DNA of 36,068 nucleotides, from IMG/VR virus record IMGVR_UViG_3300027413_000020, positions 1 through 36,068 of that record. One strand, given 5' to 3'. Position numbers and translations under genes: made by a program. The notes under the pieces were generated by a model. That model was not told the DNA's origin, ran no database searches, and saw only the letters and a list, made by a program, of their open reading frames with translations. Numbering within the stretch: the first letter of the stretch is position 1; each line of letters starts with the position of its first letter. Source of the stretch: a virus. Shown here in pieces: positions 1 through 36,068 of this stretch.

Positions 1-760
1 CCCAATCTTTTTCATTTGAACCTAATTGATCATAATCCATACCAAATTCTTCATTTGCTATTTCATCTTCTATATCCATTTGTTCTTCTAACATTGGTAA
101 ATCTAATGGTACTTTTCCACTTTCTGCTAATTCAAAATCAGTAAATTTATTTAAATCATTTAAATTTTTTAATTCAACTCTTTTACCATCACTATCTAAC
201 CCATAAACTGTGGCATCATATTTACCCATTCCATCGGAACGTTTTCCACTAAGTTTTTGTTTTAATTCTGCCCCTGCTCTACGCTTACTGACTGTGCTGG
301 TAATTTCATATAAAGAAAATTCACCTAAATCTGTATCTAATACTTCTTTATCTGATCCATTAACTTGTATTTTACCTTCTTTAAATAATGATTTTGCTTC
401 AGCATAGAAGTTAACATATGCTTCAGAACCAATTCTGTAAACACATTCAAGTAAATTAAGATTATTATTGTGGTGGAATTCTATCCCGGGGGATACTATG
501 GCGTTTTCTTTTATTAAAAAACCTTCATTTTTTGGCTCTACTACTTTTTCTACAAATGGAGCTAATTCCTTAAATTGAAATGATTGAGTAGTTCCTGTGC
601 TTTCTATTTCTACTGAATAGTAGGGATGTTCAACCATAGTAATAGTTGCAGTATCACCATCTTTTGTGGTAACTTTCTGTCCCATTTTAAAGACACTTTG
701 TTGTTGAATAGTATCTTCAATGGCTTCTCTAATTAAATACCTTAATTTTAGAATATCCAT
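1..760 (-). CDS. Unknown phage protein with CTS-like leader, C-terminus outside window
   Basis: An open frame runs from ATG at 760 to the window edge without a stop, giving at least 253 residues; the C-terminus is cut off. The protein starts MDILKLRYLIREAIEDTI, a short amphipathic leader that recurs in several other proteins of this window. Residues 25-75 look like a small beta-rich domain (VTTKDGDTATITMVEH), followed by a mixed region and a strongly acidic stretch near residues 225-250 (LEEQMDIEDEIANEE). No enzyme motif is recognisable. It lies two bases after the stop of the preceding gene, so it is part of the same transcript. By position and leader it may be a virion-associated protein, but that is inference. 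Confidence 0.8.
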   Translation of the reverse strand, partial: MDILKLRYLIREAIEDTIQQQSVFKMGQKVTTKDGDTATITMVEHPYYSVEIESTGTTQSFQFKELAPFVEKVVEPKNEGFLIKENAIVSPGIEFHHNNNLNLLECVYRIGSEAYVNFYAEAKSLFKEGKIQVNGSDKEVLDTDLGEFSLYEITSTVSKRRAGAELKQKLSGKRSDGMGKYDATVYGLDSDGKRVELKNLNDLNKFTDFELAESGKVPLDLPMLEEQMDIEDEIANEEFGMDYDQLGSNEKDW

Positions 761-762
761 AA

Positions 763-1398
763 TTATTCTTCGTCTTTAGAATCGTCGTCTTTACTTTTTC
801 TTGATGCTAGTGTATCTTTTTTCTTACTACCTGATTTTTTTTCAAGTCTTAATCCTTCTTTTTCAATAGCATCTTTTAATCTATTACATTGAGCCTCTAG
901 TGTTGTTAATTTCTCAAGTAATGAATTTGATTCAGTTTGTAATGATTCTCTCATATCAGGGTTTGAAACTGCTTCTTGCATTTTACCTTCAATTTGAGTT
1001 CTTAATTCACTAATAGTAGTTTCTAAAGCTTTTACTTTAGTTTGACCTTTCTTATATGTTTCTTTTAAGTTAGCATCTCTAGCTTTTAATGCTTTTTTAC
1101 CTGCGGCCAATGCCTTTTCTCCTGTGGTATATACTCCAATAAAACCTTCACCAACTAAGGATTCAAGTTTTTCGGATCTAACAATACCACCTTCTTTTGT
1201 ATCTTTAGAAGGTTTTACAACTAGATAAACATTTCCATCTTTAGTTACTTTATCCTCAAATACAGATTTTGCTTCTTTAATTGGAGCTTTTTCGGTATAG
1301 GCCATATCTTTGCTTTCACCTTCCTCTGTTGTTGAACGTTCTCTTAACCAGTCTGTGATGTTTTCTTGAATTAATTTTTTTAAATGTGATTTTTTCAT
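763..1398 (-). CDS. Coiled-coil protein with CTS-like N-terminal leader
   Basis: The 211-residue product starts MKKSHLKKLIQENITDWL, the clearest copy of the shared leader. The rest is highly charged: a short possibly beta-rich part (residues 50-95, with VYLVVKPSK), then a long helical coiled coil from about residue 95 to 185, and a Lys/Asp/Ser-rich tail ending in DDDSKDEE. Such composition is typical of scaffold, core or internal head proteins in T4-like phages, but there is no diagnostic motif. It sits 11 bases after the preceding gene and 2 bases before the next one. Function is not recognised; a virion core or scaffold role is a guess from the leader and the composition. Confidence 0.85.
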   Translation of the reverse strand: MKKSHLKKLIQENITDWLRERSTTEEGESKDMAYTEKAPIKEAKSVFEDKVTKDGNVYLVVKPSKDTKEGGIVRSEKLESLVGEGFIGVYTTGEKALAAGKKALKARDANLKETYKKGQTKVKALETTISELRTQIEGKMQEAVSNPDMRESLQTESNSLLEKLTTLEAQCNRLKDAIEKEGLRLEKKSGSKKKDTLASRKSKDDDSKDEE

Positions 1399-1409
1399 TT
1401 TATTAGATT

Positions 1410-1661
1410 TTATTTATACCCTTTAGAATCGAGGTAGTCTCTTACTTTTGTTAAAATTAATGATTTGGTGATTTTGCCAGGTTCATACCCTAAATCATCA
1501 AACCATACTGCAAAAGCGCCATCGAATTCAGCGGCAGTATCTATTCTTGAAGAGTATTGTTGAATCTGTTTATTTCCATCTTTGCCTTTTTTTAACATTT
1601 TTACATCTGATGGTATGTTTTTTGCAGCAACATCTTCAGGAATAAGGTCTTTTAATTTCAT
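1410..1661 (-). CDS. Small unknown protein, 83 residues
   Basis: The protein begins MKLKDLIPEDVAAKNI, a shortened relative of the leader seen in its neighbours. The remainder is a compact mixed-charge domain with FAVWFDDLGYEPGKITKSL near the middle. I recognise no family. A candidate late promoter (sense strand ATATTTATT, 1683-1691) lies 21 bases ahead of the ATG in the 39-base gap after the zinc-ribbon gene, so this gene may head a small late unit with the next two genes. Confidence 0.8.
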   Translation of the reverse strand: MKLKDLIPEDVAAKNIPSDVKMLKKGKDGNKQIQQYSSRIDTAAEFDGAFAVWFDDLGYEPGKITKSLILTKVRDYLDSKGYK

Positions 1662-1682
1662 AATTAAGGTGATTTATTTGAT

Positions 1683-1691
1683 AATAAATAT
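1683..1691 (-). promoter_or_regulatory. Late-type motif before the 83-residue gene
   Basis: Sense-strand ATATTTATT, 21 bases before the ATG, in the only sizeable gap of the left-hand cluster. Confidence 0.45.
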
Positions 1692-1700
1692 ATCAAGATA

Positions 1701-2279
1701 TTATAACTCAGTTTCTTTTAATATTTTAACGTTCTCTTTTAATTTCTTTATCATTTCAGGGTCTACTTTACCCATACTCCATCCTTCAGCATGTCCCGCT
1801 TCACTAAAAAATTCAACTGTTTGAGGGTTATTTAAAAATTCATCTAATACTTTTTCATATTCAGTAGCAAAATCATTTTTATTTTGATTTAGTATGGACT
1901 TTTCATATTCTTCAAATTTTCCTTCTATACGAAGTTGTGTTTCTTCTTCAGTTACACAATTAAAACATTTTTTATGAACGGCCCACATTTTTTTATTATA
2001 TGAATTAACTTTCATAGCCTCATTACATGAAGGACATTTTAAAGGTAATACTACTAACTGTTTTAAATTATCAAATTTAGTAACTGTTTGTTTAATACCA
2101 TCTTTAATAGTCCAAGTTTTACCTTTAACTTCCCACACATCACCTTCTTTATATTCTTTAGAAGATTTTTCAAATCCTACTTGAATACGAGTTCTATCTG
2201 CTGTATTACCTGAAATGATGTTTCTTGCTCTAGCAAGATCTCTTTCTGTAAAATCTTTATTTAATTGACTTTCACTCAT
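1701..2279 (-). CDS. Zinc-ribbon protein of unknown function
   Basis: The 192-residue protein carries two CxxC knuckles, CPSC near residue 83 and CFNC near residue 106, spaced like a zinc ribbon (PLKCPSCNEAM ... HKKCFNCV). The N-terminal part has a beta-rich stretch (VGFEKSSKEYKEGDVWEVKG) and the C-terminal part is helical and acidic. Its ATG overlaps the stop of the HAD gene by four bases, indicating translational coupling with the enzyme cluster upstream. Zinc ribbons of this kind serve in nucleic-acid or protein binding; nothing here decides which. It lacks a clear copy of the leader found in adjacent proteins. Confidence 0.85.
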   Translation of the reverse strand: MSESQLNKDFTERDLARARNIISGNTADRTRIQVGFEKSSKEYKEGDVWEVKGKTWTIKDGIKQTVTKFDNLKQLVVLPLKCPSCNEAMKVNSYNKKMWAVHKKCFNCVTEEETQLRIEGKFEEYEKSILNQNKNDFATEYEKVLDEFLNNPQTVEFFSEAGHAEGWSMGKVDPEMIKKLKENVKILKETEL

Positions 2280-2821
2280 AATCCTAATTTTTGAAGTTCA
2301 GTAATTACTTGATCTGTTGATTTAAATAGTATTCCTATTCCATTTTTAGACTTCCATTGTTGGATATTGTCTTCTCTATCATCAATTAGTATATTATTAG
2401 GACCAGCATAATTTTGTTTATCTGCTGATCTAGCTAATACTAATTTAGTACCACTAAGGTTATTTTTAACCCATAATCTTTTACCTAAACGTGAGGATTC
2501 ACTTCTTGAAGGTGAGGATAATAATATTGGTTTATATTTCTTAATATAACCCCATAATTTTTCTCCTTCTGGCATCCAAGGGATACCAACCCAAAATCTT
2601 ACTCCTACTTGCCCATCAATAATATCCCAAAATGCTTCTAAGGATTTTTTTTCACTACCTAATTCAATAGTTTTTTGGGCTCTATATTCATCAGGAGATA
2701 AACCTGTGAATTGTTCAAAACGTTGTTCAAAATCACAAAGTACGCCATCCATATCACAATAGATAGTGTATGCCTTAGACATTTCTTCTTTAAATAATTC
2801 TTTTAAACTATATTTACTCAT
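2276..2821 (-). CDS. HAD-superfamily 5'-nucleotidase-like phosphatase
   Basis: The protein contains the HAD motif I YCDMDGVLCDF (catalytic Asp 23 and 25 from my start), a motif II candidate LLSSPSRS, a conserved Lys region RLWVKNNL and motif IV LIDDRED. This is the layout of 5'(3')-deoxyribonucleotidase-like HAD phosphatases, which remove phosphate from nucleotides. I prefer the ATG at 2821 over the longer frame starting at 2845: it overlaps the upstream stop by only eight bases in the usual ATGAGTAA-type coupling and makes the protein begin with the leader MSKYSLKELFKEEMSKA. The longer start would overlap the fusion gene by 32 bases. It follows a P-loop kinase and a nucleotidyltransferase in one coupled operon. 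The substrate is unknown. Confidence 0.88.
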   Translation of the reverse strand: MSKYSLKELFKEEMSKAYTIYCDMDGVLCDFEQRFEQFTGLSPDEYRAQKTIELGSEKKSLEAFWDIIDGQVGVRFWVGIPWMPEGEKLWGYIKKYKPILLSSPSRSESSRLGKRLWVKNNLSGTKLVLARSADKQNYAGPNNILIDDREDNIQQWKSKNGIGILFKSTDQVITELQKLGL

Positions 2822-3917
2822 ATATTCCTGGATTTTCTCTTCCAAATTTTCTCATTATAACAGCTGCTAATGAATTTGCTTCATTTTCTTCAGGTGATCC
2901 ATCTTCTCCCGAATCAGGTCCTAATCTGTTATCTAAATGCTGCATTCTATGTACCATCTCATGTGCTAAGGTACGTAAGATATCAGCCATATTTCTATTA
3001 TATACTACAACTTGAATATATTCTTTTCCTGGATGGTAACCTCCAAAACTATGATACGTCTGAGTAAATTCAGGTCCATTAAGTAATTTAATTTGAGGTC
3101 TATCTGTTTTTAAAAAATCAGAAGCAAAATGTAAAAACTTATTTATTGTTTTTGCTTTTTGAGGTTCCCAACCTTCATTTAATGATCTTTCTAGATCTTT
3201 TATTTTTTGGGTTAAAAAAGGTACATTCCCCCCATCATTTGGGTCGGCTATTCTTACCTTTAATCTATCAATTGTTTGTTGAGTAGTTTCTTCCTTTTCA
3301 TATTTAGATTCACTTACTGATTCATTGAATATATCTAAAAATTTATTTACGTCAACTCCGTCTGGGATGAATTTTTTAATTTCTTCTCTATCTTTATTTA
3401 CTATTGCTCTTCTTAAGTCAGTAGCTGATAGGTTTTGGAAAGTTCCTGCATCAAATAATTCTACGGTTGGATATTTTTCTTTATCTAGTAAACGTTCATA
3501 TCTACTTTCTTCACCTTTACCAAAAACAGCTTTAATATCATGTGTAGGATTTTCTTTTACATAATCATAAACTGCTTTAACAGGGGTTGGTGTTGATATA
3601 AATTCAACATTATTTAGCTCAGGAATTACTTCCTTATATAGGTCCCATACAGCAAGAGATTCGTTATAATCTACATTTTCTCTTGTTTTTTCCGATACAA
3701 ATACTATGGCCTTACCAGGAGTTTGTGTTGAAGAAGGCATTGAAGGACCATTAATTTTCCTATCATGATTCATAGCAAAATTTATTGACTTTAATATAGC
3801 ATCTACGTGACCTTTATGTGGGGGTTTAAAAGCCCCAGGATATAATGCTACTGATTCTGTAATTTCCTCCATTAAAAGGAGTTTTGCTATATTTTTTCCT
3901 ATTCTTTCTGGATTCAT
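2814..3917 (-). CDS. Cytidylyltransferase-fold nucleotidyltransferase fused to a zincin (HExxH) domain
   Basis: The 367-residue protein has two parts. Residues about 20-190 show the nucleotidyltransferase signature GAFKPPHKGH (28-37, HxGH) and a second motif LSATDLRR (163-170), as in NMN, pantetheine-phosphate and related adenylyl- or cytidylyltransferases. After a charged linker (200-250), residues 255-367 hold a metallopeptidase-like domain with HEMVH at 319-323 and a downstream E-ENEANSLAA segment (343-351), resembling the third ligand region of ImmA/IrrE-type zincins. The start MNPERIGKNIAKLLLMEEI is leader-like; an alternative start is Met16. It overlaps the kinase gene upstream by four bases. 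The reaction catalysed (NAD, sugar or other nucleotide metabolism) cannot be told from sequence alone. Confidence 0.9.
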   Translation of the reverse strand: MNPERIGKNIAKLLLMEEITESVALYPGAFKPPHKGHVDAILKSINFAMNHDRKINGPSMPSSTQTPGKAIVFVSEKTRENVDYNESLAVWDLYKEVIPELNNVEFISTPTPVKAVYDYVKENPTHDIKAVFGKGEESRYERLLDKEKYPTVELFDAGTFQNLSATDLRRAIVNKDREEIKKFIPDGVDVNKFLDIFNESVSESKYEKEETTQQTIDRLKVRIADPNDGGNVPFLTQKIKDLERSLNEGWEPQKAKTINKFLHFASDFLKTDRPQIKLLNGPEFTQTYHSFGGYHPGKEYIQVVVYNRNMADILRTLAHEMVHRMQHLDNRLGPDSGEDGSPEENEANSLAAVIMRKFGRENPGIYE

Positions 3918-4726
3918 GAACGTAAGAATTTTTCAATTGTGGCTTGGGCTTCTTCTTTTGATACAGAACCATCTATAATATTTTTTACTCCTTCATCATT
4001 TAATAAAGTATTTACATCTGTATTTAATTGAGCTTTTTGTTTATCACTTCTAGCTTGCTGTGATGGAGTTTTGGGTTTAGTACCCGTTGGTTTAAATGGA
4101 TCTAAATATTTTTTAATTATATCTTCTACATTTGATAATTTTTCATCTTCTAATGTATTAGCAACTGATACAAAATTTTCCCCAAATGCTGATTTGTATG
4201 CCATATAATTTTTAGTTACTCCTAACCAAGTACGTAATACAATAGCTGGGGCTAAACTTCTATCATCACCCCCTGATTTATCAAATCGGGATTGGTTTTG
4301 TCTTAATGAACGTTCTAAATCAGTATAAACATAAAGCATAAACACCTCATATCCTGTTTCTTCAAGTTGTTCTTTTAATTTAACTGTACTATTATATGAG
4401 GCCGCTGTACCATCTAGTATAAATGATTCTTTAGCTGCAATAGTATCTTGAACATCTTGTTTAAATGATTTATTAGAAGTAGCCATTGCTTTAGCTGCTA
4501 TGCTTCTATCTTCTGGAGATGCATTTTTTAAATCTAGAGATACATTAGCTGCTTTTAAATTAGCAATATATTGATCATCTATATTCATTGTTTTTAAACC
4601 TCCTAGGTCTAAACCTCTTAAAACATACCCTTTACCAGCACCTGGAGCACCAGCTAATATAATAGCTTTAGGTGTTCCTAAATTTTCTGTTAGGATTTCT
4701 TTTAGTATGTTATTGATTTTATACAT
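3914..4726 (-). CDS. P-loop kinase (zeta-toxin/AAA-type nucleoside or polynucleotide kinase-like)
   Basis: A perfect Walker A motif GAPGAGKG is at residues 26-33, directly after a leader-like start MYKINNILKEILTENLG. A later FILDGTAAS segment, the helical LKEQLEETGYEVFMLYVYTD stretch and the arginine-rich RSLRQNQSRF segment match the general plan of zeta-toxin/polynucleotide-kinase-type P-loop phosphotransferases. The C-terminal 60 residues are Lys/Gln-rich and helical (PSQQARSDKQKAQLN). The gene opens the enzyme cluster and has its own upstream signals: an early-type promoter at 4744-4775, whose -7 box also fits the late-type motif. The substrate could be a nucleoside, nicotinamide riboside, RNA or protein; sequence alone does not decide. 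Confidence 0.88.
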   Translation of the reverse strand: MYKINNILKEILTENLGTPKAIILAGAPGAGKGYVLRGLDLGGLKTMNIDDQYIANLKAANVSLDLKNASPEDRSIAAKAMATSNKSFKQDVQDTIAAKESFILDGTAASYNSTVKLKEQLEETGYEVFMLYVYTDLERSLRQNQSRFDKSGGDDRSLAPAIVLRTWLGVTKNYMAYKSAFGENFVSVANTLEDEKLSNVEDIIKKYLDPFKPTGTKPKTPSQQARSDKQKAQLNTDVNTLLNDEGVKNIIDGSVSKEEAQATIEKFLRS

Positions 4727-4743
4727 TGAAATGTGTTTATGTA

Positions 4744-4775
4744 TAAATATACGAAGAATTACTTAGGAATCCACA
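4744..4775 (-). promoter_or_regulatory. Early-type promoter before the kinase operon, possibly dual
   Basis: Minus strand TGTGG (one mismatch to TTTGG), 19 bases ending in TTCTTCG, then TATATTTA. The same box continues as ATATTTATAC, close to the late-type motif, so the enzyme cluster may be read both early and late. Confidence 0.7.
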
Positions 4776-5548
4776 TTAATTTGCGATACTGTTTTAAAAG
4801 TCGTTGTATAAGGTGTTGGTTTAGGGTTTTCTAAGTCAAACAGAGCTTTTACATGGCTAAATATTTCTAAATTTTGTTCTTGAGTACGAGGTGACTCGTA
4901 TATTTCCCAATTTTTCCCTTTTATCTTTTTACCATTTTTATCGGGTCCACGTGATTTAGATTTTAACCATAATACTGCTACTCGATCAATATCTTTCCCA
5001 TAACATTCTTCATAACATTGAGCATATATTGCCCCTTGTAAATCATATGTTGTTTGTAAGTGATTAGATGTTTTAAAATCTATAATCCAACGTTCCATTT
5101 TACCATCAATTTCGATCTCACATACTAAATCACAAGTACCTGCTACTTCAATTTTATCTGAAAATAAATGTACTTCGGCTTCAATTAATGTTGGGTTATA
5201 AGTTTCCCAAAAGTCTACAAAACGTAAAAACATTTGCCATACATGAGAGGGCATTCTAGGGTTACCATCATCATACAAAAATTTAATTTCTTTACCGTTT
5301 AACCAGTCTTCAATCATTTCATGTACTAATGTTCCTTCTTCTGCTGCTTTCTTAACAATCCATTCCGCACTATAACCTACTTTTTTAAGCCAGTCCTCAA
5401 AATATTTACCTTTTGGGTAAGAGCTCAAAACATGAGTTACTGATGGGTAGTATTTACCATTTCGTCTATAATACCTTGAATCAGGCATTGTAACTTGTTG
5501 GTAATCATCCGAAATTTCTAATAACCTTTTGTATGATTTTTTGATCAT
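4763..5548 (-). CDS. PD-(D/E)XK nuclease, RecB/Cas4-like exonuclease
   Basis: The residues of a RecB-type nuclease are visible in order: the helical GTLVHEMIEDWL segment with His76 and Glu77, an acidic residue in LIEAEVHLF (121-129), AGTCDLV with Asp140, the core DFKT with Asp157 and Lys159, and the downstream LQGAIYAQCY with Gln171 and Tyr175. Such proteins process DNA ends in recombination or replication. The N-terminus MIKKSYKRLLEISDDY is weakly leader-like, but the domain is otherwise an ordinary replication-module enzyme. It overlaps the primase gene upstream by four bases and ends 36 bases before the kinase gene. No iron-sulfur cysteine cluster is obvious, so Cas4 in the strict sense is unlikely. 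Confidence 0.9.
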   Translation of the reverse strand: MIKKSYKRLLEISDDYQQVTMPDSRYYRRNGKYYPSVTHVLSSYPKGKYFEDWLKKVGYSAEWIVKKAAEEGTLVHEMIEDWLNGKEIKFLYDDGNPRMPSHVWQMFLRFVDFWETYNPTLIEAEVHLFSDKIEVAGTCDLVCEIEIDGKMERWIIDFKTSNHLQTTYDLQGAIYAQCYEECYGKDIDRVAVLWLKSKSRGPDKNGKKIKGKNWEIYESPRTQEQNLEIFSHVKALFDLENPKPTPYTTTFKTVSQINVDS

Positions 5549-6474
5549 AAGTTTAACTTTAAGTTAAGAAGACTTGAAAATGTAAAGGGTTGTGCTTCCT
5601 GAATTTTATTGGTAAATAATGTGAACCCCATATCAGAGGGGTCTTTCCCTTCTAATTCTACTACATATAATTTTTTTCCTGCTTTAAGTAACTGTTCAGA
5701 TATTTTGCAAGTTGATTTTATTGCATCTTCATCTAAAGCTAAGTATACTTTTTTAACACTATTTGTTACTATTTTCTTCATTAATTTTTTAGAAATATTT
5801 TTCCCAAATAGGGGAATAGCATTTCTTTTTATTGCTATGGCATCAAATGCTCCTTCACATAAAACTATAGGAAGATCCCAGTTAATTCTATTTTCAAAAC
5901 CAATAATATTTTTATCTGAAACTGGGGCATCATATTTCCTATGTGCGTCAGGTAAAAAAGACCGTGCTATAAAATATTCTAATTCTTCATCAGCGTTGTA
6001 TGTAGGAATAATAATTTTATTTGCAAATCTTCCTTTTTCACAATATCCTATTTGATATGAAAAAATATCATATATGCTTAACCCTCTATTTTTAAGATAA
6101 GTTAAAGCATGTCTTGCTAAAATGTTTGATTTTGAAATTTGATGTAAAGGGATATACTCCTCAGGGAGTTTAATATCAAAATGTTGAACTACATTATCAT
6201 ACTTTTCGGTAGTACCTAATATAGAATGTAAAGATGTAATTTTATCTTTACCTACTTTTTTTCTTTTAAATAAAGAACTTAGGGTTTTACCTCTAGCATC
6301 ACATACCCAACAATGCCAAGGATTTAGATTCTTTTTAGTTGGTACTAAATTTACCTCTAATTTTTTCTTCCTATGGTTACAAAAAGGACACGCGAACGCA
6401 TAATTTCCTCTAGAAGTAGAAGAACCCTTTCCTAAAACGGACTCTACTAGCCCTAATAACATATTATTAACCAT
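5545..6474 (-). CDS. DNA primase, DnaG type (zinc finger plus Toprim)
   Basis: The N-terminal 70 residues contain a zinc finger with CPFCNH (Cys29, Cys32, His34) and HCWVC (Cys55, Cys58). The Toprim domain is clear: PIVLCEGAFDA gives the catalytic Glu207 and Asp211, and LALDEDA gives Asp248 and Asp250 for metal binding. At 309 residues it resembles the compact T4 gp61-like primases and has no fused helicase. It would synthesise RNA primers for lagging-strand replication together with a helicase encoded elsewhere. It is the central gene of a three-gene operon: three bases after the 91-residue gene and overlapping the nuclease gene. The promoter at 6772-6803 probably drives it. Confidence 0.93.
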   Translation of the reverse strand: MVNNMLLGLVESVLGKGSSTSRGNYAFACPFCNHRKKKLEVNLVPTKKNLNPWHCWVCDARGKTLSSLFKRKKVGKDKITSLHSILGTTEKYDNVVQHFDIKLPEEYIPLHQISKSNILARHALTYLKNRGLSIYDIFSYQIGYCEKGRFANKIIIPTYNADEELEYFIARSFLPDAHRKYDAPVSDKNIIGFENRINWDLPIVLCEGAFDAIAIKRNAIPLFGKNISKKLMKKIVTNSVKKVYLALDEDAIKSTCKISEQLLKAGKKLYVVELEGKDPSDMGFTLFTNKIQEAQPFTFSSLLNLKLNL

Positions 6475-6477
6475 TAA

Positions 6478-6753
6478 TTATAAGTTTTCTCCTGGACGTA
6501 ATGTTGACTTCCAGTTCATTTCTACAGGTTTATGTAATTCATAACCTTCTCCACTTACTTTTTTATTAGTTCCATATTTGTAAAGATTTCCTTTAAAACT
6601 TTCACCATTAATTCTTCGTCTACCATTAAATGATCTAAATTCACGAGATGTTACTCTATACCAGTTGTCTAGTTTGGGTAAATAAATTTCTAGATTCCTA
6701 GCTGTGTCAAAATCATATTCCATTTTAACTAAATTACCTGTCTTCTCACTCAT
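6478..6753 (-). CDS. Small basic protein preceding primase
   Basis: The 91-residue protein is basic and probably beta-rich (YLPKLDNWYRVTSREFRSFNGRRR, then short glycine-rich turns). No known motif is visible. It is the first gene after a strong early-type promoter (6772-6803) and lies three bases ahead of the primase, so a role in replication is plausible from context only. Confidence 0.85.
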   Translation of the reverse strand: MSEKTGNLVKMEYDFDTARNLEIYLPKLDNWYRVTSREFRSFNGRRRINGESFKGNLYKYGTNKKVSGEGYELHKPVEMNWKSTLRPGENL

Positions 6754-6771
6754 ATACTTAACCGTTTTGGT

Positions 6772-6803
6772 GGAATATACGAACCCTAGATCAGTTCTCC
6801 AAA
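6772..6803 (-). promoter_or_regulatory. Early-type host-like promoter before the replication operon
   Basis: Minus strand TTTGG, 19 bases ending in GGGTTCG, then TATATTCC. It lies at the 3' end of the GIY-YIG gene and faces the 91-residue gene, primase and nuclease. It is 25 kb away from the cluster of similar promoters and thus an independent confirmation of the motif. Confidence 0.82.
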
Positions 6804-7195
6804 TCTTTTGGAAAAAATTTACCTAAAATATTATCGTTGTATGTTGTTTCGGGCTTGTTTAATACCTCATAGATTATTTGGTAATGCATTTCCCAATATG
6901 TAGCTTGTTTTTTTGTTTCACACAAACGGAGGATGGTTTTATCAAATTTACCTTCACCTATAGATTTAACATCTTCTAGTAATGGTTTAGAAGAACCCCA
7001 ATAGGTTTTCCAATTTGATTCTTTAATTACAGTTCTTTTACGTTTGTATCCTTTTAGAGGTGGGATTTTTCTAGTATTTTTGAAAATTTTTTTCCCAATA
7101 TAAAACTTATTATTTTCAGTATTTGTTATTTTATAAACAAAACCATAATAATCTTCAATGTTAAAACCCTCTGGATAATTCCAGTTATGAATCAT
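6791..7195 (-). CDS. GIY-YIG-family nuclease (Seg-like)
   Basis: The signature is GFVY (18-21) followed by KFYIGKK (30-36), the variant GIY...YIG core, then a basic stretch KGYKRKR and the conserved NWKTYWGSS block (61-69) seen in many phage GIY-YIG proteins. The later acidic helix TYWEMHYQIIYEV would supply the metal-binding Glu. Single-domain proteins of this kind in T4-like phages are usually homing endonucleases. It is wedged between the tail-fibre genes and the replication operon: its start overlaps the upstream 102-residue structural gene by 11 bases, and its 3' end carries the -33 box of the next promoter. A free-standing homing endonuclease is my best call. Confidence 0.87.
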   Translation of the reverse strand: MIHNWNYPEGFNIEDYYGFVYKITNTENNKFYIGKKIFKNTRKIPPLKGYKRKRTVIKESNWKTYWGSSKPLLEDVKSIGEGKFDKTILRLCETKKQATYWEMHYQIIYEVLNKPETTYNDNILGKFFPKDLEN

Positions 7196-7493
7196 ATCTT
7201 ATTATAAAGTTAGTATCTGTTGTACTTGATAATGGTATTGATTGTGCTAATTTGGCTACAGCTAATAATTGATTTACATCATTATATAAACCTATGGTTG
7301 TTACATAAGGTTCAAAAAAAGAGGCTGTAGCAAACCCTCTTAAAGATCCTGAAGTATCTGTAGATATAGTAGGGTTTTGTGAAACATTAAATTCATTTTC
7401 CCCTATTGTACATACTACCTGATGTTCATTGATAATATGTTCATTATTCCATGTTAACTCTACTGATCCACTAAATCGTTTTTTTGCTCTCAT
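7185..7493 (-). CDS. Small virion protein, paralog of the C-terminus of the 349-residue tail protein
   Basis: The last 40 of its 102 residues align without gaps to the last 40 of the protein at 12339-13388: YVTTIGLYNDVNQLLAVAK here against YVTTVGMYNDNNELLAVAK there. The first 60 residues are beta-rich (SGSVELTWNNEH). It looks like a free-standing copy of that C-terminal domain. It is the last gene of the fibre operon, sharing one base with the 347-residue gene. A tail-fibre or baseplate accessory role is inferred from the paralogy and position. Confidence 0.85.
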   Translation of the reverse strand: MRAKKRFSGSVELTWNNEHIINEHQVVCTIGENEFNVSQNPTISTDTSGSLRGFATASFFEPYVTTIGLYNDVNQLLAVAKLAQSIPLSSTTDTNFIIRYDS

Positions 7494-8536
7494 TATTGGT
7501 TTTGTTGTAAGTTATTTCGGTGGCCTAATCTTATTGTTAACTTATAATCTTGGTCTAAATTAGGACTAGCAGCTACTGATATTTGGAATGGGTTTTGGTA
7601 AACTACTCCTTGACTAAAGTTTTTAGTTGTCGTCCCAAATAAAGTTGATGTTATAGTTGCATTTCCTAATATATTTGTACCTTGTGGGCTAAGAGTTGAT
7701 AATCCACTTGTAGTGTCAAATAAATAGTTTATATTCATGGATTGGTTACTAATCCAACTTAAATCAAAGTCTACTGATTCCCCAGCATTCATTAAATATG
7801 TTCTTACATTACCCCCAGCTTGTACTATAAATGAATTATAATCTAAGTTAGATGTATCACTATTAACAGCTACTTCTAATGATGTTACTCCTTCAAATCC
7901 ATTTCCAAATGAATCTTGTATTTCATCTATAGTTGAATTTTCATCTAAGATAAAATTAACTTGAAGTGTATTAGTAGTTGAAGGGACTTCAAATGAAGGT
8001 CTTGCTACTTGTAAAGCATAATTTGGTGATGGGGTAGATTCAAAATCTACGGCACATACATTAATATACCTAAAGTAAACAGTATTACTTAATATATTGG
8101 AACCACTAATTTGATAACTTCCTGTCCCATTTGTATATGTCCCATGTGCAAAAGAATATTCTTCTATTTGAGAAAAATTATAGGACTGGTTTAAATTTGG
8201 AACACCTGCTAATTGGATAGTTCCTGAAAGGGCAGGTATTAATGGAGATTCTGCTGAACCTGTATGATATTCTATATCATAAACTCCATTACTTTGAGTT
8301 GCTGCGCTAATTATTCTCCCTTTAAGACAATTTTGTTCTAATACACAAGCTTCAGGATCAAAAATTTTATAAAAATAATTTCTCCCACTTAAATTAACAA
8401 AACTACTTTGGGATTCATATAAACTAACATTAAAATCAAGATTTACTACACTACCAGAATCAGGCCCTTCAGTAAAAAACTGAGAAGCTGTAGGGTGTAT
8501 TTTAAATCCTGTATTTGTATAATTTGATTGTGCCAT
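7493..8536 (-). CDS. Putative tail-fibre/adsorption protein, 347 residues
   Basis: The protein is rich in Asn, Ser, Thr and Gly and should fold almost wholly as beta-sandwiches, as is common for fibre proteins. It has a distinctive start (YTNTGFKIHPTASQFFTEG) and two Cys-containing loops near residues 64-69 (ACVLEQNC). A C-terminal half with alternating hydrophobic strands (NATITSTLFGTTTKNF) resembles Ig-like domains, but no family can be named. It directly follows the SprB-repeat protein (two-base gap), so the two probably belong to the same appendage. Confidence 0.8.
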   Translation of the reverse strand: MAQSNYTNTGFKIHPTASQFFTEGPDSGSVVNLDFNVSLYESQSSFVNLSGRNYFYKIFDPEACVLEQNCLKGRIISAATQSNGVYDIEYHTGSAESPLIPALSGTIQLAGVPNLNQSYNFSQIEEYSFAHGTYTNGTGSYQISGSNILSNTVYFRYINVCAVDFESTPSPNYALQVARPSFEVPSTTNTLQVNFILDENSTIDEIQDSFGNGFEGVTSLEVAVNSDTSNLDYNSFIVQAGGNVRTYLMNAGESVDFDLSWISNQSMNINYLFDTTSGLSTLSPQGTNILGNATITSTLFGTTTKNFSQGVVYQNPFQISVAASPNLDQDYKLTIRLGHRNNLQQNQ

Positions 8537-8538
8537 GT

Positions 8539-9957
8539 TTATCCGCTAGGGTCTATATTTAAATATCTTGAAACTATTTCAAAATTAGCTGTGGTTGAGT
8601 TTATTTCATCATTAACTTTAGACATTGTTAAAATTAAAGATGCTGTATTTGCTGCATTACCTAAATTACCAAAATAATCACTACCAACGTAGTTATTTTC
8701 TGATCCACTCATTAGAGCACCTGTTATTATTAAAGATGCTGTTATATCTTGATTACCTTTAAAATAACCTGGGAATTTTCTTACAAGTCTTTGTACATAT
8801 TGAGTATTAGATTCTGCATTGCTCATTACAACTACTAAATCTTCTGTGTTAATATAACTAAAACTTCCAGTAAAATCTAATGAACCACTAGTATTAAATT
8901 CACTTATTAATTTATTTCTAGTTGGGTTATTAGGGTTATAATTTACTTCACTAGCAGACCCAGTATATATTTTAATATTTACCCCATCTAAAGGCTGACC
9001 ATTTAATAAATTTCCAGTAAGTGAAGAACTATCAGATAAGGCTGTATTTCCTTGAAAATCTGGTTTAAGAGCTCTATAAAAATTTAAAATTCTATAAGGG
9101 TTTGATGTCGCACTTACTTGTTCACAATAAGAGTTATTATAAGCCCATTGTCTTTCATATAAAGTTTGACCTTGTATATCAGTTGAACAAGTTACATTAG
9201 TTATAGTACTTGGTGTTTCCATAAAAGCTCCAAAATATCCACCTCTCAAAATACCAGGTGTATCTGTTAAACTTGGGATAACAATTGTGCTTTGTGTAGA
9301 TATGTAATGGGCTATAGGGGGTTGGATTGCAAAAGGACTATATGGTGACCCATATTCATATATATGGAAAGTAGTTTCCGGTGTAATAGCAGTTGTATTA
9401 TGAAATGTAATCTGATTTTGAAATGGATCTGTATAATCTGCTGATGCTGAAAAAGACATTGATCCCGGGCTATTGATTACAAAATTTTGTTGAATTTCAC
9501 ACCCAACAGCATCTTCAATTTTTACTAAATAACTACCTGTATTTAAGGAATATAACCCTACTGTATTTGAGTTTGGAGGTATAGTGTCAGTAAATCCGTT
9601 TGGATATGTAATTTCAAATGAAAATGGTGGTACTCCACCTTCAACAGACCCTGTTAAACTACCATCTTGTTGATTAAAGCAACTAACATTAGTTGCATGA
9701 AATGAAAAAGTAGGATATTGGGAAGCTGTCATGGGTACTATATAAGATTGAACACATCCCGCTGAATCTTGTAAATATACTCTATAACTACCTGTGTTTA
9801 AATCAAGAAATGTATATGGGGGTGTATGCCACCCAGCTAAAGGTGCACCTGGATCTGCAGGAGCAGGTAAGTCAGATGGTCGAGCATCTAAAGATACCGA
9901 AAGTGGGGGAGTTCCTCCACTACCTGTTACAAATATTTTACCTAATCCTACTGCCAT
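8539..9957 (-). CDS. Tail-fibre protein with SprB-like repeats
   Basis: The first 165 of 472 residues hold two SprB-type repeats. The complete one (about 83-163) has ATNVSCFNQQDGS, then GGVPPFSFEITYPNG, then LNTGSYLVKIEDAVGC. The first (about 8-72) has GGTPPLSV and LNTGSYRVYLQDSAGC but lacks the Cys-loop half. SprB repeats are known from the giant surface adhesin of gliding Bacteroidota. The remaining 300 residues look beta-rich; one part (GNLLNGQPLDGVNIKIYTG) resembles carboxypeptidase-regulatory or SpaA-like sandwich domains. It is one base overlapping the nucleotidyltransferase gene and two bases ahead of the 347-residue gene. A receptor-binding or spacer role is inferred. Confidence 0.85.
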   Translation of the reverse strand: MAVGLGKIFVTGSGGTPPLSVSLDARPSDLPAPADPGAPLAGWHTPPYTFLDLNTGSYRVYLQDSAGCVQSYIVPMTASQYPTFSFHATNVSCFNQQDGSLTGSVEGGVPPFSFEITYPNGFTDTIPPNSNTVGLYSLNTGSYLVKIEDAVGCEIQQNFVINSPGSMSFSASADYTDPFQNQITFHNTTAITPETTFHIYEYGSPYSPFAIQPPIAHYISTQSTIVIPSLTDTPGILRGGYFGAFMETPSTITNVTCSTDIQGQTLYERQWAYNNSYCEQVSATSNPYRILNFYRALKPDFQGNTALSDSSSLTGNLLNGQPLDGVNIKIYTGSASEVNYNPNNPTRNKLISEFNTSGSLDFTGSFSYINTEDLVVVMSNAESNTQYVQRLVRKFPGYFKGNQDITASLIITGALMSGSENNYVGSDYFGNLGNAANTASLILTMSKVNDEINSTTANFEIVSRYLNIDPSG

Positions 9958-10490
9958 TATATTTTAAATATGTCTTTTAAAGCTATATAATTTTCATTAT
10001 ATTCACCCTTATTAAATTTTTCCTTCCCCCATAAATATGAGTTTGAAGGTTTTGTATATGTTCTTTTATATAATCCAGGAATTAATTCTTCTGAATTGGC
10101 TAAGTTTTTTGTTGATACAATGTTTCCATTTATTTCTTTACTTAAATTTTTCCAATTTCTAATTTTAGTTGTTTCTTTCCATTCTTCACTAAAATACCAT
10201 AATTGGTTACTATGGAATATATCGATCAATTGTCGGTTCTCAAAACCTAAAATCATACTTTGATCTAAAATATTTTTAAATTCATTATAATCCTTTATTT
10301 CTCCTAATAATATTATATCTACATCCCATGTATTTTTTACTTTAAATAAAGCACTTCCTACATATATTTCATATTTTTCTACTCCTGGAATTTGGAGGAA
10401 CTTTTGGTACCATTTATATAATAAACCCTTATTTGGTCTTTCCCATCTAGTGTTTGTAACAATATCTCCTATTTTATATTCAAATCTCAT
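9957..10490 (-). CDS. Nucleotidyltransferase-fold protein inside fibre operon
   Basis: The 177-residue protein contains YVGSALFKVKNTWDVDIILLG (45-63): a Gly-Ser pair followed after ten residues by Asp-Val-Asp, the core of MNT/pol-beta-type nucleotidyltransferases. The domain is followed by helices and a basic C-terminus with several Trp and Tyr. It differs sharply from its fibre-protein neighbours in being Lys/Trp-rich and globular. It overlaps the SprB-repeat gene by one base and begins six bases after the 612-residue gene. It could modify a fibre protein or a host target, or be a passenger gene. The fold call is moderately firm; the function is open. Confidence 0.75.
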   Translation of the reverse strand: MRFEYKIGDIVTNTRWERPNKGLLYKWYQKFLQIPGVEKYEIYVGSALFKVKNTWDVDIILLGEIKDYNEFKNILDQSMILGFENRQLIDIFHSNQLWYFSEEWKETTKIRNWKNLSKEINGNIVSTKNLANSEELIPGLYKRTYTKPSNSYLWGKEKFNKGEYNENYIALKDIFKI

Positions 10491-10496
10491 ATATTA

Positions 10497-12335
10497 TCAG
10501 GATGATATTCCTCCCCCTCCTTGATTATTACAAAGCATAGTATTATTAAACGAAGAACCATTCCAATAAGATAATAGGAAACCATCAGTATACCAACCAA
10601 CTTGGGCTGCAGTACAACCAGATGTGTTTCTTAAAATAGTAGTCTGTTGCCAATTACTATTATTAGTTCTAAGGAATAAGTTTATATTAACATCATCACA
10701 ATCAGCACTATTTAATAATGATAATATAACATCTGTAGTACCACAAATATAACTAATTGAAGGTGTTACACTTCTTGTTGCTGTTTTTGTTCTACTTGGT
10801 GTAGTTGTTACAGTTGGGGTTCTAGTTGGGGTTGGTGTTGCTTGAAGTGTACCTTGTGTTACAGATGGTGTAGGTGTTAAACTAGGTGTTTTAGATATAC
10901 TAATAGATGGTGTTTTACTTCTTGTTGGAGAAGGGGTTTGAGATGGTGAAGGGAAAATAAATGGATTATTAACACACCATCCTACAGATTGAGTTGCTAC
11001 ATTTAATTCTAATGCAGGGTATGTATTAGAATAAGGTAGTTCATATACCGTTTCTTCTCTATCTTTAATATAAATTATACCATCTAATGAAGCACTTATA
11101 CTACCTGATACTACAGGGAAACATAAATCAGGTACCTCTTTATAGTTAAACCCATCATTAGACCAACTATAATGTGGTACTCCAAAATCTATTGAAAATG
11201 TTACTGCTCCTTGAGGGTGAGGTTGATAAAAAGTATTATCTCCCCCTTGAATTAAATCCGGAAAACATACATTTTCTATTTGTATTAAGGATCCTGTTAA
11301 GTTTTCTTTTTCTAATATAAGTTCTAAAGAAGCACTATTACTTGTTCTTCCCAATTCATTTCTTACAGTATACCCTAATGAATAATTTCCAGGAGTAGTA
11401 CTTATTTCATCTGGGGTTAAGGTTATGAACCCATTTGAATCCATAGAATAATTAAAAGGCCAACTTCCTGTATCATGGAATACAATAGTATCAGGATCTA
11501 AAGAATAACAATCATCAAAATCGTTAACTAATAAATCTATAACTTTACTACAACTTACATTTAATCTAGTTTGGAAATCATTTACTGCTACAGGAGAACT
11601 ACCTAATATACATAAAAATTCAGGGTGTGTAACAACCGCTACACCATGTGAATAAATTATATTACCTATATACGTTGTATGTGCATTTTCAACGTTTAAA
11701 GGATGTACTGAAGATGAATCAGGTCCATATACTACACCATTATAATCCGAATCTTCACCGCTGTAAGGCGCTTGGAATACGGAAGCAGTATAGGCATATA
11801 TATTACCTAAACCATCATCTTTTATTAAATATTGACTTGAAGATATTTTAAAACTTCCAGGATTTACACCTGATCCAATTTTATCTTTAGCAAAATCAAG
11901 TACAAGTAAACTTGCTTGATTAGAGCCATCATATGAAGAAGATTCATATAAACTACTACTGTCATATAAATCTCTATACCCACCCCTTAAAGGAAATTGT
12001 TTGATTACAGTATCTAAACCTCCAGAAACTAGGGTTGTTTGGTCAAAATTATCATAGGATGAGGATCTAAAAAAAGAACCTGTTAAAGAACCTGTTATAT
12101 AATTGTAATAATATAAATGTTTTATTCCCTCATAAACTAATTCTCTATAACTCCCATCGGGGTTTTGTGGAGAAACAGTTGGAGCAAATAAAGCACCTGA
12201 TACAGGTCGTTGTCCAAACAAGACAGTATATCCACTATCTAATAAATTTTCTAAGCTAGATGAATAGCCTTTATTAGCTGTATACTGTTCTGTAGATACA
12301 TCTTGGAGATTTAATTTTTTGTATGCAAAACTCAT
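10497..12335 (-). CDS. Large tail-fibre protein with Ig/cadherin-like domain and P/S/T stalk
   Basis: Residues about 100-240 hold a module (PGSFKISSSQYLIKDDGLGN ... YIGNIIYSHGVAVVT) also present in the 349-residue protein next door and common in tail proteins of marine phages. Residues about 247-342 resemble a cadherin/Ig-like repeat (VIDLLVNDFD ... GNYSLGYTVRNELG). Residues 462-529 are a mucin-like run of Pro, Ser and Thr with short basic punctuation (PTPTRTPTVTTTPS). The last 80 residues form a Cys-containing tip domain ending in GGGGISS. The P/S/T run probably is an extended stalk that displays the tip. It follows the 349-residue gene with a three-base gap. Confidence 0.85.
   Translation of the reverse strand: MSFAYKKLNLQDVSTEQYTANKGYSSSLENLLDSGYTVLFGQRPVSGALFAPTVSPQNPDGSYRELVYEGIKHLYYYNYITGSLTGSFFRSSSYDNFDQTTLVSGGLDTVIKQFPLRGGYRDLYDSSSLYESSSYDGSNQASLLVLDFAKDKIGSGVNPGSFKISSSQYLIKDDGLGNIYAYTASVFQAPYSGEDSDYNGVVYGPDSSSVHPLNVENAHTTYIGNIIYSHGVAVVTHPEFLCILGSSPVAVNDFQTRLNVSCSKVIDLLVNDFDDCYSLDPDTIVFHDTGSWPFNYSMDSNGFITLTPDEISTTPGNYSLGYTVRNELGRTSNSASLELILEKENLTGSLIQIENVCFPDLIQGGDNTFYQPHPQGAVTFSIDFGVPHYSWSNDGFNYKEVPDLCFPVVSGSISASLDGIIYIKDREETVYELPYSNTYPALELNVATQSVGWCVNNPFIFPSPSQTPSPTRSKTPSISISKTPSLTPTPSVTQGTLQATPTPTRTPTVTTTPSRTKTATRSVTPSISYICGTTDVILSLLNSADCDDVNINLFLRTNNSNWQQTTILRNTSGCTAAQVGWYTDGFLLSYWNGSSFNNTMLCNNQGGGGISS
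10750..10952 (-). repeat. Pro/Ser/Thr-encoding repeat tract in the 612-residue gene
   Basis: About 68 codons of the same character as the tract at 18130-18513 (PTPTRTPTVTTTPS here, PTRTPTVTPTSTPSK there). In both proteins the tract is followed by an 80-residue Cys-containing tip domain, so the arrangement is repeated, not only the composition. Confidence 0.72.
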
Positions 12336-12338
12336 TCA

Positions 12339-13388
12339 TTAAAAATCTAGTTTAACTCTAATAAGAGCTTCTTTTGTAAAATCCTTAACTAAAGGCTTAC
12401 TCATTTTTGCTACTGCTAGTAATTCATTATTATCATTATACATTCCTACAGTAGTAACATATGTTTGTGGGTTATTAATTAAACTACTATAAACAAATTC
12501 TCCACTACCACTAATCATAGATGGGTTTGTTGTATAATTAAAATCACCATTTGGTAATCTTACAAATACAAAATCGGAAGTAATTGTTTCTTGTGAATTT
12601 AATTTAAAAGTTCCAGAAATAAATCTTTCAAATAAAACATTATTATTTGTATTTAAAGCAGCATCTGTAGCTGATAAATCAGCAGGTATACCTAACCCAC
12701 CAGAAGCAAAATCTAAAGATAAAGCACTAGCATTTAGTACAAGTAAACCTACATCTGGGAGGAATTTTCCATATTCACCTCTTGGTGTCGACCCTGCAGT
12801 TGTTCCTGAGGATGATACTGGGGGAATAGTGTGAGTTGAACCATTAGATCCACTTACAATTGTGTATACTCTACCTGCATCTGTATATGTTAAAGTAGAA
12901 ACATCTTTACTATTATCTGTTAAACTTAAGATTCTAGAAGATGTTGAATAATCACTTAATTGTAAATTAAAAGTTCCTGGGAATAATGATTCTTTATATC
13001 TTGCTCTTTCAATGTTTATTACATAAAAAGCATCAGCATTTGAATTTCCTGTTCCAAAATTAAAATTTGTATTTTCATCTCCATTTACTAATGTTCTATA
13101 TTGACCATAAGTTACTCTTGAAGGTGAAATACCCGGGATAAGGGTATTAAAAGCACCAGAGCCTGAACCTGCTTTATGTCCATATGCAATTTGAAATTGC
13201 ACTTCTGATGAACTATCAGATTCTATTTTATCAAATACTGGGAGGTAGAAATATTTTTCTACTTGGTTATTAGCATTTGATGAGGTGAAAAATTGGGTTA
13301 ATTCTGTTTGTTTATTAGACCATAAAGTAGATACTATAGAATCAGCACTTACTACAAAGTCTTCAGAATTTATGGGTAAAAAGCTCAT
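12339..13388 (-). CDS. Tail/baseplate structural protein, 349 residues
   Basis: The protein combines the PG(S/T)F...GxVY...GLLVL module (PGTFNLQLSDYST, then AGRVYTIVSGSNG, then DVGLLVLNASAL), shared with the 612-residue protein, and a C-terminal 40-residue segment shared with the 102-residue protein at 7185-7493. It therefore links two other proteins of the cluster by paralogy. There is no signal peptide or enzymatic motif. It starts 11 bases after the 224-residue gene. A fibre-adapter or baseplate periphery role fits but is inference. Confidence 0.85.
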   Translation of the reverse strand: MSFLPINSEDFVVSADSIVSTLWSNKQTELTQFFTSSNANNQVEKYFYLPVFDKIESDSSSEVQFQIAYGHKAGSGSGAFNTLIPGISPSRVTYGQYRTLVNGDENTNFNFGTGNSNADAFYVINIERARYKESLFPGTFNLQLSDYSTSSRILSLTDNSKDVSTLTYTDAGRVYTIVSGSNGSTHTIPPVSSSGTTAGSTPRGEYGKFLPDVGLLVLNASALSLDFASGGLGIPADLSATDAALNTNNNVLFERFISGTFKLNSQETITSDFVFVRLPNGDFNYTTNPSMISGSGEFVYSSLINNPQTYVTTVGMYNDNNELLAVAKMSKPLVKDFTKEALIRVKLDF

Positions 13389-13399
13389 ATTCTATAAGT

Positions 13400-14074
13400 T
13401 TAGTTTGTTACTTGAATTATGTTTACTGGAATTGTTAATCTAGCTCCTGAATCTCTACCTATTATTGTAAGTTGAGTTTGAACTGTTGCATTTCTTGCTG
13501 CTCCATTATTAGTAAACAATGTATTTGTTGTAGTAGCAGTAAGTGTAATATTAGTACCCACTACTGTTTGTGAAACATTTGTTCCTATAGTAGTTGAATT
13601 ATTTAAAGCTTCAGCTTCTGGAGTGTTAATTCCAGTTCCTTGGAAACTACTCATAGTTCTAACATCACCTATTGTAGCTGTGTATCCGGATGCTTCAAAT
13701 GTTGTAGAAGCTCCTAAATAATTTAATGTTTGTGGGTTAATATTTAAACTAGCTCCTTGTCTTAATGATATACTAGAATATCCTACATCTAATATTGGTA
13801 GTTTAGAAGTACCTCTTGGTAGGGTAACTAATTTATATTTCATTATTTGAGTTTCATCCGGGAATGCTTCTAGTACTGGCATTTTTTCTATTGCCTCTCC
13901 AAAGAAAGCTGATCCTGATGGATGGTTTTCATTATATAATGTGTAATCTACTTCATCATCTGATAGAGCAAATTGTGTAATTCTAAAAGTGCCATCATTT
14001 TTAGCCATTAATTCACGGCCTTTTTTAGTTAAAATGGCATCTAGTGTAATTGTTGTATTGTTTAAATATCCCAT
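13400..14074 (-). CDS. Virion structural protein, 224 residues
   Basis: The N-terminus GYLNNTTITLDAILTKKGRE with the following FRITQFALSDDEVDY segment is a pattern I associate with conserved tail proteins of marine T4-like phages; the name of the family is not known to me. The C-terminal 120 residues are a Thr/Asn-rich beta-sandwich (TNITLTATTTNTLFTNN) that looks like an Ig-like domain. A late-type motif (ATATTTATAT on the sense strand, 14092-14101) lies 17 bases before the ATG in the 41-base gap after the 1242-residue gene, so it may start a second late transcript for the fibre genes. Confidence 0.85.
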   Translation of the reverse strand: MGYLNNTTITLDAILTKKGRELMAKNDGTFRITQFALSDDEVDYTLYNENHPSGSAFFGEAIEKMPVLEAFPDETQIMKYKLVTLPRGTSKLPILDVGYSSISLRQGASLNINPQTLNYLGASTTFEASGYTATIGDVRTMSSFQGTGINTPEAEALNNSTTIGTNVSQTVVGTNITLTATTTNTLFTNNGAARNATVQTQLTIIGRDSGARLTIPVNIIQVTN

Positions 14075-14091
14075 AATTTTCTAAATGTTGT

Positions 14092-14101
14092 ATATAAATA
14101 T
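14092..14101 (-). promoter_or_regulatory. Late-type motif before the 224-residue structural gene
   Basis: Sense-strand ATATTTATAT, 17 bases before the ATG, in a 41-base gap. It is the third exact copy ahead of a structural gene. Confidence 0.6.
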
Positions 14102-14115
14102 AGTAAAAGTTTTTT

Positions 14116-17100
14116 TTATAATAAGTTTTTAGCTTTTAAATTAGCTATTATATTCCCTGCTCTTTCTTTTAAGGGTTTTCCTACATAATGTGGTAATATA
14201 AAACCATCACTTGACTCATCCAAGCTTGATGTGAGGAGAGATCCAGATTCTGGTACTCTAATGGTATTTTTGGTAACATCTAATACAATAGATGTTTCAT
14301 CTGGTATCTTTTTATATATTACAAAGTTTTGAATGTATTGAGGGTTTGAAGCTGCTAATGAACTTGAATCATAATCAAGACAAGCTTGTGGAGGAACTGG
14401 GGTAGATTTATCAAATTCAATAACTAACCTAGTATCAGCATAAGTATAAGTTCCATTTCTAGATGAACCACCATTATAAGCTTCTGACCCACTTGGTTTT
14501 ATACCCCTCCCTCTAAAGGCATTATTTTGTATTATATTAGTAACTTCCCTTTCAAATGATACTGGGAGGTCACTATCATTTGTAGATCCTGGTATGTTGT
14601 GGAAATTTGTAAATCTAAAAATATCTCCTTGTTTAATTTCAAATAATTCATCCTTACTTACCTTAATACTACTTGAGGCTGCAAAATTCAAACTACCCGT
14701 TTGAATAAACTTTTTATGAAATCTAGTTAATTGAGCTGATGCAGTTAATTGGTAAGGAGCTTGTGGATTTCTTTCCCAAAAGAAAGTAGAATTTGCATCT
14801 GTAGAATCATATCGAGATCCCGTATCTACACTTCCTGTAATGTTTATGTAAACTGGTTGACTATTTAGTAATCCTGATTTTCTCACATTATTTACAAATA
14901 TAGTTGATGGAAGACCTTTTAATACTGAGGTATCTTCTATATCATAGTCAATAGGTGAATTAGTATACCCATTATTATAATATGGGTTGTAAGGATCATA
15001 CGTGTTATCATTCCAATTTGATGGGTGGTAACTATTATTATCTTGTTCTTGTTGTAAATCTGGTAGTCTTATCACTCCTGAGAGTTGATTTACTTCTGAA
15101 GGTATGATTTCAATGTTATTAGCCTCGTTAACGGTTTGTTTACCTAACATTAGAGGTGATAAATAATTAGATATTCCAGGAGGAATTTCTACATATACAC
15201 CCCTTTCTTGAGTAAAGTTATAAGTAACTTTAATTACAATTTCATCTTCAGCTAATTTATTAACTTGTATATTACTTGGAGAAACACCTAAATAATTTCC
15301 AAAAGTAGAAGAATTTACTATTGAAGTTGCTCCTGTTTGACTTACTAATTCATTAGCAGCCTGGATACCTACTTTTATTCTATATCTTAATGATAAGTTT
15401 CCTCTAACAAACCCTAATAGGGCCTTATCTAAAGTTTCTCCTTCAAACCCAAGTAAATTTCTACTTACAGGTACTTTAATTTGACCTTGAATTTTAATAG
15501 TTTTTTGCCCAGAGTTTGGAACTAAAAGAGCATTATCAAAATTATAATCACCTAAGTCGATAGTACCTAAATCTGCTTCTTCAGTTCCTATATTTGGAAT
15601 AGGGATTGAAACAGGGGTTGGGAAGTTTAGGGTTAATCTACGAGATGGAAAAGAATGATAGTTAACCAAAATAGGTTCAAATCTAAACCCTCCGGCATAT
15701 ATTCTTTGGGAACCATTTAGGTAACTATTATCATAAGGTAATTCTTGGTCTTCTAAAGACAATACTAATGGTTCTCTATTATTAAATATGTTTTGAACTA
15801 AAAATAAATTATTATTATCTCTAGTTAATTTAGTTACATTATCATAACCATCTATTAAATATTTTAATTCTAATTGTGTTCTATTAGGAAATGAACCTGA
15901 TGTTGCTACTGTTGCTCTTTTAAAATATCCAAATTCATCTGTAGCCTGCCCCATAGTAGGGTATCTACCATAACCACTATCTCCGGGGGTGTATACATTT
16001 AATTTAGCTGATACTGATCTACTTCCCTTATATCTTGGGTTTATAACACGAGTTTGAGTATAATTACTTTCTTGGATTGAGGCATTTAAAAATGTAGAAT
16101 TTTTTTCTTCAATTTCACCTAGTAATCTTTCTTCTATAAAATTTAGATTAACAGGTGTTACTGAATCTGTTGAGTAGTCAATATCTAAAAAGTTATCATT
16201 AGTTCTATTTTCAATAACATTTTGAAATGTTGGGTTTAATGGAACCTTAAATGAATTAAATATTCTAGCTGATGTACTTCTACCTTCATTAATTTGAATA
16301 TTAGTAAAAAGTGCTCTACCTGCAGTATTATTTACAGGATAACCTACATTCCATTTTAAATACCCAGGAATGCTACTGACTGGTGAGAATGATAAAGAAC
16401 TAGATATATTTAATGATTGGGAAAATACTGTACCAGGTGGAGTAAATAAGGTTTCTTCATAATGATACCAAGTTCTTCCTCCTATAGTGGTTGTTTCAAT
16501 TAATGATCCTGTTTTACCACTAAATTCAATATTCGCTCCAATTTGTGTAGCTGCAGCAAATCCAAAAAATGCTCTATTTTTTTCTCCATTATAATCATCA
16601 GTATAAGAAACCCAAGTACTAACTGTATAATTAGTACTGCCTTTTAAATTTTGAAATTCTAAATTTAAACCAGTTACACTACCTGATGGTAAAAATTGTG
16701 ATGATAAAGAGATAACATATTCAGAATCTCCAGGATTTTGGATTTGGTCTACCCTTATCTCATCTAATAATGTAGGTTTATAATAGGATTGTGTTTGATA
16801 TGTACCATAAGGTATATTTTTATCTGCAACATCACCACTTTGGACTAAATCACCAAATGGGTTTAAATACCTTAATAAACTGTCATCATCTTCATAAACT
16901 ACATTTCCTTCTGGAAGTGAATAGGCTGTTATAATAGATCCTCCAAACTCACCTGTAAGGCTTTGTCTTTGATCTGATTGTACTGTTGTAATACTTCCTG
17001 TTGGTGTTAATATAGATTGGGTAAAAGATGTATTCATTTCTACACCTTCGGCATTTGATCCTGTAATTGAAACTAATTTCTGATTTAAGTCAGGTAAATA

Positions 17101-17844
17101 AGGAAGTGTAAGCATTGAACCTGAGTATTCAGGTCTTGTTGTAGTTGCTCCTAAAAATGGATATTTTGATCTTTCTAATAAATTAGGTTTAATTACTAAC
17201 CCCGTTGCTAATCTAGCTTTAGCAGGAACAAAATCCTTAATCATTTTAAATAAAGAATTATCATAATAAGATAATAACTTTATAGTATCTAAAATATTTT
17301 GCTTTCTTATATATTTTTTAAAATAGTCTTTTCTAAGAAAATCTAAATCTTTATAACTTCCAGATGCAGCTTCTGCTGGGTCTCCTATAAATTCATCTAT
17401 ATTAAAATAACCTAAATCATTTATAATATCATCATTAACAGCATTTTGTGGTGAAATTGCTACCTCTAAATAAGATAAATCTTTAGTATATGCAGGGTCA
17501 TAAGGTTCCTGAATACTAATATGAGGGGATAATTGTGATCCTGTTACTAGTGATTGTGATGGAATTCTTATTTTGGAAGTTACTTCAGTATAAGCCCCAA
17601 CATTAGGAGGATTAACTAAAGCTGAATATATACTATGACCATACCCTACTGAACTTGAATTTATAATAAAAGCATCTGAATATATTTCATTCCCTCCTGA
17701 TCCATTTTCATAATAAAAAGAACCGGTTATTGGTGCAGAACCCGTAACTGAGGGATGACTGGAGGTTAGAAAAGGACCTTTTGATTCGACTAAATCATCT
17801 CCTAAGGCAATCCTAAATGCTAAAGTGTTATATGCTGATGACAT
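14116..17844 (-). CDS. Giant tail/baseplate protein with CBM-like domain
   Basis: The 1242-residue protein is rich in Ser, Asn, Tyr and Pro. Residues about 395-515 (NLKGSTNYTVSTWVSYTDD ... LKWNVGYPV) look like a jelly-roll of the CBM4/9 or concanavalin type. Residues about 910-960 hold an Asn/Tyr/Pro-rich low-complexity run (YDPYNPYYNNGYTNSP). A segment near residue 200 (SLFKMIKDFVPAKARLATG) recalls baseplate proteins. It follows the 1152-residue gene after 42 bases that include the late-type motif ATATTTATAT at 17858-17867. I infer a peripheral baseplate or long-fibre protein in the size class of T4 gp7, gp10 or gp34, without homology I can prove. Confidence 0.85.
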   Translation of the reverse strand: MSSAYNTLAFRIALGDDLVESKGPFLTSSHPSVTGSAPITGSFYYENGSGGNEIYSDAFIINSSSVGYGHSIYSALVNPPNVGAYTEVTSKIRIPSQSLVTGSQLSPHISIQEPYDPAYTKDLSYLEVAISPQNAVNDDIINDLGYFNIDEFIGDPAEAASGSYKDLDFLRKDYFKKYIRKQNILDTIKLLSYYDNSLFKMIKDFVPAKARLATGLVIKPNLLERSKYPFLGATTTRPEYSGSMLTLPYLPDLNQKLVSITGSNAEGVEMNTSFTQSILTPTGSITTVQSDQRQSLTGEFGGSIITAYSLPEGNVVYEDDDSLLRYLNPFGDLVQSGDVADKNIPYGTYQTQSYYKPTLLDEIRVDQIQNPGDSEYVISLSSQFLPSGSVTGLNLEFQNLKGSTNYTVSTWVSYTDDYNGEKNRAFFGFAAATQIGANIEFSGKTGSLIETTTIGGRTWYHYEETLFTPPGTVFSQSLNISSSLSFSPVSSIPGYLKWNVGYPVNNTAGRALFTNIQINEGRSTSARIFNSFKVPLNPTFQNVIENRTNDNFLDIDYSTDSVTPVNLNFIEERLLGEIEEKNSTFLNASIQESNYTQTRVINPRYKGSRSVSAKLNVYTPGDSGYGRYPTMGQATDEFGYFKRATVATSGSFPNRTQLELKYLIDGYDNVTKLTRDNNNLFLVQNIFNNREPLVLSLEDQELPYDNSYLNGSQRIYAGGFRFEPILVNYHSFPSRRLTLNFPTPVSIPIPNIGTEEADLGTIDLGDYNFDNALLVPNSGQKTIKIQGQIKVPVSRNLLGFEGETLDKALLGFVRGNLSLRYRIKVGIQAANELVSQTGATSIVNSSTFGNYLGVSPSNIQVNKLAEDEIVIKVTYNFTQERGVYVEIPPGISNYLSPLMLGKQTVNEANNIEIIPSEVNQLSGVIRLPDLQQEQDNNSYHPSNWNDNTYDPYNPYYNNGYTNSPIDYDIEDTSVLKGLPSTIFVNNVRKSGLLNSQPVYINITGSVDTGSRYDSTDANSTFFWERNPQAPYQLTASAQLTRFHKKFIQTGSLNFAASSSIKVSKDELFEIKQGDIFRFTNFHNIPGSTNDSDLPVSFEREVTNIIQNNAFRGRGIKPSGSEAYNGGSSRNGTYTYADTRLVIEFDKSTPVPPQACLDYDSSSLAASNPQYIQNFVIYKKIPDETSIVLDVTKNTIRVPESGSLLTSSLDESSDGFILPHYVGKPLKERAGNIIANLKAKNLL

Positions 17845-17857
17845 TTATTTTATTTTC

Positions 17858-17867
17858 ATATAAATAT
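17858..17867 (-). promoter_or_regulatory. Late-type motif before the 1242-residue tail gene
   Basis: Sense-strand ATATTTATAT, 13 bases before the ATG, in a 42-base intergenic gap inside an operon that otherwise mostly has overlapping genes. Confidence 0.6.
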
Positions 17868-17886
17868 TAATTAATAAAACTTTTTA

Positions 17887-20800
17887 TTATGGAGTCCAAT
17901 TATATACGGGTTGAGAATAAGCTTGATTATTTGAAGCACATAAATTATATTGTGGTGTAATAGTAACATTACTAGGATTTGTTGATGGTGTTGATAAAGA
18001 ACAGAATAGTACTGGATCATTAAAAGCACTTACATATATAGTTTGTGGTATTCCGGCACAATCAGTATAGAATAAAGTTGTTGATGGTCCTGCTATGTGA
18101 TTTGCTACATATTCTAAACAAGCCCCTTGACTTGGACTTGGGAGTATTATCGGTGTTGATTTTGGTGTTTTAGGTGGTGTAGCTGTCGGTGTTTTAGATG
18201 GTGTTGCTGTATTTGAAGGTGTAGTTGTTAAAGATGGTGTTTGTGATACTGAAATACTTGGTGTTGTAGATGGAGTAACTGACGCCGTTCTAGATTTTGT
18301 TATTGTTGGAGTTGGTGTTGATGATACTCCTGGGGTACTACTAATTGAAATTGTAGGTGAAGGTGTAGCACTTTTCGATTTACTTGTTGTTATACTTCTT
18401 GTTATACTAGGTGATTGACTGATACTTGGAGTACCTGTAGGTGTGATTGATGGTGTAACAGATGGTGTTTTAGATGGTGTACTAGTTGGAGTTACGGTTG
18501 GTGTTCTAGTTGGTAAAGGTTTTGGTTCATCATTACCTACAATTGACATTGGGTTTAATGTATGTAAATCGAATGCTGATTGTGATAATACTGTTTTCCA
18601 ATATCTAAGTTCTTGAAATGAACCACTAAATGTAGTAAATTCAGGTGCTAAAACATCTCCTAAACCAGAACCTCCTAAATAACCATACATTGGAGGTCTT
18701 TGATAATTATCATATAAAACATCAGTACCATCCCATATAGCTCCAACTCCATCATACCCATAATATTCTTCTAAATCCCATTGTTTAAAGAAGTTCCATG
18801 AAGAATTATATGAAGCTGATGTAGATCCAGTTATAAAAATACTTTGTGAATCTTCCCATCCTATTACTTTACCACTATCTCCATCGTATATAGAATTTTT
18901 AGCATATATCCAGTATCTATTATCTGAACCAGTATCTGATAATCTTAATCCTCCCGTTTCTCTTTGCAACATTACATTCCACCAACCACCATCAAAGAAT
19001 GGTAAATACATAGGAGATGATGTAACATAACCCTCTGCACCTGACATAAATAGGCGCATTTCACCATATTTTTCATGTTGTTTATTTAATGTATCACTAC
19101 CATAACTTGAGTTAGATTCTGAGGAATAAAATAATTGAATACCAAAATTAACTGATTGGGTTAGTGGTGATCCTGAATGGGGATAATTTACTTGAAATAA
19201 GGATTGTGAATATTGATCATCGTAAGGAGTACCAGGTGTTTGAAATCTAAATTCAATTGTATCTGGGACTATATCTAAAGCACCCCCATCATATAAACTC
19301 TGGCTATCTGGGTTATCAAATGTAGTATTAATATCATCATATCGAGGTTCTTCAACGGGAACTATAGGTTGCCAATGTAAATTTACACTACCAAAAGGTG
19401 AATTATAATAGGAACCACTTCCATCATATGAAGCATCACTATCATAAAGCATACTTCCTGAATTAGCTGTGTTAAATGCGTAGCTAAATCTATCTCCAAA
19501 CTGTTTTATTAAATCTGTATCTTTTTTATTGTAACCCCCAAATTCTCTAATTTTAATTACAGTATCAGGAATACCAAAACAATTTAATAATGCTCTTAAT
19601 CCATTTCTAGTACCTCTAGTTTTTAATAAATAAGGTAAATTATGGTATACTCTTTTATATATTTCTTTTGATATTGTATCTTGTGGTATAGATTGAACAG
19701 ATTCAGTTACATAATTTTCTATTCTTAAAGAACCTGTACTTGGGAGTAAGGATCCAGAAGGGGTAATACCAAAAAAGGCACTATATATGTCCGCACTACT
19801 TCTACTATTAGTATATAATTTTATACCAAAGTTTTTTAATGTTTCAGCTACTAAATCTTTACTAATACCAGCATCTGGTCTATTATCTGCATCTCTTAAA
19901 TCTGTAATTGCTCTTTGATAAGTCCATAAAGTATCATAATGTTGACCTAATAAACCACAAAATAATTCTAATTTATCATTACCACTATCCTCTTGAATAT
20001 ATGCAGGTAAGGTATTCCAAACATAATTTCTATTTAAATTATCATAAACAGATGCTGAATCGATTTGACCTCCATAATAGGGGCTTGTATAATCTAAACT
20101 CCCAAACCAAGTTTTTGCTACCTCACTATCTACAGGAGCATTTACAAAAGGTTGATTTAATGAAGAAGTATTTAAAGATGAACCATAAGGTTCTGATGAA
20201 TATCCTGAATAAGCATATGCACCTGCATCTTCTACTTTAGGCCAGGCTGTAGATTCTGATGTGTAGAATAGATAATAATCATAATCATCAAATTTATCTA
20301 TAATAACATCTATTTTATTTTGAAGTATAGCTTTACTAGAAGATAAATAAGTATTATTTGTTAAAGGATTTAATGCATTTAAAGAATCTAAATCTCTTGT
20401 AAACCCCTGAATTAATGTTAATTTATATTGAAAATTCTCTAATCTTTGACGTGCAGAAGAAAAGTGAATGTAATTATCATACTTTGTATAATCAATGTTT
20501 ATATCAATATCACTACCAGATATAAATGAAGATAATTGTTGGTAAGAAGAACTAACAGAAGTATCTAATAAATTAGATATATTAAAATAAGGGGTTGTTA
20601 AACCCTGCATTTGGTTTAGTTCAATATTAGTATTAGGTCCTCTTAAATAATTTAATGAACTTACATCTTCTTCTTCTGATGTTCTAAAAGTAGCTGAATA
20701 ATCAAAAGAATATGGTTGAGAAATTTCTTCAGATAACCATAATTCATCTTTTATAAAAAAAGTTGTAGGAAGAGGTTCATATAATTTAATAAATAAACTA

Positions 20801-21345
20801 GATTCACTTTCGTCATCAGTTTTAATTAATAAATTAACCCCTATAAAAACATCATTTTCTCCAAAATTTAAAACAAAATCAGAGTAATAACTTTTTTGTG
20901 CTCTATTTGTTATATAATCAAGATAGGTTTGGTTTAAAGTATTAAAATCTGTAGTTAAAGAAGTTACTTTAATTTCTGTTCTATCCTGAGAGATATCACT
21001 AATAAAAAATTTATTAGAAGAATTACTATTTACAATATCACGATAAAAATAATAATTTACTTGAAAGTTACCATAATCATACCCAGCATTATTAACAAAT
21101 TCTTGTGGGTCAACTAATAAATCTCCATATAAATCTCCTTCAAAACTATCCCCTAATGTATATCTAGTATAATTATATTCTGAGTCTATTAGTTCTTCAT
21201 TCCCATCATATAAATGGACTTCAATTCTATCATTTGGGTTTCCAAATAACTTATCAAAGGATTTATTAGTTATTAAGTTTGTATCTTTAGAAGTATAGTC
21301 TTGAGATATAAAGGGGGTAGATTTTAAAACACTTATTTTTTCCAT
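17887..21345 (-). CDS. Giant baseplate/fibre protein with tail-protein-I-like, LamG-like and P/S/T stalk regions
   Basis: In order, the 1152 residues show a unique N-terminal part (1-450); a segment about 455-600 with LLKTRGTRNGLRALLNCFGI, which matches the RGT..gl..ll..fG pattern of P2 gpI-type baseplate proteins; a LamG/concanavalin-like domain about 690-925 (DTIEFRFQT, GGWWNVMLQRE, GSFQELRYWKTVL); a Pro/Ser/Thr stalk at 945-1072; and an 80-residue Cys-containing tip. The architecture suggests a protein anchored in the baseplate that projects a sugar-binding domain and a mucin-like stalk. Its start overlaps the upstream stop by one base. T4 gp7 is the positional counterpart; that equivalence is inference. 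Confidence 0.87.
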   Translation of the reverse strand: MEKISVLKSTPFISQDYTSKDTNLITNKSFDKLFGNPNDRIEVHLYDGNEELIDSEYNYTRYTLGDSFEGDLYGDLLVDPQEFVNNAGYDYGNFQVNYYFYRDIVNSNSSNKFFISDISQDRTEIKVTSLTTDFNTLNQTYLDYITNRAQKSYYSDFVLNFGENDVFIGVNLLIKTDDESESSLFIKLYEPLPTTFFIKDELWLSEEISQPYSFDYSATFRTSEEEDVSSLNYLRGPNTNIELNQMQGLTTPYFNISNLLDTSVSSSYQQLSSFISGSDIDINIDYTKYDNYIHFSSARQRLENFQYKLTLIQGFTRDLDSLNALNPLTNNTYLSSSKAILQNKIDVIIDKFDDYDYYLFYTSESTAWPKVEDAGAYAYSGYSSEPYGSSLNTSSLNQPFVNAPVDSEVAKTWFGSLDYTSPYYGGQIDSASVYDNLNRNYVWNTLPAYIQEDSGNDKLELFCGLLGQHYDTLWTYQRAITDLRDADNRPDAGISKDLVAETLKNFGIKLYTNSRSSADIYSAFFGITPSGSLLPSTGSLRIENYVTESVQSIPQDTISKEIYKRVYHNLPYLLKTRGTRNGLRALLNCFGIPDTVIKIREFGGYNKKDTDLIKQFGDRFSYAFNTANSGSMLYDSDASYDGSGSYYNSPFGSVNLHWQPIVPVEEPRYDDINTTFDNPDSQSLYDGGALDIVPDTIEFRFQTPGTPYDDQYSQSLFQVNYPHSGSPLTQSVNFGIQLFYSSESNSSYGSDTLNKQHEKYGEMRLFMSGAEGYVTSSPMYLPFFDGGWWNVMLQRETGGLRLSDTGSDNRYWIYAKNSIYDGDSGKVIGWEDSQSIFITGSTSASYNSSWNFFKQWDLEEYYGYDGVGAIWDGTDVLYDNYQRPPMYGYLGGSGLGDVLAPEFTTFSGSFQELRYWKTVLSQSAFDLHTLNPMSIVGNDEPKPLPTRTPTVTPTSTPSKTPSVTPSITPTGTPSISQSPSITRSITTSKSKSATPSPTISISSTPGVSSTPTPTITKSRTASVTPSTTPSISVSQTPSLTTTPSNTATPSKTPTATPPKTPKSTPIILPSPSQGACLEYVANHIAGPSTTLFYTDCAGIPQTIYVSAFNDPVLFCSLSTPSTNPSNVTITPQYNLCASNNQAYSQPVYNWTP
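18130..18513 (-). repeat. Pro/Ser/Thr-encoding repeat tract in the 1152-residue gene
   Basis: About 128 codons consist nearly only of Pro, Ser and Thr with scattered Lys, Arg, Val and Ile, in units such as TPS, TPT and SKTPS. On DNA the tract is a degenerate run of short direct repeats (variants of GGTGTT and GATGGTGT on the plus strand). It likely encodes a rigid, extended, possibly O-glycosylated stalk. Confidence 0.75.
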
Positions 21346-21704
21346 TATATATTATCTTGATCTAGGTTGGGTTCGCTTAATTCAAGTGTTGCTTTTTGAT
21401 TTTCTAATAGCTGCATCCTTAAATCATTAATTTCATTTAATAATAATTCTACTTCTTCTGATTGGGTTGAAATTCCTACATATTCAGTACTTCTTCTAAT
21501 TAATTCTTTATGAGAATATTCTCCCTCAATAGGCATTTCATAAAACCTTTCATCATATATTTCAAAAAATTGTTTTGGGGTAATCATACCTTCTACTATT
21601 TCATCATTTACAGATTCAATAAGTTGAGAAAACTCAATATCTATAACTTTAGGATAAGTGTTTTTTCCAAAACCTGTTCTTTTAAGTTGTATTTTTTGAT
21701 CCAT
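21345..21704 (-). CDS. Small baseplate-operon protein, 119 residues
   Basis: The N-terminal 70 residues form a compact mixed domain (IQLKRTGFGKNTYPKVIDIE), and the C-terminal third is a leucine-rich helix likely to coil (EEVELLLNEINDLRMQLLEN). The gene overlaps both neighbours by one base, so it is made together with the 374- and 1152-residue proteins. I recognise no family; an adapter in the baseplate is possible. Confidence 0.83.
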   Translation of the reverse strand: MDQKIQLKRTGFGKNTYPKVIDIEFSQLIESVNDEIVEGMITPKQFFEIYDERFYEMPIEGEYSHKELIRRSTEYVGISTQSEEVELLLNEINDLRMQLLENQKATLELSEPNLDQDNI

Positions 21705-22828
21705 TATCTTATTAATTTAAAATAATTAGTTTCATCATCTATTATTATTGTTTCCCCCTCTACTATAGTTTTAATTACTATTTGATAATATCTTTCAGGT
21801 TCTAAACCATCCATATATAATGTAAAATAATTTTCATTATCATTAGCACTTAATTTAGTAAATTGAGAATCAAAATCTACTACCATTTCTTCAGTTTTTA
21901 CATCCTTAAGACCATAATAAGATGAAGTAGGTAATATTTTAGTATTTAAATATACAGAAGAAGTTTGGAACATCCTAGTAGGGAATGTATCTCTTGCTTT
22001 TACTTTAAATTTATAAACGCTACTATCTTCAAATTGAGATTTTAAATTAATAACTTTAGCAACAAAATCACTAGAAGTAACTACAGTAGCAGTAGAACTA
22101 AAATCAGAATCATCCCATTTAATCTCTAATGTTGGAGGGTATATGGTATGAGTATCTACCGAAAAGAATTTTAGTAAACATAAATTTTCTCTAGTTTCAC
22201 TTGTTTCATCTAATTTTAAAATAAAACCTTCATTAGATATAGTACCACTTTCCCATAACAATATATGAGGTTTAACATCTATATTTACATCTTTATTAGT
22301 AGTATAAGTAAAATTTTGTGATGAAGTTGGTACTAAACCAGTTCCACCATAATACCAAGTACCCCCTCCAGGAATACTACCTGAAAATGAAGCTGTAACA
22401 AAAGGTTCAAAACTATCATCAGCCCAAGGTAAAGATCCTGAGTTTTGGGTGAATACCCAAGAACATCCATTGGTTGTTTTAGGGATATCATGGTTTCTAC
22501 CTGTACCCATTCCCCAACTTTGTGAAATAGCAGAACAAAATATATTATAATCTAAAGGAACTCCTTCAGCATGTGCTAAAAATAATTTTAATGAGGCAGA
22601 AAAGTCATTACTCCCAACTTTATTAGATAAAATGTTACTAATTTCAGATGAATTAAATTTAATTAATGATCTTTTATAGGCAGGAAGTGTTCCCATAGCA
22701 GAAGCATCAAGGCTTGAAGTGCCATTAAAAGTACCTATTTCTAAAATTTCATCTCTACCTTGGTTTTGAGCAGGGAAATTAGAAACTATTGTTGCATCTT
22801 TATCAGGGAATAATTTGTATATTGCCAT
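21704..22828 (-). CDS. DNRLRE/CBM96-like baseplate protein
   Basis: The first 200 of 374 residues follow the DNRLRE pattern: an opening DKDATIVSNFPAQNQGRDEI, then EIGTF, then YKRSLIKFNSSEI, then a strand region SASLKLFLAHAE. Domains of this type (now placed in CBM96-like carbohydrate-binding sandwiches) occur in secreted bacterial adhesins and enzymes. The C-terminal 170 residues look like a fibronectin-III or Ig-like sandwich (PERYYQIVIKTIVEGETI). It follows the gp6-like gene by nine bases. In position it replaces T4 gp8, but I see no sequence likeness to gp8. Confidence 0.8.
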   Translation of the reverse strand: MAIYKLFPDKDATIVSNFPAQNQGRDEILEIGTFNGTSSLDASAMGTLPAYKRSLIKFNSSEISNILSNKVGSNDFSASLKLFLAHAEGVPLDYNIFCSAISQSWGMGTGRNHDIPKTTNGCSWVFTQNSGSLPWADDSFEPFVTASFSGSIPGGGTWYYGGTGLVPTSSQNFTYTTNKDVNIDVKPHILLWESGTISNEGFILKLDETSETRENLCLLKFFSVDTHTIYPPTLEIKWDDSDFSSTATVVTSSDFVAKVINLKSQFEDSSVYKFKVKARDTFPTRMFQTSSVYLNTKILPTSSYYGLKDVKTEEMVVDFDSQFTKLSANDNENYFTLYMDGLEPERYYQIVIKTIVEGETIIIDDETNYFKLIR

Positions 22829-22837
22829 TTTTTAATA

Positions 22838-24715
22838 TTATAATGTTGTTATTCTACCTTGTAGATCTAGATCAGGGAATTTTACTTCAAAAATACTTGG
22901 GTCTAAAGAAGGGTATATAATTTGTTTTATTGTTGCTCCATCCATATCATAAGCGAATGGGGAATATTCTCCATTTACCTTATTTATAAATTCAACACTT
23001 TCTACTGTTTGAACACCTTCTACCTTATCTAAAAGAGTATATATATCTCTTATAAAAATTGGTTGGTTTATTTGCCAACTATCTCGGTTAAAGTATTTTT
23101 TAAGTTCTTGTAAACATAAATTTATAGTAGCTGTAGTACTAAAATTAGGTCTAGGAATTATTTCAAAATTAACTCCAATGTTTATAATAAAAGCATCTTT
23201 TATATTAACAGCATCTGTTAACATTCTATATTCAGATAAAAATGTTTCTAAATTTTGTTTAAGAGCATTATTAGATACTGATAAAGTTCCATCTTGTTGT
23301 TCTGATAGAATATATAAAGACATATTACTAAAGTTTTGGGAGAAAATATTATCATTTCTAAAGTTAGGTTTGATATTATCTTCGGGAACTATATAAGCTT
23401 TAGATATTTTACCATATCTTGATGGTAAAGAATAACATCTAATTATATAATCTTCTCTTGTAACTGTTCTTAATTGAGTTGGGTAAGCTGAAAGAGCATT
23501 TTGTCTAATTTGTTCATTTGTATCTCCTGCACCCCCTCCTGAAGCAGGTCCTGGGTTATTAAATGCTAATGAATCTACTACAGCAGAAGATATAGTAGGA
23601 TTTAAATTATTACCATATACAGCTATTGATCCTGTATGAAATGTATTTAATGTATTTGAAGGTATATTTGAAGCTGCTCCACCACCTATAACATATTCTA
23701 CATTTAAAGTAGTATTTGCTGGGGCTAAACCATATGTTTGAGTATATTGGAAATTTGAAGGGTCCCAAGCTGTAGTCAATTTATCTTGACCATAAGGTAA
23801 TCCTAATCCCACTTCATCAGGGTTAGGTATTATTACTTCATCTGGGTTAGATGATACTCCAGGTCCAAATTGTAATTCTAAAGTATTATCATCTCTAAAT
23901 CTAGAGACAAATCTTTGAGGTACCTTTTTAATTTTTAATAAATAAGGTACAGTACTATTGTATTGAGATAAATTAGGATCATTTGTAGCTATATTATCTA
24001 CCTCATCAAATATACTTTCTTGAGCTAAATAAGGAACTTCATACCATCTAGTGTCTTCACTATCTGTTACTTTTATAATTCTAATAATATTACTGTTTGA
24101 TATATTAACAGTATTAAATCTTTCGGCTAAACCAAATTCAAATTCTTGGTTTACAACTTTTCCTGCTGATGCCATAACTGATTTTTTAAGTAGATAAAAT
24201 GATGGTAAATTATCATCATCTACAGAATAAACAGAAACATCTGTTGGGTCATAAGATCCGGATAAGGTGAAATCTATATTAGAATTTAAGTAAAAATATA
24301 TATCTGTTTGGTCTTGAGATCTAATTTGAGCACCTTCTTCAATTTGAAGGGCATAATTAAAATTAGGTTCAATAAAACCTTGGGTATCTGTTGAAGGTAC
24401 AACTTGGTACACATCTACAGATACTGTAGACGCTCTAGTTACTTTAGGATTATAACCATAATTATAAGCTAATGTAAGTAAATTATTTCTTTGTTTAGCA
24501 TATTGTAGAAAATTCTCTTGAATTTGATTTTCTGTATAAAAATTTAAAACGTCACCAACATATGATGCCATTTCCATTAACATAAGACCTGGGGAGGCTT
24601 CGTTAAAATCGGTATAAGTGTCAGGATAATAAGTTTCTGCAAACTCTATCATCCTTTGTTTTAAGGCGTCAAAATCTTTATTAAGATATTGTATTTTTTT
24701 AGATGGTTGAGACAT
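22838..24715 (-). CDS. Baseplate wedge protein, T4 gp6 / gpJ-like
   Basis: The N-terminus with DFDALKQRMIEFAETYYPD followed by FNEASPGLMLMEMASYVGDV and NFYTENQIQENFL (residues about 14-70) is characteristic of gp6/J-family wedge proteins, which build the iris-shaped ring of contractile-tail baseplates. At 625 residues it is close to the size of T4 gp6. The middle part contains GGGAGDTNEQIRQNALSAYP, the conserved loop before the J-type domain (EDYIIRCYSLPSRYGKISKA). The C-terminal third has INIGVNFEIIPRPNFS. It overlaps the gp25-like gene by 17 bases, matching the usual W-J pairing in contractile tails. Confidence 0.93.
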   Translation of the reverse strand: MSQPSKKIQYLNKDFDALKQRMIEFAETYYPDTYTDFNEASPGLMLMEMASYVGDVLNFYTENQIQENFLQYAKQRNNLLTLAYNYGYNPKVTRASTVSVDVYQVVPSTDTQGFIEPNFNYALQIEEGAQIRSQDQTDIYFYLNSNIDFTLSGSYDPTDVSVYSVDDDNLPSFYLLKKSVMASAGKVVNQEFEFGLAERFNTVNISNSNIIRIIKVTDSEDTRWYEVPYLAQESIFDEVDNIATNDPNLSQYNSTVPYLLKIKKVPQRFVSRFRDDNTLELQFGPGVSSNPDEVIIPNPDEVGLGLPYGQDKLTTAWDPSNFQYTQTYGLAPANTTLNVEYVIGGGAASNIPSNTLNTFHTGSIAVYGNNLNPTISSAVVDSLAFNNPGPASGGGAGDTNEQIRQNALSAYPTQLRTVTREDYIIRCYSLPSRYGKISKAYIVPEDNIKPNFRNDNIFSQNFSNMSLYILSEQQDGTLSVSNNALKQNLETFLSEYRMLTDAVNIKDAFIINIGVNFEIIPRPNFSTTATINLCLQELKKYFNRDSWQINQPIFIRDIYTLLDKVEGVQTVESVEFINKVNGEYSPFAYDMDGATIKQIIYPSLDPSIFEVKFPDLDLQGRITTL

Positions 24716-25124
24716 TTGTAAATGTTATTGTTATTTCATCGGTTATATTAGTATCTTTTATAGAGTATTTAAAATTAATAAGTGCTACATGGTCATCTTC
24801 TTGAAAACCTATACTTACATCTTTTACTTCTATTTGTGGAAAATATTCATCAATCCCATCTTCTATAAAAGCTTTTATATCATCTTTGCTTTCATCTGTT
24901 AAGGGTTCAAATAATAAATTTCTTAACCCAGAACCAAAATTAGGTTTAAATACCCTTTCTCTTCTAGAAGTTAAGAAAAAATTTAGTAAATTAGCTCTAA
25001 CAGCATCTTTAGTTAAATAGGTAGAATTAATACCTGTATTCCCATCAAAGGGAATACGTAAACCTATTCCTCTATTAGGGAATAAGTCTGATTGTGTTTT
25101 ACCTATAAAATTATATCTAGCCAT
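24699..25124 (-). CDS. Baseplate wedge protein, T4 gp25 / gpW-like
   Basis: The 141-residue protein carries the family signature RRERVFKPNFGSGLRNLLFEP (residues 54-74, quoted here only in outline: R-R-E-R, P-N-F-G-S, L-F-E-P), including the conserved EPR-type core that holds the wedge together. Length is typical of gp25 (about 130 residues). It shares one base with the upstream 159-residue gene and overlaps the gp6-like gene downstream. This is the most certain structural call in the window and defines the tail as contractile. Confidence 0.95.
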   Translation of the reverse strand: MARYNFIGKTQSDLFPNRGIGLRIPFDGNTGINSTYLTKDAVRANLLNFFLTSRRERVFKPNFGSGLRNLLFEPLTDESKDDIKAFIEDGIDEYFPQIEVKDVSIGFQEDDHVALINFKYSIKDTNITDEITITFTNVSTI

Positions 25125-25603
25125 TATAATTTACCTTTTTCTTTTAAAGTACCCATCATTTGAGAAAAATCTGGGACTGCATCTATACTTACTTGGGAAA
25201 CGTCATTTGCTCTTTTCCCTTGCATCATTTCATCTACTGAACTAACTACAGGTGTAGCTGCTCCAGCCATTGGTCCTCCACCAGACCATCCTACTGCATC
25301 TTGAGCATTGTAAGAACCACCATTAATGTTTCTCCATTCTCCTGAAGCTGCGGTTGCGTTTAAAGCTTCCATTACAGGATTCCCATTTGATTCAAATTGA
25401 AATTCTTTAACAGGTTGTCTATCTTCATTAACTAATTGGGAAAATGATTTTTTAACAGGTTGTTTTACTTCTTTAGTTATAGGTGGTTGTGAATTAGGGG
25501 TGCTAGCTACTGTAACTGCTTCAGTTATAATAGCCTTAAGTTCCTCATTCATGGCACTTTTAACTTCTTCTCTAATGATTTTTCTTAATTGACTTATTTT
25601 CAT
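25124..25603 (-). CDS. Leader-bearing protein of the baseplate operon, 159 residues
   Basis: It begins MKISQLRKIIREEVKSAM, the best match to the leader of the proteins at 1-4726, although it lies 20 kb away inside the baseplate operon. After a second leucine/isoleucine helix (LKAIITEAVT) the protein is probably disordered: Pro/Gln-rich (NSQPPITKEVKQPVKK), then Gly/Ala/Ser-rich. No fold is recognisable. A late-type motif ATATTTATT overlaps the region immediately upstream (25608-25616) in the 45-base gap after the 685-residue gene. It could be a chaperone, an assembly factor or a packaged protein. Confidence 0.85.
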   Translation of the reverse strand: MKISQLRKIIREEVKSAMNEELKAIITEAVTVASTPNSQPPITKEVKQPVKKSFSQLVNEDRQPVKEFQFESNGNPVMEALNATAASGEWRNINGGSYNAQDAVGWSGGGPMAGAATPVVSSVDEMMQGKRANDVSQVSIDAVPDFSQMMGTLKEKGKL

Positions 25604-25607
25604 TGGT

Positions 25608-25616
25608 AATAAATAT
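25608..25616 (-). promoter_or_regulatory. Late-type motif before the 159-residue leader-bearing gene
   Basis: Sense-strand ATATTTATT, four bases before the ATG; the close distance makes promoter function less likely than at the other sites. Confidence 0.3.
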
Positions 25617-25648
25617 TTATTTTTAAAACTTATTTAATAGAAATTGAT

Positions 25649-27706
25649 TTAGAATCCTCTAAATAACGCTTCATTTCTAAATTTCTTTTTCTTTCTAATC
25701 TTAACATTTCCTTTTTTAAGGGAAAATGTAAACTTTTTTGATAGTCCTGTTTTCTGTAACCCATATTGAATTTCTAAAGGAGTATATTTTTTTGCTTTTA
25801 AAAAGTTTATTAATACAGCAATATTTTTTAAATCATCTCTATTTTCCCTAAGTTTAGAAAAATTATCTGATATTGTTACTTTATTAATAGAATTTACTAT
25901 GCTTAAATTATTAGCTTTTTTAGCACCACCTAAATCCCTAATTAGACTTCTTACGGAGGCTCTTTGTGAACTTGTAGTTCTAACTTTATTTTTTAGAATA
26001 GCCATAGCACCAATTCCTCCCCTAGTAATGTTAGGGATATTTTTAAAGAATGATATTTTCATTGAACTTATAAGTATTGCAACTTCTCTTACTTTTTTAG
26101 GGTTTGGGGTTTCATTAGGTGATGATGCTTTAGATTTAGCTTTTGCTCTATCTCTTTTTTTCTTTTCTAATTTATCTGCTAAATCTTTTTCTGCTGCTAT
26201 ACTATTAACTAAAGATGTAACACCTGCTTGTGCTTCATTTGCTTGTAGTTGTTGTTCTTTTAAATCAATATCTAACATTTCTTCAGCATCTGATTCTTTG
26301 AAAGTATCATCATTACTATCTGGGGATGCTATAGTATCGTATCCATCAATTATAAATTTAGCTTCGTTGAATAATACAGCTGTATTACTAGCATAAGTTG
26401 GATTTGTAGAACCTTTTATATCTCCATTGGGGTCAAAAATATTTGCATATCGTCTTATAATACTAATGTTTTGATCTACAAGTTCTTCTTTTTCTACATT
26501 GATACCATACCCTAAGTATATTAAATCATACACCCCATTTCCTGTTTCACTATCTTCAGGACTTTGTGGTCCCATAGTAATTCCTGGAATAATGATATTT
26601 TTAATTTGAGGTACTTGTTTTTCAAGGTTTGATAATGATGTTTTAGCGGATGTAACGGCATCACTCATAGCTTGATCTAAATAATTATCTTGGGTATAAG
26701 GACATTGTGATAGATTTTGTTTTAACTGTTCTAAAGCAACTATCATTGTTATTATTTCTCCTCTAACACCCGCAAGAGATACTATTACTGAATCTAAGAA
26801 ATTGGAAAGTACTTTTAAGAAATCTCTTATTTCCTCAGCTTTATGAAATTCCATTTCATTAGACTTAGTACCAGCTTTTACAATAGTCCCTACAGTTGTA
26901 TAACGAGCGGGGATGGGTATTCTTTTAAGAAGTTTAGCTATAACAATATAAATTTTAATTAATATATTAATAATTTTAATTATTGTACTAATAGTTTGCA
27001 TATAACCTATAATTTTAGATATAATGGCTTCTACAGTAACTACTAATTGAATAATTTTTTCTACTCCTTCAGCAAGTTTATCAGGACGAATAAAATCTTT
27101 TAGTATTTTATTTACCATTTCAACTTCTTTACCAAAGAAAGCATTTAATACATTTTGAGGGCTAGTAAAAGGAAGTAAAAACATTTTTACAGCGTTTAAT
27201 TCATCTCCTAAACCTATTAAGTCTATAGGGTTAATTGCATCAATAGCAATACCTTCTGCTACATCTATTTTAACTTTTATTTCTTGTAACTTCTTATTTA
27301 TTTTATCTGCCCCAGGAATGTTTTCTGAAAATTCTACAGGGACTTCTATTCTATCTATTTCATTTTTTATTTCAATTAAGGCCTTAATTGTTTCTTCTTT
27401 CTTCCTTTTTTCATCTTCAGTTAATTCCTTATCTATTTCTTTGGCAACAATCTTTTTTAAATCAAGTTTACCTAACATATCAACAAACTTTTTTAACTTA
27501 CCAGCATGTTTGTCAATAGCCTTTTGAACAGGACCATCTGGGGGTAGAGCTTTACCCATAATATATCCTAGAGGATTACAAAAATCAATACTATTAATTT
27601 CGTATAGTTTATCATTTACAAATAAAAGTTGATCTTCAATTTCATCTGTAGCTTTTCCTACGTTAGTGGATACTTTTCCTAATATGGGTGCAAAAGGGAT
27701 AGCCAT
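25649..27706 (-). CDS. Large helical baseplate/tail protein with hydrophobic core segment
   Basis: The 685-residue protein is strongly helical and Lys/Ile-rich. Residues 215-265 are a long hydrophobic run with few charges (IISKIIGYMQTISTIIKIIN, then ILIKIYIVIAKLL), flanked by coiled-coil-like stretches (residues 85-150). A charged region about 505-560 (DLADKLEKKKRDRAKAKSKA) precedes a very basic C-terminus ending KKKKFRNEALFRGF. Hydrophobic helices of this kind occur in tape-measure and pilot proteins, but its position between the spike and gp25 genes fits a hub protein as well. Its start shares one base with the spike-tip-like gene. Function is undecided. Confidence 0.83.
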   Translation of the reverse strand: MAIPFAPILGKVSTNVGKATDEIEDQLLFVNDKLYEINSIDFCNPLGYIMGKALPPDGPVQKAIDKHAGKLKKFVDMLGKLDLKKIVAKEIDKELTEDEKRKKEETIKALIEIKNEIDRIEVPVEFSENIPGADKINKKLQEIKVKIDVAEGIAIDAINPIDLIGLGDELNAVKMFLLPFTSPQNVLNAFFGKEVEMVNKILKDFIRPDKLAEGVEKIIQLVVTVEAIISKIIGYMQTISTIIKIINILIKIYIVIAKLLKRIPIPARYTTVGTIVKAGTKSNEMEFHKAEEIRDFLKVLSNFLDSVIVSLAGVRGEIITMIVALEQLKQNLSQCPYTQDNYLDQAMSDAVTSAKTSLSNLEKQVPQIKNIIIPGITMGPQSPEDSETGNGVYDLIYLGYGINVEKEELVDQNISIIRRYANIFDPNGDIKGSTNPTYASNTAVLFNEAKFIIDGYDTIASPDSNDDTFKESDAEEMLDIDLKEQQLQANEAQAGVTSLVNSIAAEKDLADKLEKKKRDRAKAKSKASSPNETPNPKKVREVAILISSMKISFFKNIPNITRGGIGAMAILKNKVRTTSSQRASVRSLIRDLGGAKKANNLSIVNSINKVTISDNFSKLRENRDDLKNIAVLINFLKAKKYTPLEIQYGLQKTGLSKKFTFSLKKGNVKIRKKKKFRNEALFRGF

Positions 27707-28122
27707 TATTTAGTATATGTTAATTCTGAGTTCATGTTCTCAAGTTCATTTTTTATCTTTTTTGTTACCCTTTTTAAAATTACTCCCGCTCTGTTTGAAG
27801 CTACAATTGGAACCCCATGACCATCAACAGAAGTTTCTAATTGTGATCCAGCCTTAGCTAATTCTCCTGCTATTTTTTCTAATAATCTTTTTAGAATATC
27901 TCCCTTTGATACAGGGTGGAGAGCACCTAAACCTAAATCAATACGTGGAGAATTAATGATACATTTATCTTTACTATCAAAATTAATAGTCCCACCTGAA
28001 CCTAGAGACACCGCTTTATTAGCATTGATAAATGCTGAATCATCGCGGGCATTGATAAACACTCTACCTGAATTTAGTATAATATGTTCTCCCGTATAAG
28101 GGAATTCTGGTGTGTAAGCCAT
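27706..28122 (-). CDS. Beta-helical spike-associated protein, 138 residues
   Basis: The first 65 residues repeat short strands with the rhythm HIILNSGRVFINARDDSAF, AFINANKAVSLGSGGTINFD and CIINSPRIDLG, as in the C-terminal beta-helix of gp5/VgrG-type spikes. The C-terminal half is helical (KGDILKRLLEKIAGELAKAG). It lies directly downstream of the gp5-like protein with one base between them, so it likely completes or caps the central spike. It is too short to be a full spike by itself. Confidence 0.8.
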   Translation of the reverse strand: MAYTPEFPYTGEHIILNSGRVFINARDDSAFINANKAVSLGSGGTINFDSKDKCIINSPRIDLGLGALHPVSKGDILKRLLEKIAGELAKAGSQLETSVDGHGVPIVASNRAGVILKRVTKKIKNELENMNSELTYTK

Positions 28123-28123
28123 T

Positions 28124-29725
28124 TTAACTTTCTATTAAGGTGTAAGTAAGTTTATATTTACTTCTTGATTGTTCTTTATATTTTCTACTTTTATCATTTA
28201 GTTCTAAAAATATTTTAAAATCTTCTGAATTAGCAAATACTTGACAACCTGCTGACCATGTATTTACTCTGGTTGAAGTACCTCTTGGGTTTGATTTATG
28301 AATATTAATCCCAAAACCACCTGTTTTTTCTTTAAGATTTGGATCATCATAAACTAAATCTTTATTCATATCTCTATATACAGTTACATTTCCTCCTTGT
28401 TGACGAAGTGCTAAATAAGCACCATTATGATACCCAAACATATAAGCCCCAGGATACTGTCCTGGTTTTAGTATAGCAGAACCAGCAGAAGAATATGGTT
28501 TAGTCATATAATCATCTCCAGGTTGAGTTGTGATAGCAAATACAAAAACTTGTAATTTTCCACTTTCATCTTTATATTGTATTACTATTTTATCATCAAA
28601 TCTATTAGTTACGGTTTTACCTGCGTTTTTATTTCTAATTCCTGTAACATTTAATTCCCAAATACCATCATTATATTTAAAGTTATTAGCTTTGTAAAGA
28701 TCTTCTATTTCTTTACCTAATTTATCTTGATCATCAAGTGATAAACTACTAGAGGCAATTTGACCTGTGAATTCATAAGGTGTAGGATTTGCATCACCAC
28801 TAAACTCTCCGCCTAATCCTGCCATTCTGTCAACTTGTGCCACAATAGCTTGTGAAGTATCCCCTCCTGATGTTATATTAAGGTTAAGTGATTGTAAATT
28901 TATATAAGCTGGTTCAAATGCCCTTAAGGGTTGACCAGAAAGCATATATAAAGATGAACCATCCCTATTAATATCTTCAAAAATTGGATCCCATGGGTTT
29001 TGAGATGTATCTCCTTTTTGTTTATTTCGTATAATAACCACGGGTTCACCATTTTTTCCTTCAAACCCCCAATCATTAATGGGTTGTTGTTTTGGAGTTG
29101 AACTACCTAACCTAATACTATTACCAAATCTACCTTCTACAATAACATCCCCTTCACTAGGTAATAAGGCTCTAATTTTATCATTTTCTTGAAAAGTATC
29201 TCCAAATTTTAGTTCTTCCGGGGATTCGAAAGGGTCTTGAGTTACACCACTTTTAAATGAAAAATTTGAATTATTTCTTTGTTTTGTTTCTAAATATTTT
29301 AAATCAGGAAATCCATTATGTTGAATATTATTCCATAAAGATGCAACTGCAAAATAATAATATTTTATAGATGTAGGGTCACCCTCATTCATCATAATAC
29401 TAGGGCCTGATATAATTGCTACAATTTCGTTGGCAACTGGGTATTTAGTTATATTTGTTAATAAGGGGGATGCTATGTTAGCTGCGGATAAGTTACCAGT
29501 GTCAATTTGGGTTCCCATAGGATGAAATTTAATAAATCCTGTTTGGTTATAATCCCAATCCCCTTGTTTATTATATTTCCAATTAGTTTGTCTTGTAGAT
29601 GTAGTATTAGGAGTAATAGAAACATCTAACACTCTCCCAAATATAATATTAGATGAGTTATTTTTAGATGACTTTCTACTACTTTTTCTATTCTGTTTAC
29701 TTAAACTAGGGGAATCGATTGCCAT
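28124..29725 (-). CDS. gp5-like baseplate spike with L,D-transpeptidase-like C-terminal domain
   Basis: The N-terminus (after a Ser/Lys-rich tail) has IIFGRVLDVSITPN (residues 27-40) and later EGDVIVEGRFGNSIRLGSS, patterns expected of the OB-fold region of gp5/VgrG hub proteins. The C-terminus holds a cell-wall-active site: His476 in INIHKSN and SAGCQVF with Cys494, the His...S-x-G-C arrangement of YkuD-type L,D-transpeptidases. In T4 gp5 a lysozyme is inserted; here a different peptidoglycan-acting domain may replace it, giving local wall opening during injection. It is followed by the beta-helical protein and shares one base with the upstream 119-residue gene. The spike role is probable, the active site clear, the exact reaction inferred. 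Confidence 0.85.
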   Translation of the reverse strand: MAIDSPSLSKQNRKSSRKSSKNNSSNIIFGRVLDVSITPNTTSTRQTNWKYNKQGDWDYNQTGFIKFHPMGTQIDTGNLSAANIASPLLTNITKYPVANEIVAIISGPSIMMNEGDPTSIKYYYFAVASLWNNIQHNGFPDLKYLETKQRNNSNFSFKSGVTQDPFESPEELKFGDTFQENDKIRALLPSEGDVIVEGRFGNSIRLGSSTPKQQPINDWGFEGKNGEPVVIIRNKQKGDTSQNPWDPIFEDINRDGSSLYMLSGQPLRAFEPAYINLQSLNLNITSGGDTSQAIVAQVDRMAGLGGEFSGDANPTPYEFTGQIASSSLSLDDQDKLGKEIEDLYKANNFKYNDGIWELNVTGIRNKNAGKTVTNRFDDKIVIQYKDESGKLQVFVFAITTQPGDDYMTKPYSSAGSAILKPGQYPGAYMFGYHNGAYLALRQQGGNVTVYRDMNKDLVYDDPNLKEKTGGFGINIHKSNPRGTSTRVNTWSAGCQVFANSEDFKIFLELNDKSRKYKEQSRSKYKLTYTLIES

Positions 29726-30084
29726 TATGCGCTTTCTTTAACGGTTTCTTGAGCTTTTGTTTCTAACTCATTTAATGAAGCAAATAACATTTCTTTATCT
29801 TCATCTGAAAGTAATTCTTCACCTTCAGCTTGCTTAGAATTCATAGCACGTTGTACTATACCCGCCATCTTTAATAAATGGTCATCATTTTTTATTGATA
29901 ACTCCATATATTCCTTAATTAAAGGAACTATAATTGTTGCTTCTCCTGGGGTTGTGACTAAAGGTTTTAGACCCTCAATTAGGCTTTTTAATTGACCCTC
30001 CTTATCTTTTTGATTGGTATGTATCTCTTTTAAGAGATCTGCGAAGTTCTTTTTACCGAAAAGTTTAATTTGTTCGAAATCCAT
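29725..30084 (-). CDS. Small helical protein opening the tail operon, 119 residues
   Basis: The protein is all-helical with a basic N-terminal part (IKLFGKKNFADLLKEIHT) and an acidic C-terminus (LLSDEDKEMLFASLNELE). No family is recognised. A late-type motif ATATTTATAT at 30098-30107 lies 13 bases before its ATG, and all genes down to 21345 follow with overlaps or small gaps, so it is the first gene of the baseplate transcript. Candidates are a tail chaperone or a small baseplate part. Confidence 0.83.
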   Translation of the reverse strand: MDFEQIKLFGKKNFADLLKEIHTNQKDKEGQLKSLIEGLKPLVTTPGEATIIVPLIKEYMELSIKNDDHLLKMAGIVQRAMNSKQAEGEELLSDEDKEMLFASLNELETKAQETVKESA

Positions 30085-30097
30085 ATATTATCATTTG

Positions 30098-30107
30098 ATA
30101 TAAATAT
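30098..30107 (-). promoter_or_regulatory. Late-type motif before the tail operon
   Basis: Sense-strand ATATTTATAT, 13 bases before the ATG of the first tail-operon gene; no TTTGG or TTCG elements accompany it. The identical 10-mer precedes three other genes. Confidence 0.6.
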
Positions 30108-30124
30108 GTCCTATAGGAAGAATT

Positions 30125-30925
30125 TTACTTCTCTGTTGTAATATATCCCTTTTCGAAAAATTCTGATATTTTAGATTTGTATACCTTTTTCATTTTCTTA
30201 ATAACCTTAGTTATTTGAGGGGTATCTTGATCTGTTATTTCTCGGATGTAAATATAAAGAGCCTTTTTATTAAATATATCTAAGTTTTCTCTTTTCCTAA
30301 ATAATTCCATAATAGCATCTGCTGTTTTGGCATCTTTTTTCTTAGGATATAAATCAAATAAATGGTGATCCATATATTGGATAAATTGATCTACAAACTT
30401 ACCTATTTCAGTTTTACCATTATGATGAGAATTATATAAATCATTAGAGATAGAAAAATCTGTATCTATAGAATCAACAGGAGCTTTTTGTTTTAGTTTT
30501 TTATAATTATTGTTATTGTAAATTATAAGATACCTTTTAGCAATAGTACCAAAATAAGAATAAGCTTTACCCTTCTCTTTTTTATACAAGTGTAATTTTT
30601 CTAATAAAAATGAAGTAACTTCATGTTGAAGTTCAGCGATAGTTTCTACTTCCGTATAATAAAATTTAAAAGTATGGATTATATTTTCAGTTAATTTATG
30701 AAAACCATACCATATTCTTTCATTATATATCTTATTTCTAAGTTTGGGATCTGATTCAGCTAGGTATTCTATAATAGCATTTTCAGTGTCTTCGGTAAAG
30801 TATAAGTTTTTAGTTTTGGGTTTTCTTTTTCTAATTGTACCTTTTTTTGTGTACAAAACCTTTTTATCTTCTTCTTTTACAGGTACCTTTAGAACTTTTC
30901 CCTGTAAGGATTCGTCTAAAGTCAT
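30125..30925 (-). CDS. Putative late-transcription sigma factor, T4 gp55-like
   Basis: The middle of the 266-residue protein (about residues 85-150) resembles sigma-70 region 2: a helix AELQHEVTSFLLEKLHLY, then KEKGKAYSYFGTIAKRYLI, the same order as the core-binding and -10-recognition helices of gp55-type sigma factors. Flanks are basic and specific to this phage. It is larger than T4 gp55 (185 residues). The C-terminus (KSKISEFFEKGYITTEK) shows no clear sliding-clamp tail. It lies just upstream of the baseplate operon, whose first gene carries a late-type motif. It would redirect host RNA polymerase to late promoters; this fits, but the assignment rests on pattern recognition only. Confidence 0.75.
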   Translation of the reverse strand: MTLDESLQGKVLKVPVKEEDKKVLYTKKGTIRKRKPKTKNLYFTEDTENAIIEYLAESDPKLRNKIYNERIWYGFHKLTENIIHTFKFYYTEVETIAELQHEVTSFLLEKLHLYKKEKGKAYSYFGTIAKRYLIIYNNNNYKKLKQKAPVDSIDTDFSISNDLYNSHHNGKTEIGKFVDQFIQYMDHHLFDLYPKKKDAKTADAIMELFRKRENLDIFNKKALYIYIREITDQDTPQITKVIKKMKKVYKSKISEFFEKGYITTEK

Positions 30926-30931
30926 AATATG

Positions 30932-31216
30932 TTATTGGATTTTATATTCGTTAATGATGTCTTGGATCTCTTTTACTTGCTTAAAAAACCAACCAATCTC
31001 ATCATCTGATTGAAAGGTTCCTCTAGAATCAATTTCTTGTAGTTTCTTATCTGATTCCTTAATAATAGAAGTGATGCTAACTATATATTCATTTTGTTTG
31101 ATAGCTATATCCTCCAACTTTTCATTTTTCTTAACTAAATTAATTATTGCATAAATCCCGGTTCCTAAAATAACGATACCTATATTAATTAATACTATGG
31201 CTAATGTTTCATTCAT
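30932..31216 (-). CDS. Small membrane protein with cytoplasmic coiled coil
   Basis: Residues 4-28 form one transmembrane helix (LAIVLINIGIVILGTGIYAI), followed by KK and a helical, charged domain (KLEDIAIKQNEYIVSITSII). The C-terminus contains the sequence FQSDDEIGWFFKQVKEIQ. No known holin or spanin can be named; one transmembrane helix plus a helical domain would suit a lysis or exclusion protein. It sits between the HD-domain gene (two bases) and the sigma-factor gene (six bases). Confidence 0.83.
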   Translation of the reverse strand: MNETLAIVLINIGIVILGTGIYAIINLVKKNEKLEDIAIKQNEYIVSITSIIKESDKKLQEIDSRGTFQSDDEIGWFFKQVKEIQDIINEYKIQ

Positions 31217-31218
31217 GT

Positions 31219-31983
31219 TTATATGTTTTTAACTAAATCTAATAAGTTTGAGTTTTTTCCTGCTTCTTCTAAAGTGAAATTAACTCTCTTTTGTTTAGTA
31301 TTTGTTTCCTTCTTAGGTTGAGTAGACTCACCTTTAAATTTAGGTAACCACTCTTGTTCAAATTCAATACGAGCTGCCATTAAATCTGCCTGATGTAATA
31401 TAAAAGGTAAGGATGTACGTGGTTTTTGTTCGGGCATATATGCCTTAAGATATTTTTCATTAGAACTATCATACAAACCATCATGTGTTTGGATAGCTAC
31501 CATTTCATTAAAAGAATAGGTAATATCATGTTGCTGGAGTAAAAATAATCCTCTATCAGGAACAGAAGCAAATGCTAGTTGTTTATTAAACATATAATCC
31601 TCTCCTAATTTTTCTCTTCTCCACTTATCAGTTTGTGGTATATAGGATTCATGATCTTTATCTCCCATTTTACCTAAATCGTGGTTAATAGCAGAAAATA
31701 CTAATTCTTCTTTAGTAAATGTGGTCATATCACAACCCATACTTTCCCATAAATCATACAATCGAAGTGCTCCTTCAACTACTTTATTAACATGATAAAC
31801 ATAACCACCTGGAAAAGATGAATGGTATTCTTTCTTGTGAGCAGCTGGCATTAATGCAATTCGCTCTTCATATTTCTTATAGAAGTTAGTTAATTGTTCA
31901 CCTCTATTACCTGGGATATGAATGTTGATGTTGTCTAGGAAAATTTCCCAATTTGCTTTAATTTGTTCTGCTTTTAAAACCAT
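31219..31983 (-). CDS. HD-domain phosphohydrolase
   Basis: The metal-binding residues appear in order: His64 in YVYHVNKVVEG, His101-Asp102 in INHDLGKMGDKD, His167 in IQTHDGL and Asp200 in LHQADLMAAR. This H...HD...H...D series defines HD hydrolases, which remove phosphates from nucleotides, (p)ppGpp or cyclic nucleotides. Residues 210-254 are a basic, probably flexible tail. The gene follows the 55-residue gene with a 12-base gap. T4-like phages often carry such genes for nucleotide pools; an anti-defence role (cleavage of signalling nucleotides) is also possible but unproven. Confidence 0.88.
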   Translation of the reverse strand: MVLKAEQIKANWEIFLDNINIHIPGNRGEQLTNFYKKYEERIALMPAAHKKEYHSSFPGGYVYHVNKVVEGALRLYDLWESMGCDMTTFTKEELVFSAINHDLGKMGDKDHESYIPQTDKWRREKLGEDYMFNKQLAFASVPDRGLFLLQQHDITYSFNEMVAIQTHDGLYDSSNEKYLKAYMPEQKPRTSLPFILHQADLMAARIEFEQEWLPKFKGESTQPKKETNTKQKRVNFTLEEAGKNSNLLDLVKNI

Positions 31984-31995
31984 TATTTTATTTTA

Positions 31996-32163
31996 TTATT
32001 GTTCGTTATTGATTAACGTTTGGATTGATTCAATTTTTTCCTTAGTGGTATTTAAGGTTTGGTTGAAATTAACCATATCCCTAGTACCTGCCTGGTGTCT
32101 AAGGATATTTAATTGGTTATGTAATTGGTCCAATTTATCTGATACTAATTGTTTATATCTCAT
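31996..32163 (-). CDS. Small helical protein, 55 residues
   Basis: An ATG at 32163 opens a 55-codon frame to TAA at 31996. It overlaps the stop of the glutaredoxin-like gene by 11 bases (in T-ATG-AGA-TAT-AA), the usual coupled arrangement here. The product is one long amphipathic helix (LVSDKLDQLHNQLNILRHQ ... EKIESIQTLINNE). Without it there would be a 169-base gap on an otherwise tightly packed strand. Function is unknown. Confidence 0.72.
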   Translation of the reverse strand: MRYKQLVSDKLDQLHNQLNILRHQAGTRDMVNFNQTLNTTKEKIESIQTLINNEQ

Positions 32164-32482
32164 AATAATCTTTTAATAGAAGCTCTAGTGCTTCATCTAT
32201 TGTGTGGAATATACGAACGCCCTTCTGGGGAGCCAAATTTGTATGTGGAAGAAGTACATCATCTCCATATAAAATTACGGGATAATATCCATCTGTTTGA
32301 TATTGTAATTCAATTGAATCTCCTAATTGAGCATTTTTTTCAATATCAATTGGTATAAAGGGTACATTCATTTTAAGTAGAGTGTCCCTTAATAATGAAC
32401 AAACGTTACAATCTCTAAGCGTAAGTACATAAATTTCATCTATTCTTTCCGCTTTATTTTCTAATTCCATTTTAATTTTCAC
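32153..32482 (-). CDS. Glutaredoxin/thioredoxin-like protein
   Basis: The protein has the fold's landmarks: a first strand IYVLTL, the redox motif CNVC (Cys25 and Cys28 from the longest start), a helix LLRDTLLKMNVPF, and a cis-Pro segment GYYPVILYG. Such proteins donate electrons to ribonucleotide reductase or keep thiols reduced. The longest frame starts with GTG at 32482; the ATG at 32470 (Met5) is an equally plausible start and is preceded by A-rich sequence. A weak early-type promoter with TTCGTACCTTCA lies upstream (32504-32515). Confidence 0.82.
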   Translation of the reverse strand: MKIKMELENKAERIDEIYVLTLRDCNVCSLLRDTLLKMNVPFIPIDIEKNAQLGDSIELQYQTDGYYPVILYGDDVLLPHTNLAPQKGVRIFHTIDEALELLLKDYYEI

Positions 32483-32503
32483 ATTTTTTTTAAAATATGG
32501 GGT

Positions 32504-32515
32504 TGAAGGTACGAA
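32504..32515 (-). promoter_or_regulatory. Weak early-type promoter box before the glutaredoxin-like gene
   Basis: Minus strand TTCGTACCTTCA keeps the TTCG and TAnnTTCA parts of the early motif, at 21 bases from the GTG or 33 from the ATG start. No TTTGG is present at the expected position, so activity is doubtful. Confidence 0.4.
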
Positions 32516-32541
32516 GGCTTCTTTGGGGAGGCACGTCTTTT

Positions 32542-32838
32542 TTAATTTTTCTTTAAACCCTTATATTTGGTTAATAAATCACTCATATTTTTTACTTTAG
32601 AACTAAGTTCATACATTTCAGAATCATCAAAAAGTGGCAAAGCAACTTCATTAAGGAATTCAAACATTTGTTTAGCTTCACTATCTTTTAAATCATTAAA
32701 AAAATGATCATAATCAACCTTCCCTAAATCTAATACATCAGCCATTTGATCAACCCCTTCAGTAATAGTAGTCATCAAAAAATCTTTCAATAAGGGGCTC
32801 AATGCTCCCATATCTTCTAAATCTTGTTTAGTAATCAT
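32542..32838 (-). CDS. Small acidic helical protein, 98 residues
   Basis: The product is acidic and helical throughout (DLEDMGALSPLLKDFLMTT, then HFFNDLKDSEAKQMFEFL), ending in a basic tail KYKGLKKN. No motif is recognised. It is separated from its neighbours by 101 bases upstream and 59 bases downstream, so it is probably transcribed on its own. The upstream gap contains a box TATATTTG (sense strand, 32927-32934) that fits the host -7 pattern but has no recognisable -33 partner. Confidence 0.8.
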   Translation of the reverse strand: MITKQDLEDMGALSPLLKDFLMTTITEGVDQMADVLDLGKVDYDHFFNDLKDSEAKQMFEFLNEVALPLFDDSEMYELSSKVKNMSDLLTKYKGLKKN

Positions 32839-32939
32839 AAAAACTTAAATTAAAATAATAAAATTATATATAAAAAGACTCAAAAGGCTCTTCTCGAAAC
32901 ATCCCCAATACGATTATACATATATACAAATATAGGAAA

Positions 32940-33644
32940 TTAAATGGGATTTAACCTTATTCTTACAGTCTCATATTCGCTATGGTAACCATCAAAGTAC
33001 ACTTCAATATGTATTGTTATTACTTGATTTTCACGTATAGCATTGTTATCTCTTACACCGATAATATTACGACCATAGATTTTACCTTGAGGTAAATCAT
33101 AATCAGTAGCTTGGGTTGATAACCTAAATTGACTACCTGTTTCCACGTATGACTGATCCGAGAGGTATTCACCCCATACATTATGTTCACCGTTATATAG
33201 ATAATCAGCTTTCATCTTAGAAGCTTCTGTAAATAATTTGAAGTAAGGGACGGTCTGGAGAGTATCTAGGTAGACATCCTGAATATACCCATCATCAACA
33301 GGAAAGAAATTAAATATATCCCCACTATTAGTAATACTACTCTCCACAGAGGGTACCCCTAAAGCAAAATAATCCTCAGATATCTCATCTACCGAACATG
33401 ACGATAGAACAAATAATAATGCAATTAAGGGGAAAAACATCTCCTTGATACTCTTGATCAACCCAACGGTGAAATGATACAAAAATATTGTAACAAATAT
33501 AGGCCATGCTATAATAGCAAGGAAACGGGCTAAATTGCCAAACTTAAATTGGGCAGTAACTTCTTGTTTACCAATCCCACTATTAGCCAAATCCATAATA
33601 ATTGACCAAAATACTCCAAATAATAAATAATTCATAATACTCAT
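32940..33644 (-). CDS. Membrane protein with internal lipobox; possible nested lipoprotein
   Basis: The 234-residue frame starts with two hydrophobic helices (about 5-20 and 41-63), then shows a typical lipoprotein signal MFFPLIALLFVLSSC with Cys83, followed by an acidic CSVDEISEDYF and a beta-rich soluble domain. Met69 (ATG at 33438-33440) would give a 166-residue lipoprotein, and AAGGAG abuts that ATG. Either the phage makes one three-helix protein or the frame encodes an additional shorter lipoprotein. The long start has the phage's recurring AAAGGTTATG leader sequence. Phage lipoproteins often block superinfection; that role is inferred. The soluble domain is unknown. Confidence 0.8.
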   Translation of the reverse strand: MSIMNYLLFGVFWSIIMDLANSGIGKQEVTAQFKFGNLARFLAIIAWPIFVTIFLYHFTVGLIKSIKEMFFPLIALLFVLSSCSVDEISEDYFALGVPSVESSITNSGDIFNFFPVDDGYIQDVYLDTLQTVPYFKLFTEASKMKADYLYNGEHNVWGEYLSDQSYVETGSQFRLSTQATDYDLPQGKIYGRNIIGVRDNNAIRENQVITIHIEVYFDGYHSEYETVRIRLNPI

Positions 33645-33659
33645 AACCTTTGTTTTTAA

Positions 33660-33818
33660 TTATTGATTCATTTTCTCTAAGTCCGATAACGTCTTAGTTA
33701 ACATTTTATGATATTCTACCGGATCGATGCTGTTAGGATTATCTGGGTGATATAACCATACTTCTTCGATTTGTTTTGATACTGCGATCATTTCATTGAT
33801 TAATTGCTCTTTGTCCAT
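33660..33818 (-). CDS. Small helical protein, 52 residues
   Basis: A 52-codon frame from ATG at 33818 to TAA at 33660 fills the gap between two larger genes (nine bases after the T5orf172 gene, 15 before the membrane-protein gene). The product is acidic and helical (KEQLINEMIAVSKQIEEVW, then EYHKMLTKTLSDLEKM). Position and coding density support it; the function is unknown. Confidence 0.7.
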   Translation of the reverse strand: MDKEQLINEMIAVSKQIEEVWLYHPDNPNSIDPVEYHKMLTKTLSDLEKMNQ

Positions 33819-33828
33819 AATTTTGATT

Positions 33829-34296
33829 TTAAATGTATTTTTTACCTATTAAATTAATTGATTCTTCTATTGTCTCAAAGTCAACAGCAAAAAACTCTCT
33901 ATTTGAGTTAACTCTGTATTCATCTAAAAAGTTGTGGACTTCTTGTTCTAATTCAAAACCATTAAAACAATGAAACCCATACTCTACCTTATAAGGTAAA
34001 GCAACACCTGTTGCATTTGATAATTCTTTAGCTCTTTTATGAGGATCTTTTGAAGTAAATCCTACTTTATAAGTACCGGGCATTGTAGGGTTTGATAAAA
34101 CATATACCCAAGAATCAAAACCACCATCTTTATTTTTGTACTTATTAATTTTACGTCCTGTATAGTAAGTAACGTCTTCCCAACCATTATCTTTGGGGGT
34201 AAGTGTGAAGTATTTTGCAATATCTAATCCACGACCTGTAAAATCGTCTTTAACTGCAACGTATTGCTTTGCTTCTTCTATAGATAACCTTTTCAT
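33829..34296 (-). CDS. T5orf172 (GIY-YIG superfamily) domain protein
   Basis: Residues 62-140 match the T5orf172 pattern: SWVYVLSNPTMPGTYKVGF (GIY-YIG core with Tyr65, Tyr76 and Gly79), SKDPHKRAKELS with Arg88, an acidic/His helix ELEQEVHNFLDEYRV, and the closing NREFFAV. This domain is found in phage and bacterial nucleases. The first 60 residues are unique. It follows the early-type promoter at 34315-34346 with an 18-base gap between promoter box and ATG. DNA cleavage or host DNA takeover is plausible; no target is indicated. Confidence 0.87.
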   Translation of the reverse strand: MKRLSIEEAKQYVAVKDDFTGRGLDIAKYFTLTPKDNGWEDVTYYTGRKINKYKNKDGGFDSWVYVLSNPTMPGTYKVGFTSKDPHKRAKELSNATGVALPYKVEYGFHCFNGFELEQEVHNFLDEYRVNSNREFFAVDFETIEESINLIGKKYI

Positions 34297-34314
34297 GTCT
34301 GTAATTATTATACA

Positions 34315-34346
34315 TGAATATACGAAAGATATCTACGGTAGCCAAA
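34315..34346 (-). promoter_or_regulatory. Early-type host-like promoter, copy 4
   Basis: Minus strand TTTGG, 19 bases ending in CTTTCG, then TATATTCA. The T5orf172 gene starts 18 bases downstream; the -33 box abuts the stop codon of the 57-residue gene. Confidence 0.82.
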
Positions 34347-34520
34347 TTACTCCGCGGGAAATTCTAATTTTAGTTGTTTTCCCCAACGAGCAAGTTTTTC
34401 TTCTGCTTTTTTAATCTCTTTTTCCCAATGTAAGTCATCCCAACCCGAATTGTATTTGGATCCATGATTTTGTTTACATCTTTCTAACCATTCTTCTGTT
34501 TCTCTATAAGTATCTGCCAT
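34347..34520 (-). CDS. Small charged protein, 57 residues
   Basis: The frame from ATG at 34520 to TAA at 34347 encodes a Trp-rich, highly charged helical product (ETEEWLERCKQNHGSKY, then WDDLHWEKEIKKAEEK). A late-type box ATATTTATAT (34531-34540) and the inverted repeat TTGATCGATATCAA (34545-34558) lie directly upstream. The stop codon abuts the -33 box of the next promoter. No family is recognised. Confidence 0.72.
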   Translation of the reverse strand: MADTYRETEEWLERCKQNHGSKYNSGWDDLHWEKEIKKAEEKLARWGKQLKLEFPAE

Positions 34521-34530
34521 AATGTTTGTT

Positions 34531-34540
34531 ATATAAATAT
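34531..34540 (-). promoter_or_regulatory. Late-type motif before the 57-residue gene
   Basis: Sense-strand ATATTTATAT, ten bases before the ATG. Its presence in the early-looking region suggests that this gene is also expressed late, or that the motif is a general AT-rich start signal. Confidence 0.45.
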
Positions 34541-34544
34541 ATAC

Positions 34545-34558
34545 TTGATCGATATCAA
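34545..34558. repeat. Inverted repeat, possible operator
   Basis: TTGATCGATATCAA has perfect five-base arms (TTGAT/ATCAA) around CGAT. It lies directly upstream of the late-type box of the 57-residue gene, where a repressor or activator could bind. Confidence 0.4.
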
Positions 34559-34611
34559 AATCTCTTGTTAAAAAGAAATCTTAATACCTAATAATTTTCT
34601 ACCAAAAGGGA

Positions 34612-34767
34612 TTAAAATGGTTGATCTGGATGATATTCGTCGAATTCATCCCAATCTTTCTTATTTTTCCCTTTACGTGAGTATTTTTTCTTACTCTTTT
34701 GAACATTAGGACGTGATGCATCCCAAATGTCTTTCATCTCCATCTTCTCTTTCCGTAACTTAGCCAT
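34612..34767 (-). CDS. Small basic protein, 51 residues
   Basis: The frame from ATG at 34767 to TAA at 34612 encodes a strongly basic N-terminal two thirds (QKSKKKYSRKGKNKK) and a short acidic end (DEFDEYHPDQPF). The composition would suit nucleic-acid binding. Upstream lies the GC-rich palindromic block; TATATTT-like sequence (sense GTATATACAAATATATT) sits within 25 bases of the ATG. No family is recognised. Confidence 0.68.
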   Translation of the reverse strand: MAKLRKEKMEMKDIWDASRPNVQKSKKKYSRKGKNKKDWDEFDEYHPDQPF

Positions 34768-34827
34768 AATATATTTGTATATACTAATCGATGTGTATAT
34801 CCGTTATTTATCTCTCAACTACTCAAC

Positions 34828-34925
34828 CTTTTTGCCGCCGATATCCACCCATCGATGGACCGCGGTTATCGTGGGAGCATCCCGCTATCATTCCGCTGTC
34901 GCCCGCAATCGGCCGATATCATCCG
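34828..34925. other. GC-rich palindromic intergenic block
   Basis: This gap between two small genes is far richer in G and C than the surroundings (34 of 60 bases at 34841-34900). It contains three palindromes, CCATCGATGG (34849-34858), ACCGCGGT (34859-34866) and ATCGGCCGAT (34908-34917), and the direct repeat CCGATATC (34838-34845 and 34913-34920). It holds no gene I would accept. It may form a structured RNA or be a protein-binding or replication site. Confidence 0.6.
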
Positions 34926-35186
34926 CTAGTAGTATGAATTTTCCAAATCTCCCTCATCTTCGTCATCTTCACCGTCATAATATAAGGGTGCGTCTCTTTC
35001 ATATAGTCCGTCGTCAATTTCGTCTTCCAATTGATCTAATGCGGTTTGTGCTTCCAGCAATGATACTTGCACCCTGGAGCGTATTTCTTCACTTATGTCG
35101 GTATTGTCTTCATATTGCATTAATCTGTCTATATTTTCGATTAATATGTTTAATTCGCTTTTAACTTCACTTAAATCGTATGCCAT
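34926..35186 (-). CDS. Small acidic protein, 86 residues
   Basis: The 86-residue product is very acidic: an amphipathic helical first half (EVKSELNILIENIDRLMQ) and a C-terminal run rich in Asp and Glu (YYDGEDDEDEGDLENSYY). Such acidic phage proteins often mimic DNA, though nothing proves this here. It is the first gene after the early-type promoter at 35209-35240. Downstream of its stop comes the GC-rich block at 34828-34925. Confidence 0.82.
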   Translation of the reverse strand: MAYDLSEVKSELNILIENIDRLMQYEDNTDISEEIRSRVQVSLLEAQTALDQLEDEIDDGLYERDAPLYYDGEDDEDEGDLENSYY

Positions 35187-35208
35187 AATATCATTTATTT
35201 ATTTGTCC

Positions 35209-35240
35209 TAAATATACGAAGAAAAGGGGAGGCATCCAAG
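35209..35240 (-). promoter_or_regulatory. Early-type host-like promoter, copy 3
   Basis: Minus strand CTTGG, 19 bases ending in TTCTTCG, then TATATTTA. It drives the acidic 86-residue gene, 22 bases downstream. Its -33 box overlaps the base of the hairpin at 35231-35256. Confidence 0.8.
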
Positions 35241-35256
35241 CGGACGCCCGGATACC
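35231..35256 (-). terminator. Hairpin, possible terminator or attenuator
   Basis: On the minus strand GGTATCC and GGATGCC form a seven-base stem (one G-T pair) with a 12-base loop, followed by CTCCCCTTTTC. It lies between the 78-residue gene and the next promoter, where a terminator would be expected; the T tract is weak. The rest of this 154-base gap is A-rich sequence (35280-35310) without a gene. Confidence 0.4.
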
Positions 35257-35340
35257 TTCTTACGGTTAACACTTAATTAAAACACAAAACACAAACATAA
35301 ACGAAACATTGTGCTAACCACCCTACGTGTGGGTCAAACA

Positions 35341-35577
35341 TCAAAATGGTAATGGTTCATCAACCAAGCTTTTAGGATAAAACGTATGGTCATCTATTTT
35401 TCTATATTCAAAGCTAGCGAACGGCTGTTCCCCCATTTCCACAATTTCTATACAATCGGAATGACGTCTATTTTCAATTGATAGCTTTAGATCATTGGCT
35501 CGTTTTTTAGCCATATAATCATTTTCAGCATAAACATACATTTCCATTTTTACTACATATCTATTATCTTTACTCAT
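35341..35577 (-). CDS. Small unknown protein, 78 residues
   Basis: The product looks like one small alpha/beta domain: a strand RYVVKMEMYVYAEND, a helix YMAKKRANDLKLSIENR, and a strand CIEIVEMG, ending with DEPLPF. Small proteins of this layout are common in early regions of phages. It stands alone behind the strong promoter at 35604-35635 and is preceded by AATAAAGGTTATATG, the same leader seen before other early genes. Confidence 0.83.
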   Translation of the reverse strand: MSKDNRYVVKMEMYVYAENDYMAKKRANDLKLSIENRRHSDCIEIVEMGEQPFASFEYRKIDDHTFYPKSLVDEPLPF

Positions 35578-35603
35578 ATAACCTTTATTAACATATTACA
35601 TGG

Positions 35604-35635
35604 TGAATATACGAACCCTAAGTGCGGTATCCAAA
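35604..35635 (-). promoter_or_regulatory. Early-type host-like promoter, copy 2
   Basis: Minus strand TTTGG, 19 bases ending in GGGTTCG, then TATATTCA. The 78-residue gene starts 26 bases downstream. Confidence 0.82.
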
Positions 35636-35753
35636 CCTTATTGCATGTGTTTTTGTTAAGGGACGTGACGTAGCAGACACCACTGCCATGCATCACTTTA
35701 TAACCACAACGTCGATCACCATGTCGACTGGATATCCCATTAACAAAATAAAT

Positions 35754-35864
35754 TCAATCACTAACACGATTACATTCAGGGCATTGCTCGTCTGGATATA
35801 ATGTTATGTCATTGCATTCGTCACACCGATCATCTATTTCATACATTATTCCGCTTGTACACAT
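35754..35864 (-). CDS. Small zinc-knuckle protein, 36 residues
   Basis: The frame ending with TGA at 35754 encodes a protein with CDEC and CPEC pairs separated by 11 residues (MYEIDDRCDECNDITLYPDE ... QCPECNR), a rubredoxin-like zinc knuckle. I choose the ATG at 35864 rather than the in-frame ATG at 35882: it is preceded by AATAAAGGTTATG, the leader found before two other genes of the region, and it restores the usual 18-28-base distance to the promoter at 35893-35924. The longer start would add only MIKIKV. Small zinc proteins like this often bind host enzymes or nucleic acid. Confidence 0.7.
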   Translation of the reverse strand: MCTSGIMYEIDDRCDECNDITLYPDEQCPECNRVSD

Positions 35865-35892
35865 AACCTTTATTTTAATCATTAATACAGGG

Positions 35893-35924
35893 TAAATATA
35901 CGAACCCTCCCCCGGGTCTCCAAA
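35893..35924 (-). promoter_or_regulatory. Early-type host-like promoter, copy 1
   Basis: Read on the minus strand: TTTGG, 19 bases ending in GGGTTCG, then TATATTTA. It resembles the Bacteroidota -33 TTTG / -7 TAnnTTTG promoter and matches the other copies in spacing. It faces the zinc-knuckle gene, 28 bases from its preferred ATG. Confidence 0.8.
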
Positions 35925-35983
35925 TATAATCACACATTTTTTTTATTTTTTCATGGTTTTTTTTATTTTTTTTGTGAATAGGA

Positions 35984-36012
35984 ATGAACATTAATATATA
36001 CTTTTTGTTCAT
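35984..36012. repeat. Inverted repeat near right edge
   Basis: ATGAACA and TGTTCAT form perfect seven-base arms around a 15-base AT-rich spacer. Next to it lie long T-rich runs (35934-35975 on the plus strand). No gene is accepted in 35925-36068; the block may be a control region. Confidence 0.45.
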
Positions 36013-36068
36013 AGAAAAATTTGGAGGTGCAACCACAAATGTGCACATACCCCTCGCTTTACACCCCA

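Follow-up and report, generated by a model that had tools for sequence, protein, structure and literature searches.

The protein of 533 amino acids encoded on the minus strand at positions 28124..29725 of the window, by which we mean the whole 36,068-base IMG/VR virus record analysed here, is probably the central spike of a contractile tail, and our structural models suggest that it carries a tethered cysteine peptidase of the YkuD fold that would open peptide cross-links at entry. The open reading frame comprises an OB fold with the start of a beta-helix, a linker and a C-terminal YkuD-like domain. The spike body, of the gp5/gpV type, occupies residues 1-280 (28886..29725, minus strand) according to the structure model and a family of 80 loci. 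It is joined by a linker of residues 281-339 (28709..28885, minus strand), recognised from its sequence and from a drop in pLDDT at residues 271-300, to the YkuD-like (L,D-transpeptidase-fold) domain of residues 340-533 (28127..28708, minus strand), which is defined by matches to phrog_3000 and phrog_33083 and by the model.

A sequence-only reading of this DNA had pointed to His476 and Ser491-Ala-Gly-Cys494 at the C-terminus, and both are present in the protein, with codons on the minus strand at 28298..28300 for His476 and 28244..28255 for the SAGC stretch (Ser491 at 28253-28255, Cys494 at 28244-28246). Alignment and profile comparison make His476 the presumed catalytic base and Cys494 the presumed nucleophile, and the alignment shows a second invariant histidine, His433 (28427..28429, minus strand). 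The spacing H-x17-C and the sequence [ST]xGC bear out the proposed YkuD-type arrangement: they match the L,D-transpeptidase motif, printed as HXX14-17-(S/T)HGCh in the excerpted text of one source (PMC9638812), except that its second His is Ala here. The motif H-x14-18-[ST]xGC occurs twice in all ORFs of the window (0.06 occurrences expected after shuffling); the other occurrence, in an HD-phosphohydrolase-like ORF, looks accidental. Among 73 relatives the second-His column holds Ala in 64, Glu in eight and His in one (L166, the only relative to read SHGC), while three proteins far above the Pfam YkuD cut-off (L269, L272 and L275) read TNGC, TAGC and TNGC. Because genuine YkuD proteins can read TNGC or TAGC and L166 reads SHGC, the SAGC of the window falls within known variation, and the second His, which is common without being universal, was not taken to define the YkuD fold superfamily.

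His433, His476, Ser491 and Gly493 are found in all 180 domain copies and Cys494 in 179 of them, figures that are inflated at positions 476 and 491-495, as most loci were found by patterns including FGIN[IC]H or SxGCQV and any single pattern was enough for inclusion. N359, G362, R364, D378 and T399 are likewise present in 180/180, and these five, together with His433, lie outside every search pattern. The copies come from 177 loci, with the window counted twice (L001 and L002); most of these loci stem from pattern scans, each of which was limited to its 80 best loci (out of 594 confirmed in viral sequences and 291 confirmed in genomes). Judged from these alignments, conservation is decisive in showing that the His/Cys observation is real. 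In the window-type spikes (window, L018 and L179) all ten checked residues are kept in 3/3 despite a divergence of the domains to about 57% identity, suggesting that the active site is still under selection.

Sequence searches alone did not lead to this family. Neither Pfam nor NCBIfam gave a match for the window protein, and a PDB sequence search returned nothing significant. No YkuD match (PF03734) was above the Pfam gathering cut-off and only 4/73 relatives matched at E <= 1 (best E 0.009), hence the domain is filed as a YkuD-like fold and not as a PF03734 member. The case was therefore built on structure and conservation. Profile alignment to sets of genuine YkuD proteins from bacterial genomes brought His476 and Cys494 into register with the YkuD His and Cys for two of three sets (E 0.0058 and 0.036); the third set gave nothing significant (E 0.21). 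An unrelated control scored E 0.04, so that the profile comparison barely beats the control.

The AlphaFold2 model of residues 330-533, built from 73 aligned sequences, reached a pLDDT of 95.9 and a pTM of 0.91. When this model was compared with the PDB by Foldseek, the 50 rows listed included no L,D-transpeptidase and nothing below E 0.2; the family came up only upon subsequent re-alignment with VIA-align, where 46 of 992 chains scored Z >= 2 and 45 scored Z >= 5. By title, 40 of the 41 listed entries belong to the L,D-transpeptidase/carboxypeptidase family (Z 5.5-8.7), the remaining one being ParM (Z 2.5). The best match is the L,D-carboxypeptidase Pgp2 (Z 8.7, 124 residues, 3.8 A), and a Gluconobacter enzyme (Z 8.4) and LdtMt2 (Z about 7) are also found. 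VIA-align itself notes that Z under 8 may be unspecific; for this model, one family filling the list with a gap beneath it is outside what that note describes. The sequence-only reading had named as its refutation a fold that keeps His476 and Cys494 apart; the fold predicted is of the L,D-transpeptidase type, which supports that reading, and the modelling strongly supports a YkuD fold for the C-terminal domain.

The model of residues 1-300 (pLDDT 79.3) agrees best with the P1 baseplate spike (Z 7.1, residues 23-268). Other matches are the spikes of A-1(L), PVC, Algoriphagus, Streptomyces and AFP, P2 gpV, VgrG, Mu and T4 gp5, the last (Z 5.6) aligning window residues 8-270 with gp5 residues 6-433, which flank the gp5 lysozyme. 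Ribosomal and initiation-factor OB folds are mixed among these matches and most of them cover only residues up to about 140. OB-only proteins score similarly to spikes, so the beta-helix assignment relies on the longer spike alignments and on needle fusion in relatives. On these models the spike body is an OB fold that most likely runs into the beginning of a beta-helix, of the gp5/gpV/VgrG type, and the description of the protein as gp5-like holds for its N-terminal half, given the P1, P2 gpV and T4 gp5 matches and the setting in a baseplate operon. It is not T4 gp5 proper, as no lysozyme match was obtained in Pfam or PHROG and the needle is a separate ORF. The suggestion that the domain sits where T4 gp5 carries its lysozyme needs correcting as to position, since the domain here is C-terminal, after the start of the beta-helix, with the needle encoded by the following gene.

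The minus-strand order is a 119-aa gene, the 533-aa spike, a 138-aa gene, a 685-aa gene, a 159-aa gene, the gp25-like gene and a wedge subunit, and this cluster is a contractile-tail baseplate operon with the gp25 and wedge genes downstream of the spike. The spike is placed in such an operon because of the nearby baseplate wedge gp25-like gene (24699..25124, minus strand; profile match), which is accompanied by the baseplate wedge subunit (22838..24715, minus strand; phrog_219/phrog_10646). Gene order is identical in locus L018. The conserved 119-aa gene immediately upstream of the spike (29725..30084, minus strand) has equivalents at the same position in immuto (L013), Mel-JY01 (L011) and L018. 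Elsewhere in the window, exonuclease and DNA primase genes (PHROG matches) lie at 4763-6474, and small genes at 6791-7195 and 33829-34296 have homing-endonuclease-type PHROG matches, the best match of the former being a family labelled NAD synthetase.

The 138-aa protein encoded next to the spike (27706..28122, minus strand) is a needle, of the sequence type that relatives have joined to their spike body; in Flavobacterium phage immuto, for instance, the spike body continues directly into needle sequence, while the window has the needle as its next gene. No match to the 138-aa needle was obtained when the phage collection was searched by tblastn. Enzyme and needle genes meet at the junction TAA-A-ATG (28120..28126, minus strand), and the same 1-nt gap occurs in all three window-type spikes; judged from this sequence, ordinary re-initiation would fit better than read-through into the needle. 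Of the 80 loci in the family of this spike body, 40 carry the needle on the spike chain and lack cargo, another 36 encode it in an ORF of its own and four are untyped. C-terminal cargo of at least 180 aa is found in 15 loci, all of which have a separate needle ORF, as against 21 of the 61 loci without cargo (hypergeometric 2e-6, 76 typed loci). Statistically, this association is not independent of descent: when 60 spike bodies are placed on a tree, supported branches show three or more changes of cargo and only two of needle state, and a paired test of the two is without power. We therefore describe cargo with a separate needle as a pattern and not as a proven association.

Several domain types occupy this cargo slot. 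A YkuD-like domain is the cargo in L178, which shares its contig with L018, and in L179; Peptidase_M15_3 is found above cut-off in L200, L203, L207, L215, L223 and L234 and as a weak match below cut-off in L232, and VanY is the cargo in L192. Further spikes with C-terminal cargo of at least 180 aa are L185, L186, L189, L198 and L199; the cargoes of L198:2593-5004 (542 aa) and L185:3546-4913 (192 aa) gave no Pfam or PHROG match.

The domain is also borne by a second, different spike, found in giant phages. In LR756502 it forms the C-terminus of a protein whose residues 3-81 match phrog_430 (baseplate hub subunit and tail lysozyme), and the relative of this spike in LR745206 matches Pfam Phage_base_V. 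This spike type was found on 17 viral contigs, which together with LR756502 and LR745206 gives 19 copies, some of them near-identical; the Cys is kept in eight and lost in 11. Ten Cys-to-Ala copies all have Arg364 changed to Gln, and the LR745206 copy has Ser at the Cys position and Ile at that of His476. The Cys-less copies (L282, L283, L285-L290, L297, L298 and L311:3232-4758), reading Ala or Ser, are natural inactive variants. L292-L296 keep the Cys and have Tyr aligned at His433, with a His adjoining. Near the LR745206 spike copy, which looks dead, a 537-aa gene (L311:1319-2932) ends in SLHGAGLAIDLKF, which appears M15-peptidase-like by eye. Upstream of the LR756502 spike, the C-terminus of the hub-like L009:3-2177 weakly matches GH19 (E 0.0064, below cut-off), and thus glycan and peptide enzymes may share one baseplate.

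An hhalign comparison of the two spike bodies gave E 0.27 and no alignment, indicating that two distinct scaffolds bear the domain, either by two captures or by one transfer. In the domain tree the window-type copies form one clade (100/100) apart from the giant-phage spike copies, while an AU test on eight spike rows did not reject a single clade (p 0.37). Five of ten records searched (LR756502, LR745206, G009, G010 and G013) additionally encode a free-standing copy of the domain (ORFs of 198-274 aa), intact in the four that were read, and these free copies in giant phages are presumably lysins. The other five records, including the window-type G014 and G015, have one copy each, although IMG/VR records may be fragments.

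Outside these spikes the domain belongs to a large and mostly unannotated family, phrog_3000, labelled as of unknown function (E 7.1e-26), and it also matches the C-terminal part of phrog_33083, an endolysin family (E 3.5e-16). By tblastn it was detected in 24 of 30 matching phage records, the other six matching the spike body only. It is present in Bacteroides phages SJC03 and DAC16 and their relatives and in two giant phages. In crAss-like phages it is a free gene of about 205 aa, located near the terminase gene in most of those read (L003-L005, L008, L014, L016 and L017, mostly annotated as hypothetical). These free-standing proteins are homologous to the window domain (37-50% identity by tblastn) with the same conserved residues, one of them being named peptidoglycan-binding domain 1 protein, and on sequence grounds they are candidates for a cell-wall enzyme of these phages. 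In P2-like Pseudoalteromonas phages the domain gene lies between the tail tube and chaperone genes. Of nine longer domain proteins scanned, five carry a fusion partner, PG_binding_1 in L129, L083, L067 and L097 and Amidase_2 in L161. Two domain copies stand adjacent or near each other on several bacterial or MAG contigs (L124, L127, L138, L140, L155 and L175).

In the mechanism that we propose, three tethered copies of the domain would be carried by each trimeric spike. Sheath contraction would drive the spike across the outer membrane, whereupon the needle, made as a chain of its own, would detach or be pushed aside, and Cys494, activated by His476, would attack the L,D bond adjoining residue 3 of stem peptides; cross-links at the puncture site would in this way be opened by hydrolysis. 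The domain would act on peptide links as the gp5 lysozyme of T4 acts on glycan strands. The sequence, its conservation and the operon are observed directly and the fold and the spike are strongly supported, while we infer the catalysis, the bond specificity, the trimer and the order of these events. Peptide links, and not glycan, are supported as the predicted target, as related spikes carry M15/VanY peptidases in this slot.

We prefer hydrolysis to transpeptidation because whatever else was identified in the slot is a hydrolase of the M15/VanY type, and because free relatives are fused to peptidoglycan-binding and amidase domains, that is, they keep the company of lytic enzymes. These two observations speak against an enzyme that truly works as an L,D-transpeptidase or by exchange, joining stem peptides anew or capping them with other amines, so that the wall would be loosened at entry without a hole, or resealed after it. 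We consider such an enzyme unlikely but worth keeping in mind, as the fold is common to enzymes with exchange activity, the Tlde1 profile (PF10908) matches 2/73 relatives weakly (best E 0.042), and the T6SS effector Tlde1a, from a related machine, both trims and exchanges according to the excerpted text of PMC9638812. An extension of the idea, in which phrog_3000 would be a phage L,D-peptidase superfamily serving lysis and entry while the spike copies exchange links and cause no lysis from without, is highly speculative.

Not every copy on a spike has to be an enzyme, because the Cys is lost in most copies of the second family (11 of 19), ten of these 11 having also lost Arg364, and the domain is retained nevertheless. 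A non-catalytic, peptidoglycan-binding or structural module is nonetheless distinctly improbable for the window lineage, where every checked residue has been kept through considerable divergence. The lack of a significant YkuD sequence match could also mean that the His/Cys pair belongs to some other cysteine-enzyme fold (NlpC/P60, CHAP or sortase) or is accidental, an explanation that seems very remote in view of structural matches that are nearly all L,D-transpeptidases. In NlpC/P60 and CHAP enzymes the Cys comes before the His in the sequence; both were set aside, since the His precedes the Cys in the window domain.

The favoured reading, a spike-borne peptidase, can be compared with several known systems. 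YkuD/L,D-transpeptidase enzymes (Pgp2, LdtMt2, LdtGo and YcbB) share the predicted fold, the His-x17-Cys spacing, the [ST]xGC sequence and the strand-loop-strand placement of His and Cys. Unlike them, the window domain is below Pfam cut-offs, has Ala for the His of SHGC, possesses the extra invariant His433 relative to their motif and is borne by a phage spike. T4 gp5 resembles the window spike in having an OB fold, a beta-helix, an enzyme for the cell wall on its puncturing device and a needle apart from that enzyme, but gp5 is made as a single chain, cleaved on maturation, in which a lysozyme follows the OB fold and precedes the needle, whereas the window has a C-terminal domain of peptidase-type fold. 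The excerpted text of PMC3004832 describes gp5 as cleaved between lysozyme and needle, at Ser351/Ala352, with the lysozyme fully active only once the needle leaves; proteolysis thus separates the needle in T4, and a gene boundary does so in the window. The separate needle gene may give the window spike a T4-like freedom without a protease. The T4 layout of two lysozymes, a tail enzyme and a free lysin, is mirrored in some giant-phage relatives with a different enzyme.

Tlde1a shares the Cys L,D-transpeptidase fold and delivery by a contractile spike-bearing machine, but it is a separate effector used against rivals, whereas the window domain is fused to a phage spike and presumably serves entry, and the sequence relation between them is not significant. 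The hub gp15 of cyanophage A-1(L) has a baseplate hub peptidase domain that lyses host cells, as reported in the excerpted text of PMC10966104, and, unlike the window spike, combines lysozyme, endoglucanase and peptidase domains. As far as the excerpted texts go, YkuD has already been published as a phage lytic domain (PMC5017753, PMC8310338, PMC13284279), although a rare one, with ten YkuD proteins listed in PhaLP (PMC8310338), and so has a contractile machine with an L,D-transpeptidase as effector (PMC9638812). No report of a YkuD-type domain on a phage spike was recognised in the open-licence literature searched.

Comparison of the cargo slot suggests that the spike enzymes of these phages are interchangeable cell-wall peptidases, with the needle on a chain of its own. 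CrAss-like phages, in which the domain is free-standing, are among the commonest gut viruses, and the predicted fold, the named residues and the natural Cys-less variants make both the spike and the crAss-like copies directly testable.
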